Source: Cellulomonas taurus (GTDB lineage: Bacteria; Actinomycetota; Actinomycetes; Actinomycetales; Cellulomonadaceae). Taken from it: a stretch of 64,000 nt of DNA. The DNA lies in the NCBI RefSeq assembly GCF_012931845.1, contig NZ_CP051884.1, forward strand, positions 248,001-312,000, read 5' to 3'. Below, one piece after another: positions 1 to 64,000 of the stretch; positions within the stretch are counted from its first letter, which is position 1; each line of letters begins with the position of its first letter. The notes under the pieces are model-generated. The model saw only the letters and a program-made list of their open reading frames with translations, was not told where the DNA came from and ran no database searches. Both the position numbers and the translations under genes were made by a program.

Positions 1-2
1 GT

Positions 3-743
3 GAGGCCACCGGCTGGCCGATCACCGACTGGATGGAGGACATGATGCTCCGGGTGCCCGAGGGCGGCCCGGACGTCTACGACCAGTGGGTCGACCACTC
101 CATCGCCTTCAACTCCGAGGCGCCGACCGCGGCCCTGGACGCCGTGGGCGACTACCTGAAGAACCCGGACTACGTGAACGCCGGCTTCGGTGACGTGAAC
201 TCCATCGCCACCACCACGTTCCAGGACGCCGGGCTGGGCATCCCGCAGGGCACCTGCTTCCTGCACCGGATGGCGTCGTTCTACGCCTCGAACTTCCCGA
301 CCGACGGTTCGGTGACCGTCGCCGAGGACGGCAACGCCTTCGCGTTCTACCTGCCGGGTGAGACCGCCGAGGACAAGCCGGTGCTCGGTGGTGGCGAGTT
401 CAACCTCGCGTTCTCCGACCGCCCCGAGGTGCAGGCGTTCCAGACCTACCTGTCCACCGACACCTGGGCCAACAACAAGGCCAAGGCGTCCTCGGACATC
501 ACCTCCGGCGGCTGGATCTCGGCCAACAAGGGCCTGGACACCGCGAACCTGGTGAACCCGATCGACAAGCTGTCGGCGGACATCCTGCAGGACCCGAACA
601 CGGTCTTCCGCTTCGACGGCTCGGACATGATGCCGGCCGCCGTCGGGTCGAACGCGTTCTGGAAGCAGGCGACCAACTGGATCACCGGCCAGTCCACCGC
701 GGACACGCTGGACAAGATCGAAGCGGCCTGGCCCGCCTCCTGA
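3..743 (+). CDS. Sugar ABC transporter substrate-binding protein, C-terminal part
   Basis: This is the 3' end of an extracellular solute-binding protein; the gene begins before the window and the frame is already open at base 3. The visible 246 residues resemble the C-lobe of the large alpha-glucoside-type (AglE-like) binding proteins, with a Trp-rich, ligand-contacting style and the typical ending TLDKIEAAWPAS. In this family a lipoprotein signal delivers the protein to the outer membrane face, where it hands sugar to the permease pair. The next two genes encode exactly such a pair, which supports the call. No ATPase gene follows, so a shared MsmK-type ATPase elsewhere is likely. The substrate is inferred from family resemblance only. 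Confidence 0.8.
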   Translation, partial: EATGWPITDWMEDMMLRVPEGGPDVYDQWVDHSIAFNSEAPTAALDAVGDYLKNPDYVNAGFGDVNSIATTTFQDAGLGIPQGTCFLHRMASFYASNFPTDGSVTVAEDGNAFAFYLPGETAEDKPVLGGGEFNLAFSDRPEVQAFQTYLSTDTWANNKAKASSDITSGGWISANKGLDTANLVNPIDKLSADILQDPNTVFRFDGSDMMPAAVGSNAFWKQATNWITGQSTADTLDKIEAAWPAS

Positions 744-754
744 TCTGACCTCCC

Positions 755-792
755 ACGACCGGCCCGGACCTCGCGGGGTCCGGGCCGGTCGT
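755..792 (+). terminator. Perfect 16-bp hairpin between binding-protein and permease genes
   Basis: Arms 755-770 and 777-792 are exactly complementary around the loop TCGCGG. No T-run follows, so it is either a Rho-type or weak terminator, or an RNA-stabilising hairpin. Its place, 11 nt after the binding-protein stop and upstream of the permease genes, fits the common arrangement in which the binding protein is made in excess over the membrane subunits. Confidence 0.75.
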
Positions 793-823
793 CAGCCATC
801 GTCCCCGGTCTCTGGGAGGCACC

Positions 824-1831
824 GTGCACCTCGCCGTCGCCGCCACCACCACAGGCGGCAAGCTCCTCACCATGCTGATCGCGCTGATCGCCTTCGCGGC
901 GGTGGTCGGCATCATCCTGTTCCTGGCCGCCCTCGCCGAGCGACGCGGTCGCCGGCAGACGGCCTGGCTCTTCCTGGCCCCGACCCTGGTTCTGCTGGTG
1001 GTCGGCCTGGTCTACCCGGCGGGCCGGACCGTGGTCCGCTCGCTGTACGACGCCGCCGGGTCGCAGTTCATCGGGTTGCACAACTACCTGACGATCTTCA
1101 GCTCCGACGAGCAACTGGTCGTGCTGCGCAACACCGTGCTCTGGGTGCTGGTCACCCCGTTCGTCGCCACCGTGATCGGGCTGATCTACGCGATCCTGGT
1201 CGACGGGGCACGCGGCGAGTCCTTCGCGAAGGCACTGATCTTCCTGCCGATGGCGATCTCCTTCGTGGGGGCGTCGATCATCTGGAAGTTCGTCTACGAA
1301 TACCGCGACCACATCGAGAACCTGCTCCCGGGTCAGCAACAGATCCCGCAGATCGGGTTACTGAATCAGGTGATCGTCTGGTTGGGCGGGAAACCACAGC
1401 AGTTCCTGATCGACTCACCGTGGAACACGTTCTTCCTGATCGTGGTGATGATCTGGATCCAGGCCGGTTTCGCGATGACCATCCTGTCCGCGTCGATCAA
1501 GGCCATCCCGGCCGAGATGACCGAGGCGGCCCGGCTCGACGGCGTGGGCGCCTTCGAGATGTTCCGCTTCATCACCCTGCCGTCGATCCGGCCGACCGTG
1601 GTCGTGGTGCTCACCACCATCGCGATCGGCTGCCTCAAGGTCTTCGACATCATCCGGACCATGACCGGCGGGTCGTTCGGCACCAGCGTGGTGGCGAACG
1701 AGTTCTACACCCAGTCGTTCTCGGCCGGTAACCAGGGACTCGGCGCCGCGCTGGCGGTGCTGCTGTTCATCCTGGTGGTGCCGATCATCGTCTACAACGT
1801 CCGCCAGCTCCGCGCATCGGAGGGTCGCTGA
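824..1831 (+). CDS. Sugar ABC transporter permease, MalF/AglF type
   Basis: Inner-membrane permease subunit of a carbohydrate importer (335 aa, about 6-8 membrane spans). The cytoplasmic EAA loop that docks the ATPase is clear: EAARLDGVGAFEMFRF at about residues 228-243. The GTG start at 824 has GGGAGG six bases upstream. The first membrane segment (about residues 13-38) precedes a basic stretch (ERRGRRQ) and then the transporter core, giving the extra N-terminal helix usual in AglF-like proteins. Its stop overlaps the start of the next permease by one base (TGATG), so the two are translationally coupled and probably form a heterodimer. The substrate (alpha-glucosides such as maltose, sucrose or trehalose) is an inference. 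Confidence 0.88.
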   Translation: MHLAVAATTTGGKLLTMLIALIAFAAVVGIILFLAALAERRGRRQTAWLFLAPTLVLLVVGLVYPAGRTVVRSLYDAAGSQFIGLHNYLTIFSSDEQLVVLRNTVLWVLVTPFVATVIGLIYAILVDGARGESFAKALIFLPMAISFVGASIIWKFVYEYRDHIENLLPGQQQIPQIGLLNQVIVWLGGKPQQFLIDSPWNTFFLIVVMIWIQAGFAMTILSASIKAIPAEMTEAARLDGVGAFEMFRFITLPSIRPTVVVVLTTIAIGCLKVFDIIRTMTGGSFGTSVVANEFYTQSFSAGNQGLGAALAVLLFILVVPIIVYNVRQLRASEGR

Positions 1832-2769
1832 TGACCCAGCTCTCTGTTCCCGCGATCCCGGCGGACCCGGGCGTCGACACCGGATCGGGTCGTCGTCGCC
1901 GAGGCCGGTCCTCCGCCGCCGACGCCGCCCGGAAGAAGCTCACCTCGCCCTGGGCGTCGCTGGTCGCCGTGATCCTCGCGGTGCTCTGGACCCTGCCCAC
2001 CTTCGGGCTGCTGGTGACCTCGTTCCGACCCGAGGCCGACATCAAGAACTCGGGATGGTGGACGGTCTTCACCAACCCGACGTTCACCCTGGACAACTAC
2101 CAGACGGTGCTCGGCTCGACCGGGCAGGACAACCTCGCCCCGTACTTCATCAACTCGATCGCGATCACCCTGCCCGCGGTGATCGCCCCGATCCTGATCG
2201 CCGCGCTGGCCGCCTACGCCTTCGCCTGGATGCGGTTCCCCGGCAAGAACACCCTGTTCGTCGCCGTGTTCGCCCTTCAGGTGGTGCCGTTGCAGGTCAC
2301 GCTGCTCCCGCTGCTGGAGCTGTGGGTCGACATGGGCATCAACCGGACGTTCTGGCCGATCTGGCTGGCGCACACCATGTTCGCCCTGCCGCTGGCGGTG
2401 TTCCTGCTGCACAACTTCATGCGGGAGATCCCCGGTGAGCTGATCGAGGCGGCACGGGTCGACGGTGCCGGACACGTCACCGTGTTCTTCCGGCTCATGC
2501 TGCCGATGCTCAAGCCCGCGTTGGCGGCCTTCGGCATCTACCAGTTCCTCTGGGTGTGGAACGACCTGCTGGTCGGTCTCACCTTCGGCGGGCAGGCGAA
2601 CGTCAATCCGCTCACCGTCGCGCTGTTCAACCTGACCGGCACCCGCGGCACCGCCTGGCACCTGCTGTCGGCCGGGGCCTTCGTGTCGATCATCGTGCCG
2701 GTGGTGGTGTTCGTCGCCCTGCAGCGGTACTTCGTCCGCGGACTCCTGGCCGGCTCGGTCAAGGGCTGA
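1831..2769 (+). CDS. Sugar ABC transporter permease, MalG/AglG type
   Basis: Second permease subunit (312 aa) of the importer, with six predicted membrane spans and the EAA loop EAARVDGAGHVTVFF at about residues 207-221. The ATG at 1831 shares its A with the TGA of the preceding permease. The N-terminus carries about 30 polar, Arg-rich residues (GRRRRGRSS) before the first span, as in many actinobacterial AglG proteins. It is the last gene of the operon: a C-rich tract and a nested hairpin follow at once. No hydrolase or LacI regulator is seen downstream, so any catabolic genes must lie upstream of the window. Confidence 0.88.
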   Translation: MTQLSVPAIPADPGVDTGSGRRRRGRSSAADAARKKLTSPWASLVAVILAVLWTLPTFGLLVTSFRPEADIKNSGWWTVFTNPTFTLDNYQTVLGSTGQDNLAPYFINSIAITLPAVIAPILIAALAAYAFAWMRFPGKNTLFVAVFALQVVPLQVTLLPLLELWVDMGINRTFWPIWLAHTMFALPLAVFLLHNFMREIPGELIEAARVDGAGHVTVFFRLMLPMLKPALAAFGIYQFLWVWNDLLVGLTFGGQANVNPLTVALFNLTGTRGTAWHLLSAGAFVSIIVPVVVFVALQRYFVRGLLAGSVKG

Positions 2770-2867
2770 CCCACCCCACCCACCCCACCCACCCACCCCA
2801 CCCACCCAACCCACCCACTCCGCCCAACCGCCCCGCCCCACCCACCCCGCCTGGCCTCGCCCCGCGT

Positions 2868-2927
2868 GAGGTCGGCACTTCGCGCCCGAGGTCGGTACTT
2901 CGCGCCCGAGGTCGGCACTTCGCCGGG
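2868..2927. repeat. Three 20-bp tandem repeats, unit GAGGTCGGCACTTCGCGCCC
   Basis: Copies lie at 2868-2887, 2888-2907 (one C-to-T change) and 2908-2927 (last bases diverged). The third copy pairs with an inverted copy at 2941-2955. I found no other copy in this window. Confidence 0.9.
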
Positions 2928-2955
2928 CTCGACCCGGCGCGGAGTGCCGACCTCG
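2907..2955. terminator. Nested hairpin closing the sugar ABC operon
   Basis: Outer arms CGAGGTCGGCACT (2907-2919) and AGTGCCGACCTCG (2943-2955) enclose an inner stem CGCCGGG/CCCGGCG (2921-2927 and 2933-2939) with loop CTCGA. It lies between two plus-strand transcription units and probably ends the first one. Confidence 0.7.
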
Positions 2956-3035
2956 GCGCTGTGGTGCGGGTGCGGGTGCGTGTGGGACGTGGGGGTGGTG
3001 GGTTGGGGGGTGGGGTGGGTCCGTAGGCTGGGTGG

Positions 3036-3998
3036 GTGACGAAAGGTGGCCGGATCCCAGCGCCGGTGCTGTTCGTCTTCTCCGGGCTGACCCAGTACGC
3101 CGGTGCCGCGCTGGCGGTGGGATTGTTCGCCACGGTCGTGTCGCCGACCGTCGCGTGGCTGCGGATCGCGGTGGCGGCGCTGGTGCTGATCGCCTGGCGT
3201 CGACCGTGGCGGGCGCGCTGGACCCGCCGATCCCTGCTGACCGCCGCGCTGTTCGGTGTGGTGCTCGCGGCGATGAACGTGACGTTCTACCTGGCCATCG
3301 ACGTGCTGCCCCTGGGCACCGCCGTCGCCATCGAGTTCCTCGGGCCGGTGGCGGTCGCCGCCGTGACCGGACGCGGGTGGCGGGAACGGGCCGGGATCGT
3401 GGTCGCCGCCGCCGGGGTGGTGGCCCTGGCCGGGGTGCAGCTGCGGGCAGGTGACGATCCCCGGGTGGTGCACGGACTGATCGCCATCGGCGCGGCCGCG
3501 GCCTGCTGGGCCGGGTACATCCTGCTGGGCCGGCGGGTGGCCGTCGGCGGTGACCGCACGCCCGAGGACCTCCGCCCGGCCTCGGACGACACGGGCCCGG
3601 CGGCCGATGGTGGCCACCCGCCCGTGGACGACGGCCGCCCGGCACCGGATGGTTTCGCCTCGCTCGCGGTCGGCATGCTCGCGGGGGCGATCGTCTTCGC
3701 CCCGTTCCTCGCCTCCGGTGCGACCCCGGTGCTGCACGACCCGGGACTGGCGCTCGCGGTGGTGGGCATCGCGGTGCTGTCGTCGGTGGTGCCCTACGCC
3801 GTGGAACAGGTCGTCCTGCGCCGGGTCACGGCGGCGACCTTCGCCGTGCTGCTCGCCCTGCTGCCCGCCACCGCCGCGGTGGTGGGGGCGGTCGCCCTGC
3901 GGCAGTGGCCGCACGGGTGGGAGGTGGTGGGGCTGCTGTGCGTGTCGGCGGCGATCGTGCTGACGGCGGTGCCCGCCCGGCGCAGGAGGGACGGCTAG
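3036..3998 (+). CDS. EamA/DMT-family exporter (RhtA-like)
   Basis: Integral membrane protein of the drug/metabolite transporter superfamily, 320 aa, with about ten hydrophobic helices in two EamA halves. Family members export amino acids or other small metabolites by exchange with protons. The motif AIEFLGPVAVA near residue 95 is typical of the RhtA (threonine/homoserine exporter) branch. An unusual hydrophilic insert of about 36 residues (170-206, rich in D, P, G) separates the two halves. The GTG start has no Shine-Dalgarno sequence, but a TAGGCT box at 3024-3029 lies six bases upstream, so the mRNA is probably leaderless. Its TAG stop shares the palindrome CTAG with the convergent gene's stop. 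Confidence 0.85.
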   Translation: MTKGGRIPAPVLFVFSGLTQYAGAALAVGLFATVVSPTVAWLRIAVAALVLIAWRRPWRARWTRRSLLTAALFGVVLAAMNVTFYLAIDVLPLGTAVAIEFLGPVAVAAVTGRGWRERAGIVVAAAGVVALAGVQLRAGDDPRVVHGLIAIGAAAACWAGYILLGRRVAVGGDRTPEDLRPASDDTGPAADGGHPPVDDGRPAPDGFASLAVGMLAGAIVFAPFLASGATPVLHDPGLALAVVGIAVLSSVVPYAVEQVVLRRVTAATFAVLLALLPATAAVVGAVALRQWPHGWEVVGLLCVSAAIVLTAVPARRRRDG

Positions 3999-4480
3999 AG
4001 GTACTGTCCGGGCCCGTTGCCCGGGGATCCGCCCGGCTGCTCGGCGTTCCCCGGCAGCGCTCGACGCATCTGGCCGAGCTGCGCCTGAGCCGCCATCTGC
4101 TGCGCGACCAGTGCCGTCTGGATCCCGTGGAACAAGCCCTCCAGCCACCCGACCAGCTGCGCCTGGGCGATCCGCAGTTCGGCGTCCGAGGGCGTGGCGT
4201 CCTCGGTGAACGGCAGCGTGATCCGGTGCAGTTCTGCCACCAGTTCCGGCGACAGGCCGTCCTCCAGCTCGGCCAGCGACCGCTCGTGCACCTCGGCCAA
4301 GCGGCTGCGGGCGGCGTCGTCCAGCGGCGACGACCGCACCTCGTCCAACAGCTGCTTGACCATGGTGCCGATCCGCATCACCTTGGCCGGTTGATCGACC
4401 TGGGGTGCGGAGGATTCTGCGCTGGCGTCGTCGCCGACCACGACGATCCGTGGCCGGTCGGTCGAGTCGTCGGTGGTCAT
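3995..4480 (-). CDS. bpa: Bacterial proteasome activator Bpa/PafE (DUF2587)
   Basis: A 161-aa helical protein matching the DUF2587 family, whose mycobacterial member (Rv3780, PafE/Bpa) forms an ATP-independent ring that opens the 20S proteasome. The central region (about residues 35-145) is the conserved four-helix core, with a segment VKQLLDEVRSSPLDDAARS and an EGLFHGIQ segment. The C-terminus ends in GQYL, the hydrophobic-Tyr-X tail that docks into the proteasome alpha ring. The N-terminal 30 residues are acidic and disordered. ATG at 4480 has GGGAG eight bases upstream. It lies 37 bp behind the quinone oxidoreductase gene and is probably co-transcribed. No 20S subunit gene is in the window, so whether the partner exists is open. 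Confidence 0.88.
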   Translation of the reverse strand: MTTDDSTDRPRIVVVGDDASAESSAPQVDQPAKVMRIGTMVKQLLDEVRSSPLDDAARSRLAEVHERSLAELEDGLSPELVAELHRITLPFTEDATPSDAELRIAQAQLVGWLEGLFHGIQTALVAQQMAAQAQLGQMRRALPGNAEQPGGSPGNGPGQYL

Positions 4481-4517
4481 GGTGCGATGCTCCCGCCGAC
4501 CGACCGGGTGCGCGACC

Positions 4518-5501
4518 TCAGGGCGTCAACAGCACCTTGCCGAACACCGCGCCCGAGTCCATCAGCCGGTGCGCCTCGGCCGCCTGGTCCAGCGGCAGCG
4601 TCGTGTGCACCACCGGGGCGACCCGGCCGTCGGCGATCAGCGGCCACGCGTGCGCGGCGACGTCGGCGATCACCCGGGACTTCTGCTCGACGGTGCGCCA
4701 GCGCAGCGTGCTGCCGGTGACGTAGGCGCGCTTGGCCATCAGCTGCATCAGGTCGAGGGTGCCGGTGGCCCCGCGCTGGGTGCCGATCACGACCAGCCGG
4801 CCACCGGTGGCCAGCACCTCGACGTTGCTCGCCAGTCCGCCACCGCCCAGCACGTCCAGCACCACGTCGACGCCGCGCCCCTCGGTGGCCTCGTGCACAG
4901 CGGCCACGACGTCCTGGGTGCGGTGGTCGATCACCACGTCCGCGCCCAGCTCCCGGCACCGGTCCGCCCGCTCGGGACCACCGGCCGTGGTCAGGACCCG
5001 GACCCCCAGCGCCGTGGCGAGCTGCACGGCGATCGACCCGACCCCGCCCGAGCCGCCCTGCACCAGCATGGTCTCTCCGGCGACCAGGCGGCCGGAGTCG
5101 ATCAGGTTGGTCCACGCGGTGGCGACCGCCTCCGGCAGACCACCGGCCGCGACCAGGTCCACACCGGCAGGCACCGGCAGCACCTGACCGACCGGGACGG
5201 TGACCTGCTCGGCGTAGCCACCGCCGCCGAGGAGCGCGGCGACCGGCAGCCCGTCCGGCCAGCCGGCGGCGTCCACACCGGTCCCGCGACCGATCACGGT
5301 GCCGGAGACCTCCAGGCCGGGCCAGGACGGCACCCCGGGCGGCGGCGGGTAATGGCCCTCGCGCTGCAACAGGTCGGCCCGGTTCACCCCGGCGGCCGCG
5401 ACCCGGATCAGCAGCTCACCGGCGCCGGGCACCGGATCGGGGCGTTCGATCACGGTCAGCATCTCGGGTCCGCCGGGCTGTTCCACTTCGATGACGCGCA
5501 T
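4518..5501 (-). CDS. NAD(P)H:quinone oxidoreductase, zinc-independent MDR family
   Basis: A 327-aa medium-chain dehydrogenase/reductase of the quinone oxidoreductase (QOR, PIG3) branch, which transfers two electrons or one from NADPH to quinones. The GroES-like N-domain holds the QREGHYPPPPG motif typical of PIG3-like enzymes, and the Rossmann domain has GGSGGVGSIAVQLA near residue 145. Zinc-binding cysteines are absent, as expected. I place the start at 5501 rather than an in-frame ATG 36 bases upstream. A TACCGT box at 5513-5508 lies six bases before this ATG, which indicates a leaderless transcript, and the extra residues are not family-like. Divergent from the conservon; the bpa gene follows. 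Confidence 0.85.
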   Translation of the reverse strand: MRVIEVEQPGGPEMLTVIERPDPVPGAGELLIRVAAAGVNRADLLQREGHYPPPPGVPSWPGLEVSGTVIGRGTGVDAAGWPDGLPVAALLGGGGYAEQVTVPVGQVLPVPAGVDLVAAGGLPEAVATAWTNLIDSGRLVAGETMLVQGGSGGVGSIAVQLATALGVRVLTTAGGPERADRCRELGADVVIDHRTQDVVAAVHEATEGRGVDVVLDVLGGGGLASNVEVLATGGRLVVIGTQRGATGTLDLMQLMAKRAYVTGSTLRWRTVEQKSRVIADVAAHAWPLIADGRVAPVVHTTLPLDQAAEAHRLMDSGAVFGKVLLTP

Positions 5502-5645
5502 CCGTCGACGGTACGCCTCGGATGAATCCGTGTTCACCGCTCATGTCCGCGGCTGTTTCGGCCGATGGGGACTGAACGGGTGCCCTCCCACGGGTGGCAT
5601 CCGCCGACGGCCGTCCGGTCGCGGGGGAACAGGAGGCAGGTCGAC

Positions 5646-8600
5646 ATGCTGCGCAGGCTCGGCATCCGCGCCAAGGTGCTGGCGGTGCTCGCGCTGCCCG
5701 TGCTCGTGCTGCTGGTCGCCAGTGCCTACATCTCGGTGCAGTCGGTCGGCCAGGCACGGACCGCCGCCGCGGTCAGCCGGGTGGTCCAGGTGCTGCCCCA
5801 GTACGCGGCCGCCGTCGAGGCGTTGCAGCAGGAGCGGACGCTCTCGGTGCAGGAAGCCGGTGGCAACGCGCTGTCCGGCAGCCTGTCCGCCGCCCGCACC
5901 GCCACCGACAACGCCCTCGCCACGCTCTCCGGCACCGCCGCCGGGCTGGACACCTCCGGCCTGGACGCCCGGGTGGGGGAGGCGATCGACGCCGCGCAGA
6001 TCCGGCAGTCCGACGTCACCGACATCCGGGAGCGCGTCGACAACGGGACCGTGCCGGTGTCCGTGGTGGACTCCAACTTCACCAGTGTCATCACCGCGCA
6101 CAACGACGTCCCCGCGCTGATCGCCGAGACGCTCTCCAACCGGTCACTGGCCTCCCGACTGACCGCCTACGCCCAGGTCGCCGAGACCGTCGAGCGGGTG
6201 CTGCGCGCCCAGCCGACCGCGCTGGAGGTGTTCGGCGACGACGGTGCCGACGCCAGCAAGGTGCAGGAGCTGGCGGCGCGGTTCGCCGTCGAGGACGAGG
6301 TCCGGGCCGAGGCCCGAGCGACCACCAACAACCTGCGGCTGGACGGCATCCAGCTCCCGTCCCGTGACGCCGACCTGGTCGCGATGCAGCTGTCGCTGGA
6401 GTCCGGCAACACGCTGACCATCTCCGCGCTGGACCAGACCCGGTGGAACGCGCTGGTCAACGGCGAGCTGGCCACCCTGCGCCCGGTCGCCTCCGACCTG
6501 CTGGAGTCCGCCGGTGACCAGGCGTCCGCACTGGCGGCCGCCGCCCAGCGCCAGTCGGCGATCACCATCGGTATCACCATCGCGGCGACCGCGCTGTCCA
6601 TCGTGATCGCGTTCCTGGTCTCCCGGGGGATCGTCATCCCGCTGCGCCGCCTGACCTCCGCCGCCGGTGAGGTGCGCGAGGAGCTGCCGCGCCTGGTCGA
6701 GCAGGTCGCGGAGCCGGGCAAGGCGCCGGACCTGTCGCTGGCCGAGATCCCGGTGACCTCCCAGGACGAGGTCGGCCGTCTGGCCGCCGCGTTCAACTCG
6801 GTGAACGCCACCACCATCCAGGTGGCCCGGGACCAGGCCGCGCTGCGTGGCTCGATCGCGGAGATGTTCGTCAACGTGGCCCGCCGTGACCAGGTGCTGC
6901 TCGGCCGTCAGCTCGCGTTCATCGACTCGCTGGAGCGCGCCGAGGAGGACCCGGCCACGCTCGCCAACCTGTTCCGCCTGGACCACCTGGCCACCCGTAT
7001 GCGCCGGAACGCCGAGTCGCTGCTGGTGCTCGCCGGGATCGACTCCGGTCGACGGCTGCGTGAGGCCATGCCGCTGTCCGACGTGGTCCGCACCGCGTCC
7101 TCGGAGATCGAGCAGTACGACCGGGTGCAGCTGGAGCTCGGCGTCGACCCGCTGATGCACGGCTTCAACGCCCTGGCCGCTGCGCACCTGATGGCCGAGC
7201 TGCTGGAGAACGCCACGCTGTTCTCCGAGCCGGGCACCCCGGTGTTCGTCCGCACCGCCGAGGTCTCCGGTGAGCGCACCGGCGACCGGCAGGTGCTGGT
7301 CACGATCGTCGACCAGGGCCTCGGCATGTCCGACGAGGAGCTGGCCGAGGCCAACAACACCATCGGCTCCGCCGCCGCCACCGACGCGATCGGCGCCCAG
7401 CGTCTGGGTCTGTTCGTGGTGGCCCGGCTGGCCGCGCGTCTGGGTGCCGCGGTGACGCTGTCCCGGGTCACCGACGGTGGTTCGGGCACTGTCGCCACCG
7501 TCGCCTTCCCGGGTCAGCTGTTCACCGCCGAGCCGACGGCGGTCCCGGGTGGTGGCCTGGCGGCCGCCGCGACCGGTGCCGTCCCGGTGGTCGAGCCGGA
7601 GGCACCCGCCGCCGTGCCGGTCGACCTGGCGGCGCTCACCGACGGTGCCACCGGCACGGGCCTGCCCCGTCGACGCACCGGACCGGGCGCCGAGCCGGCG
7701 GAGGAGCAGCGCGAGGTCGTGCTGCCCGCCCCCGCCGAGGCGACCCTGTCCCCGGAGATCACCGCCGCCTCCACCGGGTGGACCCCGGCCGTCCCGGCGC
7801 AGGGTGGTGCCGGGTTGCCCAGCCGCGGCGCCGGGCTGCCGACCCGGGACGCCCTGCCGAGTCGCCGGCCCGCCGATGCCTCGGCCACCGCCAGCGGCAC
7901 CGGGGCGCCCGACGGCAGCACCACCCCGGCTGTCGACGCCGGTCCGCGATCCGGTCTGTTCGCCGGATTCCGTGGCCGGTCCGCGGTGGCCGGTGAGCCG
8001 ACCCCCGCGCAGGCCGAGTCGGGCAGCCCGGATTCGCCGGGTGCCGAGCGCACGGCACCGGGGATCGAGTCGCCCGCCGAGGCATCGCCGTTCGCCGCGC
8101 CGCTGGACACGCCGCAGGACAGCGCAGAGCAGGACAGCTCGCAGCAGCACGACAGTGCAGAGCCGGATAGCGCCCCCCAGTACCAGGGCCCGCAGGTGGA
8201 CGGCCACCAGCAGGACACGGACCAGCACGACGCCGATCAGCACGACGCGGACCACAGTGGCACGCCGTCGCAGCAGGACGAGCCCGCCGAGCAGCCCGCG
8301 GCCTTCGTGGTCCCGATGCTGATGCCGGACGAGGACCAGCCGGTCGACCCCGCCTGGGGTGAACGGTCCGCCTGGGGCGAGCCGCTGGCCGTCGACTCCT
8401 TCGGCGAGCCGGTGGACCCGTTCGCCGCCGCACCCGCCGACCAGCAGGACCTCGCCCTGCCGGCCTGGGACGTGCCGGTCGAGCAGGACCCCGCGCCGTC
8501 GACCTGGACGGCCGCCACCGAGCCGCAGCCCGCGCCGCTGGGCTGGGACGAGGCCCGCGCGCCGGAGACCGAGCAGACCGGCTCGCGTGAGCTGCCCTTC

Positions 8601-9872
8601 GCCGTTCCCGAGCCCTTCGCGCCCATCGGCTCCTTCGACCAGCCGTGGGTGGACGACCACCAGGCAGTCGCCGCGCCGACCTCGGTCGACACCGACCCGG
8701 CAGCCGGGTCCGAGCAGCCGGAGGCCGCCCCGTCGGCACCCGAGGCCGCTCCGGTCGCCGCGACCGGTGCGGACGCCGGGATGCCCGACTTCGCCACCCT
8801 GGTCCGCGGCGACGGCACGGACGACGTCCCGGCCCGCCGGCGTGAGCGCGGCAGGACCGCCCGCCGTCCGTTGTTCTCCCTGGGCCGCCGCCGCAAGTCC
8901 GCCGAGCCGCGACCGGTCACCGGCGCGCACAAGCTGATCGGTGCCACGGAACTCGGCAGCACGCCGCCTGCCGTGTCCGCTGCACCCGCTGGGACGCCGG
9001 ACGTCGCCCCGGGCTGGGCCCCGGCCCCGACCTGGGCTCCGCAGGAGACTCCGGCCACCGACACCGCGTGGTCCGCCGGGCCCGCGACGGACGCCGTGGC
9101 CTCGGGCTGGACGGTCACCCCCGAGCCCGCTGCCGCTCCGGCGTCGCCGTCCGGCGACCTGGCCTGGTCGCCGTCCACGCCGTCCCTCCCGCACTCGTCG
9201 GGCGAGGGCAGCCCGGCTCCGGTCGTCCCGGCCCAGGCCGCACCGGCCGCTGCCACCCCGCCGCAGGGCTGGTCGCCGCAGCAGCCGACGGCCGACACCC
9301 CCTGGACCCCGGACGCCACCCCGGTGACGCCCGCTCCGCTCGCCTCCGGCGGTCTGCCGACCCGGGTGCGCGGTGAGGTCCCGGCCCCGGTGGACGACAC
9401 GCCCGCCCCGACCACCGGCCCGCGTCGTGACATGAGCGGCTGGGCCTCCGCCTGGTCCTCACGCGGTGCGGCCCCGGCCGAGCAACCCGCGACGGCGGCC
9501 CCGGCAGCACCGACCGGCTGGGCACCGGAACAGGCCGAATCCGACCTCGGCGCCGGTGCGTTCGGCGCCCAGGGCGCTTCCACCCTCGCGATGCGAGCCG
9601 ACATCCAGGAGCAGGCGTTGAGCGAGCTGAGCCAGCTGTCCGCGTACCGACCGAAGTCGGTCGACCGGCCCGCCGCCTCCCTCGTGCGCCGGACACCCAA
9701 CGCGGTGCCGGAGGCCCCCGCGATCGCGCCGTCGACCGCCTCGGCCCCGCGTGACGCGGACGCGGTGCGCGACCGGCTCTCCAGTTTCCAGTCCGGCACC
9801 CGTCGTGGGCGTCGTGCACTGGCGGACGGCGACGGCAGCGACCAGGCCGCCCAGCCCACCCCGATCTCATGA
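5646..9872 (+). CDS. Conservon sensor histidine kinase-like protein (CvnA)
   Basis: First gene of a conservon: a 1408-aa membrane sensor. A membrane helix at about residues 10-32 and another at about 305-328 bound an extracytoplasmic nitrate-sensor-like helical domain. A HAMP region (330-390), a dimerisation segment with LDHLATRMRR (about 444) and an ATPase domain follow, with N-box HLMAELLENATLF (about 515) and G-box DQGLGM (about 556). After residue 625 comes about 780 residues of Pro/Ala-rich, presumably disordered sequence, including D/Q/H repeats at about 821-885. The tail ends in a family-typical patch with DRLSSFQSGTRRGRRA. ATG 5646 follows AGGAGG by nine bases. In Streptomyces, CvnA works with CvnB-D as a GPCR-like membrane complex. 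Confidence 0.88.
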   Translation: MLRRLGIRAKVLAVLALPVLVLLVASAYISVQSVGQARTAAAVSRVVQVLPQYAAAVEALQQERTLSVQEAGGNALSGSLSAARTATDNALATLSGTAAGLDTSGLDARVGEAIDAAQIRQSDVTDIRERVDNGTVPVSVVDSNFTSVITAHNDVPALIAETLSNRSLASRLTAYAQVAETVERVLRAQPTALEVFGDDGADASKVQELAARFAVEDEVRAEARATTNNLRLDGIQLPSRDADLVAMQLSLESGNTLTISALDQTRWNALVNGELATLRPVASDLLESAGDQASALAAAAQRQSAITIGITIAATALSIVIAFLVSRGIVIPLRRLTSAAGEVREELPRLVEQVAEPGKAPDLSLAEIPVTSQDEVGRLAAAFNSVNATTIQVARDQAALRGSIAEMFVNVARRDQVLLGRQLAFIDSLERAEEDPATLANLFRLDHLATRMRRNAESLLVLAGIDSGRRLREAMPLSDVVRTASSEIEQYDRVQLELGVDPLMHGFNALAAAHLMAELLENATLFSEPGTPVFVRTAEVSGERTGDRQVLVTIVDQGLGMSDEELAEANNTIGSAAATDAIGAQRLGLFVVARLAARLGAAVTLSRVTDGGSGTVATVAFPGQLFTAEPTAVPGGGLAAAATGAVPVVEPEAPAAVPVDLAALTDGATGTGLPRRRTGPGAEPAEEQREVVLPAPAEATLSPEITAASTGWTPAVPAQGGAGLPSRGAGLPTRDALPSRRPADASATASGTGAPDGSTTPAVDAGPRSGLFAGFRGRSAVAGEPTPAQAESGSPDSPGAERTAPGIESPAEASPFAAPLDTPQDSAEQDSSQQHDSAEPDSAPQYQGPQVDGHQQDTDQHDADQHDADHSGTPSQQDEPAEQPAAFVVPMLMPDEDQPVDPAWGERSAWGEPLAVDSFGEPVDPFAAAPADQQDLALPAWDVPVEQDPAPSTWTAATEPQPAPLGWDEARAPETEQTGSRELPFAVPEPFAPIGSFDQPWVDDHQAVAAPTSVDTDPAAGSEQPEAAPSAPEAAPVAATGADAGMPDFATLVRGDGTDDVPARRRERGRTARRPLFSLGRRRKSAEPRPVTGAHKLIGATELGSTPPAVSAAPAGTPDVAPGWAPAPTWAPQETPATDTAWSAGPATDAVASGWTVTPEPAAAPASPSGDLAWSPSTPSLPHSSGEGSPAPVVPAQAAPAAATPPQGWSPQQPTADTPWTPDATPVTPAPLASGGLPTRVRGEVPAPVDDTPAPTTGPRRDMSGWASAWSSRGAAPAEQPATAAPAAPTGWAPEQAESDLGAGAFGAQGASTLAMRADIQEQALSELSQLSAYRPKSVDRPAASLVRRTPNAVPEAPAIAPSTASAPRDADAVRDRLSSFQSGTRRGRRALADGDGSDQAAQPTPIS

Positions 9873-9942
9873 CGACCGCCCCGGCGCAGTCGCCCGACAC
9901 CCCGATCCCGCAGCCGTCGGCTGCCATCCGCAAGGAGGATGC

Positions 9943-10386
9943 GTGACCACCCTCAGCACCGAGGCAGCCAACTTCGGCTGGTTGCTGGACAACTTCGTCC
10001 GGACCGTGCCCGGCACCCGGCACACGCTGGTGGTGTCCGCGGACGGTCTGTTGATGGCCATGTCGGAGCAGCTGGACCGGACCAACGGTGACCAGCTCGC
10101 GGCGATCGTCGCCGGCATGTCCAGCCTGACCCGCGGCGCCGCCCGTCAGCTCCGAGCCGGTGACGTCCGGCAGGCCATCGTCGAGATGGACAACCTGTTC
10201 CTGTTCCTGATGAGCGTGTCGAACGGCTCGGTGCTCGCCGTGGTCGCCGACGCGACCTGCGACGTCGGCTTGATCGGCTACGAGATGGCGATGCTGGTCT
10301 CGCGCACCGAGGCCACGCTCACCCCGCAGCTCATCACCGAGATGCGGTCGTCGCTCCCCGTCGACGGCGCCACCCGCGCGATCTGA
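9943..10386 (+). CDS. Roadblock/LC7 domain protein (CvnB)
   Basis: A 147-aa Roadblock/LC7-fold protein, the second member of the conservon. The alternating pattern VPGTRHTLVVSADGLLMA and GDQLAAIVAGMSSLTRGAA is the family signature. Such proteins dimerise and act as GTPase-activating or scaffold partners for small GTPases, here the CvnD-like protein two genes on. GTG 9943 has AAGGAGG four to ten bases upstream; an in-frame extension upstream would run through the end of the kinase gene and lacks a ribosome site. It lies 70 bp after the kinase gene. Confidence 0.92.
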   Translation: MTTLSTEAANFGWLLDNFVRTVPGTRHTLVVSADGLLMAMSEQLDRTNGDQLAAIVAGMSSLTRGAARQLRAGDVRQAIVEMDNLFLFLMSVSNGSVLAVVADATCDVGLIGYEMAMLVSRTEATLTPQLITEMRSSLPVDGATRAI

Positions 10387-10394
10387 GGTTCGTG

Positions 10395-10769
10395 ATGAGC
10401 GAGAGCGAATTCGAGACCCGCACGGTCCGGCCGTATGCCGTGACCGGCGGCCGGGTGCGCTCCGACCGGTCGGACTACCCGTTGGAGGCGCTCGTCGAGC
10501 TGCTTCCCGGCGGGGTGGCCGGTCAGGGCCTGACGCCGGAGAAGCGCGCGATCCTGCAGCACGCGTCGCACGGCTACATCTCGGTCGCCGAACTGTCGGC
10601 GTTGCTGCACCTGCCCCTGGGCGTCGTCCGGGTCGTGCTGTCGGATCTGGTCGAGGCGGGGTTCGTGCGGGTGCACGGCTCCGACCCGGTCGAGGTCCGC
10701 ACCGGCCAGTCGCCCGCCCTGTCCCTCAGCGTGCTGGAGAGTGTTCTCAATGGCATTTCCGCCCTCTGA
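10395..10769 (+). CDS. DUF742 winged-helix protein (CvnC)
   Basis: A 124-aa DUF742 protein, third in the conservon. It carries the opening VRPYAVTGGR and a winged-helix-like core (about residues 50-100, QHASHGYISVAELSALLHLP). Its biochemical role is not established; in Streptomyces CvnC is part of the membrane complex with CvnA, CvnB and CvnD. The ATG at 10395 is preferred over a GTG three bases upstream. Its 3' end overlaps the next gene by 20 bases, so the two are coupled. Confidence 0.9.
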   Translation: MSESEFETRTVRPYAVTGGRVRSDRSDYPLEALVELLPGGVAGQGLTPEKRAILQHASHGYISVAELSALLHLPLGVVRVVLSDLVEAGFVRVHGSDPVEVRTGQSPALSLSVLESVLNGISAL

Positions 10770-11394
10770 CGCCGTCGCGGCCGCGCCGGTGGCCCCCGTG
10801 CCCTCGGCCCGCACCGCCGGACCCGGCGAGCAGCCGGGTGCCGCACCGACGGTGGTCAAGATCGTCGTGGCCGGTGGCTTCGCGGTCGGCAAGACCACCT
10901 TCATCGGGTCGATCTCCGACATCGAGCCGCTGAACACCGAGGCCGCGATGACCGAGCACTCGGTCGGCATCGACGACGCCGGCGGCCAGTCCGACCGCAA
11001 GACCTCCACCACGGTGGCGATGGACTTCGGCCGGATCGCCCTGCCCGGTTCGCTGTGGCTGTACCTGTTCGGCACCCCGGGCCAGGACCGGTTCCTGTTC
11101 ATGTGGGACGACCTGGTGCGCGGGGCGATCGGCGCCGTGGTGCTGGTCGACACCGACCGACTGGACCAATGCTTCCCGGCCGTCGACTACTTCGAGTCGC
11201 GGGGCATCCCGTTCGTGGTCGGGGTGAACTGCTTCGACGGCGTCGCCAAGCACCGTCTGGAGGACGTCCGCGAGGCGCTGGCGATCCCGGACCACGTGCC
11301 GGTGCTGTACACCGACGCCCGGTCCCGCGACGCCACCAAGCAGAGCCTGATCCAGCTGGTCCAGCTGGCGATGCAGCGGCTGCGCGCAGCCTGA
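10750..11394 (+). CDS. Conservon Ras-like GTPase (CvnD)
   Basis: A 214-aa small GTPase closing the conservon. After an Ala/Pro-rich leader of about 35 residues come the G1 loop GGFAVGKTT (about 41-49), a G3-like FGTPGQDRF and a G4-like NCFD in place of the usual NKxD. In Streptomyces such proteins hydrolyse GTP and report the state of the CvnA sensor. ATG 10750 lies inside the end of cvnC, with GGAGAG about ten bases upstream. A GTG at 10741 is a poorer alternative. A strong hairpin at 11406 ends the operon. Confidence 0.92.
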   Translation: MAFPPSDAVAAAPVAPVPSARTAGPGEQPGAAPTVVKIVVAGGFAVGKTTFIGSISDIEPLNTEAAMTEHSVGIDDAGGQSDRKTSTTVAMDFGRIALPGSLWLYLFGTPGQDRFLFMWDDLVRGAIGAVVLVDTDRLDQCFPAVDYFESRGIPFVVGVNCFDGVAKHRLEDVREALAIPDHVPVLYTDARSRDATKQSLIQLVQLAMQRLRAA

Positions 11395-11405
11395 AGGCCC
11401 ACTCA

Positions 11406-11440
11406 TCGGCCCGCCGTCACCACCTGGTGCGGCGGGCCGA
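11406..11440 (+). terminator. Conservon terminator hairpin
   Basis: Arms TCGGCCCGCCG (11406-11416) and CGGCGGGCCGA (11430-11440) pair perfectly 12 bases after the GTPase stop. The loop can pair further (CACC/GGTG). No T-run follows, as is usual in this genome. Confidence 0.75.
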
Positions 11441-11478
11441 GCGCTACCCAGGACCACCTACCCGGATAGGCTGGCGAC

Positions 11479-11886
11479 GTGCGGATCTACGCCGATGGCT
11501 CGGCGCTCGTCCGCTACCTGACAGGCGATCCGCAGTCCGACGAGTGGCGCCGGTGGGCAGCGGAGCACGAGCCGGACCTCCTCGTCACGTCGTTGTCCCT
11601 GAGCGAGCTGCGCGCCGCGGCCGCCGGGCAACCGACGCCCGTCCGGCTGCGCGCGCTCGACGTCGCCGACCGGTTGGCGGAGGTGCGCTACTTCGACCAG
11701 GCGCTGAAGCTCGCCTCGATGCTGACCGGTGTGCTCTCCCCCTTCGGTGCCCTGCACGTGGGGGTCGCCGCGGCGCACCCGGAGGTGGGTGTCCTCGCCA
11801 CCTACGACGCCCGGCTGGCCCAGGTCGCCCGGATGCATCAGCTCGCGGTGGTCAGCCCCGGCCTGCCGGACGGGTGGTTCGCCTGA
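11479..11886 (+). CDS. Orphan PIN-domain protein (VapC-like)
   Basis: A 135-aa PIN-domain protein of the VapC toxin/RNase type. Asp6 (MRIYADGSAL) and Glu43 (SLSELRA) are present, and a late acidic residue sits in LATYDARL. The acidic residue normally found in the (D)ALHxA motif is replaced by Gly (SPFGALHVGVAAAH), so activity is uncertain. No antitoxin gene lies upstream: the preceding gene is the conservon GTPase, then a terminator. The TAGGCT box at 11467-11472 is six bases before the GTG, indicating its own leaderless promoter. It could be a solitary RNase rather than a toxin. Confidence 0.8.
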   Translation: MRIYADGSALVRYLTGDPQSDEWRRWAAEHEPDLLVTSLSLSELRAAAAGQPTPVRLRALDVADRLAEVRYFDQALKLASMLTGVLSPFGALHVGVAAAHPEVGVLATYDARLAQVARMHQLAVVSPGLPDGWFA

Positions 11887-11901
11887 TCCGTCGGGCCTCC
11901 C

Positions 11902-12795
11902 TCAGTGCACCAGCCGCAGCCGTCGGTCGGAGACGCCCAGCGTGACGGTCTGACCCCAGGTCGCGGTGAGTCGGTCCGCCTCCAGCCCGTCGCCGAACAC
12001 CACCAGCGCATCCGACTCCACCGCCACCTCGAGCCGGGCACCCGACGCCAGCAGCCCGGCGGTGTGGTCGGCCCCGGTGATCGGCGACGGCCACGCCTCG
12101 CGGACGAACCAGGCGAGGGTGTCCTCGGCCGTGCCGGGCAGCGCGGGGGCATCGGCCCGTCCGCGGGCCAGGGAGGTCGCCCAGCCCGTGGCGCCGGTCC
12201 CGGTGGCGACCACCAGGCCCGACGACGACTGGCGTTCGACCGTGCCGTCCGGCAGCACCAGCCGGTAGCGCGCCGACTGGTGCGAGCGGTGTCCGACGTA
12301 GACGTCGTTCAGCGCGTCCAGCCCGGTCCCGTCGTCCAGGGTGGCCCGGACCAGTGCGCGGGGTTCCAGGGTGGCCGACCCCGACTGGACCGCCGCCAGG
12401 AGTCGCCCGATCCGCTCGGCCCGGTGCCGCACCAGGACGCCGGGATTGCGGCCCGGCTCGGGGTCGACGCCGATCACCGGCTGTCCGTCCAGGTACTTCG
12501 CGGTGTTCGCCACCAATCCGTCCGGCCCGACCACAAGGCACAGGTCGCCGGGGTCGAAGGTGAACCGGTGCAGGTCGCCGCGTTCGACGTCGCCCCGTCG
12601 CCAGTCCACCGGGATCGCCGCCCGGGTCCGGGTCAGTGCCTCGGTCACCGCGTCGTGCCGGTCCTGCACCTCCGCGAGGGTGCGGCCCCGGGTGCGCAGG
12701 AAGAACTCGACCTGACCGCGGGTGCCGTGCCGGTGCACCAGCTCGTCCAGCTCGCTGCGGCGGTGCACCAGCACGGCCCGGGGTGCCAGGCTCAT
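11902..12795 (-). CDS. Diverged NAD kinase-like protein
   Basis: A 297-aa protein with the C-terminal fold of ATP-NAD kinases. Known enzymes phosphorylate NAD to NADP using a GGDGT motif. Here it reads GPDGLV (about 90-95), the substrate-side NE/ND motif is ALNDVYVG (about 161-168), and the glycine-rich STPTGSTAYA-like loop is ATGTGATGWA (198-207). The family is recognisable but the catalytic loop is altered, so it may phosphorylate a different substrate or merely bind NAD(P). The N-terminal 80 residues are not part of the kinase core. ATG 12795 has AGGAGG nine bases upstream and is preferred over a GTG directly abutting that site. It overlaps the stop of the SPFH gene, so the two are coupled. 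Confidence 0.75.
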   Translation of the reverse strand: MSLAPRAVLVHRRSELDELVHRHGTRGQVEFFLRTRGRTLAEVQDRHDAVTEALTRTRAAIPVDWRRGDVERGDLHRFTFDPGDLCLVVGPDGLVANTAKYLDGQPVIGVDPEPGRNPGVLVRHRAERIGRLLAAVQSGSATLEPRALVRATLDDGTGLDALNDVYVGHRSHQSARYRLVLPDGTVERQSSSGLVVATGTGATGWATSLARGRADAPALPGTAEDTLAWFVREAWPSPITGADHTAGLLASGARLEVAVESDALVVFGDGLEADRLTATWGQTVTLGVSDRRLRLVH

Positions 12796-12796
12796 C

Positions 12797-13804
12797 TCAC
12801 TCACCCTCCTTGCGGGTGGTCAGCGCCGCGAGGGCACCGGTCAGCAGGTCCGGGGTGACGGTGAGCTGACCGACCTGCGGCAGGTTCGCCGCCAACTCCT
12901 TCAGTGCCAGCGCCATCAGCACCTCCTGCGGCACCTCCGCCTGGGCGGTCAGCAGTGCGCGCTGGGCGTCGGCCTCGGCGAGTCCGCGCTGCCGGGTCGC
13001 GTCGGCGTCGGCGGTCGCGGTGAGTCCGCGGCGTTCCGCGGCGGCCCGGGTCTCGATCAGCCCGGCGGCGGCTGCCTCCTCGGCGCGGGCGCGGGCGTTG
13101 GTGCCTTCCTGCAGCACCAGCTGCTGCTCCCGGCCGGCGAGTTCGATCCGGTTGCTCAGCTCGTTCTCCGCGATGGCCCGCTCGCGCTCGACGGCCAGTG
13201 CCCGCCGCTCGTAGGTCGACCGGTCGGCCTCCGACTGCGCCGCCTCCCGGGCCGGGGTCTGCAGGGCGCGCTCCAGGTCGGCATCGGCCCGGACCGACCG
13301 GATGCGGGCACCGAGCACGGTGATCCCGGTGGCGTGCACCCGGTCGTCGGCCAGCAGTGCCGCGGTGACCCGTTCGCGCAGCGGCCCGGTGCCGGAGGAG
13401 ATCGCCTCGCGCAGGGTGACCCCGGCCAGGGCGTCCATCACGTGCCCGGCGGTCAGCTCGCCGAGGAGGTGGGCGACCTGCTCCAGCGGCGTCCCGGTCC
13501 AGGCGCCGTTGCGCGGCGAGATCGACAGGTCGAGGCGGGTCGCCGCCAGCTCCGGGTCGGTGAACCGGTAGGAGACGGTGACCTCGGCGGTGACCTCCTG
13601 CAGGTCGGCGGTGCGGGCGTGGGCCACCAGGGGCAGCTCGCGGTCGTCTAGCGGCACCTCGGAGAGCACCGCCGTCAGGGGCCGGAAGTAGAACGCCAGA
13701 CCGGCCCCGCTGCGCCGGACCCTCCCGTCGTGCAGCTGCACGATGTGCGAGGTGGGCGCTGCCCGCAGGTGCCGGACGAAGGGGTAGTGCGTGATGGTGG
13801 CCAT
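12797..13804 (-). CDS. SPFH/band-7 domain protein
   Basis: A 335-aa SPFH (stomatin/prohibitin/flotillin, band 7) protein. The beta-rich SPFH core spans about residues 15-180, followed by a long Ala/Glu/Arg coiled coil (about 190-300) containing AERRGLTATADADATRQR. Unlike most family members it has no N-terminal membrane helix, so it would reach membranes only peripherally. ATG 13804 has GAGGAGG seven bases upstream. It leads a two-gene operon with the NAD-kinase-like gene and is divergent from the NrtR-like regulator across about 80 bp of palindromes. A role as scaffold for NAD metabolism is inference. Confidence 0.82.
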   Translation of the reverse strand: MATITHYPFVRHLRAAPTSHIVQLHDGRVRRSGAGLAFYFRPLTAVLSEVPLDDRELPLVAHARTADLQEVTAEVTVSYRFTDPELAATRLDLSISPRNGAWTGTPLEQVAHLLGELTAGHVMDALAGVTLREAISSGTGPLRERVTAALLADDRVHATGITVLGARIRSVRADADLERALQTPAREAAQSEADRSTYERRALAVERERAIAENELSNRIELAGREQQLVLQEGTNARARAEEAAAAGLIETRAAAERRGLTATADADATRQRGLAEADAQRALLTAQAEVPQEVLMALALKELAANLPQVGQLTVTPDLLTGALAALTTRKEGE

Positions 13805-13822
13805 CGGGTCCTCCTCGGTTTG

Positions 13823-13845
13823 TCGTCACAACGACGATAAGTCGT
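13823..13845. promoter_or_regulatory. Overlapping palindromic operators, SPFH side
   Basis: TCGTC-ACAAC-GACGA (13823-13837) overlaps ACGAC-GATAA-GTCGT (13831-13845). Both are perfect 5-bp inverted repeats built from the same TCGTC half-site found in the second operator. They lie just upstream of the SPFH gene's Shine-Dalgarno sequence, where a repressor would block that operon. The likely ligand-responsive protein is the adjacent NrtR-like regulator. Confidence 0.65.
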
Positions 13846-13854
13846 CCAGCGGAT

Positions 13855-13873
13855 TCTCGTCAACCTGACGAGA
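13855..13873. promoter_or_regulatory. Palindromic operator overlapping the regulator's own promoter
   Basis: TCTCGTCA-ACC-TGACGAGA is a perfect 8-bp inverted repeat. It directly abuts a TAAGCT -10 box at 13874-13879, seven bases before the ATG of the NrtR-like gene. Binding here would autoregulate that gene. Confidence 0.7.
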
Positions 13874-13886
13874 TAAGCTGTCGGCC

Positions 13887-14558
13887 ATGGACTTCCCGCC
13901 GTTCGCCGTGACCGTGGACCTGGTGGTGCTCACCATCCGGTCCGGACGCCTGCATGTCCTGCTGGTGCGACGCGGTGCCGACCCGTGGCGCGGAGTCTGG
14001 GCTCTGCCCGGCGGATTCGTCCGCCCGGACGAGGACCTGCACGACGCCGCCGAGCGCGAGCTCGCCGAGGAGACCGGCGTCCATCAGCCCGCCGCCCACC
14101 TGGAACAGCTCGCCAGCTACGGCGCCCCCGACCGCGACCCCCGGCAGCGCGTCGTCTCGGTCGCGCACCTGGTCCTGGCCCCCGACCTGCCCGAACCCGA
14201 CGCCGGGACCGATGCCGCCGAGGCCGCCTGGCACCCGGTGGACGAGGTCGGCGAGCTGGCCTTCGACCACACCCGCATCCTGGCCGACGGACTCGAACGC
14301 GCCCGCGCGAAACTCGAGTACTCCCCGCTCGCCACGGCGTTCTGCCCGCCGGAGTTCACCGTCGCCGAACTCCGCGCCGTCTACGAGGCGGTCTGGGGCC
14401 GGACCCTCGACCCGCGCAACTTCCACCGCAAGGTCACCTCGGTGCCCGGGCTGCTGACCGACACCGGCCGCCGCCGCACCGAGGGCCGGGGCCGCCCGGC
14501 CACCGTCTACCGCCCCGGACCTGCGACGGCGATCGTGCCGCCGCTGGTCCGGGACTGA
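13887..14558 (+). CDS. NrtR-type Nudix transcriptional regulator
   Basis: A 223-aa protein with an N-terminal Nudix domain and a C-terminal winged helix, the architecture of NrtR, a repressor of NAD-metabolism genes that senses ADP-ribose. The Nudix box is intact: GFVRPDE (43-49), then REL and EETGV (57-65), so hydrolysis of a nucleoside diphosphate derivative remains possible. The C-terminal part (about 150-210) contains NFHRKVTSVPGLL and GRGRPATVYRPG, typical of the NrtR DNA-binding end. Start by leaderless logic: TAAGCT seven bases before ATG. Its palindromic operators lie between it and the SPFH/NAD-kinase-like operon. Alternative: a plain ADP-ribose pyrophosphatase, but the wHTH argues for a regulator. 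Confidence 0.85.
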   Translation: MDFPPFAVTVDLVVLTIRSGRLHVLLVRRGADPWRGVWALPGGFVRPDEDLHDAAERELAEETGVHQPAAHLEQLASYGAPDRDPRQRVVSVAHLVLAPDLPEPDAGTDAAEAAWHPVDEVGELAFDHTRILADGLERARAKLEYSPLATAFCPPEFTVAELRAVYEAVWGRTLDPRNFHRKVTSVPGLLTDTGRRRTEGRGRPATVYRPGPATAIVPPLVRD

Positions 14559-14566
14559 CGCGCTGG

Positions 14567-14572
14567 TAGTCT
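14567..14572 (+). promoter_or_regulatory. TAGTCT -10 box of the tRNA-Ser gene
   Basis: TAGTCT lies 12 bases before the mature 5' end of the tRNA and eight bases after the regulator's stop codon. Confidence 0.5.
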
Positions 14573-14584
14573 CGCGGCGCACCA

Positions 14585-14677
14585 GGAGGGCTGGCTGAGC
14601 GGCCGAAAGCGACGGTCTTGAAAACCGTTAGTGCGGTGACCCCGTACTCAAGGGTTCGAATCCCTTGCCCTCCGCCA
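14585..14677 (+). tRNA. tRNA-Ser (anticodon UGA)
   Basis: The acceptor arm GGAGGGC (14585-14591) pairs with GCCCTCC (14667-14673), followed by discriminator G and an encoded CCA (14675-14677). The anticodon stem ACGGT/ACCGT (14612-14616, 14624-14628) closes the loop CTTGAAA with anticodon TGA at 14619-14621. A long variable arm, as in class II tRNAs, and a T-loop GGTTCGAATCC are present. It reads UCA, a rare codon in this GC-rich genome. Confidence 0.97.
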
Positions 14678-14933
14678 CCCGCTCCACTGGTCGCCCGCAG
14701 CCGCACGGGCCTACGCTGGATCGTCGACCCCGGTCGGCAGCAGGAAGGCGAGGCGACCCGGACGTCGCCGATCACGGCGCGATGCCGTCACAACGCGGAC
14801 TCCTGCCCGCGCGGACAACCACGGAGCCACCGGTCATGGCGTGCCAGCCGCTGCTCCACCATCGAAGAGCGGCGATGCCCGTCGGCGGAACCCCCTCCTG
14901 GCGACGGGCATCGTCACGTCACGGGAGGGCCGG
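14678..14933 (+). other. Non-coding leader between tRNA-Ser and macro-domain gene
   Basis: No open frame in these 256 bases looks like a gene. The notable element is the hairpin at 14874-14912 near the downstream gene. An extension of the macro-domain frame to 14841 would run through that hairpin and has no ribosome site. Confidence 0.6.
14874..14912 (+). promoter_or_regulatory. Leader hairpin with a Shine-Dalgarno-complementary loop
   Basis: GATGCCCGTCG (14874-14884) pairs perfectly with CGACGGGCATC (14902-14912). The 17-base loop holds CCCCCTCC, complementary to the GGGAGGG ribosome site at 14923-14929 of the next gene. A switch in which the loop masks the site is possible. Confidence 0.45.
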
Positions 14934-15440
14934 ATGCAGATCGACGCGGTGCTGGGCGACATCACGACGGCGCGGGTGGACGCGATCGTCAACGCGGCGA
15001 ACTCCTCGCTGCTGGGCGGTGGTGGGGTGGACGGTGCGATCCATGCCGCCGCCGGGCCGCAGCTGCTCGCCGAGTGTCGGGAGCTGCGCCGCACCGTGCT
15101 GCCGGACGGGCTGCCGGTGGGGGAGGCGGTGGCGACCGGTGCCGGGGCGCTGCCCTGCCGGTGGGTGATCCACACCGTCGGGCCGAACGCGCACCGGGGG
15201 CAGACCGCCCCGGCGCTGCTGCGTGCCTGCTTCACGCACAGTCTGGACGAGGCCGCTCGGGTGGGTGCGCGCACGGTGGCGATGCCGGCGGTGTCGGCGG
15301 GTGTCTACGGCTGGGCGGCGACGGAGGTGGCCCGGGAGGCGGTGTCGGCGGTCCGCGACTGGCCCGGGACCGGGGTGGACCAGGTGCGGTTCGTGCTGTT
15401 CTCCGAGGCGGTGCTGGCAGCCTTCGCCGCCGAGCTGTGA
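14934..15440 (+). CDS. Macro-domain ADP-ribose hydrolase (MacroD type)
   Basis: A 168-aa single macro domain. The ADP-ribose binding signatures are GDITTARVDAIVNAAN at about residues 7-22 and LLGGGGVDGAIHAAAG right after; the second loop is MPAVSAGVYGWA. Enzymes of this branch remove mono-ADP-ribose from acidic residues or hydrolyse O-acetyl-ADP-ribose. ATG 14934 follows GGGAGGG by four bases. It stands alone after the tRNA but within 1.1 kb of the NrtR-like Nudix gene, another ADP-ribose-binding protein, and a Sir2 gene lies far downstream at 41637. A link to the NAD locus is inference. Confidence 0.9.
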   Translation: MQIDAVLGDITTARVDAIVNAANSSLLGGGGVDGAIHAAAGPQLLAECRELRRTVLPDGLPVGEAVATGAGALPCRWVIHTVGPNAHRGQTAPALLRACFTHSLDEAARVGARTVAMPAVSAGVYGWAATEVAREAVSAVRDWPGTGVDQVRFVLFSEAVLAAFAAEL

Positions 15441-15556
15441 CCCCACCGCCGCCCGCCGCTCCGCACGGCTCCGCCGGTTGTTGCACTGTCGCCCACCCCT
15501 GAGAGCACGTACCGTTCGCGCAGGAGTGCGTCGATGCAGGTCGGAGGTGGGGTGCG

Positions 15557-16240
15557 GTGAGTGCTGGACCGCAGCAACAGGTGACGAGGGTCAGCATCGT
15601 CGAGGACGAGACCCTGATGCGGGCGATGCTGGAGCAGACGTTCCAGCGGACACCCGGCGTGCGGGTCGTGCACTCGCTGCCGGGTGCCACCGAGGCACTG
15701 CTCGCCATCACCCCGGGCAGCTCCGACGTCGCCCTGCTGGACATCAACCTGGCCGACGGCAACGGGATCGCCCTCGGGCTCCAGCTGGAGCGCGCCAACC
15801 CCGACCTGCGGATCGTGCTGCTGTCCAGCCACGACATGATGGGCGTCTTCACCACCGTGCAGGACGAGGTGCGGCACGCCTGGAGCTACCTGTCCAAGCG
15901 ATCGGCCTTCGCTCGGGACGTGCTGGTGCAGGCGGTCGTCGCCGCGGCGCAGGGCCGGGTGGTGCTGGATCCCCAGTTGGTGCGGGAATCGGTGCCGCGC
16001 GCCGGGACGGATGTCGCCGACCTGACGCCCGCGCAGTTGCAGGTGCTGCGGCTGGTCGCGGAGGGACTGTCCAACCAGGCGGTCGCCGAGCGGCTGAAGA
16101 TCTCGCCGCGTTCGGTGGAGAGTCATCTGCTGGCGATCTACCGCCGGCTGGAGATCGAGGGCGGCGACGCGAATCGGCGCGTGGCGGCCGTGCTGCGCTT
16201 CTTGCGGGAGACCGGCCGCGCATGGGCGCCGGACGCGTAA
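15557..16240 (+). CDS. LuxR/NarL-family response regulator
   Basis: A 227-aa response regulator: receiver domain with the acidic pair ED at 16-17 and phospho-acceptor Asp62 (ALLDINLADG), then a LuxR-type helix-turn-helix (about 155-215, LTPAQLQVLRLVAEGLSNQ). GTG 15557 has GGAGG nine bases upstream. The gene overlaps the histidine kinase gene by 19 bp, an unusual regulator-first order. The SipW-type export cluster follows immediately, making it the most plausible target. Confidence 0.9.
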   Translation: MSAGPQQQVTRVSIVEDETLMRAMLEQTFQRTPGVRVVHSLPGATEALLAITPGSSDVALLDINLADGNGIALGLQLERANPDLRIVLLSSHDMMGVFTTVQDEVRHAWSYLSKRSAFARDVLVQAVVAAAQGRVVLDPQLVRESVPRAGTDVADLTPAQLQVLRLVAEGLSNQAVAERLKISPRSVESHLLAIYRRLEIEGGDANRRVAAVLRFLRETGRAWAPDA

Positions 16241-17328
16241 CACCGCCGGCCCCGCGGGACGCCCTCGTCGCGGCCGGGTGGGTCGGCGTGATCAACGCCG
16301 CCCTGTGGGCCATCCTGTCGGTGGTGGTCCGGATCTCCTGGGACGTCGAAGGCGTCAACACCGTCGGTCGGGAGCTGCTGGTCGGCCTGATCATCTTCAC
16401 CATGGGAGTTCTGCTCGTGGTGGTGTGCCTGCAGACCCGGCTGCCGCTGCGCCGGCGGCACGAGCAGTTGGTGGGCGCGATCATCCTCTCGGCGGTGTTG
16501 GGGCTGGGGCGGACGGCGATCGACCAGAAGGTGATCCCGTTCGCTGAGGACACCGGCTCCTTCCTCATCTGGTGGGCGGTGGCCGTGGTCGGCAACCTGG
16601 TCGTCGCCAGCCCGGCGATCCTGGTCAGCAACCTGGTGGCCCGGCGGCTCCGGGCGGAACAGGCGCGGATCACCGATCGGGAGCGCAACCGGGCTGCCAC
16701 GGCCGCCCTGGAGGCCGAGGAAGCGGCGATGCGTCGCCAGGTGGCCGAACATCTGCACGGGACGGTGCAGAACCGACTGGTGCTGGTCGGCGCGGGACTG
16801 GACCAACTCGCGGTGGAATCCGACGACGAGGGGCGACCCGACCGCGCCGACGCGCTGCGCGGCTGGGCGCGGATGATCGACACCGTCCGCGAGCGTGACG
16901 TCCGGGCGATCAGCCACCAGGTCTTCCCCACCGGCCTCGACATCGGACTGGTCCAGGCACTGGGCCTGGTCATGGACCGTCTGCCGCCGTCCGTGGCCAC
17001 CTCCATGCACTCCGGCGAGGGCCTCCGGGAGGCGGATCAGCGCATCCCGATCGCCGACCGGCTCCTGGTCGCCGCCACCGTGGAGGAGGGGCTGACCAAC
17101 GCGCTCAAGCACGGCCACGCCACCCGGGTGGCCCTCGACCTGGAGGTCGACGACCACACGCTGAGCGTCACGCTGGACGACAACGGCACCGGGCTGCCCG
17201 CCGGTGAGGTGCGGGAGTCGGGTCTGCTGCGACACCGGGCGCGGCTGGAACCGCGGGGCGGCGGCATCGAGCTGCTGCCGGGGGCGGCCGGCGGCACCCG
17301 GTTGCGGATGTGGTTGCCGATCAACTGA
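16222..17328 (+). CDS. Membrane histidine kinase, NarL-partner type
   Basis: A 368-aa sensor kinase with four predicted N-terminal membrane helices (within residues 15-150) and no large extracellular domain, so it probably senses a membrane cue. A short coiled coil leads to the dimerisation segment AEHLHGTVQNRL, with His179 as likely phosphorylation site; a Gly replaces the usual Asp after it. The ATPase domain shows EEGLTNALKHGHA (N-box) and DDNGTGLP (G-box). The start at 16222 lies inside the regulator gene, GGGAG upstream. Pairs with the preceding regulator. Confidence 0.85.
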   Translation: MGAGRVTPPAPRDALVAAGWVGVINAALWAILSVVVRISWDVEGVNTVGRELLVGLIIFTMGVLLVVVCLQTRLPLRRRHEQLVGAIILSAVLGLGRTAIDQKVIPFAEDTGSFLIWWAVAVVGNLVVASPAILVSNLVARRLRAEQARITDRERNRAATAALEAEEAAMRRQVAEHLHGTVQNRLVLVGAGLDQLAVESDDEGRPDRADALRGWARMIDTVRERDVRAISHQVFPTGLDIGLVQALGLVMDRLPPSVATSMHSGEGLREADQRIPIADRLLVAATVEEGLTNALKHGHATRVALDLEVDDHTLSVTLDDNGTGLPAGEVRESGLLRHRARLEPRGGGIELLPGAAGGTRLRMWLPIN

Positions 17329-17346
17329 CCGTCATCGCGTGCCCGG

Positions 17347-17880
17347 GTGGTCGGTTCTCGGAGTTTTCTCGCAGACGTGCGGTCGCGCCGCGAGTGCGTG
17401 CGGTGCCCTGGGGTCATCAGGAAGCGCGCACGGCGCTTCACGACCTCCAACGACGGAACCACCTTCACCGACAACCCGACCTCCCCGGGGCTGGCGCTGG
17501 ACTTCGACGCGACGAACGCCCACCTGTCGCCCGGTGCCACCGCCTACGCCGCCTACGCGGTGCAGCTCTCCGAGGACTCGGACTACGCGGCCGATGTGGC
17601 GCTGTCCGGCTCCACCGGGACCGGCGAAGCGGCCGAGGACCTGACCTACACCATCCTGAAGACCGAGAGCTTCGGTTGCACGGCCGCGACCACCGGGACC
17701 GCTCTGGTCACCGACCAGCCGGCCACCGCCACCTCGGGCGCCACGATGTTCAGCCTGGACGCCGTCAGCACTCCGGCGTTCCTGTGCGTGCAAGTCACCG
17801 CGGGCGAGGGGCTGACCCAGGGTTCCACCGGCACCATCGAGTGGGACCTCACCGGGACGTCCACCGACCAGTTGAGCTGA
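17347..17880 (+). pseudogene. SipW-type exported protein gene lacking its signal peptide
   Basis: The frame encodes a TasA/SipW-substrate-like body (FTTSNDGTTFTDNP onward, about 145 residues, two Cys, beta-rich). A functional homologue would begin with a short basic n-region, a hydrophobic helix and a small-residue cleavage site before FTTSND. Here IRKRARR is joined directly to FTTSNDG, with no hydrophobic stretch, and the codon where a start would be expected (17419-17421) is GTC rather than GTG. The only available starts (GTG 17347, 17377, 17398) add a non-family, charged N-terminus. I read this as a gene that has lost its start and export signal. A cytoplasmic product from an upstream GTG cannot be excluded. 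Confidence 0.65.
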
Positions 17881-17884
17881 CACC

Positions 17885-18514
17885 GTGCGGCGCGGCCCCG
17901 TCCTGATCGTCGCCCTCGCCCTCCTGCTGGGGGCGGCGGCGACGGTCGGGATCGATCACACGCTCGCCGCGTGGCGGGCCGACGAGCGGTCGGGTGCCGA
18001 GTTCGCCGCCGGGGTCTTCCAGAGCCAGTCCCAGACCACCGCCGCCACCGAGTGGCAGACGCACCCGGACGGCGCCGCCGCCGAGCTGGCGGTGACCGAC
18101 CTGACCGGCCTGGCACCGGGCGGTACCCACGACGCCCCCACCGCGGGGGAGTCGCACTACGTCTGGCTCAACATCCGCACCGCACCCGGTTCGCACTGGG
18201 GTGGCCGACTGCATCTGATCGGGAACAGCGGCACCGGTGATCTGGCCCCGGCGCTGGAGTACCGCTTCGCACCACGGGCGGCCAGCACCGCCGACTGCAC
18301 CGCCGCCGACCTGGCAGCGGCCCCCGCCGACTGGCAGCCGATCACCGACTCGCTCGCCGCCGACACCGGTCTGACCGTGTCGCCGGACGCCGCCGACGCG
18401 GTGGGCCTGTGCTTCGAGGTCCGCGTCGCCGCGTCCGCCTCCGGCCCGGCCGGGTCCGCCTACCAAGGAGCCTCGGCCGACCTGCGCTGGGACTTCACGC
18501 TCGTCCAGGACTGA
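17885..18514 (+). CDS. SipW-dependent-type exported protein
   Basis: A 209-aa secreted protein with an alternate (SipW-type) signal. A basic start MRRGP leads to a hydrophobic helix (about 5-23), then the typical TLAAWRADERSGAEFAAG, resembling the post-signal motif of TasA/CotN-like substrates. The body is beta-rich with two late Cys (in ADCTAAD and GLCFEV). Substrates of this type are processed by the membrane peptidase encoded next door and may form surface fibres. GTG 17885 lies four bases after the broken gene and has only a weak ribosome site. Confidence 0.75.
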   Translation: MRRGPVLIVALALLLGAAATVGIDHTLAAWRADERSGAEFAAGVFQSQSQTTAATEWQTHPDGAAAELAVTDLTGLAPGGTHDAPTAGESHYVWLNIRTAPGSHWGGRLHLIGNSGTGDLAPALEYRFAPRAASTADCTAADLAAAPADWQPITDSLAADTGLTVSPDAADAVGLCFEVRVAASASGPAGSAYQGASADLRWDFTLVQD

Positions 18515-18529
18515 CCCGAGGAGTGCGCG

Positions 18530-19933
18530 ATGTCCGCGCTGCGTCGCACCGTCACCGACCTGCTGCTCACGGTCGCCGCCGTGCTCGGCGTCTGCTGTGC
18601 CCTGCTGGCAGTGGCCGGAACCGTCGCGGGCTTCGGTGTCGTGCTGTTCCGCACCGGGTCCATGTCGCCGACCATCCCCGCCGGTTCGGCCGCGCTGGTC
18701 CGCACCGCCCCCGCCGCCGAGCTGCGGATCGGTGACGTGGTGACGGTGGATCGCCCCGGCCGGATGCCGATCACGCACCGGATCGTCAGCATCGCGCCGC
18801 TGTCCGGTGACGACGACGCCCGCGAGATCGTGATGCGGGGCGACGCCAACGATGCGAACGACCCGCTGCCGTACCAGATCGAGTCGGCCCGTCGGGTGAT
18901 CGGGTCGGTGCCGGACGTCGCGCCGCTCATCACCGGCTGGGGGCGCCCCCAGGTGCTCGGCACGGTCGCCCTGTTGACGGCAGCCGGTGTCACGCTGGCG
19001 TTCTGGCCGCGCCGACCCGGCCCCGCGACGCCCGGTGGCGCGCCGGACGGGGACTCCGGGGACGACGACGTGGCCCCCGAGGCGCGCGACATCGACCCGG
19101 ACCTGACCACGACCGGCCCGAAGGCGACCACCGCGCACCGCCGTCGCCGTCGCTCTCCGGCCGTGCGCGCCACCGCCGGGACCGCCCTCCTGCTCTGCGC
19201 ACTGGGCGTGGTCGGCGCGACCGCCCCGACCAGCGCGCACGCGGCCGTCGACGACGACCGTCATCTCAGCGTCGATTCCTGGGCCAGCGCCACCGGCCCG
19301 ATGGTCCCCGGTGAGGTGCGGGACTGGGTGCTCACCGTGCGGACGGACGGTGTCCGGGGCCGGGTGACCCGTGACCTGGAAGTGACCGGCACCGGCAATC
19401 CGGCGCTGACCGTGCAGGTGGATCGCTGTGCGGACCCCGACTGCACCCGGACCACGCCGCTGGTGTCGGCCCACACCCCGGCGCCGGGTGGCGTGCTCGA
19501 CCTGCCGGATCAGACGGCGCCGGGCACCGAGGTCCTGCGGGTCCGCGCGACGCTGGACCCGCAGGCTGGGCGCGAAGTACAAGGGCTGCGGACCGGCATG
19601 ACATTCGTCGCGACCGGTGACGGGGAGATCGTCGAGGCACCCGCCGACGACGCCGACACCCCGCCGGACGACCCGAGCGCCACCCCCGACGGCCCCAGCG
19701 GAACCCCGGACGCGCCCGGTGTGACGCCCGAGGGGCCTGCCGACAGGCCGACCGGTGGGCCGGGCACCGATGACGGCGCCACTCCGGGGTCCGGGCACCG
19801 GCATCCGGCACTTGCCGTGACTGCACCGCTGGGCGGCCCGCTGACCGCCCTGGTCGCGGTGCTGCTCGGCGCGCTCGGCTGGGCGGTGCTCGGCCTGCGC
19901 CGCAGGGAGCGGGAGGCAGGGCCGGACCGGTGA
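18530..19933 (+). CDS. SipW-type signal peptidase fused to a substrate-like surface domain
   Basis: A 467-aa fusion. Residues 1-165 form a type I signal peptidase of the S26B/SipW branch: membrane helix 10-35, catalytic Ser44 in GSMSPTIP, and His83 in ITHRIV replacing the Lys of bacterial SPase I, then a second helix near 150. A charged linker (165-215) leads to a second signal-like segment (about 217-240, TALLLCALGVVGA, ending TSAHA). It is followed by a beta-sandwich region (241-390, HLSVDSWASATGPMVPGE), a Pro/Thr-rich stretch and a C-terminal membrane helix with RRRERE. The second half resembles the peptidase's own substrates. ATG 18530 follows GAGGAG by six bases. Confidence 0.8.
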   Translation: MSALRRTVTDLLLTVAAVLGVCCALLAVAGTVAGFGVVLFRTGSMSPTIPAGSAALVRTAPAAELRIGDVVTVDRPGRMPITHRIVSIAPLSGDDDAREIVMRGDANDANDPLPYQIESARRVIGSVPDVAPLITGWGRPQVLGTVALLTAAGVTLAFWPRRPGPATPGGAPDGDSGDDDVAPEARDIDPDLTTTGPKATTAHRRRRRSPAVRATAGTALLLCALGVVGATAPTSAHAAVDDDRHLSVDSWASATGPMVPGEVRDWVLTVRTDGVRGRVTRDLEVTGTGNPALTVQVDRCADPDCTRTTPLVSAHTPAPGGVLDLPDQTAPGTEVLRVRATLDPQAGREVQGLRTGMTFVATGDGEIVEAPADDADTPPDDPSATPDGPSGTPDAPGVTPEGPADRPTGGPGTDDGATPGSGHRHPALAVTAPLGGPLTALVAVLLGALGWAVLGLRRREREAGPDR

Positions 19934-20451
19934 GCCGGGCCGGGAAGGTCGCGATCGGCATGGTGTCGGTCGCTGCACTGCTGGCGGCGCTGATCGGGAT
20001 CACCTGGTCCGATGCCGGGTTCCTCGCCCACGAGTCGGCGCGGCTGGGGGCCACCGCCGGAGTCGTGCCCCCGGCGGTGACCACCTGCACCCCCGGGGTC
20101 GGCAGCCCGCACCTCGTCACGCTGGCACCGACTGCCGGGGGCCTTCCGGCCACCGGATACCGGGTGACCCAGGAGCTTGACGCCGACTTGCCCACGGACT
20201 GGATCTGGGTGGACGGGGAGATCAAAGGGGCGCAGCTGACCCCGTTGGGTGATTCTCGCTGGCCGGCGGATCAGTCGACGGTGGGCTTCGGGATCGACTT
20301 GCCCTTCCTGGCAGGGGGATCGGCGTCCGGGACCACCACGATCCGGGCGGTCGGCCCGGGTGGATGGGAGTCCGCGGCGATCACCTACGCCTGGTCGATC
20401 TCGGCGAGCTGGGGGATCGTCTCCTCCACCTGCGAGCCGTTGGGCGGCTGA
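19930..20451 (+). CDS. Small secreted protein of the SipW cluster
   Basis: A 173-aa protein with an N-terminal hydrophobic helix (about 7-26) followed by WSDAGFLAHESARLGATAG, a SipW-substrate-like junction. The rest is beta-rich with two Cys (TTCTPG and SSTCEPLGG), probably one extracellular domain. GTG 19930 overlaps the preceding stop (GTGA), so it is translated with the peptidase fusion. A long near-perfect palindrome ends the operon. Function is not known; processing by the adjacent peptidase is inferred. Confidence 0.75.
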   Translation: MSRAGKVAIGMVSVAALLAALIGITWSDAGFLAHESARLGATAGVVPPAVTTCTPGVGSPHLVTLAPTAGGLPATGYRVTQELDADLPTDWIWVDGEIKGAQLTPLGDSRWPADQSTVGFGIDLPFLAGGSASGTTTIRAVGPGGWESAAITYAWSISASWGIVSSTCEPLGG

Positions 20452-20487
20452 CGAGGGCGGGGCGACCGATCGGTCACCCCGCCCTCG
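20452..20487. terminator. 36-bp near-perfect palindrome between convergent genes
   Basis: Arms CGAGGGCGGGG (20452-20462) and CCCCGCCCTCG (20477-20487) enclose the perfect palindrome GACCGATCGGTC (20464-20475), with one C/A mismatch. It lies between the converging SipW operon and LuxR regulator gene and can end transcription from both sides. Confidence 0.8.
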
Positions 20488-20502
20488 CGCGTGCTGTCCC
20501 GG

Positions 20503-23058
20503 TCAGGAGTCGCTGAACGACCAGTTCCGCAGCCCGTCACGGTTGCGCACACCGAGCTTGCGCAGCACCGAGGCCATGTGGTTCTCCACGGTGCGGATCG
20601 ACAGCATCAGGCGACGCGCGATCTCGCGGTTGGTCAGGCCGCGGCGGGCCAGCACGGCGACCTCCCGCTCGCGGGCACTGAGCCGTTGCAGCTGGTCGTC
20701 GTGGTGGATGCTCGCCATCGACTCGATCTCCTGCAGGGCCAACGACGGCCGGTCGACGCCGTCCCGACGCAGCAGCTGCACGGCCGCGGTGACCAGCCCG
20801 GGCGAGATGACCGGGCTCACCCGGGGCAGGATCTCGGCCATCCCCACGGTTTGCCGGGCGGTGATCGCCCGCGCCAGGGTCAGGTAGTCGTCCAGCATCG
20901 GGACCGTGCTCCGCCGGGCGGCGTCCTCGATCCTGCGGACGGTCTCGGGCGAGGGGTGGTTGTCCTGGGCGAGCCAGAACAGCAGCGCGGAGCCGTACTC
21001 ACCCGCCGCCGCGGCGATGGTGCCCGCCTGTTCCAGACGACGCGAGGCGGCCAGTTCCTCCCCGGTCGCGCGATCCAGTGACGCCTGGGCGATCGCCTGC
21101 AGCGGGGAGACCGCCGCCATCGCCGTCACCCGGCTGGTCAGCTCGCGGGCGAGGGGCGTCACCAGGTCCTGGGCGCAGTCAGCGGCCTGAATCGCGGCGC
21201 CGATGCTCAGGCCGCGCCGGTAGAAGGAGTTGCCCGCCGGCCCCGGAGTGCCGAGGGCGAGCGAGGTGTTCAGCACCCGCCACGCCTCCTGCGGGCGTCC
21301 GGCGAAGGTGAGCACCTCGGTCAGCACGGCCGCGTGCACCCGGATGCCGCCGATCTCCCGCGCCTGGTAGGCGTTCTCCAGCAGGTGTCGTGACCAGTGT
21401 TCGGCCTCCACCACCTGCCCCATCATCAGCAGAGCCAGTGCCCGGATCCCCTCGGCGTAGTGCTCGATGGTGCGCGGGTGGTCGGTGCCGGGCAGGTCGA
21501 CATGTGCCAGCGCCAGGTCGGGTCGACCGGCATCCAGCAGAGCGCCCGCGACCACCACCGCGGACCAGCCGTCCAACCAGGGCGAGCCGGTCGGCTCCGG
21601 GGACGGCCAGGTGCTGGTCTCGGGGGTGACTCCGGTGAGCACCGCCGACCGCAGACCGGTCACGCCCTGGCCCACCTCGCGCACCCGGGGGTGGTCGGCG
21701 AGCGGCAGCGCCGCCCGCTCCTCCGGGGAGATCTCCGCCCACGCCACCCACTGGGCGCGCTGGAGGCAGAACCGGAGCAGGTCCGGCTCGGGTTCGTCGC
21801 CGGTGAGCGGCGTGCGGGTGAACACCTCCTCCAGCAGCGCCCGCGCCGGGCGGAGCATCAGGACCTGGAGGTAGGCGTTGGCGTTCTGCACCGTGGGCTG
21901 GAGCTGCCAGGTGCGCTGCAGGGTGGCCTCCACCGCCGCCGCATCGGCGAGGGCGAGGTCGGCGAGCTCCGCCGCCCACCGGTGGTAGTCCTGTTCCGCC
22001 CGGTGCCCGGCCCCGCTGAGCAGCGTGCTGACCTGGCGACCGAACAGGTAGGGCAGCGGCACGTCATCGCCGCAGCGGGCGACCACGAAGCGGGCGAAGC
22101 TGTGGGCAGTGGCGTCGTCGATCCGGTCCCGGAGGGCGGTGGCCAACGCCGGCGGCGCCACGGTGATCAGGGCGTCCTCGCCTCGGGCGCCCGGGAGCTC
22201 CACCAGCCGGCCGGCGGTCCGCAGCCGGATCAGGTCGATGCGATCCACCAGGGCCGTCGCCGTCTCCTCGGTGACCGGACCGAGCCACGACAGCAGTTCC
22301 AGCGCACGGACGTCGGCCTCCGGCAGCCCGCCGACCAGGGCGTTCGCCACCGTGTCGCCGGGCACGTCGTCGAACTGGCCGACCTTGCGCCAGACGCCGT
22401 GGTCGCGGTCGATCACCCGGGCGTGCCGGGCGGCGCTGGCCAGGGCGAGCGCGACCCGGGGGTTACCGCCGGAACGGGACAGGATGGCGGAGGCCAACGG
22501 CACGTCCACCGGCCCGCCCAGTGCTTCCACGATCAGGCGGTACATCCCCTGGAAACCGAAGTTGACCAGCCGCTCCACGGCGGGTGCCCGTTCGGTCACC
22601 AGGCGGATCATCGCCTGCGGCAGGTCCTGGATCCGCGCGGTCCGCGCCGTGGCGACCAGGGAGATCGTCGATCCGCGCAGCACCCGGGCGATCACGGCGG
22701 CGGAGACCGGGTCCAGGTCGTCGATGTCGTCGACCAGGAGCACGGCATGGCGGCCGGTCAGCTCGGAGATCAGCCACGAGGTGGCCTCGCCCACGGTGTG
22801 GCTGGTGGTGGTCTGCACGAACGACTGCTGGGTCAGGAAGGCCGACAGGGGGCTGTCACCTCCCGCCCGGATCAGGACGGTGGGTGAGCGCTGCTGCGTG
22901 CTGCGGGTGAGCAACTCGGAGAGCACCAGGCTGCGGCCGGAGCCGACATCGCCGGTGATGAGGACATCGCGACCGAGGGAGAGCCAGCGGCGCACCGCGA
23001 TGAGCGCGTCCTCATTACCCTCCAGCAGGGGTGAGATCTCGGAACGAGGGGTGGACAT
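20503..23058 (-). CDS. Large LuxR-family ATPase regulator (LAL-like)
   Basis: An 851-aa regulator with an N-terminal AAA/NTPase module, a long helical (TPR-like) middle and a C-terminal LuxR helix-turn-helix (about 785-845, LSAREREVAVLARRGLTNREIARRL split over the domain). The Walker A loop reads GDVGSGRS (36-43): the invariant Lys is Arg, so ATP hydrolysis may be impaired. Walker B is VLLVDDIDD near 105. The start at 23058 has GAAGGAAG five bases upstream; an in-frame ATG 90 bases earlier lacks a ribosome site. It converges on the SipW cluster and could control it or surface-protein genes; the direct repeats upstream at 23227-23254 may be its own site. Confidence 0.85.
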   Translation of the reverse strand: MSTPRSEISPLLEGNEDALIAVRRWLSLGRDVLITGDVGSGRSLVLSELLTRSTQQRSPTVLIRAGGDSPLSAFLTQQSFVQTTTSHTVGEATSWLISELTGRHAVLLVDDIDDLDPVSAAVIARVLRGSTISLVATARTARIQDLPQAMIRLVTERAPAVERLVNFGFQGMYRLIVEALGGPVDVPLASAILSRSGGNPRVALALASAARHARVIDRDHGVWRKVGQFDDVPGDTVANALVGGLPEADVRALELLSWLGPVTEETATALVDRIDLIRLRTAGRLVELPGARGEDALITVAPPALATALRDRIDDATAHSFARFVVARCGDDVPLPYLFGRQVSTLLSGAGHRAEQDYHRWAAELADLALADAAAVEATLQRTWQLQPTVQNANAYLQVLMLRPARALLEEVFTRTPLTGDEPEPDLLRFCLQRAQWVAWAEISPEERAALPLADHPRVREVGQGVTGLRSAVLTGVTPETSTWPSPEPTGSPWLDGWSAVVVAGALLDAGRPDLALAHVDLPGTDHPRTIEHYAEGIRALALLMMGQVVEAEHWSRHLLENAYQAREIGGIRVHAAVLTEVLTFAGRPQEAWRVLNTSLALGTPGPAGNSFYRRGLSIGAAIQAADCAQDLVTPLARELTSRVTAMAAVSPLQAIAQASLDRATGEELAASRRLEQAGTIAAAAGEYGSALLFWLAQDNHPSPETVRRIEDAARRSTVPMLDDYLTLARAITARQTVGMAEILPRVSPVISPGLVTAAVQLLRRDGVDRPSLALQEIESMASIHHDDQLQRLSAREREVAVLARRGLTNREIARRLMLSIRTVENHMASVLRKLGVRNRDGLRNWSFSDS

Positions 23059-23388
23059 CGAGGCTTCCTTCGGCTGTGCCGCGGTGGCGGCTGTCACAGG
23101 GGCGTGGACGGGGGACCGCCCGGGCCGAGCGTCAGGACTGTGCAGCACTCACGTAGGTACCTGCCCGGCAGGCGGTGCACCCACTGGCGCGCCCCGCACC
23201 CACATGCCGCTCCATGGCGATCTGGCTAGGTGGATCCGAGTCGGAATTAGGTGGAGAACGCCGGTGCGGCTGAGGGTGAAGGCGGGTAGGGGTGTACCGC
23301 AGCCACCAGTGCACTCGGTGCCCGCGCTGAGGGGAGGACCACCTACGAGGAACCACGGGCCGCCCCGCGTGGTGGCGCCCGGTCGGGC
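23059..23388. other. 330-bp non-coding region upstream of the LuxR regulator
   Basis: No gene is visible. The region is less GC-rich than its surroundings and holds two TAGGTGG copies exactly 21 bp apart (23227-23254), one opposite copy CCACCTA at 23339-23345, and a weak inverted repeat (23352-23357 with 23368-23373) after the aminotransferase stop. It must contain the regulator's promoter. Confidence 0.7.
23227..23254 (-). promoter_or_regulatory. Direct repeat CCACCTA, 21-bp spacing
   Basis: On the minus strand CCACCTA occurs at 23254-23248 and 23233-23227, two helical turns apart, upstream of the LuxR ATPase gene. The same heptamer is doubled (45-bp spacing) upstream of a LAxTG surface-protein gene at 37915-37966. 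Confidence 0.4.
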
Positions 23389-24537
23389 TCAGCCCCGGGC
23401 GGGCAACCTGCCGAGGCCGGTGCGCAGGTCGTCGGCGGAGGCGGTCAGCGACACCCGCACCCAGCCCTCGCCCCGGCTGCCGAAGGCCGACCCCGGGGCG
23501 ACCGCCACCCCCTGCCGGAGCACCAGCTCCTCGGCGAAGGCCGCCACGTCACCGTCGGTGGCGTGCGACAGATCGGCCCAGAGGTACAGGCCGCCCCGGG
23601 CCGCCAGCGACGGGATGCCGAGGCCGTCGAGCACCTCGGTGGCCAGCGCGCGGTGCGCGGCGTAGGTGGCCCGGGCGGTTTCCACGTCGTCCTGCGGTCC
23701 GGTGAGCGCTGCCAGGGCGGCGTACTGGGCCGGGGTGTTCACGCAGGACACGATCGCCTCCTGGACGGTCGGCATCAGCGGCGCGAGCTGGTCCGGCACC
23801 ACCAGGGCACCGACCCGCATCCCGGTCATCGCGTGGTCCTTGCTGAAGGTGTGCAGGGTGAGGACCCGGCCGTCGGTGTCGTGGGCGGCGGGCGGCACGT
23901 GCTCACCGTCGGCGAACTCGGCGTAGCACTCGTCGGAGAGCACCCACAGGTCGTGCCGCCGGGCGATGGCCATCAGGTCGGCGACCAGGGCGTCCGGCAG
24001 CGTCGTGCCCAGCGGGTTGGACGGGGAGTTCAGCACCAGCAGCCGGGTGCGGTCGGTGATCGCCGCCTCGACGTCGGCGGGGTCGGGCAGGAACCCGCGC
24101 TCGGCGTGCAGCGGGTAGGGGTGCGGGGTGGCCTGCAGCAGGTGCGCGGCCATGCTGAACGGCGGGTAGCCCGGGTCGGGGACCAGGACCTCGTCCCCGG
24201 CGCCGACGGTGAGGCTGAGCGCCAGGTGCAGCGCCTGCGCGCCACCAGCGGTGACCCAGACGTTGTCCCGGCGGACCGGCAGCGCGTGCGTCGGGTCGAG
24301 TCGGGCCGCCAGGGCGTCGCGCAGGTGCGGGATGCCGCCGTTCGGGGTGTAGCGGGTGTCGTCCCGGTCCAGGGCGTCGTGTGCCGCGGCCAGGATGTGC
24401 GGCGCGGTGGGCAGATCGGGTTCGCCGACGCTGAGCACGATCGTCCCGGGGGTGGCCCAGGCCAGCTCGGTGACCCGGCGGATGCCGGAGGCGGGGACGG
24501 TGGCGGCGTGGCTGGCGATCCGGGGCACGACGAGCAC
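23389..24537 (-). CDS. Class I/II aminotransferase
   Basis: A 382-aa fold-type I PLP enzyme. The cofactor Lys is in FSKDHAMTGMRVG (about 235), the conserved Asn/Asp in LNSPSNPLGT and LSDECYAEF, and the C-terminal Arg in GWVRVSL. The AspC/DapC-like branch fits, with a preferred amino group donor not predictable; it may be an N-succinyl-diaminopimelate or aromatic aminotransferase. The GTG at 24537 is given, but a TACTAG box at 24544-24539 suggests a leaderless start at the in-frame GTG nine bases further in. Monocistronic. Confidence 0.85.
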   Translation of the reverse strand: MLVVPRIASHAATVPASGIRRVTELAWATPGTIVLSVGEPDLPTAPHILAAAHDALDRDDTRYTPNGGIPHLRDALAARLDPTHALPVRRDNVWVTAGGAQALHLALSLTVGAGDEVLVPDPGYPPFSMAAHLLQATPHPYPLHAERGFLPDPADVEAAITDRTRLLVLNSPSNPLGTTLPDALVADLMAIARRHDLWVLSDECYAEFADGEHVPPAAHDTDGRVLTLHTFSKDHAMTGMRVGALVVPDQLAPLMPTVQEAIVSCVNTPAQYAALAALTGPQDDVETARATYAAHRALATEVLDGLGIPSLAARGGLYLWADLSHATDGDVAAFAEELVLRQGVAVAPGSAFGSRGEGWVRVSLTASADDLRTGLGRLPARG

Positions 24538-24660
24538 GCTAGTACCCGGATCGCATGAGCCAGGTCACACCGGGAACCGGTCGAAGCGGATGGCCGTTAT
24601 CAACATCGGCACATAAGCTGCCACAGCCTGGATCCCCCTGGATGAAGAAGAAGGACTTTC

Positions 24661-27276
24661 ATGGCAGAGCTGCTCTACCGGCTGGGCCGGTTCTCCGCCC
24701 GACGCGCCTGGGTCGTGATCGTCGGGTGGGTGCTCGCCCTGGCGCTCGCGGGCGGGGCCTACACGCTCTGGGGCGGCACGCTCAGCTCCACGGTCGACAT
24801 CCCGAACACCCCCACCTCCGAGGTCACCGACCGGTTGCAGGAGGACTTCGCGGCGGCCAGCGGTGGCACCGGGACCATGATCTTCAGCACCGAGGACGGC
24901 TCGGCCTTCACCGCCGAGCAGCAGCAGGAGATCAGCGACACCCTCACCGAGATCGGGAAGATCGACGGAGTGTCCGCCACGGTCGACCCGTTCGCCACCG
25001 AGGCGCAGCGCGCCCAGCAGGCCGACCAGCTCGCGCAGGGTCAGGCGAAGATCGACGGCGGCCGCGAGCAGATCGAGCAGGGTCAGGCGCAGATCGACGC
25101 CGGTCAGGCGCAGATCACCGCCGGTCAGCAGCAGCTCGACCAGGGCAAGGCGGCGGCCGAGGCAGCCGGTGCCGATGCCGCCACACTGGCGCAGTTCGCG
25201 GCGCAGCAGTCGGCCATCGACGCCCAGCAGGCCGAGCTGGACACCCAGCAGCAGGCGTTGGACGCCTCGCGCGCTGAGCTGGAGGCCGGTGAGCCGCAGC
25301 TCCAGGACGGGCAGACGCTGCTCGACCTGGCCGCCGACCTGCGCACCGTCTCCGCGGACGGGTCGGCCGCCGTCGCCACCGTCTCCTTCGACGAGCCGCT
25401 GATGAACGTCACCCCCGAGACCAAGGAGCAGGTCGAGGACACCGCCTCCGGCGCGGACATCGCCGGAGTGACGGTGGACTTCTCCTCCGACCTGGCCGCC
25501 GGGGTGCCGAGCATCGGTGGCGCCGCGGAGATCATCGGTGTCGCGGTCGCGGCGATCGTGCTCTTCATCATGCTGGGCACGCTGATCGCGGCCGGGTTGC
25601 CGCTGCTCACCGCGCTGATCGGCGTGGGGGTCGGCGCCGCCGGATCGCTGGCGTTCTCCGGTGTGGTCGACATGATTTCGGTGACGCCGATCCTCGGCGT
25701 GATGCTCGGCCTGGCGGTCGGCATCGACTACTCGCTGTTCATCCTGAACCGGCACCGGCGTCAGCTGCGTGAGGGTGCCGCCGTGCACGAGTCGATCGGG
25801 CTGGCCAACGGCACCTCCGGCAATGCGGTGGTGTTCGCCGGGACGACGGTGCTGATCGCCCTGCTGGCGCTGAACGTCACCGGGATCCCGTTCCTGGGCA
25901 TGATGGGCTCGGTGGCCGCGGCGTCGGTCGCCATCGCGGTGCTGGTCGCGATCACCCTGACCCCGGCGCTGTTGGGCCTGGCGGGCAAGCGGGTGCTGCG
26001 CAAGAAGTTCCGGGACGCCGCGCCGGTGCCGGTGAAGGCCGACCTGAAGCCGATGTCCACCGGCTCCGCCGTGCTGCGGGTGGTGGCGGGTGTCGCCGCG
26101 CTGGCCGTGATCGCCCTGCCGGCACTCGGGATGCGTCTGGGTCTGCCGGACGGGTCGCAGGAGGAGCCGGACACCACGCAGTACCGGGCGTACACGATCA
26201 CCGCGGAGAAGTTCGGCGCCGGGGTGAACGGGCCGCTGCTGGTGGTCGCCGATGTGGAGAAGCCGGCTGCCGACACTGCCGACACCGCCGAGGCGGAGCT
26301 CACCCACCTGCAGGCCACCATCGGCCAGCAGATCATGGACCAGAAGGACGTGGTCGCCGTCGCTCCGATCGGGGCATCGGAGTCCGGCACCATGATCGCC
26401 TTCCAGGTGATCCCGGTGGACGGCGGCACCTCCGAGTCCACCGAGGACCTGGTGCACCGGCTGCGCGACCTGACCCCGGAGGGTGCGACCCACGCCCTGG
26501 GCGTCGCGGGGATGGCATCGGGCAGCATCGACATCTCGGAGAAGCTGGCGAGTGTGCTGCCGCTGTACCTGGCGGTGGTGATCGGGCTGTCGCTGATCAT
26601 CCTGATCATCGTGTTCCGGTCGCTGATCGTGCCGCTGATCGCCACCCTCGGCTTCGTGCTGTCGGTGTTCGCCGCCTTCGGTGGTGTGACGGCGATCTAC
26701 CAGTGGGGCTGGCTGGGATCGGTGTTCGGGGTGCACGAGCCCGGTCCGGTGCTGAGCTTCCTGCCGACGATCCTGATCGGCGTGCTGTTCGGCCTGGCGA
26801 TGGACTACCAGCTGTTCCTGACCTCGGGGATGCGCGAGGCCTACGCCCACGGGTCGTCGGCCCGGTTGGCCGTCACCGAGGGGGTGCGGGCCGGTCGCGC
26901 GGTGGTGACCGCCGCGGCGATCATCATGATCAGCGTCTTCGGCGGGTTCATCTTCTCGCACACCGCGATGATCCGGCCGATGGGCTTCGGCCTGGCGTTC
27001 GGTGTGCTGGTGGACGCGTTCGTGATCCGGATGCTGGTGATGCCGGCGCTGATGCACCTGTTCGGCGAGAAGGCCTGGTGGCTGCCGAAGTGGCTGGACC
27101 GGATCCTGCCGAACGTCGACGTCGAGGGTGCGAACCTGGAGCGGGCGCACCACGCGACGCCGGTCACCGCCGGAGCGGAGCACGCGACCTCCGGGGCGCA
27201 CGCCGCCGCCGAGGTGCCGGTGGACGCGCCGTCGCACGCCGAGCACCCGGGTGACGGTCCGGCGCACAAGGCCTGA
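24661..27276 (+). CDS. MMPL-family RND exporter with coiled-coil loop
   Basis: An 871-aa MMPL transporter with two repeats of one plus five membrane helices. The proton-relay helices carry GIDYSLFI (first half) and AMDYQLFL (second half). The first extracellular loop contains a long Q/A-rich coiled coil (about residues 118-220) with a repeating pattern such as QGQAQIDAGQAQITAG, in the manner of YhgE/Pip-like proteins. Family members export lipids or lipopeptides or drugs. ATG 24661 has AAGGAC eight bases upstream. The C-terminal 55 residues are His/Ala-rich and soluble. A TetR gene lies just beyond, in opposite orientation. Confidence 0.9.
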   Translation: MAELLYRLGRFSARRAWVVIVGWVLALALAGGAYTLWGGTLSSTVDIPNTPTSEVTDRLQEDFAAASGGTGTMIFSTEDGSAFTAEQQQEISDTLTEIGKIDGVSATVDPFATEAQRAQQADQLAQGQAKIDGGREQIEQGQAQIDAGQAQITAGQQQLDQGKAAAEAAGADAATLAQFAAQQSAIDAQQAELDTQQQALDASRAELEAGEPQLQDGQTLLDLAADLRTVSADGSAAVATVSFDEPLMNVTPETKEQVEDTASGADIAGVTVDFSSDLAAGVPSIGGAAEIIGVAVAAIVLFIMLGTLIAAGLPLLTALIGVGVGAAGSLAFSGVVDMISVTPILGVMLGLAVGIDYSLFILNRHRRQLREGAAVHESIGLANGTSGNAVVFAGTTVLIALLALNVTGIPFLGMMGSVAAASVAIAVLVAITLTPALLGLAGKRVLRKKFRDAAPVPVKADLKPMSTGSAVLRVVAGVAALAVIALPALGMRLGLPDGSQEEPDTTQYRAYTITAEKFGAGVNGPLLVVADVEKPAADTADTAEAELTHLQATIGQQIMDQKDVVAVAPIGASESGTMIAFQVIPVDGGTSESTEDLVHRLRDLTPEGATHALGVAGMASGSIDISEKLASVLPLYLAVVIGLSLIILIIVFRSLIVPLIATLGFVLSVFAAFGGVTAIYQWGWLGSVFGVHEPGPVLSFLPTILIGVLFGLAMDYQLFLTSGMREAYAHGSSARLAVTEGVRAGRAVVTAAAIIMISVFGGFIFSHTAMIRPMGFGLAFGVLVDAFVIRMLVMPALMHLFGEKAWWLPKWLDRILPNVDVEGANLERAHHATPVTAGAEHATSGAHAAAEVPVDAPSHAEHPGDGPAHKA

Positions 27277-27282
27277 TCGACC

Positions 27283-27320
27283 ACGAAGGCCGGTGATCCC
27301 GCGGGATCACCGGCCTTCGT
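27283..27320. terminator. Perfect 38-bp palindrome, bidirectional terminator
   Basis: The 19-base half beginning ACGAAGGCCGGTGATCCCG (27283-27301) is followed directly by its exact reverse complement (27302-27320), with no loop. It separates the MMPL gene from the convergent YciI-like gene. Confidence 0.85.
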
Positions 27321-27326
27321 CGTGCG

Positions 27327-27617
27327 TCAGACGGTGAGGAAGGCCAGTTCGTCCCCGGCGGTGGTGGGCACGAACTCCGTCACGGTGTAGGCCGCGACCC
27401 CGGCCACGGTGAACGGGTCCTGCGCCACGATCGCCTCGATCCGGTCGCGTGCGCCACGCGCCAGGATCAGGCCGCCGGTGCGCGGCTCCTTCCGGCCGGA
27501 CAGCAGGAAGGTGCCGTCCGCGTAGTGCGGGGCCAGGAAGGCGCGGTGCGCGGGCATCAGGGCGTCGATCTCGCGCACGTCGGCCAGGTAGGACAGGTCC
27601 AGGACGAAGCAGTTCAT
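27327..27617 (-). CDS. YciI-like (YCII-domain) protein
   Basis: A 96-aa ferredoxin-like alpha/beta protein of the YCII family. The conserved His of MPAHRAFLAPHYADG (about 21-35) and the downstream Asp sit where a small active site is proposed. The biochemical role of most members is unknown. It follows the TetR gene by four bases on the same strand, so the two form one operon. Confidence 0.85.
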   Translation of the reverse strand: MNCFVLDLSYLADVREIDALMPAHRAFLAPHYADGTFLLSGRKEPRTGGLILARGARDRIEAIVAQDPFTVAGVAAYTVTEFVPTTAGDELAFLTV

Positions 27618-27621
27618 CCGG

Positions 27622-28296
27622 TCAGTGTGCCGCCCAGTGCTGGGCGATGGCCCGCACCTCGGTCGGGGACAGCGCGGGCTCCAGCGGCCCGCGGTCCGGT
27701 GCGTTGCGCAGCCCGTCGGTGAGGATGCGCAGGTAGCGACGGTAGGCGTCCGGTCGGGTGTCCATCGCGTGGGCGGCCAGCTCGGTGACCATCCACAGGA
27801 TCATCCCGAGGTCGTCCTCGGTGGCTCCGGGCCGCAGGTCGCCCTCCTCCCGGGCGCGCTCCATCAGGGTGCAGCTGATGTCGGAGAACGGGTGCAGGTG
27901 CTCGTCCAGGTCGTGCCGGGTCTCGTCCGATGACAGCGCGGCGTCCCGGAGACCGAGGTTGCGGGTGAGGAGCTCGGCGCCGCGTTCGATCAGCATCATC
28001 AGGCCGTCCCAGGCGCGGGGGGCGCGCCTCGCCTGTTCCGCCACCTCGGTCATCTCGCGCAGGGGTCCGGCCAGGGCAGCGCCGATCAGCGAGCGCTTGT
28101 CCGGGAACCGCCGGTACACGGTGCCGACGCCGAGGCCCGCGTGGTGGGCGACCTCGTTCAGGCCGACCCCCAGGCCCCGGGTGGCGAAGAGCTCGCTGGC
28201 GGCGGCGACGATCCGTTCCCGGTTCCGCGCGGCGTCGGCGCGCAGGGGGCGGGCCGGGTCGACGTCCTCGTCGATGGGGGTGGGGTCGCTGGGCAC
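27622..28296 (-). CDS. TetR/AcrR-family regulator
   Basis: A 224-aa repressor with an N-terminal helix-turn-helix (about 25-70: IVAAASELFATRGLGVGLNE, then VGTVYRRFPDK) and a ligand-binding helical C-domain. The GTG at 28296 has no ribosome site but a TAAACT box at 28308-28303 six bases upstream, a leaderless start. A TCGAGTT direct repeat covers the promoter. Its likely targets are its own operon and the nearby genes, perhaps including the MMPL exporter, although that lies behind a terminator. Confidence 0.9.
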   Translation of the reverse strand: MPSDPTPIDEDVDPARPLRADAARNRERIVAAASELFATRGLGVGLNEVAHHAGLGVGTVYRRFPDKRSLIGAALAGPLREMTEVAEQARRAPRAWDGLMMLIERGAELLTRNLGLRDAALSSDETRHDLDEHLHPFSDISCTLMERAREEGDLRPGATEDDLGMILWMVTELAAHAMDTRPDAYRRYLRILTDGLRNAPDRGPLEPALSPTEVRAIAQHWAAH

Positions 28297-28299
28297 CGG

Positions 28300-28315
28300 T
28301 CGAGTTTATCGAGTT
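28300..28315. promoter_or_regulatory. TCGAGTT direct repeat in TetR promoter
   Basis: TCGAGTT at 28300-28306 and 28309-28315 (9-bp spacing) overlaps the TAAACT -10 box of the TetR gene. Autorepression is likely. Confidence 0.45.
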
Positions 28316-28369
28316 GATAGCAGTGATCCACTTGTGCGCGGTGCGCGCCGCTCGCGGCACAATGGCGGC

Positions 28370-29401
28370 ATGTCCGATTCGCCGACCGCCGGTCCGTCCC
28401 CGGCCGGTGCCCTCCTCGGTGTCGCCGCCGCCGCCCTCGGTGGCTGGCTGCTGCACCTCGGTGCCCGCGACGCGTCGCTGGTCAGGTGGGAGTGCGCCGT
28501 CAGCACCTGTGGCACCGACGACCTGGCCGGTGCCGCCCCCGTCCTCGGCATCCTCGCGCTGGTCGTGGCGGCCGGGCTGCTCACCCGCACCCTGCGCACC
28601 GTCGCCCCGCCGCTGCTGATGCTCGTCGGTGCCGGTGCCGCGCTGCTCGGGTGGCGCGACGCCGTCGACCAGGGCCTGGTGACCGCTGCCTCGGTGCAGT
28701 CCTGGCAGATGGTGGTGGGGCTGGTCGCGGCGGTCGCCCTGGTGGTCACGGTGCTGACCGCGATCCGCGAGCTGCGCCGCTCGTCGGGCTACTGGGTGCT
28801 GCTCGGGCGGCGTGGCACCTGGGGCCGGGTGACGGACTACGCCAGCGACGGCACCGCCACCGTGCACTTCGACGACGCGGACGGGAACCGGTACAGCGTG
28901 CGGACCTCGGTGCCCCGCGACGCCTTCAAGCGCGCGCCCCGGGTGTACTACGACCCGGTCGCGCCCACCGATGTCGGCCGGCTCCGGGTCGGGCTGCCCG
29001 GGCAGCCGCTGACCGCCACCGCCCGGCGGGACCAGTTCGACGCGGTCCGCCGCCTGCTGCCGCTGCCCGACGACGACCTCAGGTCCGACGCCACCGCCGC
29101 GATGGACATCGCCCCCGATGGCACCCGCACCACCACGACCACCGGTGCCTACGGCACCCGGAGGACCACGGTCGCGCCGGACGGCACCCGCACCACGACC
29201 ACGATCGCGCCGGACGGGAACACGACCACCCGCAGCAGCACCGTGCGATCCAGCACCACGCGATCCAGCTCCACGCGGTCCAGCACCGAGACGGTCACCG
29301 ACGTGTCGGTCGCCCTGGAGCGGCTGTCCGCCCTGCACCGGGAGGGCGCGTTGTCCGACCAGGAGTTCGCCGCCGCGAAGGCCGCCGTGCTGCGCCGATG
29401 A
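28370..29401 (+). CDS. Membrane protein with Thr-rich repeats and SHOCT domain
   Basis: A 343-aa protein. Four N-terminal membrane helices (about 12-140) resemble DUF3592-type proteins, followed by a soluble beta region (YWVLLGRRGTWGRVTDYASD). A Thr/Ser repeat zone (about 245-310) has copies of APDGTRTTTT and RSSTTRSSS. A C-terminal SHOCT motif (LERLSALHREGALSDQEF) closes it. SHOCT is thought to mediate oligomerisation. A CACAAT box lies six bases before ATG 28370, probably a leaderless start. It overlaps the zinc-finger gene by four bases. Function not recognised. Confidence 0.7.
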   Translation: MSDSPTAGPSPAGALLGVAAAALGGWLLHLGARDASLVRWECAVSTCGTDDLAGAAPVLGILALVVAAGLLTRTLRTVAPPLLMLVGAGAALLGWRDAVDQGLVTAASVQSWQMVVGLVAAVALVVTVLTAIRELRRSSGYWVLLGRRGTWGRVTDYASDGTATVHFDDADGNRYSVRTSVPRDAFKRAPRVYYDPVAPTDVGRLRVGLPGQPLTATARRDQFDAVRRLLPLPDDDLRSDATAAMDIAPDGTRTTTTTGAYGTRRTTVAPDGTRTTTTIAPDGNTTTRSSTVRSSTTRSSSTRSSTETVTDVSVALERLSALHREGALSDQEFAAAKAAVLRR

Positions 29402-29751
29402 TCCCCGCCGCGGAGGTGCGCGTCCTGCTGGCCGAGCGCCGACGGGAGGCCGAGCAGCGCCTGGCCGGCACCGCCGCCGAGCGGGCGGCCGTGGTCGCCG
29501 CCTCCCGGGACTCCAATGCCGACGACGAGCACGACCCCGAGGGCGCGACCATCGCCTACGAGCGCGGGATGCTCGACGTCCTGGCCCAGCGGGTGCGGCA
29601 GACCCTGACCGATGTGGCGGTGGCCGAACGGCGGCTGGCGGCGGGGGAGTACCAGGTGTGCGAGCGGTGCGGCGGGCCGATCGCCGACGACCGGTTGCGG
29701 GCGCTGCCGACGGTGCGGACCTGTCGGGAGTGCGCCGGGCGGTCGACCTAG
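29398..29751 (+). CDS. DksA/TraR-type zinc-finger protein
   Basis: A 117-aa protein with a helical N-terminal half and a C-terminal four-Cys zinc finger (CERCGG and CRECAG). In proteobacteria DksA binds RNA polymerase with ppGpp; the actinobacterial small homologues have no proven role. ATG 29398 overlaps the previous stop (ATGA). Its TAG stop codon supplies the first three bases of the TAGACT promoter box of the next gene. Confidence 0.88.
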   Translation: MIPAAEVRVLLAERRREAEQRLAGTAAERAAVVAASRDSNADDEHDPEGATIAYERGMLDVLAQRVRQTLTDVAVAERRLAAGEYQVCERCGGPIADDRLRALPTVRTCRECAGRST

Positions 29752-29760
29752 ACTGCCCGG

Positions 29761-32700
29761 GTGTCCGAGCCCTCCCCGCCGCTGCGGGTGCGCGTCCTGG
29801 GGCAGGTCGCTGCCGCCGGGCCGGACGGTGCCGCACTGGCGCCGGTGGCCGGACGCGGCGCCGATCTGCTGGCGGCGTTGGTGCTGCTGGACGGGGCACC
29901 CGGATCGGCGGAGCGGCTGATCGACGAGGTGTGGCCGCAGGACCCGCCCGGCTCCGGCCGGGCCGCGTTGCAGACCGTGGTCTCCCGGCTGCGGGCTGCG
30001 TATGGCGCTGATCTGGTGCGGTCGGTGGCGGCGGGCTACGCGCTCGGGGTCGGTGCCGAGCAGGTCGACCTGTGGCGGGCCGAACGGGCGGTCACCGCGG
30101 CCAGGGCGGCAGGTGCCCGGGCCGACACCGACACCGCGACCGCGTTGGCCGAGCTGAGCAGCACGGAGTCCGGCGTTCCGGATCCCGTGCTGCGCGACGC
30201 GGTCGAGGCGCGGGCCCGACGGGCGTGGACGGCGCTGGCGCGTGACCGGGTGACCGCCCTGCTCGAAGGACCGGCACCCGCCGACGCCCTGCCGCTGGCC
30301 GAACGACTGGCGGACCTCGCCCCGTGGGACGACAGCGCACAGCTGGCCTTGATGCGGGCCCTGCACGCCGCCGGTCGCAGCTCGGTGGCGATCGCCGCCT
30401 TCGCCGGGTACCGGGAACGACTGGCCGACGAGCTCGGCACCGACCCGTCCAGCGCGGTCGCCGCCTTCCACCTCGAGCTGCTCACCGCCGAGGCGGCGCC
30501 GACCCGGCAGCGGGTGCTCGGGGTCAAGGCCACGCCCGGCGACCTGCTGGGCAGGGCCGAGGACCTGGCGACGGTCGAATCCGCGCTGCGGAAGTCGGCG
30601 GTGGTGACCGTGCTCGGCATCGGCGGACTGGGCAAGACCCGGCTGGTGCAGGAGGTAGCACGCCGGGCCGCCGACCGGGGTGAGGCGGTGGCGGTGGTGG
30701 AGCTGGCGGCGGTGCGTGACCCGGAGGACCTGCTGCCGGTGCTCGGCAGCGCCCTGCGGGTGCCGGAGCCGGTGCGCACCGCGGCCTCGTCGGCCACCGA
30801 CCTGCGCGGGATCCAGGACCGGGTGCGTGACCGGCTGGCCGAGCAGCCGCCGCTGCTGGTGCTGGACAACTGCGAGCAGGTGTTGGCGGCGGTGGCGGTG
30901 CTGGTCGCGGACCTGACCAGCACGGTGCCGGGGCTGCGGGTGCTGGCCACCAGCCGGGCACCCCTGGGCGCGCCTGGGGAGCGGGTGCACCCGCTGCTGC
31001 CGCTGCCCAGCACCGGACCGGACGGTGCACCGGGACCCGCGGTGGCGCTGTTCGTGGAACGGGCCCGGGCGGTCCGCCCGGACGTGGCGCTACCGCCCGA
31101 GGTGCTGACCCGGCTGTGCCGGCGCCTGGACGGCCTGCCGCTGGCGATCGAGCTGGCGGCGGCCCGCACCCGGTCGTTGACGGTGGAGGAGATCGAGCGG
31201 CGGCTCTCCGACCGGTTCCAGCTGCTGACCGGTGGTGGCGCCGGACTGCCGGAACGGCACCGCACCCTGCACGCGGTGATCGACTGGAGCTGGGACCTGC
31301 TCACCGGGTCGCAGCGCGAGCTCGCCCGGCGGGTGGCGTCCCTGCCGGACGGCTTCGGGATCGACGTCGCGGTGGCGCTGGCCGGGCGGGACGAGTTCGC
31401 GGTGCTGGACGACCTGGACGCCCTGGTCGGCCAGTCGCTGCTGCGTGCCGAGGAGCATCGGCCGACCCGGAGCATGCGGTACCGGATGCTGGAACTGGTC
31501 CGCGAGTTCGGTCAGCGCGAGGCCGAGCGCGCCGGGGAACAGGACCTGATCGTGACCGCCCTCGGGCGGTGGGGGCGTGACCTGGCGACGCAGCGGATCG
31601 GACGCGACGGCCCGGACCGGGTCCAACTGGACCCGGTGGTGGAACGCGAGCAGGACAACCTGATCGACCTCCTGCGCACCGAGCTGGCCCGCGGGGCCGA
31701 GGCGCGGCCGGACGTGCTGGTCGCCGTGTTCGGGATCAGTGCGATGCGCTGGTTGTTGCAGGGAGCGCACGAGGAACTGGCCCAGCTGCAGCGGCAGGTG
31801 CTGGACCGCGCCCGGTTCTGGACGCCGGAGCCGGAGGTGGCCGATGCCGCGGTGCTCGGCTTCAGCATCGCGGCGGTGATCGAGGTGACCTGGGGCGACC
31901 TGCGACACGGGGCGCTCGCCCGCCGTCTGGCGCTCCGGGCGCTGGGAGCGGGTGCGGTGTCGCCGGTGAACCGGTTCCTGGCCGCACTGGTCCGGCACAT
32001 CGGCGACCAACCGGCGCTGGACCGGCTGCTGGCCGAGGCGCGGGAGTCGTCGGACGGGCCGACCCGGCGGTTCAGCCTGCTCGGGTCCTGGACGATCGCG
32101 GAGAACGACGGCCGGATCGACGACGCGATCGGCTACGCCGACGGCGCCTACCGACTGGGGGTGGCCCAGAACGATCCGTGGACCATCGCGCTCGCGTCGG
32201 TGCAGCTCGCCGGGGCCTACACCCAGAGTGGCCGTGCGGCCGAGGCGATGCCGTGGGTCGCGGTGACCGATCGGGCACTGGAGCGGTTGCACGAGCTGGA
32301 GGCCGGGCCCGCCATCGCCGCGATCGAGGAGGGGCTGTGGCAGGTGCGCTCGGCGATGCTGCTCGGCCTGGGCGACTTCGACGCCGCCGAACGGGTGTTC
32401 AGCCGGATGGCCGAGCAGGCGCACGACCAGCGCGAGGCCCAGTTGCTCGGTCGGTTGGGCGCCGCCGAGACCGCCTTCGGTCGGGGTGACCTCGACCGCG
32501 CGCTGGTGCACTACCGGGAGCTGCTGCTGCTGACCCAGGTGGAGGACTACCGGCAGAACCCGTGGCAGATGGTGGTGGCCGGTGCCTGTCTGGCCGCCCA
32601 TGCCCTCGCCGGGCGCACCGACCTGCCGGAGCTGACCGAGGTCGCCGAGTCGGTGCGGGACCTGCCGATCCAGGCCGGGAACCGTGGGGTGCCCTACGCC

Positions 32701-32967
32701 GACCGGCCGGTGCTGGGCACGGTGCTGGTCGGAGTGGCGGCCTGGCGGATGGCCAGCGGCACCCGGGAGGACACCGTGCTGCCGCTGCTGGCGCTGGCCG
32801 AGCAGATGCGGTCCCGGCAGGACTACCGACCGTTGCAGCGCGAGCAGCACTGGGCCCGCGCCACCGCCCGTTACGGCGCGGCGGCCGTGCGGGCGGCGCG
32901 GGCGGCGCAGCAGGCGGTCGACCGGACGGACGAGCTCCGCCGGGCGGCCGCGCTGCTGCACGGCTGA
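29761..32967 (+). CDS. AfsR-like regulator (wHTH-BTAD-NTPase-TPR)
   Basis: A 1068-aa regulator. An OmpR-like winged helix (about 8-90, LRVRVLGQ and AALQTVVSRLRAAYG) is followed by a bacterial transcriptional activation domain (95-245), an NB-ARC-type NTPase with P-loop GIGGLGKTRL (about 287) and a TPR-like C-terminal half. This is the AfsR/EmbR architecture that activates secondary metabolism and transport genes by binding direct repeats. GTG 29761 is leaderless: TAGACT lies six bases upstream, overlapping the preceding stop. It converges on a DrrAB-type exporter operon whose promoter region carries direct repeats of 11-bp spacing. Confidence 0.88.
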   Translation: MSEPSPPLRVRVLGQVAAAGPDGAALAPVAGRGADLLAALVLLDGAPGSAERLIDEVWPQDPPGSGRAALQTVVSRLRAAYGADLVRSVAAGYALGVGAEQVDLWRAERAVTAARAAGARADTDTATALAELSSTESGVPDPVLRDAVEARARRAWTALARDRVTALLEGPAPADALPLAERLADLAPWDDSAQLALMRALHAAGRSSVAIAAFAGYRERLADELGTDPSSAVAAFHLELLTAEAAPTRQRVLGVKATPGDLLGRAEDLATVESALRKSAVVTVLGIGGLGKTRLVQEVARRAADRGEAVAVVELAAVRDPEDLLPVLGSALRVPEPVRTAASSATDLRGIQDRVRDRLAEQPPLLVLDNCEQVLAAVAVLVADLTSTVPGLRVLATSRAPLGAPGERVHPLLPLPSTGPDGAPGPAVALFVERARAVRPDVALPPEVLTRLCRRLDGLPLAIELAAARTRSLTVEEIERRLSDRFQLLTGGGAGLPERHRTLHAVIDWSWDLLTGSQRELARRVASLPDGFGIDVAVALAGRDEFAVLDDLDALVGQSLLRAEEHRPTRSMRYRMLELVREFGQREAERAGEQDLIVTALGRWGRDLATQRIGRDGPDRVQLDPVVEREQDNLIDLLRTELARGAEARPDVLVAVFGISAMRWLLQGAHEELAQLQRQVLDRARFWTPEPEVADAAVLGFSIAAVIEVTWGDLRHGALARRLALRALGAGAVSPVNRFLAALVRHIGDQPALDRLLAEARESSDGPTRRFSLLGSWTIAENDGRIDDAIGYADGAYRLGVAQNDPWTIALASVQLAGAYTQSGRAAEAMPWVAVTDRALERLHELEAGPAIAAIEEGLWQVRSAMLLGLGDFDAAERVFSRMAEQAHDQREAQLLGRLGAAETAFGRGDLDRALVHYRELLLLTQVEDYRQNPWQMVVAGACLAAHALAGRTDLPELTEVAESVRDLPIQAGNRGVPYADRPVLGTVLVGVAAWRMASGTREDTVLPLLALAEQMRSRQDYRPLQREQHWARATARYGAAAVRAARAAQQAVDRTDELRRAAALLHG

Positions 32968-32969
32968 GG

Positions 32970-33788
32970 TCAGGCCCGGCGCATGTAGGCCCGCACCGTC
33001 AGCGGCGCGAAGATCGCGACCACCACACCGGCGCCGAGCAGCGCCCAGCCGGCGTCGGCGGTCCACGCGCCGTCGATGGTCAGCGAGCGGGCGGCCGTCA
33101 CCAGGTGCGACACCGGGTTGACGTCCACGAAGGACTTCAGCCAGCCGGGCAGGGAGTCGGCGGGCACGAAGGCGTTCGACGCGAAGGTCAGCGGGAACAG
33201 CACGATCATCGAGATGCCCTGCACCGAGGACGCCGATCGCGCGATGACGCCGAAGAAAGCGAAGATCCAGCTCAACGACCAGCAGCTGAGGATCACCAGC
33301 AGCCCGGCCCCGACCACGCCGAGGAACCCGCCGTCCGGCCGCCAGCCGATGATCAGGCCCATCACGAAGGTCAGCGTGGTGGCGATCGCGTAGCGCACCG
33401 TGTCGGCCAGCAGCGCCCCGGACAGCGGCGCGATCCGGGCGATCGGCAACGAGCGGAACCGGTCGAACACGCCCTTGTCCATGTCCTCCCGCAGTTGGAC
33501 GCCGGTGACCACCGAGGTGGTGATGACGGTCTGGACCAGGATGCCGGGGATGAAGAACGGCAGGTAGGAGGCGACGTCACCGGCGATCGCGCCGCCGAAG
33601 ATGTAGGTGAACATCAGCGTGAAGATGATCGGCTGCACCGTCACGTCGAAGAGCTGCTCCGGGGTGCGCTTGATCTTCAGCAGCCCGCGCCAGGCCATCG
33701 TGAACGACTGCCGCACCGTGGTGAGCAACGGGACGTGGTTGGACGCCTGGGCGGCCAGGGCGGTGGGGTTCAGGGTGACGGCGCTCAT
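32970..33788 (-). CDS. ABC-2 type permease (DrrB-like)
   Basis: A 272-aa ABC-2 permease with six membrane helices; the DrrB-like motif FRSLPIARIAPLSGALLAD lies near the middle. It forms an exporter with the ATPase encoded upstream, whose stop overlaps its ATG by four bases. Daunorubicin-resistance-type pairs pump lipophilic compounds; the substrate here is unknown. Its end is only two bases from the convergent AfsR-like gene. Confidence 0.9.
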   Translation of the reverse strand: MSAVTLNPTALAAQASNHVPLLTTVRQSFTMAWRGLLKIKRTPEQLFDVTVQPIIFTLMFTYIFGGAIAGDVASYLPFFIPGILVQTVITTSVVTGVQLREDMDKGVFDRFRSLPIARIAPLSGALLADTVRYAIATTLTFVMGLIIGWRPDGGFLGVVGAGLLVILSCWSLSWIFAFFGVIARSASSVQGISMIVLFPLTFASNAFVPADSLPGWLKSFVDVNPVSHLVTAARSLTIDGAWTADAGWALLGAGVVVAIFAPLTVRAYMRRA

Positions 33789-34771
33789 GCCAGCACCTCC
33801 TCGGGAACGGCGGTGGTGTCGGCGCTCGCGGGCCGACCGGTCAGGGTGAGGAAGACCTCGTCGAGGGTGGGCTGCTGCACGGCCACGTCGGACAGGTGGA
33901 TACCGGCCGAGCGCAGCGCGACCAGCACCTCCCCGGCGGAATCGGCGGCGGGCACCGGAGCGGTCAGGTGGCCGTCCGGGGTGCGCACCGGCGCCACACC
34001 CAGCACGGCGCTCGCCAACCGGGTGGCCTCCGGCAGATCCGCCTCGTCGGCCAGGCCCAGGTGCAGCCGGGCGGTGCCCACCGACGCCTTCAGCTCCGGG
34101 CCGGTGCCCTCGGCCACCACGGTGCCGCGGTCGATCACCGCGATCCGCTCGGCCAGCTGGTCGGCCTCGTCCAGGTACTGGGTGGTCAGCACGACGGTCG
34201 AGCCGCCGTCGATCAGCCCGCGCACGGTGTCCCACATCTGCAGGCGGGTGCGCGGGTCCAGGCCGGTGGTCGGCTCGTCCAGGAAGATCAGCGGCGGCCG
34301 GGCGATCAGCGAGGCGGCCAGGTCCAGCCGCCGTCGCATGCCGCCGGAGAAGTTCTTCAGCGGCCGGGCCGCCGCCTCGGCCAGCCCGAACTCCTCCAGC
34401 AGTCCGGCGGCGATCCGCTGCGCGTCCCGGCGGGAGAGGCCGTGCAGCCGGGCGAAGAGCACCAGGTTCTCGGTGGCGGACAGGCCCTCGTCGACCGAGG
34501 CGTACTGGCCGGTGACGCCGATCAGTCGGCGCACCGCCTGCGGTTCGGACCGCACGTCCCGGCCGAAGACGGTGGCGGTGCCAGCATCCGGCTTCACCAG
34601 GGTGGCGAGCATGCGGATGGTGGTGGTCTTGCCGGCACCGTTCGGGCCGAGCACGCCGTAGACGGCGCCGGTCCGGATGTTCAGGTCGATGCCGTCGACC
34701 GCGCGGTTCTGGCCGAAGGTCTTCACCAGACCACGGGCCTGGACGGCCCAGGGGGCGTCAGTGGGGTTCAT
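33785..34771 (-). CDS. ABC exporter ATPase (DrrA-like)
   Basis: A 328-aa ATPase: Walker A GPNGAGKTT (about 40), signature NFSGGMRRRLD, Walker B LIFLDEPTTGLD, then a C-terminal DrrA extension with QPTLDEVFLTLTGR. The start at 34771 (MNPTDAP) is preferred over an in-frame ATG 87 bases upstream, which lies in the promoter region. Three TGTCA-type repeats sit upstream at 34806-34842. First gene of the operon. Confidence 0.9.
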   Translation of the reverse strand: MNPTDAPWAVQARGLVKTFGQNRAVDGIDLNIRTGAVYGVLGPNGAGKTTTIRMLATLVKPDAGTATVFGRDVRSEPQAVRRLIGVTGQYASVDEGLSATENLVLFARLHGLSRRDAQRIAAGLLEEFGLAEAAARPLKNFSGGMRRRLDLAASLIARPPLIFLDEPTTGLDPRTRLQMWDTVRGLIDGGSTVVLTTQYLDEADQLAERIAVIDRGTVVAEGTGPELKASVGTARLHLGLADEADLPEATRLASAVLGVAPVRTPDGHLTAPVPAADSAGEVLVALRSAGIHLSDVAVQQPTLDEVFLTLTGRPASADTTAVPEEVLA

Positions 34772-34805
34772 GGCGACGATCCTGCGCGGGGCCGCTGGCA
34801 CCGCA

Positions 34806-34842
34806 CTGACATCGCGCTGACAGGTGGTAGCACCCGGTGACA
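34806..34842. promoter_or_regulatory. CTGACA repeats between exporter operon and surface-protein gene
   Basis: CTGACA at 34806-34811 and 34817-34822 are exactly 11 bp apart; a third GTGACA is at 34837-34842. The 11-bp spacing is the geometry bound by AfsR/SARP-type activators, and such a regulator is encoded next to the operon's other end. Confidence 0.45.
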
Positions 34843-34934
34843 GCTCAGACTTCTGCACCCTCGGGCCGATAGGACTGTCGCGCCGATGGTCGGCGTCGTC
34901 GCCTGGTCGCGGCGTGCCCCATCAGGAGCTCTCC

Positions 34935-36737
34935 GTGGCACCCATCCTCTCCGGCCGTCGTGCCGGGCTGGTGCTCGCGCTGGCAGCGATTCTCGCGCCG
35001 CTCGGCATCGGCACAGCTCAGGCGGCGACCCCGCCGCCGGTCCAGGTCACCCAGTCACCGAGTGGTGCCGTCTTCACGCCGATCCCGGTCCAGTTCGCCT
35101 GCTCCGGACCCGGTGCGACCTCGCTCACCTGGCGGACATCGCAGGCGGAGACCGGCACCGTGACCATGTCCGACGGCGTCGTGGACGGCACCGCGTACTA
35201 CACCGCCAAGCCGACCTACAACTCCCGCGGTGGTCACTGGATCGAGGCGTTCTGCGTGGATGCCGGGGGTCCGTCCTCCACCTGGACGTACACCCCGGTC
35301 TCGGTGAACACCATCCCGAGCACCACGACGCTGAGCGTGACGCCACCGGCCTTCCCGGGCGACGCGATCACCGGCACCGTGACCACCACCGGCACGGCCG
35401 GACCGCAGTACGGCTTCTTCAGCGTGTACGTCGACGGCGTGCCGAAGACCTTCACCCAGGCCGTCGGGTCGACCCCGTTCCGGATCACCGGCACCTTCCC
35501 GGCCAGCGTCAGCGTCTACGGCGCGTTCACCAGCACCGGTGAGATCTACCAGGACTCGCAGTCGGCACCGCAGACCGTGCTGATCCCGCAGGAGCCGGTC
35601 AAGGTGCAGCCGACCGTCACGGTGCAGGTGCCCGCCACCGCCTACGCGAACTCGACCTTCCCTGCCACCGCCACCGTCACCGGCAGCGCCGGTGGCCCGG
35701 TGCCCACCGGTGAGGTGGAGTTCCGGTACAGCGAGGGCGCGTCCCTCGGCCGGGTGCCGTTGGTGAACGGCGTCGCGACCGCCGACCTCGGGCTGGGCTT
35801 CACCGGCACCGTCGACATCTACGCCACCTACTTCGGCGACGAGCACTACACCGACCGCAGCTCGGCCCGGCAGTACGTCACCCTCAGCCCGGTGCCGACG
35901 CCGATCGTCACGGTTGACGCCCCGAAGACCGGCACCAGTGACAAGGGCGTCACCGCCACCGTCACCGTCGCCGCCCCGGACAGCTCGCTACCCACCCCGG
36001 GCGGTGGGGTGCAGCTGCTCGTGGTCAAGCCCGGCACCGGCCTGGTGGCCGACGCCGGCGGGGTGCTGGCCAACGGCGTCATCACCCTGTCCACCGGCCC
36101 GCTGCCGGTCGGCGAGTACACCCTGCTGGCGCACTACTCGGGCGGCGGTGACCACCCGTACCAGCAGACCGACTCCGCCGAGCAGAGCCTGGTGATCAGC
36201 GCCCCGGTCGTGGAGACGCCCACCCCCGGGACCCCGACCCCGGGCACCCCGGAGACGCCGAAGCCCGAGACGCCCACCCCGGCGACCCCGGTTCCCGCCA
36301 CCCCCATCCCCTCGACCCCGGTCGTCACCCCGGCACCGGTGATCCCGGTGGTCACCACCGACAAGGCGCTGGCGCAGGCGGGCGCCCGGGTCACGCTGCG
36401 CGCCGAGGGCTTCGTCCCCGGCGAGACGGTGCGCTTCGTGCTGCACTCGGAGCCGGTGTTCCTTGGGACCGCGGTGGCCGACGCGAACGGGGTCGCCACC
36501 CTGGTCGTGGCCCTGCCGGACGGTGTCCCGGCCGGTCAGCACCACGTGGTCGCGACCGGAGTCGACTCCGGCCGGGTCGCTGAGGTGCCGATCCTGGTCG
36601 CCGACCCGCGCGGCACCGGGGCGCGGCTCGCCACCACCGGCACCGACCCGGCGGCGCTGACCGGACTGGTCGCGGCCCTGCTGGTCGCCGGTGCCGGACT
36701 GCTGGTGGTCGCGCGGGTGCGTCGCCGCGCCGCCTGA
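34935..36737 (+). CDS. LAxTG-anchored surface protein with Ig-like repeats
   Basis: A 600-aa cell-wall protein. A Sec signal peptide (about 1-30, hydrophobic ALAAILAPLGIG, cleavage after TAQA) leads to at least three Ig-like beta domains (100-430). A Pro/Thr-rich stalk (about 425-470) and another Ig-like domain follow. The sorting signal RLATTGTDP (about 563-571) precedes a membrane helix and an RVRRRAA tail. LAxTG is recognised by class E sortases of actinobacteria. GTG 34935 has AGGAG six bases upstream; in-frame extension to 34824 would not give a signal peptide. Confidence 0.85.
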   Translation: MAPILSGRRAGLVLALAAILAPLGIGTAQAATPPPVQVTQSPSGAVFTPIPVQFACSGPGATSLTWRTSQAETGTVTMSDGVVDGTAYYTAKPTYNSRGGHWIEAFCVDAGGPSSTWTYTPVSVNTIPSTTTLSVTPPAFPGDAITGTVTTTGTAGPQYGFFSVYVDGVPKTFTQAVGSTPFRITGTFPASVSVYGAFTSTGEIYQDSQSAPQTVLIPQEPVKVQPTVTVQVPATAYANSTFPATATVTGSAGGPVPTGEVEFRYSEGASLGRVPLVNGVATADLGLGFTGTVDIYATYFGDEHYTDRSSARQYVTLSPVPTPIVTVDAPKTGTSDKGVTATVTVAAPDSSLPTPGGGVQLLVVKPGTGLVADAGGVLANGVITLSTGPLPVGEYTLLAHYSGGGDHPYQQTDSAEQSLVISAPVVETPTPGTPTPGTPETPKPETPTPATPVPATPIPSTPVVTPAPVIPVVTTDKALAQAGARVTLRAEGFVPGETVRFVLHSEPVFLGTAVADANGVATLVVALPDGVPAGQHHVVATGVDSGRVAEVPILVADPRGTGARLATTGTDPAALTGLVAALLVAGAGLLVVARVRRRAA

Positions 36738-36751
36738 TCGCCGCCTGATCG
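36730..36751. repeat. 11-bp tandem duplication at the surface-protein stop codon
   Basis: CCGCCTGATCG occurs twice in a row (36730-36740, 36741-36751); the first copy contains the TGA stop. Confidence 0.8.
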
Positions 36752-36775
36752 CCGGGTCATCGCCCGCACGACGGC

Positions 36776-36815
36776 CGACGCCGCCCGTTCCCGGTTCCGG
36801 GGGCGGGCGGCGTCG
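36776..36815 (+). terminator. Terminator after the LAxTG protein gene
   Basis: CGACGCCGCCCG (36776-36787) pairs perfectly with CGGGCGGCGTCG (36804-36815). Confidence 0.75.
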
Positions 36816-36940
36816 TCGTGTGGCACGTGGGCGGACGCCCCGCGGTCCCCGCAGCCGTGGTCGGGGTGGGTGTCGTCGTGCGGGCGTCGGCCGGATGGCG
36901 GACACTCGTCGGCGTCGATGTCGCCGCCCGGGGAGCGCCC

Positions 36941-37411
36941 ATGTCCGTCACACCGTTCCTGTGGTTCCACGCCCACGCCGAGGACGCCGCGGCGTTCTAC
37001 GTCACGCTGTTCCCCCAGTCCCGCATCCGGCACACGGTGATGACGAACAGTGCGATCCCCGGTGACGACGACGGGGTGCTCACCGTGGACTTCGAGCTGG
37101 ACGGGCAGCGGATCATCGCGATGAACGGCGGCCCCGCCTTCACCCTGGACGAGGCGTTCTCGCTGTCGGTCGAGGTGGACGGCCAGGAGGAGGTCGACCG
37201 GCTCTGGGACGCTCTGACCGCCGACGGGGGCGAGCCGAGCCGGTGCGGTTGGTTGCGGGACCGGTTCGGACTGTCCTGGCAGATCATCCCGCGCGAGTTG
37301 CACCAGCTGATGGCCGATCCGGACCCGGAACGGGCGTCCCGCGCCGCCGCCGCGATGATGACGATGGGCAAGATCGACGTCGCCGCGCTGCGGGCGGCGG
37401 CGGACGGGTAG
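36941..37411 (+). CDS. VOC-superfamily protein (PhnB-like)
   Basis: A 156-aa protein of the glyoxalase/VOC fold, PhnB/3-demethylubiquinone-methyltransferase-like branch. It opens with TPFLWFHAHAEDAAAFYVTL and ends with DRFGLSWQIIP, both typical. Substrate unknown. ATG 36941 has GGGGAG five bases upstream; an in-frame extension overlaps the terminator hairpin of the previous gene. The next gene starts 24 bases downstream but has its own leaderless promoter. Confidence 0.88.
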   Translation: MSVTPFLWFHAHAEDAAAFYVTLFPQSRIRHTVMTNSAIPGDDDGVLTVDFELDGQRIIAMNGGPAFTLDEAFSLSVEVDGQEEVDRLWDALTADGGEPSRCGWLRDRFGLSWQIIPRELHQLMADPDPERASRAAAAMMTMGKIDVAALRAAADG

Positions 37412-37435
37412 GTGCGCCCGGCCTACCCTGGTCCG

Positions 37436-37888
37436 GTGACTCAGCCCCGCCGCGGCCGCGTGACCATGCAGGTCCGCTGGTCCGATGTCGATCTGTTCGC
37501 CCATGTGAACAACGCCGCCTACCTGCGCTTCCTGGACGACGCGCGCTTCGCGCTGTTCCCGAGCATGGGGGTGGACCCGGCGGGTCGCCCGACCGATTCG
37601 ATGCTGGTCGTGGTCAAACACGAGATCGACTACCTGGCGCCCCTCGCGTTCCGGCCGGAGCCGGTGGCGGTGGAGGTCTGGGTGCCGCGGATCGGCACGT
37701 CGTCGGTGGACTTCGCCTACGAGATCGTGGACGAGCCGTCCGACCCGGACCGCACCGTCTACCTGCGTGCCCGGTCCCGGATGGTGCAGCTGGACCGGCT
37801 GACCCTGGCCCCTCGGGCGTTCAGCGACACCGAGCGCGCCGTCTTCGAGCGCTTCCCGGGGGAGGGGCCCGACCTGCACGCCTGGTGA
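37436..37888 (+). CDS. Hotdog-fold acyl-CoA thioesterase
   Basis: A 150-aa 4-hydroxybenzoyl-CoA thioesterase-like protein. The catalytic-type Asp is in VRWSDVDLFAHVNNAAYL (about 14-31), the segment that also holds the HxNN hotdog helix. Such enzymes release CoA from acyl thioesters. The GTG at 37436 is preferred over one 24 bases upstream: TACCCT lies at 37424-37429, six bases before it, a leaderless start. Confidence 0.88.
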   Translation: MTQPRRGRVTMQVRWSDVDLFAHVNNAAYLRFLDDARFALFPSMGVDPAGRPTDSMLVVVKHEIDYLAPLAFRPEPVAVEVWVPRIGTSSVDFAYEIVDEPSDPDRTVYLRARSRMVQLDRLTLAPRAFSDTERAVFERFPGEGPDLHAW

Positions 37889-38112
37889 GGGTCGACCACT
37901 CAGCTTCCCCGGCACCACCTAGCAAAACCGGCCACTGACCCTCAAATCGGACACCGCCACCACCTATTTCGGCCGGGAACGGCCACTCCCCGGTGGCAAC
38001 GTTCGAAGGGTCCGAGGGCCGGTGCCCGCCCACCGCCCTCGGACTCCAGCCATAGGGGCAGTGGCTGGCGCACCCCGCGTCCGCACTCCCTCGGACGTCG
38101 GAAGGCACATTG
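37889..38112 (+). promoter_or_regulatory. Leader and promoter region of the second LAxTG gene
   Basis: A 224-bp spacer without a gene. CCACCTA occurs at 37915-37921 and 37960-37966, the same heptamer doubled upstream of the LuxR ATPase gene. The region is somewhat AT-richer than average, as expected of a regulated promoter. Confidence 0.5.
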
Positions 38113-39417
38113 ATGAAGATCCAGACCCTGCACCGCCTGCGCCTCGGTAGCGCGCTGATCGCCACGATGCTGGTCACGCCGCTCGGAGCCGGTGTGGCGA
38201 GCGCCGCGGCCGTCGAGCCGGACCCGACGGTCGCCGTGACCGCGTCGGACGAGGCCGGTGCATCGGAGGTCACCGCGTCCGAGACGGCCCCGGTCGAGTC
38301 CGAGGCCGCGCCGGCCACCGAGAGCGACGACGCCGGCTCCGCGTCGGACGACCCCACGGAGGTCACCGAACCGGCTGGCGAGGCCACCGCCGATGACGCC
38401 CCGGCCGACCCGAGCACCGGTGACGTCACCAGCACCGAGGACCCGGCCGCCGAGGCGACCGTCCCGACCGGGGCCACCGCACCGACCGGGACCACGACAC
38501 CGCGCGCCGCCGCGATCCCGGAGGGCGTGCTGATCACCAGCCTCGCCGTCGACGCCACCGTGTCGCCGGTGCAGCAGCCGTGGAATACGCGGGGGGCCTA
38601 CGCCGCCACGCTCACCGTGCACGATGTGGTCGGCACCGGCAGCGACACCCTGAGCTACGCCGGGCTGGTCGCGGACAGCGCCTTCACCCTCAGCGTCAAC
38701 GGCGGCACCCCGACCGCCGTCCAGCCCGCCACCGACGGCACCGTCCCGGTGACCGGGATCGTCGAGGGGACGAACTACCTGGTGCTGAACGTCCAGTACG
38801 CGAACCCGGAGGCGCCCGCGGTGACGGCGGCGGCGAGCTACTACGTCGAGCTCAGGGTGCTCACCCAGGCGGAGACCGTCGACCTGGTGCGCGAGGACAC
38901 GGCGTCCACCGGGGTGAACGAGGGCACCCGGTACCAGGGGGAGCAGGTCACCGTGGTGGCGCCGGCCGGGACCTACACCCCGGGCGAGGTCCTGACGGTG
39001 ACGGTCTACGACGAGAACGACGTCGCGGTGGACACCGTGACCGCCGTCGCCGCCGCGGACGGTTCGCTGTCGGTGACCTACTCGGTGCCGCCGACCATGA
39101 CCCCGGGCGACTACCTGCTGTACCTGAGCGACGCGGCGGGTCAGCCGGCCGGCTCGTACATCCTGCACGTGCTGGAGCGGGTCGCGGAGCCGGTCACGCC
39201 GGTGGACAACACCGTCACCGCCACCGACACCACCCAGCAGGTGAAGACCGACCCGGCGGTGTCGACGGTGCGTTCCGCCGCGCTGGCCGACCGGCTGGCC
39301 ACCACCGGCTCGGACTCCTCCGCCGCGCTGTGGGCCGCCGGTGGTCTGGCGGCTGCCGGTGCGGTGCTGGCCGGTGGTGCGGCGATGCTGCGCCGTCGTC
39401 GGTCCGTGGACTCGTGA
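38113..39417 (+). CDS. LAxTG-anchored acidic surface protein
   Basis: A 434-aa cell-wall protein. Signal peptide about 1-31 (LIATMLVTPLGAGVASA), then about 100 residues extremely rich in Glu, Thr, Ala and Ser (a low-complexity stalk) and two beta domains (about 140-230 and 260-350). The sorting signal RLATTGSDS (about 394-402) is followed by a membrane helix and RRRRS. ATG 38113 has GGAAGG eight bases upstream. It shares LATTG with the surface protein at 34935, so both are likely substrates of one class E sortase outside this window. Confidence 0.85.
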   Translation: MKIQTLHRLRLGSALIATMLVTPLGAGVASAAAVEPDPTVAVTASDEAGASEVTASETAPVESEAAPATESDDAGSASDDPTEVTEPAGEATADDAPADPSTGDVTSTEDPAAEATVPTGATAPTGTTTPRAAAIPEGVLITSLAVDATVSPVQQPWNTRGAYAATLTVHDVVGTGSDTLSYAGLVADSAFTLSVNGGTPTAVQPATDGTVPVTGIVEGTNYLVLNVQYANPEAPAVTAAASYYVELRVLTQAETVDLVREDTASTGVNEGTRYQGEQVTVVAPAGTYTPGEVLTVTVYDENDVAVDTVTAVAAADGSLSVTYSVPPTMTPGDYLLYLSDAAGQPAGSYILHVLERVAEPVTPVDNTVTATDTTQQVKTDPAVSTVRSAALADRLATTGSDSSAALWAAGGLAAAGAVLAGGAAMLRRRRSVDS

Positions 39418-39433
39418 ACCGACATCCCTGACC

Positions 39434-39470
39434 GCGAGGCCCGGAGGTTCCGCCGACCTCCGGGCCTCGC
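39434..39470. terminator. Bidirectional terminator
   Basis: GCGAGGCCCGGAGGT (39434-39448) pairs perfectly with ACCTCCGGGCCTCGC (39456-39470), between convergent genes. Confidence 0.8.
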
Positions 39471-39476
39471 GACGGG

Positions 39477-40331
39477 TCAGAGCGTGATGCCCAGGACGGC
39501 GGCGATGGTGCTGACCACGCCGCCGCGCTGGTTCGACGGCACCACGTAGGCGGCCGCCGCGCGGACATCGGGGTGGGCGTTGTCCATCGCGCAGGACCAC
39601 CGGGCCGCGGCCAGCATCCCGAGGTCGTTCCGGTAGTCGCCGAAGGCCATCGTGTGCTCCGGTCCGATGCCCAGATCGCGCTGCACCCGCCGCAGCGCCA
39701 CCCCCTTGTCGGCCTCCGGGCTCATCAGATCCAGCCAGTGATGACCGGAGACCAGCACCCGCACGGGCCCGTCCAGATCGGCGAACACCGGGGCGGTCCG
39801 GTGCTCCACCGACCCGGCGTCGTGCACGGCGACCTTGAGCGGCACGTCGTCGATCGCGGTCAGGTCCGGCACCTGGGTGACCACGGTGTAGTGCTTGCGG
39901 ACCTGCGTGGCGAACTCGCCCTCGAAGTGCTCGACATAGGCCGAACGGGTGCCCGACACCACCACCCCAACGGGTAGACCTGCGGCCGCCAGCTCCCGGG
40001 TGTGGGCGACGGCGCGCGGCACGATGCCCTCCGGCAGGGCGGTGGTGGACAGCACCTGGTCGCCCCGTCCGACGTAGGCGCCGTTCTCCGCGATGCACAC
40101 GTAGTCGTCGGCCCGTTCACCCAGCTGAGCGCGGATGTTCGCGAACTGCCGCCCGCTGGCCGGGCAGAAGGCGATGCCCCGCCGGTCCAGCTCGGTCAGC
40201 AGCCCCCAGATGCCGTCCGGCATGCGTCCCGCGTCGTCCAGCAAGGACCCGTCCATATCGGTCGCGATGAGCCGAATCCGGTCGATGTCGGGCAGAGTGG
40301 GCGGCACGATGACCGGAGCGGGTGTCGACAT
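39477..40331 (-). CDS. HAD-superfamily phosphatase, Cof type
   Basis: A 284-aa HAD hydrolase of the Cof/IIB branch. Motif I is ATDMDGSLLD (about 23-32), motif II PASGRQ, motif III the Lys in PLKVAV or ADKGVAL, motif IV FGDYRNDLGML. These enzymes dephosphorylate sugar phosphates, flavin or other small phosphates. ATG 40331; no clear operon partner. Confidence 0.9.
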   Translation of the reverse strand: MSTPAPVIVPPTLPDIDRIRLIATDMDGSLLDDAGRMPDGIWGLLTELDRRGIAFCPASGRQFANIRAQLGERADDYVCIAENGAYVGRGDQVLSTTALPEGIVPRAVAHTRELAAAGLPVGVVVSGTRSAYVEHFEGEFATQVRKHYTVVTQVPDLTAIDDVPLKVAVHDAGSVEHRTAPVFADLDGPVRVLVSGHHWLDLMSPEADKGVALRRVQRDLGIGPEHTMAFGDYRNDLGMLAAARWSCAMDNAHPDVRAAAAYVVPSNQRGGVVSTIAAVLGITL

Positions 40332-40394
40332 GCCGACATCCTCTCAAGCCACCGCCGACCGATCGGTCGGCTCCGATCACCACAGGGGATCTTC

Positions 40395-41162
40395 ATGCGA
40401 CTCCACCGCGGCCTCACCGCCGTCGCCCTGGGCGCCGTCACTGCGCTCGCGCTCACCGCCTGTTCCGGCGACGATTCGGCCCCGGCCGCGGACTCGCGCA
40501 CCACCGCCGCCGCCGACGCACCGACCGCGGTCGTCGAGGAGGAGACCACCGGCCTGACCCCGGAGAACTTCGCTCAGCGCACCGTCGCGGCGCTGGTCAA
40601 GGCGGAGACCATGTCGATGGGCATGGAGATGGCGGCCGAGGGGCAGACCGTCACCATGACCGGCCAGGTCCGGATGACCAAGTCCACGATGGACATGACG
40701 GTCGACTACGACATGCTCGGCATGACCTTCGACATGATCATGATCGACGGCAAGGTCTACATGGGCACCGGCGGCCAGTACCAGGAGATGTCGCCGCAGG
40801 AGATGGGCGCCGACTCGGTGGACGAGCTGATGGCCCAGACCGACGCCCGCGCCCAGATCGAGAGCCTCAAGGGCGCCATCGTGTCGGTGGAGCCGCAGGG
40901 CGAGGAGGAGATCGAGGGGATCCCGACCACGCACTACCTGGTCACCGTCGACCCGACCAAGCTCACCAACGTCGACCCGGCCGCGGCCGCCGCGATGGGT
41001 GACTCCTTCGGCTACGACTACTGGCTGGACGAGGCGGACCGCACGGTGCGGATGGCCTACGCCGTGCAGGGCGTGGACGCGTCGATCACCTACTCGAACT
41101 TCGGCGAGCCGGTGGAGATCACCGCTCCGGACCCGAGCACGCTGACCACCGGCCTGTTCTGA
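40395..41162 (+). CDS. Met-rich lipoprotein, LppX/LolA-like fold
   Basis: A 255-aa lipoprotein: signal with lipobox LTAC (Cys23), an acidic/Thr linker, then a domain with the antiparallel-sheet pattern of LppX/LprG/LolA-like proteins, which bind lipids in a hydrophobic cavity. Residues about 72-118 are remarkably rich in Met at alternate positions (MSMGMEMAAEG, MTKSTMDMTVDYDMLGMTFD). These could line the cavity or bind Cu(I). ATG 40395 has an AGGGGAT site five to six bases upstream. Ends in a strong terminator. Confidence 0.8.
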   Translation: MRLHRGLTAVALGAVTALALTACSGDDSAPAADSRTTAAADAPTAVVEEETTGLTPENFAQRTVAALVKAETMSMGMEMAAEGQTVTMTGQVRMTKSTMDMTVDYDMLGMTFDMIMIDGKVYMGTGGQYQEMSPQEMGADSVDELMAQTDARAQIESLKGAIVSVEPQGEEEIEGIPTTHYLVTVDPTKLTNVDPAAAAAMGDSFGYDYWLDEADRTVRMAYAVQGVDASITYSNFGEPVEITAPDPSTLTTGLF

Positions 41163-41170
41163 GCCGACCG

Positions 41171-41213
41171 ACGAGGGCGACGGATCCGCTGACGGCGGGT
41201 CCGTCGCCCTCGT
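41171..41213. terminator. Bidirectional terminator
   Basis: ACGAGGGCGACGGA (41171-41184) pairs perfectly with TCCGTCGCCCTCGT (41200-41213), between convergent genes. Confidence 0.8.
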
Positions 41214-41216
41214 CGT

Positions 41217-41477
41217 TCACGGGGTCAGGAGGTCGTGCAACATCGCGGACACCGCATCGCGATGCTTGCGGCCGTTCAGCGCCGCGCCCCCGGAGTGGGT
41301 GAGCCGGACCGAGCCCCGCCAGACGGCATCGGCCAGCACCAGGGCCGCGTCATGCTCGTGGACCCAGGTCTCGAGTTGGGCACGGTTCATCGGACTGCTG
41401 AACAGCGCCGCCAGCAGTTCGCCGTAGACCACCGCGCGGCGCGCCTCCTCCTGGACCTGTCGACGGGCATGCGGCAT
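41217..41477 (-). CDS. Small helical protein of unknown function
   Basis: An 86-aa, probably all-helical protein with a charged start (MPHARRQVQEEARRAV) and a Trp/His-containing middle. I do not recognise the family. Support for a real gene: GGAGG exactly nine bases before the ATG, typical codon use, and a bidirectional terminator placed right after its stop. It lies downstream of the Sir2 gene on the same strand with a 159-bp gap. Confidence 0.65.
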   Translation of the reverse strand: MPHARRQVQEEARRAVVYGELLAALFSSPMNRAQLETWVHEHDAALVLADAVWRGSVRLTHSGGAALNGRKHRDAVSAMLHDLLTP

Positions 41478-41636
41478 GGGGACGGACCTCCGGCATCGAG
41501 GGGGCCCGGACTGTCCGAGCCGTCCTGGCCAGCGTCGACGCCCGGTCGGAGGTCCGACGGCGCGGTCCCGTGCTCCCGGTGGTCCACGTCGGTGGAACCA
41601 CGGCCCCGGGCGCCCGCGCCGGGGTGGCGGCGCGGA

Positions 41637-42374
41637 TCAGCCGCGCTCGATCAGCTCCGCGACCAGGTCAGGCACCGCGTCCTCGATCGGTGTCCGGATC
41701 ACCCGGCTGGCGTGGTGGTCGTAGGGCGTCGGCTCCGCGTTCACGATGATGACCTCCGCACCGGACTCCGCCGCGATCCCGGTCAGGCTCGCCACCGGCT
41801 GCACGGTCAGCGTGCTGCCGATCGCCACGAAGACGTCCGCGTCCTGCGCGGCGGCGATCGCCCGGCCCAGGGCGTCCTCCGGCAGCCGCTCGCCGAAGTA
41901 CACGACATCCGGCTTCAGGATGCCGCCGCACTCCAGGCAGTCGGGGTCGCCGTTCCGGTCGAGTCGCGCCAGCACCGCCGACGTCGCCTGACGAGCGCCG
42001 CAGCGCAGGCAGCTGGTGGTGCGCAGTCCGCCGTGCAGCTCGATCACGGGGGAGTCGTGCCCGGCCGCCTGGTGCAGGCCGTCGAAGTTCTGGGTGAGCA
42101 CCGCCTCCAGCAGCTCGGCGCGCTCCAGCTCGACCAGCGCGCGGTGCGCTGCCGAGGGGGTGGCGGTCCACGCGGGGTGATCGCGCCACATCGCCCACCC
42201 GGCCCGCCGCACCGCCGGGTCGTTCACCAGCCGGTCGATCTCCAGCAGCTCGGCCTGGTCCGGGTGCCGAGTCCAGGTGCCCTCCGGACCTCGGAAGTCC
42301 GGGATGCCGGAGCCGGTGGAGATCCCGGCACCGGTGAGGACGGTGATGTGCGAGCCAGGGCGACGCTGATGCAT
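41637..42374 (-). CDS. Sir2-family NAD-dependent deacylase
   Basis: A 245-aa sirtuin. NAD binding: [16 protein letters not shown] (about 14-29) and TQNFDGLH; catalytic His in ELHGGLR; a zinc site with CLRCG and CLECGG. Sirtuins remove acyl groups from Lys with formation of O-acyl-ADP-ribose, the kind of product the macro-domain enzyme at 14934 can hydrolyse. In many bacteria they reactivate acetyl-CoA synthetase, encoded here at 45192. ATG 42374 is preferred over an ATG 36 bases upstream. Confidence 0.93.
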
Positions 42375-42429
42375 GGCACGACTCTGCTCCTGCCCGCCCC
42401 GCCCGGCCAAGTCGACCCGGCGCGGCGGT

Positions 42430-42455
42430 GGGTGCGGACGGCCATGTCCGCACCC
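42430..42455 (-). terminator. Terminator after the small secreted protein gene
   Basis: GGGTGCGGAC (42430-42439) pairs perfectly with GTCCGCACCC (42446-42455), loop GGCCAT; it separates this gene from sir2. Confidence 0.75.
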
Positions 42456-42464
42456 GCCGGTGGA

Positions 42465-42728
42465 TCAGCCCTTGTACAGCACCGTGTAGCCCCACGTGCC
42501 GTTCGCGTAGCGCACACAGTCCTGGCCACCGTGGACGGTGCCACCGCGGCCGGCCAGGACGCCGAGGAACATCGACCGCGACAGTTCGCAGACCGCCTGC
42601 GACGGGTGCCCGTTCGACACGTGCAGTTGGGGGTCGGCGGCCGACGCGGCGGCAGGGGCGGCCAGGCCGAGGCCGGCGGTGAGCATGAGGGCTGCGGCTG
42701 CGGTCGTGACGCGCTGACGGAGCTTCAT
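42465..42728 (-). CDS. Small secreted protein with one disulfide
   Basis: An 87-aa protein with a Sec signal peptide (about 1-30, ALMLTAGLGLAAPAAASA) and a mature part of about 57 residues with two Cys (AVCELS, QDCVRYANGTWG), probably one disulfide. Family not recognised; the compact size and single disulfide would fit a small inhibitor or a cell-wall-associated peptide. ATG 42728 has GGAGGA four bases upstream. Confidence 0.8.
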   Translation of the reverse strand: MKLRQRVTTAAAALMLTAGLGLAAPAAASAADPQLHVSNGHPSQAVCELSRSMFLGVLAGRGGTVHGGQDCVRYANGTWGYTVLYKG

Positions 42729-42804
42729 CTGTCCTCCAAGGTCCGGTTGGGTCGGTCTCACCCACCGTTCCAGACCTCTGTGACCTTCACCACTGCGGGC
42801 GCCG

Positions 42805-43569
42805 TCAGCGGCCGCGGCGCTTCCCCCCACCCGGGCGCCCCGGCTGCCGACGGGACGACTGCCCGGGCTTCGCGGCCCGACCGGGCTTCCCGGTCCCGGA
42901 CCTCGCGGGTGCGCCCGCACTCGGCTTCCTGGTGCGCTCCGGTTCCGCCGGGGCGGTGGTGCGTCCGCGCGAGCTGTTGGCGGTGCGGCCACGGATGATG
43001 CCGATCAGTTCCTCGATCAGCGGGTCGTCCTCCCGTGCGCGGGCCCAGGCGAGGGCGGCCTGGCTGGTCGGCGCCTCGGTGATCGGCCGGTAGGTGAGGT
43101 CCTTGCGGTGGTGCAGCCGGGCCAACGACATCGGGACGATCAGCAGGCCGACCCCGGAGGCGACCAGCTCGACGGCGTCGGCGGTGGTGTCCGGGGTGGG
43201 CAGCAGGGAGGGTTCGCCGGGCGGGGTGGTCCAGCGGATCACGTCGTCGGCCGGGGTGATCAGGGTCTCCTCGGCCAGGTCCTCGGCGGTGAGCTGGTCC
43301 AGGGCGGTGAGCAGGTGGTCCTTGGGCAGGACGACCACCGTGACCTCGGTGAACAGCGGGATGGCATGCAGGGTGTCCCGGTCCACCGGGAGCCGGAGCA
43401 GGGCGGCGTCGGCCTCGCCGGCGACCAGTGCCGGACCCGCCTCGGCGTCGGTGAGCTGGAGCAGGGTGAGCGGGTGGTCGGGCAGCCGCTCGGCCCAGGT
43501 ACGAGTCCACGAGGTGGGCTGCATCCCGGGGGTGAGAGCGAGCCGGAAGTGCTGGTCCGGGGTGGTCAT
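42805..43569 (-). CDS. LysR-type substrate-binding domain without DNA-binding domain
   Basis: A 254-aa protein whose first about 185 residues form a LysR effector-binding domain (FRLALTPGMQPTS, VDRDTLHAIPLFTE, GVGLLIVPMSLARLHHR). The N-terminal helix-turn-helix of LysR regulators is absent, and the frame upstream is occupied by a hairpin and the symporter gene, so this is not a mis-called start. The last about 60 residues are basic, rich in Arg, Gly, Pro and Ser. It may bind a small ligand and act through a partner or through its basic tail. Its ribosome site overlaps a 15-bp hairpin. Confidence 0.75.
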   Translation of the reverse strand: MTTPDQHFRLALTPGMQPTSWTRTWAERLPDHPLTLLQLTDAEAGPALVAGEADAALLRLPVDRDTLHAIPLFTEVTVVVLPKDHLLTALDQLTAEDLAEETLITPADDVIRWTTPPGEPSLLPTPDTTADAVELVASGVGLLIVPMSLARLHHRKDLTYRPITEAPTSQAALAWARAREDDPLIEELIGIIRGRTANSSRGRTTAPAEPERTRKPSAGAPARSGTGKPGRAAKPGQSSRRQPGRPGGGKRRGR

Positions 43570-43583
43570 GACGTCGGCGGTCC

Positions 43584-43626
43584 TTCCGGTCGCTGGCCGG
43601 TCCAGGGTAGTGGCCAGCGACCGGAA
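43584..43626 (-). terminator. 15-bp hairpin between symporter and LysR-like genes
   Basis: TTCCGGTCGCTGGCC (43584-43598) pairs perfectly with GGCCAGCGACCGGAA (43612-43626). It ends the symporter transcript, and its downstream arm on the minus strand includes the GGAAGGA ribosome site of the LysR-like gene. Confidence 0.7.
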
Positions 43627-43631
43627 GTACG

Positions 43632-44999
43632 TCAGTGGGCGCCGACCGGCTCGGGGGCGACCGGCGCCGCGTCCTCCTCGGTGAACAGGTCCTCGGCCTG
43701 GGCGCGGTCGTACTGGGCGCGGTCGAGGATGCCCTCCCGCTTGGCGACGATGGTCGGTACCAGGGTCTGCCCGGCGACGTTCACCGCGGTGCGGCCCATG
43801 TCCAGGATCGGGTCGATGGCCAGCAGCAGCCCGACGCCCGCCAGCGGCAGCCCCAGGGTGGACAGGGTCAGGGTGAGCATCACGATCGCGCCGGTCAGCC
43901 CGGCGGTGGCGGCCGAGCCGACCACGGAGACGAAGGCGATCAGCACGTAGTCCCAGAACGACAGGTCGATGCCGAAGATCTGCGCCACGAAGATCGCCGA
44001 GATCGCCGGGTAGATCGAGGCGCAGCCGTCCATCTTGGTGGTCGCGGCCAGCGGCACCGCGAAGGAGGCGTACTCCGACGGCACGCCCAGGTTGCGCTCG
44101 GTGACCCGCTGGGTGACCGGCAGGGTGCCGATCGACGACCGGGACACGAAGGCGAGCTGGATCGCGGGCCAGGCGCCACGGAACCAGCGCGTGATGCTCA
44201 GGCCGTTCGTCCGCAGGATGACCGGGTAGACCACGAACAGCACCAGGGCGAGGCCGATGTACACCGCGATGGCGAACCGGCCCAGCGAGGCCAGCGACTC
44301 CCAGCCGTAGGACTCGACCGCGTGCCCGACCAGGCCCAGGGTGCCCAGCGGGGCCAGCCGGATGATCCACCACAGCACCCGCTGGATCACGGTGAGGGCG
44401 CTCTGCACGAAGGACAGGAACGGCTCGGCCTTGGCGCCGGTGCGCAGCACGGCGATGCCGATCACGATCGCGATGATCACGATCTGCAGCACGTTGAAGC
44501 TCAGCGAGGTGCTCAGGCTGCCGTCGTCGGCCGCGCTGGTGTTCGCGGTCAGGCCGAGCGGGTTACCGGGGATCAGACCGTCCAGGAAGTCCAGCCAGGA
44601 CCCGGTGCGGCCCGCCTCGTAGCCCTGGTCGGCCGACAGCGTGGTGTGCCGACCCGGTTGCAGGATCAGGCCGAGACCGATGCCGATCACCACCGAGACC
44701 AGCGCGGTGACCGCGAACCAGCCCAGGGTGCGGGCGGCGAGGCGGGCGCCGTTGGTGACGTTCCGCAGGTTGGCGACCGAGGCGACGATCGCGGTGAAGA
44801 TCAGCGGCGGGACGATGGCCCGCAGCAGGGTGACGAAGGACGACCCGATGGTGTCCAGGGTGGTGGCGAGCCAGTTCGGCGAGTCGTCGGCGGCGGGGCC
44901 GATCGCCAGGGCCACCCAGCCGAGGGCGACGCCCAGGACCAGGGCGGCGATGATCTGGAAGCCGAAGTTGCCGAGCACGGAGCGCAGGCGCGAGGACAT
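43632..44999 (-). CDS. Sodium symporter of the DAACS family, TcyP-like (cystine)
   Basis: A 455-aa secondary transporter with eight membrane helices and two re-entrant loops. Its fingerprints fit the L-cystine transporter TcyP better than glutamate or dicarboxylate carriers: AFVSRSSIGTLP, KMDGCASIYPAISA and PILDMGRTAVNVAGQ, where TcyP has SRSSAGAMP-like, GCAGIYPA and PLIDMGRTALNVSG. The C-terminal 40 residues are acidic. Importantly, a 23-codon leader peptide with a Cys codon near its end lies upstream, a known hallmark of cysteine-controlled attenuation in actinobacteria. Together these suggest cystine uptake. ATG 44999 with AGGACC-type site; the following gene is separated by a hairpin. Confidence 0.85.
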   Translation of the reverse strand: MSSRLRSVLGNFGFQIIAALVLGVALGWVALAIGPAADDSPNWLATTLDTIGSSFVTLLRAIVPPLIFTAIVASVANLRNVTNGARLAARTLGWFAVTALVSVVIGIGLGLILQPGRHTTLSADQGYEAGRTGSWLDFLDGLIPGNPLGLTANTSAADDGSLSTSLSFNVLQIVIIAIVIGIAVLRTGAKAEPFLSFVQSALTVIQRVLWWIIRLAPLGTLGLVGHAVESYGWESLASLGRFAIAVYIGLALVLFVVYPVILRTNGLSITRWFRGAWPAIQLAFVSRSSIGTLPVTQRVTERNLGVPSEYASFAVPLAATTKMDGCASIYPAISAIFVAQIFGIDLSFWDYVLIAFVSVVGSAATAGLTGAIVMLTLTLSTLGLPLAGVGLLLAIDPILDMGRTAVNVAGQTLVPTIVAKREGILDRAQYDRAQAEDLFTEEDAAPVAPEPVGAH

Positions 45000-45051
45000 G
45001 AGGACCTTTCAAGCGTGGTGCGGTGAGCTGATGTCGGAGCTGGAAGAACGC

Positions 45052-45123
45052 TCAACGACACAGCGCGCTGGCCACGCGGCGCAGGTCGACGGCACGACGC
45101 GTGGTGAGGTCCACCCCGGTCAT
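45052..45123 (-). CDS. 23-aa cis-acting leader peptide (Cys attenuator type)
   Basis: A short frame upstream of the TcyP-like symporter: ATG 45123 after an AGGGGGG ribosome site, stop TGA at 45054-45052, 52 bases before the symporter's ATG. The product opens MTGVDLTTRR and ends RRVASALCR, with AVDLRRVAS in between. This pattern (TRRxVDLxRVxxxxCR) is that of the actinobacterial putative leader peptides found upstream of sulfur- and cysteine-linked genes. Ribosome pausing at the Cys codon when charged tRNA-Cys is scarce would alter downstream expression. Confidence 0.82.
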   Translation of the reverse strand: MTGVDLTTRRAVDLRRVASALCR

Positions 45124-45144
45124 CTCGCCCCCCTGATCCTCGCT

Positions 45145-45180
45145 GCGGTCCGGAGCAGTCTAGGCACTGCTCCGGACCGC
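45145..45180 (-). terminator. Terminator after acetyl-CoA synthetase gene
   Basis: GCGGTCCGGAGCAGT (45145-45159) pairs perfectly with ACTGCTCCGGACCGC (45166-45180), loop CTAGGC. It separates acs from the leader peptide and symporter unit. Confidence 0.82.
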
Positions 45181-45191
45181 GCGCAGGGTGT

Positions 45192-47195
45192 TCAGTCGGC
45201 GGGACGGGCCAGCCCCTGCTGGATCAGGTCCATCACCGAGGCATCGGCCAGGGTGGTGGCGTCCCCGACCTGCCGGTGCTCGGCGACATCGCGCAGCAGA
45301 CGGCGCATGATCTTGCCGGATCGGGTCTTCGGCAGCTCCGGCACCACCAGGACGGTGCGGGGCTTGGCGATCGGTCCGATCAGCTTGGCGACATGGGCGC
45401 GCAGTTCCTCGCCGACGGTCTCCGGGTCGGTCCGGGCGTCACCGCGCAGGATCACGAAGGCGACCACGGCCTGACCGGTGGTGTCGTCGGCGGCTCCGAC
45501 CACCGCCGCCTCCGCGACCGCCGGATGCGCGACCAGGGCGGATTCGATCTCGGTGGTGGACAGCCGGTGACCGGACACGTTCATCACGTCGTCCACCCGG
45601 CCGAGCAGCCAGATGTCACCGTCCTCGTCCTTCTTGGCCCCGTCCCCGGCGAAGTAGATCCCCGGGAACCGGGACCAGTAGGTGTCCTCGAAGCGCTGCT
45701 GGTCGCCCCAGATGCCGCGGAGCATGGCCGGCCAGGGTTCGGTCAGCACCAGGTAGCCACCGGCGCCGTTCGGCACCTCCTGGGCGTCGTCGTCGATCAC
45801 GGTGGCGGCGATGCCGGGCAACGGGACCTGGGCGGAGCCGGGCTTGGTGGCGGTGACCCCGGGCAGCGGGCTGATCATGATCGCGCCGGTCTCGGTCTGC
45901 CACCAGGTGTCCACCACCGGGGTGCGATCGGCGCCGATCACCCGGCGGTACCAGGTCCAGGCCTCGGGGTTGATCGGTTCGCCGACCGACCCGAGCACCC
46001 GCAGGCTGGACAGGTCGCGGGCGGCCGGGATGTCCTCGCCCCACTTCATGCAGGTACGGATCGCGGTCGGCGCGGTATAGAGGATTGACACCCGGTACTT
46101 CTGCACGATGTCCCACCAGCGGCCCTTGTCCGGGGTATCCGGGGTGCCCTCGTAGATCACCTGGGTCGCGCCGTTCACCAGCGGGCCGTAGACCACGTAG
46201 GTGTGCCCGGTGATCCAGCCGACGTCGGCGGTGCACCAGTAGACGTCGGTCTCCGGCTTGAGGTCGAAGACGTTGCGGTGGGTCCAGGCGGCCTGGGTGA
46301 GGTAGCCGCCGGTGGTGTGGAAGATGCCCTTCGGCTTCCCGGTGGTGCCGGAGGTGTAGAGGATGAACAGCGGGTGCTCCGCCTCGACCGGCACCGCCTC
46401 GTGCTCCGCGCTCGCGCCGTCCACCACGTCGCGCCACCACAGGTCCCGGCCGTCGGTCCAGTCGACCTCCTGCCCGGTGCGGCGGACCACCAGGACGGTG
46501 CGGACGATCTCCCCGCTGCCCTCCGCCAGCGCCTCGTCCACCGTCGACTTCAGCGCGCTCGGGTTGCCGCGCCGGTAGCCGCCGTCCGCGGTGATCACCA
46601 GCTTGGCGTCCGCGTCCACGATCCGGGAGTGCAGGGCCTGGGCGGAGAAGCCGCCGAAGACCACCGAGTGCGGGGCGCCGATCCGGGCGCAGGCGAGCAT
46701 CGCGATCACCGCCTCCGGGATCAGCGGCAGGTAGATCGCCACCCGGTCACCGGTGCGCACCCCCAGATCGGTCAGCGCGTTGGCCGTCTTGCACACCTCG
46801 CGCAGCAGGTCGGCGTAGGTCAGGGTGCGGGTGTCGCCGGGCTCGCCCTCGAAGTGCAGCGCCACCCGGTCCCCGTGGCCCGCGGCGACGTGCCGGTCCA
46901 GGGCGTTGTAGGCGGCGTTGAGGGTGCCGTCGGCGAACCAGCGGGCGACCGGCGCCTGCGACCAGTCGAGGGTCTGGGAGAACGGTGTCGCCCAGTCGAG
47001 CAGGCTCCGTGCCTGGTCGGCCCAGAAGTCGAGCCGGTCGGCATTGGCCCAGGCGTAGACCTCGGCGTGGGCGTTCGCCTGGGCGGCGAACTCCGGGTCG
47101 GGGGCGAAACGACGGTCCTCGGCGAGCAGGTTCTCCAGCCCCGGGCGGGCAGGGGTCGGCTGGCCGGTGGTGTCGTCGGTGTTGTGCAGGACCAC
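45192..47195 (-). CDS. acsA: Acetyl-CoA synthetase
   Basis: A 667-aa AMP-forming acetate-CoA ligase: acetate + ATP + CoA to acetyl-CoA + AMP + PPi, in the cytoplasm. The AMP-binding P-loop is [12 protein letters not shown] (about 258-269), with WWQTETG in the active site and the C-terminal [11 protein letters not shown] holding the Lys that is inactivated by acetylation; a Sir2 gene at 41637 could reverse it. GTG 47195 has GGGAGGA five bases upstream. Length and order of motifs are normal. Confidence 0.97.
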
Positions 47196-47257
47196 GGTGT
47201 CCTCCCAGCGTGCGGCAGCGCGACGGTCGTCATCGACCGCCGTTCAGCACCTTACTG

Positions 47258-47269
47258 GGACCTAGGTCC
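47258..47269. promoter_or_regulatory. 12-bp palindrome GGACCTAGGTCC upstream of acs
   Basis: A perfect palindrome 62 bases before the acs start that also contains the stop codon of the membrane-protein gene. A possible operator for acs. Confidence 0.35.
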
Positions 47270-48392
47270 TATTGGGCACCGCACGGGCGAATCGATGACG
47301 ATGCAGCACAGCGCACACGATCCCGGTCGCCAGCAGCAGCGCACCGACCACGAACAGGGTGCCCGAGGTGGCCACCACCACCGTGCGCTCCACCGAACCC
47401 CGGGTGCCGTCGGTGGCGAGCCAGGACACCGTGTCGGCATGGGTGGTCGCGGGCACGTAGAGATACACCACGCCGATCACGGTGCTCAGCAGCCCGGCGG
47501 TCACCGGCGCGGCGGCCGACCACAGCCCGGCGGCGATCAGCGCCGCCAGGACCAGCACCCCGAGGGTCACCAGCACCACACCCAGCGGGTCGTAGGAGGC
47601 GTCCCAGCCCGGCGCCTGCACGCCGAGGATCCGGGACTGGCCGAACAGCACGAGCCAGACCCCGACCGCGCCGACGACCAGGCCGACCAGCAGTCCGAGC
47701 AGCAACCGGCCGACACCCCCGCGTCGCGGGGCCTCGACCGGCACCGACTCGGCGACCGGGCGTTCGACCGGCGGCTGCTCGGTGGCCTGGCCCGGCGGGA
47801 CGAGGACGGTGTGCTCCGGCACCTCGGCCGTCGCATCACCGAGCGGCACCTGGTCGTCCGAGGGGCCGGTGCCGGGCAGATCGGGGTACGGGACGGCGGG
47901 CGGCGGGGTGGTCCCGTAGCCGGTGGGCGCGGTCAGCGGGCTGTCGTAGTCCGAACGGAAGCTGGTGCGGCGCACGGCGGCGGACTCGCGCGGACCCGGC
48001 TCGGCGGGCGGGACCGGCGGCAGGTCGTCCAGCGGTGCGTGCAGCGGGGCGTCCAGGGGCGGCAACGTGGTGGTCGGCGCGGTGTCGGGACGGACCGGGT
48101 CCCCGGCGGCGGACACGTGCGGGTAGTCGTCCTCCGGCGACGGCTCCGGCGGCACCGGGGTCGGCCGCGCCTGGAGGTGGGCGCCCCGGCCGGGGGTGGT
48201 GGTCGGCGCCTCGTCGGGCTGCTTCTGTCCGGGCTGCGCCTCGTCGGGCCGCGGGTCGGCGGGCTTGTCGGTGGCCGACCCGGGGTGCGCGGACGTGTCC
48301 TGGTCGGCGGTGGTGTCCGGGGTCACCGGCGACTCCGGGTCGGGGGTGGTGCCGGGACGGGTCTCGTCCTTCGGGGTCGGGGTGGTGCTCAT
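47262..48392 (-). CDS. Membrane protein with Pro/Thr-rich N-terminal half
   Basis: A 376-aa protein. Residues 1-215 are low-complexity (Pro, Thr, Asp, Glu), likely cytoplasmic and disordered. Residues 222-370 hold four membrane helices with GVGRLLLGLLVGLVVGAVG first. Family not recognised; similar proteins lie near many actinobacterial acs genes, but no function is proposed. ATG 48392 with GAGGAG seven bases upstream. Confidence 0.75.
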   Translation of the reverse strand: MSTTPTPKDETRPGTTPDPESPVTPDTTADQDTSAHPGSATDKPADPRPDEAQPGQKQPDEAPTTTPGRGAHLQARPTPVPPEPSPEDDYPHVSAAGDPVRPDTAPTTTLPPLDAPLHAPLDDLPPVPPAEPGPRESAAVRRTSFRSDYDSPLTAPTGYGTTPPPAVPYPDLPGTGPSDDQVPLGDATAEVPEHTVLVPPGQATEQPPVERPVAESVPVEAPRRGGVGRLLLGLLVGLVVGAVGVWLVLFGQSRILGVQAPGWDASYDPLGVVLVTLGVLVLAALIAAGLWSAAAPVTAGLLSTVIGVVYLYVPATTHADTVSWLATDGTRGSVERTVVVATSGTLFVVGALLLATGIVCAVLHRHRFARAVPNRT

Positions 48393-48568
48393 CTCGGACT
48401 CCTCGCGGTCGCCACCGGACGTCCCCGGGGCTGATCTCGACCCGTCACTGCCTGATCAGGGGTCTGCGTTCCCCACGACGGTAGGCGGGCGGGCCCCGGA
48501 GCGCGCGGCGGCACGCCCGGATCGGGTCGGACGGGGTCGGTGCGGCACCCGTGGCTGTCGGGACCGGC

Positions 48569-49390
48569 TCAGGCGTCGACGGTCTCCGGGACGCGGGGCT
48601 GCGGGACCGCGGGGGCCGGCGCGGGCGACGCGGCGACCACGTTCGCGGCCCCGACCAGCAGCCCGCCACCGACCAGGTTGCCCAGGCCGACGAACAGCAC
48701 GTTGCGGGCGAACTCGCCGACGGTCGCCCCCGGCACCCCGTCGAACAGCCCGAAGCTGAAGGTGGTCATGTTGGCGACGACGTGATCGAAGCCGGAGGTG
48801 ATGAAGACCATCACGCAGGCGAAGATCACCACGATCTTGGCGACCTCGTTCTGCAACCGGCCGGCACACCAGATCGCCAGGCAAACCATCAGGTTGCAGA
48901 GCACACCGCTGAAGAACAGCTGCACGTTGGTCTCGCCGGCCTTGTGCTCGATCATCCCGGCGATGGCGCGACCGGCGGCGGTGTCGGCGTTCAGGGTGTT
49001 CGAGAAGTGCACGATCGCCGCGAAGACGATCGCGCCGAGCAGGTTCCCGGCCAGGCACGCCAACAGGGTCCACGCGGCGCGGGCGAGGCTGATGGACCGG
49101 CGCAGCACCCCCTGGGTGAAGACCATCATCGCGCTGGTCGCCAGCTCGCCACCGGCCACCACCACGATGGTCAGCGCCACCCCGAAGACCATGCCCTGCA
49201 CCAGCGGTGCCAGACCCGACCCGGCGTCCTTCAACGGCCCACCGGCGGTCACCATGATGACCACGCCGATGCCGATGTACGCCCCGGCGAGCATGGTGTT
49301 CACCAGGTACACCCACGGCCGGCGCGCCAGGTCGGTCTTGGTCCGCGCGGCGCTGGTCTGGTAGTCGAGGTCCTCGGTGACGGTCAGCAC
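48569..49390 (-). CDS. Formate/nitrite transporter-family channel
   Basis: A 273-aa FNT protein with six membrane helices forming a pentameric channel for small monocarboxylates or nitrite. Signatures: NTMLAGAYIGIGV near the start, GGELATSAMMVFTQG, a central LCNLMVCLAIW and the His of GFDHVVANM, all typical. The GTG at 49390 has a weak ribosome site, but no better in-frame start exists. The C-terminus is Pro/Ala-rich. It follows the RNA methyltransferase by 50 bases. Confidence 0.88.
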   Translation of the reverse strand: MLTVTEDLDYQTSAARTKTDLARRPWVYLVNTMLAGAYIGIGVVIMVTAGGPLKDAGSGLAPLVQGMVFGVALTIVVVAGGELATSAMMVFTQGVLRRSISLARAAWTLLACLAGNLLGAIVFAAIVHFSNTLNADTAAGRAIAGMIEHKAGETNVQLFFSGVLCNLMVCLAIWCAGRLQNEVAKIVVIFACVMVFITSGFDHVVANMTTFSFGLFDGVPGATVGEFARNVLFVGLGNLVGGGLLVGAANVVAASPAPAPAVPQPRVPETVDA

Positions 49391-49440
49391 CCGTTCATGG
49401 TCCCGGACCGCGTGCGCGCAGACCTGGGACGAAAAGCCCC

Positions 49441-50571
49441 TCAATCCCGGCGCAGCAGGACGGCGACCTCGTAGTGACCGGTCTGCGGGAACATGTCCAG
49501 CAGCCGGGCGCGCACCGGACGCAGCGAGGGCATCGCCGCCAGGTCCCGGGCCAACGACACGGCGTTGCAGGACGAATACAGCACGTCCCGCACCCCGGAC
49601 GCCTCCAGCCACCCGGCCAGCGGCACCCCGATGCCCCGACGCGGCGGGTTCACGATCACCAGCTCCGGCGGCTCGGCGGCGGACCGCGCGAACTCCGTCG
49701 CATCCCCGGCGGCGAACCGCAGGCCCGGCAGCCCCGACTCGGCCACCGTCTGCTCCGCCGAGGCGATCGCCTCCGCACTCCACTCGATCCCGGTGACCTG
49801 CCGGTCCGGTGCCGCGACGTGCACGGCGAAGCCACCGACCCCGCAGTACAGGTCCCAGACCGTGCGCGGCCCGACCTCCGCCACCCAGTCCCGGCCGGTC
49901 CGGTACAGCGCGGCCGCCACCTCGGTGTTGGTCTGGAAGAAGCTCTGCGGCCGCAGGTGCAGGTCCAGGCCGTTCACCCGCATCCGCAGGGTGTCGTCCT
50001 CGGTGAGCACGATCTCCCGCTCACCCTCCAGCACCGCCTTGTGCTCCGGCAGCACGTTCACCGTCGCCACCCGCAGCCCCGGAAGCTCGGCCCGCAGCGT
50101 CGGCAGGTGCTTGCGGATCCGGGCCAGCGCCTCGGTGCTGCGCAGCACGAACCGCACCATCAGCTCACCGTCCGGCGACTGCGTCACCAGGATGTTCTTC
50201 AGCTCACCGCGGCGGTTCGGCACGTCGTAGGGCACCAACCGGGCCAGCGTGACGAACCGGGCCAACGGGTCGAAGGCCGCCTGCAACTGCGGCGGATACA
50301 GCGGACAGTCCCGCAGGTCCACGCCGCCGCCCGCCGGATCCAGGATGCCCAGCGTCGGAGCGTCGACCGTGCCCGCGACCACCAGCTTCGCCTTGTTGCG
50401 GAAGCCGCTCGGGGCGCTCAGCACCGGGTCCAGCCACTCCAGGCCGGGGGCGGCGATCAGGTCGTGGCAGCGCTGCTGCTTGTCGGCGACCTGTACGGCG
50501 TAGTCCAGCTCGATCAGCGTGCAGCTCCGGCACCGGTGGGCGTCGTAGTGGTGGCAGAGCAGGCGGGGCAC
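49441..50571 (-). CDS. RNA (uracil-5-)-methyltransferase, RlmC/RlmD type
   Basis: A 376-aa SAM-dependent methyltransferase that makes 5-methyluridine in 23S rRNA or tRNA. The N-terminus has iron-sulfur-type cysteines (LLCHHYDAHRCRSC and later RDCPLYPP), then the SAM loop WDLYCGVGGFAVHVA, the motif VNPPRRG, and the catalytic Cys in YSSCNAVSLARDL. The family usually has a TRAM domain; it is absent, as in RlmC. GTG 50571 is leaderless: TACCCT lies seven bases upstream. Confidence 0.9.
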   Translation of the reverse strand: MPRLLCHHYDAHRCRSCTLIELDYAVQVADKQQRCHDLIAAPGLEWLDPVLSAPSGFRNKAKLVVAGTVDAPTLGILDPAGGGVDLRDCPLYPPQLQAAFDPLARFVTLARLVPYDVPNRRGELKNILVTQSPDGELMVRFVLRSTEALARIRKHLPTLRAELPGLRVATVNVLPEHKAVLEGEREIVLTEDDTLRMRVNGLDLHLRPQSFFQTNTEVAAALYRTGRDWVAEVGPRTVWDLYCGVGGFAVHVAAPDRQVTGIEWSAEAIASAEQTVAESGLPGLRFAAGDATEFARSAAEPPELVIVNPPRRGIGVPLAGWLEASGVRDVLYSSCNAVSLARDLAAMPSLRPVRARLLDMFPQTGHYEVAVLLRRD

Positions 50572-50624
50572 GGGGTCCAGGGTACGGAGTGGTACCGCCG
50601 AGGTCGCAGCGCGGACAGAGCGAC

Positions 50625-52058
<1,434 letters not shown>

Positions 52059-52110
52059 GGCCCCCATTGTGTCCTGCATCACGTCCGCCGCATCCCCATA
52101 CCCTGACCAG

Positions 52111-53067
52111 GTGACATCTCTCCCGGCGCCGCAGGGTCGGCGCGGCCCGCTCGCTGCTGCCGCCGACGACCCGTTGGCGGGACTGCTGGGGCTGGACGGG
52201 GTGGCGGAGGCCGTGGACGGTGCCCGGGCAGCCTGTGAGGACCTGCGGTGGCACGAAGGGTTCCGGCGGCGATGGCGTGAGGTGCGAGCCGAGGCCGACC
52301 TGCGTGCGGTGCGGGGCAGTGCCGCCGTCGACGGTGCCCGGGTGCCCCTGACGGCGGTGCGACGGCTGGCGGTGGGTGCGGCGGCCGACGACTCCGAACT
52401 GCGCGTGGTGGCCGGTGCGCTGCGGGCGACCACCCTGGCGGCGCGCTGGCGTCCGGACCTGGGGGCGCGGAGCGGTCCGCCGCTGCCGCCCTGGGGCGAG
52501 CTGCTGGCCCGGCTGCACACCGCCGCGATGCGGGACCTGCTGTCGCCCGAGGAGCTGGGTCGGCTGCGTGCCGACGACCAACCCCGGGACCTGACCGGGC
52601 TGGGACCGGCCCCGGTGGGTGCGGTGCTGGCCGGTCGGATGACGTTGCTGAGCAGGACGCTCGACGCCACCCGGGTCCCGGCGCTGGTCGCCGCGGCGGT
52701 GCTGCACGGCGAGCTGCTCACCCTGCGGCCCTTCGTGGCGGGGAACGGGGTGGTGGCCCGGACGGCTGCCCGGCTGCTGATCGGGGCGCGTGGCCTGGAC
52801 CCGACCGGCGCGGTGGTCGCGGAGTCCGGCTGGGCGCAGTCGCCGAATCCGTACCTCGGGGCGGCGGCCGGGTTCGGCACCGGGACGGCGCAGGGGGTCG
52901 GGGCGTGGATCGGGTTCGTCGCGCGGTCGGTGGTGGCGGGGGCCGATGTCGGGCGCGAGGTCGCGGACGCCGTGCTGGCGGGGCGGTTGGGTGAGCCGCC
53001 GGTCGGGGAACTGGCCGCCGGAGCCCCGGACACAGACGACGGCGCCCACGAGGAGCGCCGTCGCTGA
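52111..53067 (+). CDS. Fic-like protein with a degenerate active site
   Basis: A 318-aa protein with the Fic fold, recognisable from its inhibitory-type early segment and a Fic loop. In active Fic enzymes, which transfer AMP to proteins, the loop is HPFx(D/E)GNGRxxR. Here it reads RPFVAGNGVVARTA (about 203-216): catalytic His, the acidic residue and the second Arg are all replaced, while GNG is kept. It is therefore probably a non-catalytic relative. GTG 52111 is leaderless, with TACCCT six bases upstream. A hairpin overlaps its 3' end. Confidence 0.75.
   Translation: MTSLPAPQGRRGPLAAAADDPLAGLLGLDGVAEAVDGARAACEDLRWHEGFRRRWREVRAEADLRAVRGSAAVDGARVPLTAVRRLAVGAAADDSELRVVAGALRATTLAARWRPDLGARSGPPLPPWGELLARLHTAAMRDLLSPEELGRLRADDQPRDLTGLGPAPVGAVLAGRMTLLSRTLDATRVPALVAAAVLHGELLTLRPFVAGNGVVARTAARLLIGARGLDPTGAVVAESGWAQSPNPYLGAAAGFGTGTAQGVGAWIGFVARSVVAGADVGREVADAVLAGRLGEPPVGELAAGAPDTDDGAHEERRR
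53037..53063 (+). terminator. Hairpin overlapping the 3' end of the Fic-like gene
   Basis: CGACGGCGC (53037-53045) pairs with GCGCCGTCG (53055-53063), four bases before the end of the CDS. Confidence 0.5.
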
Positions 53068-53328
53068 ACATCTGGTCTGCGGGGGTTAGCAGGCGTGCAG
53101 TGATGACGTCGCTACGGGACCAGCCCGGTCGACGCGTCCTATGCGTGGACGGATCGCGCGTGGGTTCCCCCGAGACCATTCTGTTGTGAGGCCGATCACA
53201 GCACCGTCGACGTCGCAGCGGAAGGGCTCGGCACGAAGTCGCAGGTGAATCCCCTGGCGGCGTCCGGGCTGCGAGATCCGCGTCTCACGGATCGACTCAT
53301 GCCGTGGCGACCCGGCCCGGGACGCGGA
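53068..53328. other. 261-bp spacer between convergent Fic-like and HAD genes
   Basis: No recognisable gene. It contains only a 34-codon minus-strand frame (53196-53300) without ribosome site, and no known RNA motif that I can identify. Confidence 0.55.
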
Positions 53329-54225
53329 TCACCGGGGCCGACGCGCTGAGCGGGACACCCGCCACACCAGCGCCCCCACGAGCGCCGACCCGATCACCCC
53401 GGCACCCCACCGCACACGGCGCCGCCCCTGCACCGCCACCTGCGCTCCCCGGAACGACAGTCGATGCCACCCGTGCTGCTCGGCCAACCGCCGCAGTCCC
53501 CGGTCCGGGTTGACCACGTACCCGTGACCGACCGCCGCCAGCATCGGTGCGTCGGTCGTGGAGTCCGTGTACGCCGAACTCGCCGCCAGGTCATAGCCCT
53601 CGCGCTCCGCCAGCTCCCGCATGGCCACGGCCTTCGCCTCGCCGTAGGCGTAGAAGTCGATCTCACCGGTGTAGCGCCCGTCCCGGATCGCCATCGAGGT
53701 CGCGATCACCCGGTCCACCCCGAGCAGTCGGGCGATCGGCCGGACCAGTTCCGCGGCCGATGCGGACACGATCACGACGTCCTGACCCGCGGCGTGGTGC
53801 GCGGCGATCAGCTCCGCGGCCTCCGGCTGCAGCACCGGCTCGATCGCCCGTTCCACATGGGCGGCGACCAGTTCCTCGACCCGGGCCACCCGCCAGCCGG
53901 TGACGGTCCGGGCGAGGGCGAGCCGGAGCCGTTCGGTGCGGCCCTGGTCCGCGCTGCCCAACAGGAAGGTCACCTGGGCATAGGCGGAGCGCAGCGCCGC
54001 ACGCCGGGTGAGCAGGCCCCCGGCCAGGAACGGGCGGGCGAAGGCGGTCGCGCTGGAGGTCGCGATCACCGTCTTGTCCAGGTCGAAGAAGGCGGCGCCG
54101 CGCCGGGGCCGGGGAGCCTGCGGTGCGGTGATCGTCGCGGTGCCGCGTCGGCGGGACCGCGACCGCGCACGGGCGTGCCGTGGCGGGCCGAGCGGCGGTT
54201 CCGGGGCGGACTGCGCGGGGGTCAT
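53329..54225 (-). CDS. HAD-IB family phosphatase, membrane-anchored
   Basis: A 298-aa HAD-IB hydrolase (SerB-like branch). A basic, Arg-rich N-terminus (1-40) leads to motif I FFDLDKT (about 45-51), motif II VSASAAE, the Lys in GEAKAV and motif IV YTDSTTDAPML, ending in a membrane helix (GVIGSALVGALVW). The orthologue in Mycobacterium (Rv3661) is also next to the Tad locus. ATG 54225 with AGGAG eight bases upstream. Divergent from the Tad operon. Confidence 0.88.
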   Translation of the reverse strand: MTPAQSAPEPPLGPPRHARARSRSRRRGTATITAPQAPRPRRGAAFFDLDKTVIATSSATAFARPFLAGGLLTRRAALRSAYAQVTFLLGSADQGRTERLRLALARTVTGWRVARVEELVAAHVERAIEPVLQPEAAELIAAHHAAGQDVVIVSASAAELVRPIARLLGVDRVIATSMAIRDGRYTGEIDFYAYGEAKAVAMRELAEREGYDLAASSAYTDSTTDAPMLAAVGHGYVVNPDRGLRRLAEQHGWHRLSFRGAQVAVQGRRRVRWGAGVIGSALVGALVWRVSRSARRPR

Positions 54226-54281
54226 CGGGAGGCTCCTGTTCGTCCCGATCCAGCCTAGGTCGGTGGTTCCGCGGCGACGAA

Positions 54282-54318
54282 CTGTCCACAGGGGGCCGAG
54301 GGCCCTGGCGGTCCCCAG
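54282..54318 (+). repeat. Composite element, copy 1: CTGTCCACAG - 19 bp - GTCCCCAG
   Basis: CTGTCCACAG at 54282-54291 and GTCCCCAG at 54311-54318, 105 bases before the first Tad gene. The same pair recurs at 57589-57624 before the pilin gene. The first half resembles a DnaA box. Confidence 0.7.
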
Positions 54319-54422
54319 CGTGCGGCGTCCGGCGGTGACAGCGGCCGTCGACCTCCGGAGGCTGGTCCGGAGCGGGTCCGCCGGAGGGGTGGTGCCCACG
54401 AGGGCGGGAGGGCGGTGGTGGA

Positions 54423-55223
54423 GTGGTGAGCGCGGGCTCGGGTGGTGAGCGTCGGGGCGGGGCTCGTGGACTGACGGGCACCGGGTCGGTCGATGGCGTG
54501 AGCGCGGGTGGCGGACGGCGATCGGGGCGGCGGGACGGGGGAACGACCGGCGTGCTCGGCGCACGTGGCGGCGCGGGGTCCTCGACCCTGGCCGCCCTGC
54601 TCGCCCACTCCCTCGCCCGGGACGGCCGCACGGTGCTGGTGCAGGTCGGCTCGGGTGCCTCCCTCGATGCGGTGCTGGGCACCGAAGGGGAGACGGGTGT
54701 GCGGTGGCCCGATCTGGGTGAGGCGCGGGGGGAGGTCGACCCCGACCAGCTCGGGCATGCGCTGCGGCGGTGGCGGCGCTGCGCCGTGCTGTCCCTGGAC
54801 GACGACCGACCCGCGCGGATCCCCGAGGCGGTGGAGCGGGACGTGCTTCTGGCGCTGCGGCGGGGCCATCGGCACCTGGTGATCGACCTCGACCGGGAAT
54901 CGGTGCAGGACGGCGGGAACCGCCCGGCGCTCGACCAGTGCGATCGGGTGCTGCTGCTCGTGCCTCGGGACATCCCGGCGGTGGCGGGCGCGCGACTCCT
55001 GCTGTCCCGGCTGCCGAACGACCTGCGGGTGGGGATCGTGACCCGGCGACCGGCACCCGGTGGACTGCACGGCGCCGAGATCGCCACCGCCCTGGGGCGC
55101 CCGTTCCTGGCCGACCTGCCCGGTGGCCGCCTGATCGCCCGCTCGGTGGACTCCGGCGTCGGGCCGGTGCTCGGTCCGTGGGCGGCGCGCTCCGTCCGGC
55201 AGCTGATCCGGTCGCTGCCATGA
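54423..55223 (+). CDS. CpaE-like protein of the Tad locus (Ssd homologue)
   Basis: A 266-aa P-loop protein of the actinobacterial helicase/secretion-neighbourhood CpaE family; the mycobacterial homologue is the septum-site protein Ssd. After a Gly/Arg-rich leader (1-42) comes the deviant Walker A GARGGAGSSTLAAL (about 46-59), with Ser in place of Lys, and a Walker B-like HLVIDLDRE. It likely places or regulates the pilus machine. Start GTG 54423 (or 54426) has GGGAGGG ten bases upstream. The stop overlaps tadA by four bases. Confidence 0.85.
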   Translation: MVSAGSGGERRGGARGLTGTGSVDGVSAGGGRRSGRRDGGTTGVLGARGGAGSSTLAALLAHSLARDGRTVLVQVGSGASLDAVLGTEGETGVRWPDLGEARGEVDPDQLGHALRRWRRCAVLSLDDDRPARIPEAVERDVLLALRRGHRHLVIDLDRESVQDGGNRPALDQCDRVLLLVPRDIPAVAGARLLLSRLPNDLRVGIVTRRPAPGGLHGAEIATALGRPFLADLPGGRLIARSVDSGVGPVLGPWAARSVRQLIRSLP

Positions 55224-56389
55224 CGGGCCGGCACCCGGTCGACGAGGGTCTGGTCACCGCCGTGCGGGAGCACCTGGCGCGGCGACCGGGTCCGGTCACG
55301 CCCGAGCGCGTCACCTCGGCGCTGCGGGACACCGGCACGGTGGTCGGGAGTGCGGCGATGGAGCAGGTCGCCGGGGCGCTGCGGGCGGAGCTGCTGGGCG
55401 CCGGGCCGTTGCAGCCGCTGCTGGACGACCCGGAGGTCACCGACGTGGTGGTCAACGGCCCGCGGGACGTGTGGGTCGACCGGGCCGGGCGGCTGCACCC
55501 GGTGCCGATCGACCTCGGCGACGCGGCGGCGGTGCGGATGCTCGCGGTCCGGCTGGCGGCGACCGGCGGGCAACGACTCGACGATGCCCGGCCGACGGTC
55601 GATGCCCGGCTGCCGGACGGCACCCGGCTGCACGCGGTGCTGCCGCCGGTCGCTGACGGCTGCACCCTGCTGTCGCTGCGGGTGGTCAGGCACCGGGCGT
55701 TCACCGTGGACGAGCTGGTCGCCGCGGGCACCCTCGCCCCCGGTCTGGATGCGGTGCTCGCGGCCCTGATCCGGAGCCGGGCGAACCTGGTGGTCTCCGG
55801 CGCGACCGGGACCGGGAAGACGACGCTGCTGTCCACGTTGTTGTCCCTGGCCGATCCCGCCGAGCGGATCGTCTGCATCGAGGAGGCGGGCGAGCTGACG
55901 CCCCGGCACCCGCACGTCGTCCGGCTGGTGGTTCGGCGGCCCAATGTGGAGGGTGCCGGGGAGGTGTCGCTGGCCGATCTGGTCCGGGAGTCGCTGCGGA
56001 TGCGCCCGGACCGGGTGGTGCTCGGCGAGTGCCGGGGCGCCGAGGTGCGCGATGTGCTGGGGGCACTCAACACCGGCCACGACGGCGGTTGCACCACGCT
56101 GCACGCCAACACCGCCCAGGACGTCCCGGCGCGGTTGGAGGCGCTCGGCGCGCTGGCCGGGATGTCCCGGGAGGCGCTCGCCGCCCAGGCGGTCAGCGCC
56201 CTGCACGCGGTGATCCATCTGCGCCGGGACCGCGGCCGTCGTCGGGTCACCGAGATCGCGGTGGTCGACCGGGACCCGGACCGTGGCGCGCTGACCGTGC
56301 GCACCGCGGTGGCGGCGCCGGAGGCCGGCGGCACGGTGACCGGCCCGGGGTGGGCGGCGCTCGCCGACCGCATCGACTGGGCCGGGTGA
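55220..56389 (+). CDS. tadA: Tad pilus assembly ATPase TadA/CpaF
   Basis: A 389-aa secretion ATPase. Walker A SGATGTGKTT at about 193, an Asp box region EEAGELTPRHPHVV, Walker B DRVVLGECRG and the His box GGCTTLHANT. It powers Flp pilus assembly at the membrane. ATG 55220 overlaps the previous stop (ATGA), and the next gene starts eight bases after its stop, so the operon is tight. Confidence 0.95.
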   Translation: MTGRHPVDEGLVTAVREHLARRPGPVTPERVTSALRDTGTVVGSAAMEQVAGALRAELLGAGPLQPLLDDPEVTDVVVNGPRDVWVDRAGRLHPVPIDLGDAAAVRMLAVRLAATGGQRLDDARPTVDARLPDGTRLHAVLPPVADGCTLLSLRVVRHRAFTVDELVAAGTLAPGLDAVLAALIRSRANLVVSGATGTGKTTLLSTLLSLADPAERIVCIEEAGELTPRHPHVVRLVVRRPNVEGAGEVSLADLVRESLRMRPDRVVLGECRGAEVRDVLGALNTGHDGGCTTLHANTAQDVPARLEALGALAGMSREALAAQAVSALHAVIHLRRDRGRRRVTEIAVVDRDPDRGALTVRTAVAAPEAGGTVTGPGWAALADRIDWAG

Positions 56390-56396
56390 GTCCGGG

Positions 56397-57056
56397 GTGA
56401 GCGCCTCGGCGGTGGCGGCCTCCCTGGCGTGCTGGCTGGCGCTCGTCCTGGCCGGGGGAACGGCGCACCGCCGGCTGCCGTCGACACCCGGCCGGTGGCG
56501 GATTCGTCCCCCGCACGCCGGTGCACCCGCCGCTGAGCTGCTGCGGACGCTGGCGGCCGTCACCGCCGGGCTGCGCGCGGGAGGCTCCGCCGCCGAGGTG
56601 TGGCAGTCGGTCACCGGGTTCGGCGGGGACGTCCAGGGCGTGCCCACCGTCGGAGCCTTGCTGGCGGGCGCGACCGATCACCGCGGCGCGGTCACCCGGC
56701 ACGCCATCGGGGTGATCGCCGCCTGCCGGGTCGCGGCGGAACTGGGGGCACCGCTGGCTCCGGTGCTGGAGCGTGCGGCGATCACGATCGAGGCGGAACT
56801 GACCGCCGAGTCCGAGTCCGAGGCCGCCCTCGCCGGGCCGCGGCAGACCGTGCGGCTGCTGACCTGGCTCCCGCTGTGGGGCGTGCTGCTCGGCCTCGTG
56901 GTCGGGGCCTCGCCGGTGCGGGTCCTGCTGGACGGCGGGATCGGCTCGGTGTGTCTGGTGGGCGGGGTGGTGTGCTCGCTGGTCGGACGCTGCTGGATGC
57001 GCCGGCTGCTCGCACGCACCCGGGCGGCCGGGTTGCCGGGGACCGACGATGAGTGA
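56397..57056 (+). CDS. tadB: Tad pilus inner-membrane protein, TadB-like
   Basis: A 219-aa type II secretion F-domain protein. The first membrane helix is at 5-20, the GSPF helical region at 45-130 (LRTLAAVTAGLRAGGSAAE), then two C-terminal helices. It is shorter than proteobacterial TadB, as usual in actinobacteria. It overlaps tadC by eight bases. Confidence 0.85.
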   Translation: MSASAVAASLACWLALVLAGGTAHRRLPSTPGRWRIRPPHAGAPAAELLRTLAAVTAGLRAGGSAAEVWQSVTGFGGDVQGVPTVGALLAGATDHRGAVTRHAIGVIAACRVAAELGAPLAPVLERAAITIEAELTAESESEAALAGPRQTVRLLTWLPLWGVLLGLVVGASPVRVLLDGGIGSVCLVGGVVCSLVGRCWMRRLLARTRAAGLPGTDDE

Positions 57057-57576
57057 GCTGGTGGTGCCGTTGGTGCTGGCCGCCGCGCAGCTGCTCGGGC
57101 CGACCCACGCCCGGATCGGGACTACCCGCCACCGACAGCAGCCCACCGAGCCGGTCGATCCCGCGCTGGTGCTCGACCTGCTGGCGACCGCCGTGGAGTC
57201 CGGTGCCGATCTGCCGCGCGCGCTGACGACGGTGGGTGCCGCAATCGACGGGGACGGGGGCGAGGCCCTGCGTCGCGTGGCCGCCGCCCTCCTGCTCGGC
57301 GCCGAGTGGTCGGTGGCCTGGAACGCGGCGCCGCCCTCGCTGTCGCCTGCGCGCGACGTGCTGGCCCCGGCATGGATCACCGGCGTCTCGGCCGCTCCGG
57401 GCCTGCGTTCCGCCGCGACCGAACGACGGCAGCAGCGTCGCCACCGCGCACGCCGAGCGTCGGCACGGCTGGCGGTGCGCCTCGTACTGCCGCTGGGGTT
57501 GTGCTTCCTGCCGTCGTTCGTGCTGATCGGTGTGACGCCGGTGGTGATCGCCCTGGCTGGTGAACTCGGGTGGTGA
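57049..57576 (+). CDS. tadC: Tad pilus inner-membrane protein, TadC-like
   Basis: A 175-aa short TadC-type F-domain protein: helix near 5-15, cytoplasmic four-helix region with DLLATAVESGADLPRAL (about 43-60), a basic patch (RRQQRRHRARR) and two C-terminal helices. It pairs with TadB in the platform of the pilus. ATG 57049 lies within the end of tadB. Confidence 0.85.
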   Translation: MSELVVPLVLAAAQLLGPTHARIGTTRHRQQPTEPVDPALVLDLLATAVESGADLPRALTTVGAAIDGDGGEALRRVAAALLLGAEWSVAWNAAPPSLSPARDVLAPAWITGVSAAPGLRSAATERRQQRRHRARRASARLAVRLVLPLGLCFLPSFVLIGVTPVVIALAGELGW

Positions 57577-57588
57577 CCGGGCTGTCGA

Positions 57589-57624
57589 CTGTCCACAGGA
57601 CGGGGCGTCGGCTGTCGTCCCCAG
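57589..57624 (+). repeat. Composite element, copy 2: CTGTCCACAG - 18 bp - GTCCCCAG
   Basis: CTGTCCACAG at 57589-57598 and GTCCCCAG at 57617-57624, 89 bases before the pilin-like gene; compare 54282-54318. Confidence 0.7.
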
Positions 57625-57712
57625 ATCGACGGATCGGGCCCTGTGCCGAGGCGTGCGCGGTGGCGAGGGTGGTCGGGCCCGGCAGGGAGCCGGAGCAGGG
57701 AGAGGGACACAG

Positions 57713-58255
57713 ATGACGACACAACTGTGGTGGCCGACGATCATCCGGACCGGCGTCGGCGACGGCCCGGGCCTGGCGCCCGATGCCGCGGGGGCGGTGG
57801 GAGCGGCGATCGACGGCCCGGCACCGGTGGCCGGCGGGACGGCCCTGGAACGGAAGGTCGGTGGAGCAGGTCCGGTACCGGTGGCCGGCGGGGCAGCGCT
57901 CGAACGGGTGGCTGGTCGGGCGGGACTGGCGCCGGTGCTCGCGTTGCCCGTCCGACGGCGGAGCATCACCAACCAGCAGTCCGGGCTGAGCTGCCGAGAT
58001 GAACACCCGGCACGTGGGGAGCGGATCGCAGTCGACGGCGAGCGGTCTCCGGGCAGCGCAGGCCCACGTCACCAGGGCGGACGGCGGCGCCGACCGTGGC
58101 GACGTGGGTTGCCGGACGCCGGGATGGCCACCGCCGAGTACGCGGTGGTGCTGCTCGCGGCGGTCGGGTTCGCCGGGTTGCTGATCGTGATCCTCAGCTC
58201 CGACGAGGTGCGCGGCATGCTCACCGGCCTGATCCGCGAAGCCCTCACGGTGTGA
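57713..58255 (+). CDS. DUF4244 pilin-like protein with long repeat-bearing leader
   Basis: A 180-aa prepilin-like protein. The C-terminal 45 residues are a classic small Flp-type pilin: DAGMATAEYAVVLLAAVGF, with a Glu five residues after the Gly cleavage site, then a hydrophobic helix and SDEVRGMLTGLIREAL. The preceding about 134 residues are an unusually long leader with two 18-residue repeats, units like PAPVAGGTALERKVGGAG. Relatives usually have a leader of about 20 residues. ATG 57713 has GGGAGAGGG upstream and no closer in-frame start is convincing. Confidence 0.75.
   Translation: MTTQLWWPTIIRTGVGDGPGLAPDAAGAVGAAIDGPAPVAGGTALERKVGGAGPVPVAGGAALERVAGRAGLAPVLALPVRRRSITNQQSGLSCRDEHPARGERIAVDGERSPGSAGPRHQGGRRRRPWRRGLPDAGMATAEYAVVLLAAVGFAGLLIVILSSDEVRGMLTGLIREALTV
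57818..57925 (+). repeat. Two 54-bp tandem repeats in the pilin leader
   Basis: Units 57818-57871 and 57872-57925 share CCGG[CT]ACCGGTGGCCGGCGGG at their start and encode two 18-residue copies; a degenerate third begins after 57925. Confidence 0.75.
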
Positions 58256-58259
58256 CGCC

Positions 58260-58613
58260 GTGGTGCCCACCGCCCGACCCGCCGACAGCGGCACCGTGAC
58301 CGCCGAGTTCGCGGTCCTGCTCCCGGCCGTGACGATGCTGATCGCGGTCCTGTTGGTCATCGCCTCCTGTGCGGTGACGCAGATGCGCTGCGCGGACGCT
58401 GCCCGTGCCGGTGCCCGCGGGGCGGCCCTGGGTGAGGCGGACACGGTGGTCGCGGAACTCGCGCAGCGCGTGGGCGGGACGGGGATCCGGGTGGGGGTGC
58501 ATCGCGCGGGGGAGTGGGTGCGGGTCGCCGTGCAGCAGGAGGTCGGGCCGGCGTTGCCGGTGGTCGGGGCGATCACGGTGGCGGCGGAGGCGACCGCGTG
58601 GGTGGAACCGTGA
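58260..58613 (+). CDS. TadE-family pseudopilin
   Basis: A 117-aa TadE-like protein: short leader, then SGTVTAEFAVLLPAVTML, the prepilin-like junction and helix (about 10-40), followed by a soluble domain with AVTQMRCADAARAGARGAA. Minor pilins of this type sit at the base or tip of Flp pili. GTG 58260 (or 58263). The stop overlaps the next gene (GTGA). Confidence 0.88.
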   Translation: MVPTARPADSGTVTAEFAVLLPAVTMLIAVLLVIASCAVTQMRCADAARAGARGAALGEADTVVAELAQRVGGTGIRVGVHRAGEWVRVAVQQEVGPALPVVGAITVAAEATAWVEP

Positions 58614-59011
58614 GGCGCGGTCGCGCGGGCGCCTCGCCTCGGAACGGGGGCGGCTCCGGTGTCCCACCCCGCCTGGTCGGCGACCGTGGTGCGGGCACGG
58701 TGCTGGCACTCGCCCTCATCGCGGGCGTGCTGATCCTCGGCGGCGGGTTGGCGTTGCTGGCTCAGGCGCAGTCGGCGCGGGGCCGAGCGCAGATCGCTGC
58801 CGACCTCGGAGCGCTCGCCGGAGCGACAGCGCTGCGCGGCTCGGGTGATGCCTGCGGGGTGGCGGCGAGCACTGTCCGGCGCAACGGTGCCCGGCTGGCC
58901 GCATGCGAGCTCGTCGGCGGGGAACAGGTGCGGGTGCGAGTCGTGGTGCGCACAGGACCGGGCGAAGCGGGTGCGGCGGCACGGGCAGGCCCGGCGAGTG
59001 CGCGGGGGTGA
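58610..59011 (+). CDS. TadE-like protein of the helicase/secretion neighbourhood
   Basis: A 133-aa minor-pilin-like protein: an Arg/Gly leader, then DRGAGTVLALALIAGVLILGG (about 25-45, a pilin-like helix) and a soluble domain with two Cys (GDACGVAAS, LAACELVGG). It matches the small TadE-like protein (Rv3654c type) found beside the DECH helicase. GTG 58610 overlaps the TadE stop. It is the last gene of the Tad operon and converges on the helicase. Confidence 0.85.
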   Translation: MRRGRAGASPRNGGGSGVPPRLVGDRGAGTVLALALIAGVLILGGGLALLAQAQSARGRAQIAADLGALAGATALRGSGDACGVAASTVRRNGARLAACELVGGEQVRVRVVVRTGPGEAGAAARAGPASARG

Positions 59012-59085
59012 ACGAGGTGTGGGGCGGTCATCCCGACCGGAGGGAGTTCATGCGCGGTCGAGCGGGGTCCGTCGTGTCGAACCGG

Positions 59086-61785
59086 TCAGGTGTGGGAGAG
59101 CACCGCGTCCAGGAGTCGGACGGCGGCGGCCTTCTCGAGCGGATTGTTGCCGTTCCCGCACTTCGGCGACTGTACGCAGGCCGGGCATCCGGTCCGGCAC
59201 GGGCAGGTGGCCACGGCGTCCCTGGTGGCCCGCAGCCAGGTCGCGCCGAGGTCGAAGCCCCGCTCGGCGAATCCGGCACCACCCGGGTAGGCATCGTGCA
59301 CGAAGACCGTCGCCATCTCGGTGTCGGCATGCATCGCGGTGGACACCCCGCCCAGGTCCCACCGGTCACAGGTGGCGAGCAGCGGGAGGAGGCCGATCGA
59401 CGCGTGTTCCGCCGCGTGGAGCGCCCCCGGGGCGAGCTCCTGGGTGACCCCTGCCTGCTCCAACACCGAGGCCGGGGCCGTCCACCAGACCGCGGTGGTC
59501 CGCAGGGTGCGGGCTGGCAGGTCGAGGGTCTGCGAACCGAGGATCTGCAGGTCCGGGATCCGCTTGCGCTGGTAGCTCATCACCTGACTGGTCACGTCGA
59601 CCACGCCGAAGCCCCAGGTGATCGGCCCCCATCGCTGTTCCTGCAGGGTCTCCTGGATCTCCACCGTGGTCAGCCAACGGGACCAGGTGCCGTAGTCGAC
59701 GTCGCGGCGTTCGGCGAGGGCGACGCCGTCGGCCAGGTTCAGCTCGGACACCACGTAACTGGCGCCCTGGTGCACGTACACCGCGCCCTCGTGCACGGTG
59801 GAGTCGGCGGAGGCGGCGTCGACGGTGCCCAGCAGCCGCCCGGTCGCCGACTCCACCACCCGCACCGGATCGCCGCCGGTGCCGCGCAGATCGGTGAGTC
59901 GGGTCGCCGGTTCGGGATGGGTCCAGTACCAGCCGGAGGGCCGTCGACGCAGCGCACCCTGGGCGACCAAGACGTCCAGCAGATCCCGGGTGTGCGGCCC
60001 GAACAGGTCCAGTTCCTCGGCGCGCAGCGGGGTCTCGGCGGCGGCGGCGCACAGGTGCGGGGCAAGGACGTACGGATTGCCCGGGTCGAAGACGGTCGCC
60101 TCGACCGGGGCGTCCAGCACCGCCTCCGGGTGATGCACCACGTAGGTGTCCAGCGGGTCCTCGCGGGCCACCAGGATCACCAGCCCGTCGGCCCCCGCGC
60201 GTCCGGCCCGGCCCGCCTGCTGCCACAGCGACACCCGCGTGCCGGGCCACCCGGCGATCACCACCGCGTCCAGCCCGGAGATGTCCACCCCCAGTTCGAG
60301 GGCGTTGGTCGTGGCCAGCGCCCGCAGCCTCCCGGTGCGGATCGCCTCCTCCAGCTCGCGGCGCTCCTCCGGCAGGTATCCGCCCCGGTAGGCGGCCACC
60401 GCTGCGGCGAGGTCGGGATGGGCCGGGTGCAGGCGCTCGCGGGTGACGGTGGCGACGGACTCGGCGGCCCGACGCGACCGGGTGAAGGCCAGCGACCGGG
60501 CACCCGCGGCGGTCAGGTCGGCGAGCAGCTCTGCGGTCTCGGCGGTGGCGGAGCGGCGCGGGCGTTCGGTGTCCTCGGCGACCAGGTCCTCCCCGGTGCC
60601 GACCGGTCCGTGTCCCTCCCCGGCGACCGGGTCGGGCGAGCCGGTGGCGGCACCGACCCGACCGTGCACGTCGCCGTGCTCCTCGGACTCCCTGTGCTCC
60701 TCGGATTCGTCGCGCTCGCCGGGGTGCGCGGGGCCCGAGCCAGGGCGTCCACCCGTCGCTGGACCCGCCACGGCATCATCGGTCCCGGTCCCGGTGCCGC
60801 CCGGTCCCCGGGCATCGGTCACCGAGGCCGCTGCGAGGTCGGTGCCCTCCTGCACCCCCGCGTCCACCGGCACCGCGCCCAACGGCAACGCCCACGGGTC
60901 CTCCTCCGGGAGCAGATCCGACCACGGCCCGGTGGCGCCCGGCAGCTCGGGTGGCTGCCACAGCGCGATGGTCTTGCGACCGGCCGGGGAGGCGTCCTCG
61001 TGCACCGAGTGGATCTGCTCCGGATCGGCGCCGATCAACCGTCCGGCGCTCGCGGCCGGATCGGCGGTGGTGGCGGAGGCGAGCAGGAAGGTCGGCTCGG
61101 CGCCGTACAACGCGGCGAGCCGGCGCAACCGGCGCAACACCGCCGCGACATGCGCGCCGAACACGCCCCGGAAGGCGTGGCACTCGTCCAGCACCACGTA
61201 CCGCAGCGACCCGAGCAGCCGGGACCAGCGCCGGTGCTGGGGCAGCAGCGCGAAGTGCAGGAAGTCGGGGTTGGTCAGCACCACGTCCCCGTGGTCGGCG
61301 ATCCAGCGACGTTCCTCGCGCGCGGTGTCGCCGTCACAGGTGGCGACCCGGACGTCGCGGATGCCCCCGGCGGTCAGCACCCGGTCGACGGCGCTGAGCT
61401 GGTCGGCGGCCAGGGCCTTGGTCGGGCACAGGTAGAGGACGGACCCGCGGCGGCTGACCGTCTCGATCCGTCCCCGGTCGGCGGCGGACACCTGGCGACC
61501 TGCCCGCACCGAGGTCAGCGCGGGCAGCCAGAACGCCAACGACTTCCCGGAGCCGGTCGAGGTGGACAGCACGGTGTGCCGTCCCGACCAGGCCGAGTCG
61601 GCGGCATCGGCCTGGTGCTGCCACGGCTCCCGGACGCCGAGCTGCTGATAGCCCGCGATCAGCGCCGGGTCGGCCCACTGCGGCCACGGTGCCGTGCGGC
61701 CCTCGCGCTGCGGCAGCTCGCGCAGGTGGGTGAGCCGACCGTCACGGCTGCCATCGGCCAGCAGTCGGTCCAGAAGCGAGTCCAC
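59086..61785 (-). CDS. DECH-box helicase with DUF1998-type C-terminus (MrfA-like)
   Basis: An 899-aa superfamily 2 helicase of the helicase/secretion-neighbourhood type, related to MrfA/Hrq1 repair helicases. Walker A STSTGSGKSL (about 75), motif II VVLDECHAF (about 195), the C-terminal helicase lobe with QQAGRAGRAG, and a four-Cys module CPCRTGCPACVQSPKCG (about 865-880), as in DUF1998 proteins. A low-complexity, acidic insert of about 110 residues (320-430) separates the two lobes. It probably unwinds DNA in repair. Confidence 0.9.
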   Translation of the reverse strand: MDSLLDRLLADGSRDGRLTHLRELPQREGRTAPWPQWADPALIAGYQQLGVREPWQHQADAADSAWSGRHTVLSTSTGSGKSLAFWLPALTSVRAGRQVSAADRGRIETVSRRGSVLYLCPTKALAADQLSAVDRVLTAGGIRDVRVATCDGDTAREERRWIADHGDVVLTNPDFLHFALLPQHRRWSRLLGSLRYVVLDECHAFRGVFGAHVAAVLRRLRRLAALYGAEPTFLLASATTADPAASAGRLIGADPEQIHSVHEDASPAGRKTIALWQPPELPGATGPWSDLLPEEDPWALPLGAVPVDAGVQEGTDLAAASVTDARGPGGTGTGTDDAVAGPATGGRPGSGPAHPGERDESEEHRESEEHGDVHGRVGAATGSPDPVAGEGHGPVGTGEDLVAEDTERPRRSATAETAELLADLTAAGARSLAFTRSRRAAESVATVTRERLHPAHPDLAAAVAAYRGGYLPEERRELEEAIRTGRLRALATTNALELGVDISGLDAVVIAGWPGTRVSLWQQAGRAGRAGADGLVILVAREDPLDTYVVHHPEAVLDAPVEATVFDPGNPYVLAPHLCAAAAETPLRAEELDLFGPHTRDLLDVLVAQGALRRRPSGWYWTHPEPATRLTDLRGTGGDPVRVVESATGRLLGTVDAASADSTVHEGAVYVHQGASYVVSELNLADGVALAERRDVDYGTWSRWLTTVEIQETLQEQRWGPITWGFGVVDVTSQVMSYQRKRIPDLQILGSQTLDLPARTLRTTAVWWTAPASVLEQAGVTQELAPGALHAAEHASIGLLPLLATCDRWDLGGVSTAMHADTEMATVFVHDAYPGGAGFAERGFDLGATWLRATRDAVATCPCRTGCPACVQSPKCGNGNNPLEKAAAVRLLDAVLSHT

Positions 61786-61933
61786 GGCACCATCCTCTCC
61801 CCGCCGACGGACACCGCGGTCCCGCGCAGCTCACGCCGATCCGAACCCGCCGCCGCGGACCCGCACGCCGACAGCGCAGACCGCGACCCCGTCCGTCTGT
61901 TTGAATGCTCCCAGCAGGGGAGGGAGTGCAGCC

Positions 61934-62287
61934 GTGGACGTCACCGTGTCGAACACCAGCGAGAACGGCCGGACGGTCGTCGACGTCACCGGGGAGGTGG
62001 ACGTCTACACCGCCCCGGCCCTGCGCGAGCGCCTCATCGCACTGGTCGAGTCCGGCCGCACCGACCTGGTCGTCGACCTCACCCAGGTGCGGTTCATGGA
62101 CTCCACCGGGCTCGGACTCCTGGTCGGGGTGCTGAAGCGGATCCGAGGCCTGGGTGGTCAGCTGCAGCTGGTCATCGACGCCGAGCGGTTGCTCAAGGTC
62201 TTCCGGATCACCTCGCTGGACCAGGTGTTCACGATCCGCGCGAGCCGGGACGAGGCGATGGCCGCCCGGGGGAACGCGGCTGACTGA
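61934..62287 (+). CDS. bldG: Anti-sigma factor antagonist BldG (STAS domain)
   Basis: A 117-aa STAS protein, close to Streptomyces BldG in length and motifs: GEVDVYTAPALRERL, FMDSTGLGLLVGVLKR and LLKVFRITSLDQVF. Ser57 in MDSTG is the expected phosphorylation site. BldG-type proteins sequester anti-sigma factors in stress response and development. The neighbouring helicase is also its neighbour in Streptomyces, which supports orthology. GTG 61934 with GGGAG upstream. Confidence 0.92.
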   Translation: MDVTVSNTSENGRTVVDVTGEVDVYTAPALRERLIALVESGRTDLVVDLTQVRFMDSTGLGLLVGVLKRIRGLGGQLQLVIDAERLLKVFRITSLDQVFTIRASRDEAMAARGNAAD

Positions 62288-62297
62288 GCCGAGGTTC

Positions 62298-63455
62298 CTA
62301 CGAGGCGAAGATGCTCACCATCTGGCGAATCTCGCCGCCCCGAACGTCCAACCAGTATCCGCCGTCAAAATCCTCACCGCTCCCGGTCGAATAGTCGCAG
62401 CCCGGAGTAGGGCTGACCAGGTACTCGATAGGCGATTCCCTCATGTATCCCTCGGGTGATGCCTGGCACCAGCTGTAGATGCGCGCGTCGACCGGGACGG
62501 TCATCCGCTGGGTGCCGAATGCCGTCGGGGAGTAATTGACAGCCGGGGTCATGTCGCCGTCCTCGTCCACGGAATAGGGCTCGTTGACCTTCGCCCACTC
62601 GATGGCATCGTCACCGAGGCGCATGATCTCGATCGTGGCATCGAAACTCCTGGTCGTGGGATCGATGTTCTCGACCGCAGCCCAGTAGCGGCCGTCCGGG
62701 AGCGGCTGTGTCGCACCAGGGTCGTCGCTGGTGAAGGGCTCCTCGCCGAGATTGAAACCGTTCGCCTCCGGCAACGGCTCCCACCCCGCCGACGGGTCCA
62801 CCACCACCTCCTGCTCCACCTCCCGCAACGTCACGTCCATCGGCGCCGACACCACGGCCCCCGCCGCCCCGTCCGCCACCGCGACCAACTGGTACTCCCC
62901 GGCAGCCAGCGCCCCGCCGCACGCCTCCAACACCCCGCTGATCGCTGCCGGATCAGCACCGGCCGCGCCTTCGACGGTTGATGCCGGGTCCGCCGCCTCC
63001 GAGCCCTCGGTCTGCGCGATCACCACGCCGTCGGCCAGCAGCGCCAGGGACACCGACCGTCCGGTCAACACGCCTGCCGCCGCCTCGACGGTTCCGGTCG
63101 TGGCAGCACCGAGGGTCTGCTCCGGCTCCGCGGTGAGGGTCAGTTCGACCGGGATCCCCTCGGTGCCACCGCCACACACCGGCGGCGCCACGGGCGGGAT
63201 GGTCGGCGCGGGGCTGGGGCTGACGCTCGGGGTCGGGACGGCCGGTGGCACCGGGGTGTCGTCCGGGCCGTTCAGCACCCCGGCGACCACGGCGACGGCG
63301 GTGAGTCCGGCCGCGATGCCCCCGGCGCCGACGGTGCGGGTGACGGCGCGGCGGCGTCGGCGCTGGAAGATGATCGCCTCGACCGGGAGCGCGGGGCTGG
63401 CGGCGGCTGCCTGGTCGGCGACGTCGGACAGGATGCGGTGCAGGTCGTTGCTCAT
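62298..63455 (-). CDS. Membrane protein, putative anti-sigma partner of the ECF factor
   Basis: A 385-aa single-pass protein. An N-terminal cytoplasmic segment (1-37, MSNDLHRILSDVADQAAAAS) is followed by a basic RRRRRAV, a membrane helix (about 40-61) and an extracellular part. That part has a Pro-rich stalk, a beta domain with paired Cys, and a second domain (from about 235) whose DNA is clearly less GC-rich (about 60 %). The gene overlaps the sigma factor by four bases, so an anti-sigma role is likely, but no canonical anti-sigma motif is visible. ATG 63455 with GAGGAG. Confidence 0.7.
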   Translation of the reverse strand: MSNDLHRILSDVADQAAAASPALPVEAIIFQRRRRRAVTRTVGAGGIAAGLTAVAVVAGVLNGPDDTPVPPAVPTPSVSPSPAPTIPPVAPPVCGGGTEGIPVELTLTAEPEQTLGAATTGTVEAAAGVLTGRSVSLALLADGVVIAQTEGSEAADPASTVEGAAGADPAAISGVLEACGGALAAGEYQLVAVADGAAGAVVSAPMDVTLREVEQEVVVDPSAGWEPLPEANGFNLGEEPFTSDDPGATQPLPDGRYWAAVENIDPTTRSFDATIEIMRLGDDAIEWAKVNEPYSVDEDGDMTPAVNYSPTAFGTQRMTVPVDARIYSWCQASPEGYMRESPIEYLVSPTPGCDYSTGSGEDFDGGYWLDVRGGEIRQMVSIFAS

Positions 63456-63991
63456 CGTGCGCTCCTCTCGACGATCACCGTGGTGACCGGGGAGTCGATC
63501 GGGCCGATGACGGCCTCGAGGCGATGGATGGCGTCGGACAGGTAGCGCTTGACGGTGCCGGTGGACAGGTTGAGGGTGTCGGCGATCTGTGCCACCGACA
63601 GGTCCTCGAAGTAGCGCAGGACGACGCAGGAGCGTTCTCGGGGCGGCAGGGTGCCGAGCGCCTCGCGGACCGCGACCTGCGCGGTGATCCGGTCGGCGGT
63701 GTCCGGCACCGACTCGTCGGCGTCCCGACGGAACTTGGGCAGTGCGTCGGTCCATCGCCGCCACCGCCGCCGACCGTCGACGAAGGTGCTGGCCATCACC
63801 CGGCGCACGTAGGCCTCGGCGGTGTCCAGGTCCAGCCCGGAGCGGGTGCGCACCACGGTCTTCACCAGCGCGTCCTGGGTGAGGTCCTCCGCGTCGCGCA
63901 TGTCGCCGGTCAGCAGATAGGCGTAGGCCACCAGCGCTCGACCACGTTCGCGGGCCAGCGCCGCGATCACGTCGTCCCCTCGGTTCACCAC
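63452..63991 (-). CDS. SigE-family ECF RNA polymerase sigma factor
   Basis: A 179-aa ECF sigma factor of the SigE (Streptomyces-type) family. Region 2: LVAYAYLLTGDMRDAEDLTQDALVKT (shown in part, about 20-45), and region 4 ERSCVVLRYFEDLSVAQIAD with TGTVKRYLSDAI (about 118-155). GTG 63991 (or 63988) is close to the window edge, with AAGGATG upstream, so the gene appears complete. Coupled to the putative anti-sigma gene. Confidence 0.92.
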   Translation of the reverse strand: MVNRGDDVIAALARERGRALVAYAYLLTGDMRDAEDLTQDALVKTVVRTRSGLDLDTAEAYVRRVMASTFVDGRRRWRRWTDALPKFRRDADESVPDTADRITAQVAVREALGTLPPRERSCVVLRYFEDLSVAQIADTLNLSTGTVKRYLSDAIHRLEAVIGPIDSPVTTVIVERSAR

Positions 63992-64000
63992 ACCATCCTT

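Follow-up and report, generated by a model that had tools for sequence, protein, structure and literature searches.

What arrangement of functions does a bacterium gain by encoding a signal peptidase and a relative of its substrates in one chain? The question is raised by a reading frame of Cellulomonas taurus at positions 18,530..19,933 (+ strand) of the window, by which we mean the whole 64,000-nucleotide stretch analyzed (contig NZ_CP051884.1). The frame runs from an ATG start without interruption over 467 codons and encodes a SipW-type signal peptidase followed by a TasA/camelysin-like, anchored surface protein (467 aa in all). The first-pass annotation, made from the sequence, had already read it as a peptidase fused to a substrate-like, membrane-anchored domain and suggested that the enzyme may cleave its own C-terminal half free. 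In the parts of the literature that our search covered, TasA-like fibres have so far been studied in Bacillota and archaea, and we found there no description of this fusion, of any TasA/SipW system in actinobacteria whose anchor is of the sortase type, or of how actinobacteria tie TasA-like fibres to their walls. The reading that we favour, at somewhat better than even confidence, is that the gene joins the dedicated peptidase SipW to the anchor of a TasA-like fibre, a partner with a TapA-like role, and that the two are probably cut apart.

Organization of the fused gene

The peptidase half comprises residues 1-160 (18,530..19,009; all features lie on the + strand unless stated otherwise). By its score against NCBIfam TIGR02228 (58.6 bits; cut-off 51.85), its invariant residues and its predicted structure, this half belongs to the SipW/ER-type signal peptidase I family; its match to NF046067, the Bacillus SipW equivalog, is weak and below cut-off (28.1 bits; cut-off 190). 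TIGR02228 also matches all 30 fused members described below (E up to 0.1). Ser44 (codon 18,659-18,661) and His83 (codon 18,776-18,778), the two residues singled out in the first-pass annotation, are unchanged in an alignment of the 30 fused homologues, as are Asp105 and Asp111, and we take the four to be the Ser/His/Asp active-site residues of signal peptidase.

A disordered linker (residues 161-203) and the run RRRRR (204-208; together 19,010..19,153) follow, both predicted to be placed on the cytoplasmic side. The pLDDT of the linker is low. Its G+C content at third codon positions is 0.93, so the linker looks coding. The second signal-peptide-like segment (residues 209-238; 19,154..19,243) contains a helix at 211-226 and AHA at 236-238, in agreement with the earlier description of such a segment. 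It leads into a beta-sandwich domain (244-371; 19,259..19,642) in which Trp266 and the pair Cys300/Cys305 are kept in homologues, a Pro/Thr/Asp/Gly-rich stalk (19,649..19,810), the sequence LAVTA (19,811..19,825), which differs by one residue from the LAXTG sorting motif of relatives, and a C-terminal membrane helix (436-462; 19,835..19,915) with an R-rich tail.

The full-length model (mean pLDDT 73.8) consists of a helix at 2-33, the peptidase core at 35-127, a second transmembrane helix at 140-157, the low-confidence linker, the short helix at 211-226, a low-confidence stretch that includes AHA 236-238, the beta domain, a low-confidence stalk at 374-435 and the terminal helix. The beta domain and C-terminal anchor that had been claimed from the letters thus have counterparts in the AlphaFold2 model, namely the sandwich at 244-371 and the helix at 436-462 with its R-rich tail. 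Structure prediction had been proposed for residues 241-390; there is a folded domain near that range, with true limits of 244-371, and residues 374-435 are of low confidence or disordered.

Relationship of the beta domain to SipW substrates

Modelled alone with AlphaFold2 from 61 aligned sequences, the beta domain has nine strands and a mean pLDDT of 91.9. Profile-profile comparison with hhalign aligned it to camelysin-type SipW substrates (97.7%, E 1.8e-12), a set that was itself found through the beta profile and is thus not independent; the independent matches are weaker, at 62% (E 7.6e-5) for the family to which the gene upstream in the window belongs and 51% (E 1.5e-4) for the family of the other upstream gene. 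In shuffled and reversed controls the value did not exceed 0.4%. One member of the camelysin-type set scores above the PF12389 (TasA/camelysin) cut-off and carries a TIGR04088 signal. A direct Pfam search of the fused protein gave no match to PF12389, and the link therefore runs via profile-profile comparison only. On these comparisons the beta domain is distantly homologous to TasA/camelysin-type SipW substrates, which gives the term "substrate-like" in the first-pass annotation a concrete meaning.

Fold comparison placed the TasA fibre subunit (8aur) at rank 12 (Z 8.0, rmsd 3.8, 126 of 134 residues) in a list where scores of 7-8 are common; TasA is among the best hits and not clearly above common beta-sandwiches, and the fold likeness is consistent with the homology without being decisive. 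A sequence search against PDB chains returned no convincing match, just two esterases at chance level.

Fused and split forms in related genomes

To place the fusion among relatives we used 92 non-redundant SipW loci, each scoring at least 60 bits, fetched for matching SipW or the beta domain and hence a biased sample. The fused arrangement was seen in 30 of them, 22 have an anchor gene just downstream of sipW, 14 have an upstream match and 26 (many of them short loci) have no beta match. Four of the upstream matches (L133, L135, L136, L140) proved to be substrates of the SipW type; with these excluded, the set holds 30 fused and 32 split loci. L117 fell below the SipW score limit and was left out of the count, and the tails of two of the 32 split anchors (L141, L081) look cut short. 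In one group of loci (L132, L146, L148, L118, L121, L123-L126, L142) a beta protein with a sortase-type anchor lies upstream rather than downstream of sipW. At L042 (855-2125, a Salinibacterium MAG) the SipW frame continues in another frame across the anchor's leader; a frame break within a fused gene is the probable cause, and the locus was counted as split.

The beta domain thus occurs in SipW fusions as well as in genes of its own, and its Trp and two Cys are invariant in the 23 sequences aligned. Its absence from many SipW genes, together with its occurrence alone, led us to reject the idea that it is an ordinary part of the peptidase family. We likewise rejected a frameshift or other artefact. 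That an annotation or sequencing error merged two genes is almost inconceivable here: such errors do happen, as the broken-looking frame of the metagenome locus L042 illustrates, but 30 non-redundant fused genes from several families share this order of parts, and a second fusion (L091, G000:C1:3364500-3375500) is present in the same one-contig genome. This second copy has a TIGR04088 protein upstream (29.3 bits) and a sorting-like motif, LGVTG.

In 18 of the 22 downstream-split loci the anchor's start codon lies between -40 and +20 bases from the sipW stop, 13 of these start codons share a 4-base ATGA/GTGA overlap with that stop, and overlaps across split loci are often 4-14 bases. The window's closest relative by beta domain, L120 (33%), is itself split, and its surroundings hold relatives of both upstream genes and of the downstream gene of the window. 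When the fused label was mapped on a tree of 73 SipW domains, 12 changes were needed, at least six of them forced by well-supported branches; loci below 100 bits were left out of this tree, its root is unsure and the window's SipW forms a long branch. Arthrobacter sp. AZCC_0090, whose gene is fused, and A. alkaliphilus, whose genes are split, form a sister pair with support of 100/96, and in their aligned DNA the downstream start codon persists inside the fused gene. Related bacteria have thus gained or lost the fusion several times.

The first-pass annotation had left open how common the fusion is. In an even sample of the class (197 genomes), in-frame fusions occurred in three, C. taurus included, and split pairs in two, so that the fusion is uncommon at this level. 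Within the order, a survey that scored only 13 candidates per genome found that the beta profile matched (E up to 1e-5) in 62 of 297 genomes, some of the weak matches being substrates.

A sortase-type anchor at the C-terminus

The motif L[PA]xTG was found near the C-terminus of 25 of the 30 fused proteins (0.47 in shuffled tails) and 28 of the 32 split ones (0.74 in shuffled tails), and several of the fused proteins have hits to the LPXTG and LAXTG/LAVTG families of NCBIfam. At the family level, then, these sequences place the C-terminal half among sortase-type surface proteins; with a gene of its own near sipW in 32 loci and a sortase motif in most homologues, it fits the substrate-like, membrane-anchored protein first proposed. 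The window's own copy has LAVTA, which does not match L[PA]xTG, along with the membrane helix and basic tail. Because this motif is degenerate, covalent wall attachment of the window's copy is doubtful, and its anchor half may simply stay in the membrane. One match to the sortase family PF04203 scores above cut-off in the C. taurus genome.

The sorting motif bears on whether the two halves separate at all. Under one alternative they are permanently joined: the second hydrophobic segment stays a membrane helix, and SipW keeps an extracellular domain that acts on fibre subunits as a receptor or chaperone. We regard this as a real but minority possibility. It would account for the window's degenerate motif, for AxA being no more frequent than chance in the fused set and for the poor cleavage sites of a Brevibacterium-type branch. 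Against it, 25 of the 30 fused genes retain the sorting motif, so that in most fused species the anchor would have to leave the peptidase; otherwise wall linkage would tie the peptidase to the wall too. The predicted helix at 211-226 is also short for a membrane span.

Processing at the second signal segment

If the halves are cut apart, AHA238 is the candidate site. The AxA motif was present in 22 of 30 fused proteins, against 18.6 expected by shuffling these alanine-rich sequences, and we therefore do not accept it as proof of cleavage. The site is poorly kept in the Brevibacterium-type branch, so some fusions, such as those of that branch, may stay uncut.

As to which enzyme would cut, TIGR04088, the model of the SipW-dependent signal, scores above cut-off in all five SipW substrates of relatives that were scanned (L039, L044, L097, L119, L133). 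It has no match in the window protein, is absent from the matches listed for the 30 fused proteins (E up to 0.1; 19 families found) and has no match in L040, the one split anchor scanned. The leaders of split anchors are of the ordinary Sec type. Given ordinary leaders on split anchors and no recognized SipW-dependent signal, the sequences favour a general (housekeeping) signal peptidase, and cleavage by it at the second segment is at least as likely as self-cleavage.

The self-processing polyprotein of the first-pass annotation, in which SipW cuts its own chain after AHA238 and frees its own surface partner, is unlikely on our estimate. Enzyme and site share one chain and both should face the outer side of the membrane, the modelled surroundings of the site are a short helix and flexible chain, and fused and split states interchange, all of which would suit it; the ordinary character of the site and leaders and the missing TIGR04088 matches speak against it. 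Of the original proposal, the reading of the C-terminal half as a surface protein in its own right stands; self-cleavage by the fused SipW is possible and not favoured. An extended version, in which the polyprotein cuts itself and the freed TasA-like domain stays by SipW, serves newly matured subunits as acceptor or donor of the first strand and is afterwards attached to the wall by sortase, strikes us as quite improbable. Were it true, maturation, nucleation and anchoring would be coupled one to one.

A separate anchor could also arise by internal translation start before the second signal peptide, giving two proteins from one gene. L039 does keep an ATG where its split sister L047 starts, yet an ATG or GTG with a 4-base Shine-Dalgarno-like match was found in only 5 of 30 fused genes vs 22 of 32 split ones, and the window gene has a GTG only, without such a match. 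We consider this route very unlikely; with internal starts kept in so few fused genes, the anchor is probably produced in most of them solely as part of the fusion.

Genomic context

Two TasA-like genes lie immediately upstream of the fused gene, as TasA-like genes do upstream of SipW in relatives. The nearer one (17,885..18,514) is a probable second substrate with a weak SipW-dependent-type signal (TIGR04088, 13.7 and 16.1 bits; cut-off 19), and its homologues sit upstream of SipW in relatives. The other (17,347..17,880) belongs to the family of the first substrate, whose members in L039, L044 and L097 score above the TIGR04088 cut-off; the window's copy lacks the signal peptide that relatives have, and its start codon is uncertain. 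None of the other frames holds the missing signal peptide, and a search for DNA relatives that might reveal a recent loss returned short matches only; its absence has the look of an in-frame loss or of an error. Since the presumed major substrate has no signal peptide here, the fibre system of this strain may be damaged.

Downstream, a small exported-looking protein (19,930..20,451) overlaps the stop of the fused gene by 4 bases (GTGA), and its homologue adjoins the split anchor in L120 (36% identity, E 3e-12). Possible regulators upstream are a response regulator (15,557..16,240; Response_reg, GerE) and a histidine kinase (16,237..17,328; HATPase_c, 27.8 vs a cut-off of 26.4). Convergent with the operon lies a gene for a large ATPase/LuxR-type regulator (20,503-23,148, - strand; AAA_22, GerE), for which regulation of the operon is possible.

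Proposed mechanism and comparison with known systems

In our favoured reading, sipW has merged with a neighbouring gene, which encodes a fibre partner anchored in the membrane or at the wall, within a TasA/camelysin-type fibre operon of actinobacteria. SipW would mature the TasA-like subunits encoded just upstream, and the C-terminal half, a distant relative of those subunits with a sortase-type anchor in place of a SipW-type signal, would hold or seed the fibre at the surface. The chain would probably enter the membrane in one piece, as a protein of four helices. Cleavage after AHA238 by a signal peptidase, most likely the general enzyme, would separate enzyme from anchor, and in most relatives sortase could then link the freed anchor to the wall.

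One of the closest parallels is tapA-sipW-tasA of Bacillus subtilis. SipW there matures TasA and TapA, and TapA gives the first strand to TasA fibres and is a proposed fibre anchor (PMC10151520, PMC9674648). A dedicated SipW likewise stands beside a TasA subunit and a minor partner with a beta domain, by which the fibre is started or anchored, and tapA and sipW overlap too (PMC10151520, PMC9674648). Unlike the present case, the B. subtilis genes are three separate ones, with TapA a SipW substrate encoded before sipW; here the partner is encoded after sipW and joined to it, its leader is of the ordinary kind and its anchor of the sortase type. The likeness to TapA is one of role.

In Bacillus cereus the wall-associated partner CapP governs assembly of SipW-processed TasA/CalY filaments, whereas it is held to the wall by its own C-terminal domain in a system that the authors call sortase-independent (PMC13082335). 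The sipW-bsaABCRSD locus of Clostridium perfringens combines SipW, a fibre protein and accessory secreted proteins under a two-component system, but as separate genes, and its authors found no LPXTG in BsaA and no requirement for a nearby sortase (PMC7395162). A two-component pair lies upstream in the window too. The C-terminal half otherwise follows the LAXTG/LPXTG proteins of Actinobacteria that class E sortase anchors, which share its order of leader, domain, stalk, L[PA]xTG, membrane helix and R-rich tail; it differs in being fused behind a signal peptidase and, in the window, in its motif LAVTA.

That SipW has repeatedly been joined to a sortase-type relative of its own substrates is evidence from nature for a shared task of the two, and suggests that fibre-making and fibre-anchoring are built as one unit. 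The fusion also allows one to test concretely how maturation and fibre anchoring are coupled in SipW systems. If the chain is cut, it would represent a polyprotein, natural to bacteria, in which a protease and a surface protein are combined. Separately, two Pseudobutyrivibrio genes (L051, 5971-7215; L053, 5917-7134) encode a signal peptidase S26 fused to a sortase domain, with both domains above the Pfam cut-off.

What the first reader, a model, noticed from the sequence alone, without database searches (positions are those of the whole stretch)
45052..45123. Unannotated 23-codon Cys-type leader peptide before a TcyP-like symporter
Seen: a short frame with a strong ribosome site, ending RRVASALCR, 52 bases before the symporter. 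Known: actinobacterial leader peptides of the TRRxVDLxRV...C type precede sulfur and cysteine genes and respond to Cys supply. The symporter's own motifs (GCASIYPA, DMGRTAVNV) independently resemble cystine carriers. Two lines of evidence point to cystine import under attenuation control.
Basis: partly seen in the sequence, partly recalled or inferred. Interest (0 to 1): 0.75.

Follow-up and report, generated by a model that had tools for sequence, protein, structure and literature searches.

The report
Cysteine leader peptide before amino-acid symporter
A tiny gene with one conserved cysteine codon sits in front of a membrane transporter in this Cellulomonas genome, and the same pair recurs across many actinobacterial families, which suggests that cells turn the transporter up when cysteine is short.

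Summary
On the minus strand a 23-codon ORF (45123-45052, MTGVDLTTRRAVDLRRVASALCR) with a Shine-Dalgarno lies 52 nt before an SDF-family symporter. It scores above cut-off for NCBIfam NF042934 'putative leader peptide' and is the only such hit in the genome. The pairing is conserved: 35 of 40 genus orthologues have the leader, 58 of 62 in other families of the class, and part of the home order.

New regularities: the Cys codon at the fixed position is UGU in all 111 Cys-bearing leaders before this symporter (TGC dominates elsewhere). In seven order-level relatives a stop replaces that codon while the motif survives. The spacer after the leader is unusually C-rich.

Not supported: a conserved hairpin or leader-RBS pairing, an intrinsic terminator, frameshifting, or placing the symporter inside the TcyP clade. 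The carrier does share two TcyP motifs absent from GltP, DctA and SstT.

Best reading: ribosome stalling at UGU under Cys shortage relieves attenuation, perhaps Rho-dependent, of a carrier for cystine or a similar sulfur amino acid. Cys response and substrate are untested. The leader is of a known kind; its class-wide link to this unassigned carrier and the UGU/stop rule were not found in the papers searched.

The parts
45128..45134 (-). Shine-Dalgarno AGGGGGG of the leader ORF
   Evidence: sequence; comparable purine-rich sites precede the genus leaders
45052..45123 (-). leader peptide ORF MTGVDLTTRRAVDLRRVASALCR, NCBIfam NF042934
45058..45060 (-). UGU cysteine codon, proposed stall codon, two codons before the stop
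   Evidence: TGT in 35/35 genus leaders and in 111/111 Cys-bearing leaders before this symporter
45000..45051 (-). C-rich spacer between leader and symporter, candidate Rho-loading region
   Evidence: C/(C+G) 0.72 over its first 40 nt; 22 other 5' regions of the window range 0.35-0.61
45005..45010 (-). Shine-Dalgarno GAAAGG of the symporter (CGAAAGG-like in most genus members)
43632..44999 (-). SDF (PF00375) symporter of an unassigned subfamily with TcyP-like TM7/TM8 motifs
45146..45179 (.). 14-bp perfect inverted repeat between acs and the leader, likely the end of the acs transcript
   Evidence: sequence; not tested further

Best explanation
The ORF is a translated leader (uORF) that makes symporter expression depend on cysteinyl-tRNA. 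When Cys is short, the ribosome stalls with the UGU codon in its A site, just before the leader stop. The parked ribosome keeps the transcript productive, most likely by blocking Rho loading on the C-rich spacer directly downstream. When Cys is plentiful, the ribosome finishes and leaves, and transcription is cut off before the symporter. The symporter imports a sulfur amino acid, most likely cystine. Shown here: the leader, its conservation, the UGU rule, the C-rich spacer, and the absence of a terminator or conserved switch structure. Inferred: stalling, the Cys response, Rho, and the substrate.
For: Above-cut-off NF042934 match, unique in the genome. Leader before 35/40 genus orthologues and 58/62 orthologues from other families of the class, with 6/62 on the antisense control; the upstream neighbour acs is shared only within the window's own clade. 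Focal Cys codon TGT 111/111, against TGC 49: TGT 10 for the other Cys codons of the same leaders and TGC 35: TGT 0 in the 35 symporters. Leaders of the same family precede CysD, SsuE, TauD-like and sulfite/nitrite reductase-like genes. Poly-Cys small ORFs occupy the same place in some relatives (G335, G324, G189, G275). C>G spacer in 35/35 genus loci and 49/51 other leaders; C/(C+G) in the genus 0.65 with leader against 0.54 without (p=8e-4), in the order 0.64 against 0.58 (p=7e-4). No intrinsic terminator. TcyP-like TM7 and TM8 motifs. No sulfite reductase of the SirA/NirA-like type at E<=1e-100 in the window's genome. PMC1262725 proposed Rho, as in the E. coli tna operon, for mycobacterial Cys leaders.
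Against: No expression data. Only one Cys codon, where the tested mycobacterial cases have runs. Seven relatives carry a stop instead of the Cys codon, so in those the element cannot sense Cys at that codon. C-rich spacers are also seen, more weakly, without a leader. The symporter is outside the TcyP clade and has its own HP2 sequence ATAGxTGA. Across the genus, presence of the symporter and of the sulfite reductase are not linked (my tally: symporter in 27/56 with, 14/26 without). The shuffle and Fisher statistics are not corrected for relatedness.
Confidence: 0.6

Rival explanations
1. Translational attenuation as described for mycobacteria: after the ribosome leaves, the leader RNA folds over the symporter ribosome-binding site; a stalled ribosome keeps it open.
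For: In the window MFE fold GACCU...GCGUGG of the leader pairs with CCACGC...AGGUC over the SD (z -1.46). Mycobacterial Cys genes are reported to be under translation attenuation (PMC13236596).
Against: Over 35 genus loci, leader-SD pairing is close to that with shuffled spacers (0.13 against 0.11) and core-downstream pairing equals it (0.14 against 0.14); spacers run from 42 to 203 nt.
Confidence: 0.2
2. The conserved nascent peptide (RxVDLxRxxSAx) itself arrests the ribosome at the codon after SAx, whether this is UGU or stop, in the manner of TnaC; Cys-tRNA or another sulfur signal modulates the arrest.
For: Residues other than Cys are strongly conserved across families; seven leaders keep the motif with TAG/TGA exactly at the Cys position.
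Against: No arrest assay; the stop variants could be steps in loss of the leader, which is absent in several families of the order.
Confidence: 0.3
3. The leader is only a constitutive translated uORF that couples or insulates translation; the Cys codon does not sense anything.
For: Cys-less variants exist.
Against: UGU invariance against a TGC background; family links to sulfur genes; poly-Cys replacements.
Confidence: 0.1
4. The symporter carries aspartate/glutamate or dicarboxylates, and the leader ties it to Cys for another reason.
For: SDF family; NCBIfam sub-cut-off hits to DctA and GltP; closest solved structures are aspartate transporters; acs upstream in the window's clade.
Against: TM7/TM8 motifs are TcyP-like and lacking in GltP/DctA; acs is not a neighbour elsewhere in the genus.
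Confidence: 0.3

Closest known systems
NCBIfam NF042934 cis_reg_atten, 'putative leader peptide'
   Same: Matches above the curated cut-off; same RRxVDLxRVxSALC core
   Different: A curated model, not a tested regulator as far as I know; the window copy is tied to an SDF symporter
Polycysteine leaderless short ORFs of mycobacteria (Canestrari et al. 2020; paper not held, details from memory; models NF042933/NF042936 hit below cut-off)
   Same: Same RAVDLxRVA core, Cys near the C-terminus, upstream of Cys-related genes
   Different: One Cys codon instead of a run; preceded by a Shine-Dalgarno; no conserved RBS-sequestering fold found
Cys leader peptides predicted by Seliverstov et al. 2005 (PMC1262725)
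   Same: Cys leaders without terminators before cys operons; Rho proposed as for tna
   Different: Those had Cys runs and concerned cys/cbs operons; here a carrier, and C-richness is measured over many loci
E. coli TcyP (cystine/sulfocysteine:cation symporter)
   Same: GCAxxYPA and DxGRTAxNV motifs; SDF family
   Different: 30% identity, separate clade, different HP2 segment

Membership tests
NCBIfam NF042934 leader family | HMM score over curated cut-off | tested here: met
   35.1 against 27 bits
NCBIfam NF042934 leader family | short ORF directly upstream of a gene on the same strand, conserved there | tested here: met
   35/40 genus, 58/62 class
Mycobacterial polycysteine attenuators | run of Cys codons | tested here: not met
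   one Cys codon
Mycobacterial polycysteine attenuators | leaderless transcript | not testable with these tools
   a Shine-Dalgarno before the ATG argues against it; no TSS data
Mycobacterial polycysteine attenuators | RBS of the next gene sequestered by leader RNA | tested here: inconclusive
   possible in the window, no more than shuffles over 35 species
Mycobacterial polycysteine attenuators | response to Cys limitation | not testable with these tools
   no expression data
Classical transcription attenuator | intrinsic terminator between leader and gene | tested here: not met
   none found
Rho-dependent (tna-like) attenuator | C-rich, G-poor region after the leader | tested here: met
Rho-dependent (tna-like) attenuator | Rho dependence | not testable with these tools
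   needs bicyclomycin or a Rho mutant
TcyP cystine symporters | placement in the TcyP clade | tested here: not met
   own clade, though long branches make deep joins unsure
TcyP cystine symporters | TM7 GCAxxYPA and TM8 DxGRTAxNV motifs | tested here: met
   55 of 56 subfamily members; both motifs in 3 of 4 TcyP-clade references, neither in the 9 other references
TcyP cystine symporters | cystine transport | not testable with these tools
   needs uptake assay

The most novel reading that the evidence does not exclude
The VDLxRxxSAx peptide is an arrest peptide whose arrest site is the following codon. In most lineages this codon is fixed as UGU, so that the arrest reads cysteinyl-tRNA; in some it became a stop codon, so that the arrest reads termination. 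The same element controls a whole unassigned symporter subfamily across the class.
Probability: 0.25. Interest if true: 0.8.

Novelty: new member of a known kind. Interest (0 to 1): 0.55.

Why it matters
The leader gives a functional handle on a large SDF carrier subfamily that is annotated only as 'dicarboxylate/amino acid:cation symporter': it places the carrier in a Cys-linked set of genes in many actinobacterial families. The UGU rule and the stop-codon variants make a concrete question testable with single-codon swaps: does the leader sense Cys by codon alone, or does the peptide take part in the stall?

Tried and rejected
Leader-internal hairpin (TERR arm with SALCR arm): looked convincing by eye and by MFE, but shows no compensatory pairs in the genus, 51% pairing outside it, and the leader CDS is not more stable than same-peptide synonymous sequences (mean z +0.66). 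Leader-SD pairing: no better than shuffled spacers. Programmed frameshift at UGU: shifted frames open in 60/93 and 52/93, and no frame preference. Intrinsic terminator and sigma-70 consensus: none. Rfam: only sub-threshold noise. Symporter/sulfite reductase complementarity across the genus: none. acs as a conserved partner: only in the window's clade. No structure prediction was run: it would show the SDF fold already given by Pfam and not the substrate.

Full report
Observation. The window lies in a complete 3.44 Mb genome whose nearest named records are Cellulomonas. On the minus strand the order is acs (47195-45192), a 14-bp inverted repeat (45179-45146), the leader ORF (45123-45052) and the symporter (44999-43632). 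The leader reads MTGVDLTTRRAVDLRRVASALCR; it has an AGGGGGG Shine-Dalgarno, its single Cys codon is UGU (45060-45058), and its stop is 52 nt before the symporter ATG. It matches NF042934 'putative leader peptide' at 35.1 bits (cut-off 27) and the mycobacterial Cys-rich leader models below their cut-offs. It is the only over-cut-off hit in the genome.

Conservation in the genus. Of 82 genus genomes, 41 have the symporter; one has its upstream region cut by a contig end. In 35 of the other 40 the leader lies 42-203 nt upstream on the same strand. Five lack it. Two further genomes have a leader but no symporter; there it precedes a sulfite/nitrite reductase-like gene. Codon tables show a fixed peptide core with synonymous change at Arg and Leu, but TGT for Cys in 35/35.

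Conservation beyond the genus. In the order, 129 of 297 sampled genomes have the symporter. Microbacterium homologues fetched by name also lack it. In families outside the order, 58 of 62 symporters have the leader pattern, 43-291 nt upstream, against 6 of 62 on the antisense strand; a few extra pattern hits in that list are chance matches, the RxHVDL-type leaders are not. The likeliest history is that leader plus symporter is old in the class and was lost in several lines of the home order; I infer this from distribution, not from a reconciled tree. Other leaders of the family precede CysD, SsuE, TauD-like, MetQ-like, TIGR04028 substrate-binding and sulfite/nitrite reductase-like genes.

The UGU rule. 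At the fixed position (V-D-L-x7-C) before this symporter the codon is TGT in all 111 Cys-bearing leaders and a stop in seven (TAG 4, TGA 3). Other Cys codons in the same leaders are TGC 49, TGT 10; Cys right after VDL is TGC in 32 of 33 in the class set. Symporter Cys codons are TGC 35, TGT 0 in the genus and 28 to 3 in the class set. Taking leaders before any gene, the count is TGT 100, TGC 5 (some loci are counted twice there). Fisher p = 4e-33 ignores shared ancestry, so the figure is only indicative, but the contrast recurs in several families. I do not know the cause; wobble decoding by tRNA-Cys or an RNA constraint are possible.

Stop variants. In all four f14 genomes with the symporter (G158, G186, G240, G213), and in G099, G249 and G256, the motif is kept but a stop stands at the Cys position; G256's motif is the weakest. 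The four f14 sequences differ at synonymous sites while the core is kept. All held genomes of that family were covered. This says that the motif has a use apart from the Cys codon, or that the leader is decaying slowly.

Mechanism tests. No intrinsic terminator lies between leader and gene. A leader hairpin and leader-SD pairing failed their controls. The spacer is C-rich and G-poor in 35/35 genus loci and 49/51 other leader loci, whereas the region upstream of the leaders is balanced. Spacers with leader exceed upstream regions without leader in the genus and in the order, also when only loci above 0.65 GC are compared (p=0.006); the window spacer (0.72 over its first 40 nt) exceeds all 22 other 5' regions of the window. 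This fits the Rho-dependent, tna-like idea that Seliverstov et al. put forward for Cys leaders (PMC1262725), who themselves called that prediction rather weak. It is not proof.

The symporter. It is an SDF protein, 30% identical to E. coli TcyP, 29% to GltP and 27% to DctA. In a tree it stands apart from the TcyP and the GltP/DctA clades. It shares GCAxxYPA and DxGRTAxNV with TcyP references, not with nine others, and has its own HP2 segment. The TM8 Arg that binds the distal carboxylate in aspartate transporters is kept (role from established knowledge), which suits cystine as well as acidic amino acids. The window's genome shows no SirA/NirA-like sulfite reductase at E<=1e-100, nor do the other 12 genomes with the closest symporters (84-92% identity), so a reduced sulfur source would be useful; another type of sulfite reductase is not excluded.

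Verdict. A real, conserved, Cys-type leader of a known family. Its class-wide link to this symporter subfamily, the invariant UGU and the stop variants are, within the papers I could search, not described. Cys control and cystine transport remain predictions.

Noticed in passing
L135, L136, L137, L140, L141 (G075, G081, G014, G025, G042), upstream of the symporter: The five genus members without a leader share a GGAAG-N18/19-GTT box (seen in the sequences), which resembles a SigR/ECF-type promoter; perhaps a second, different control of the same gene.
   Followed up: partly
L317, L319, L311, L282, L267, L288, L284: Leader-like ORFs with TAG or TGA exactly at the Cys position upstream of the symporter.
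   Followed up: partly
L270 (G335), L269 (G324), L274 (G189), L216 (G275): Poly-Cys small ORFs upstream of the symporter in place of the single-Cys leader; only G335 keeps a VDL core, and a general search for Cys-rich ORFs was no richer on the sense than on the antisense strand.
   Followed up: partly
window 45146-45179: Perfect 14-bp inverted repeat CGGTCCGGAGCAGT/ACTGCTCCGGACCG between acs and the leader, without a T-tract.
   Followed up: no
L342 (G213) and G334:C11:128629-129975: Symporter matches with one in-frame TGA.
   Followed up: no
G000 whole genome: No SirA/NirA-like sulfite reductase at E<=1e-100, as in the other close-clade genomes that have this symporter.
   Followed up: partly
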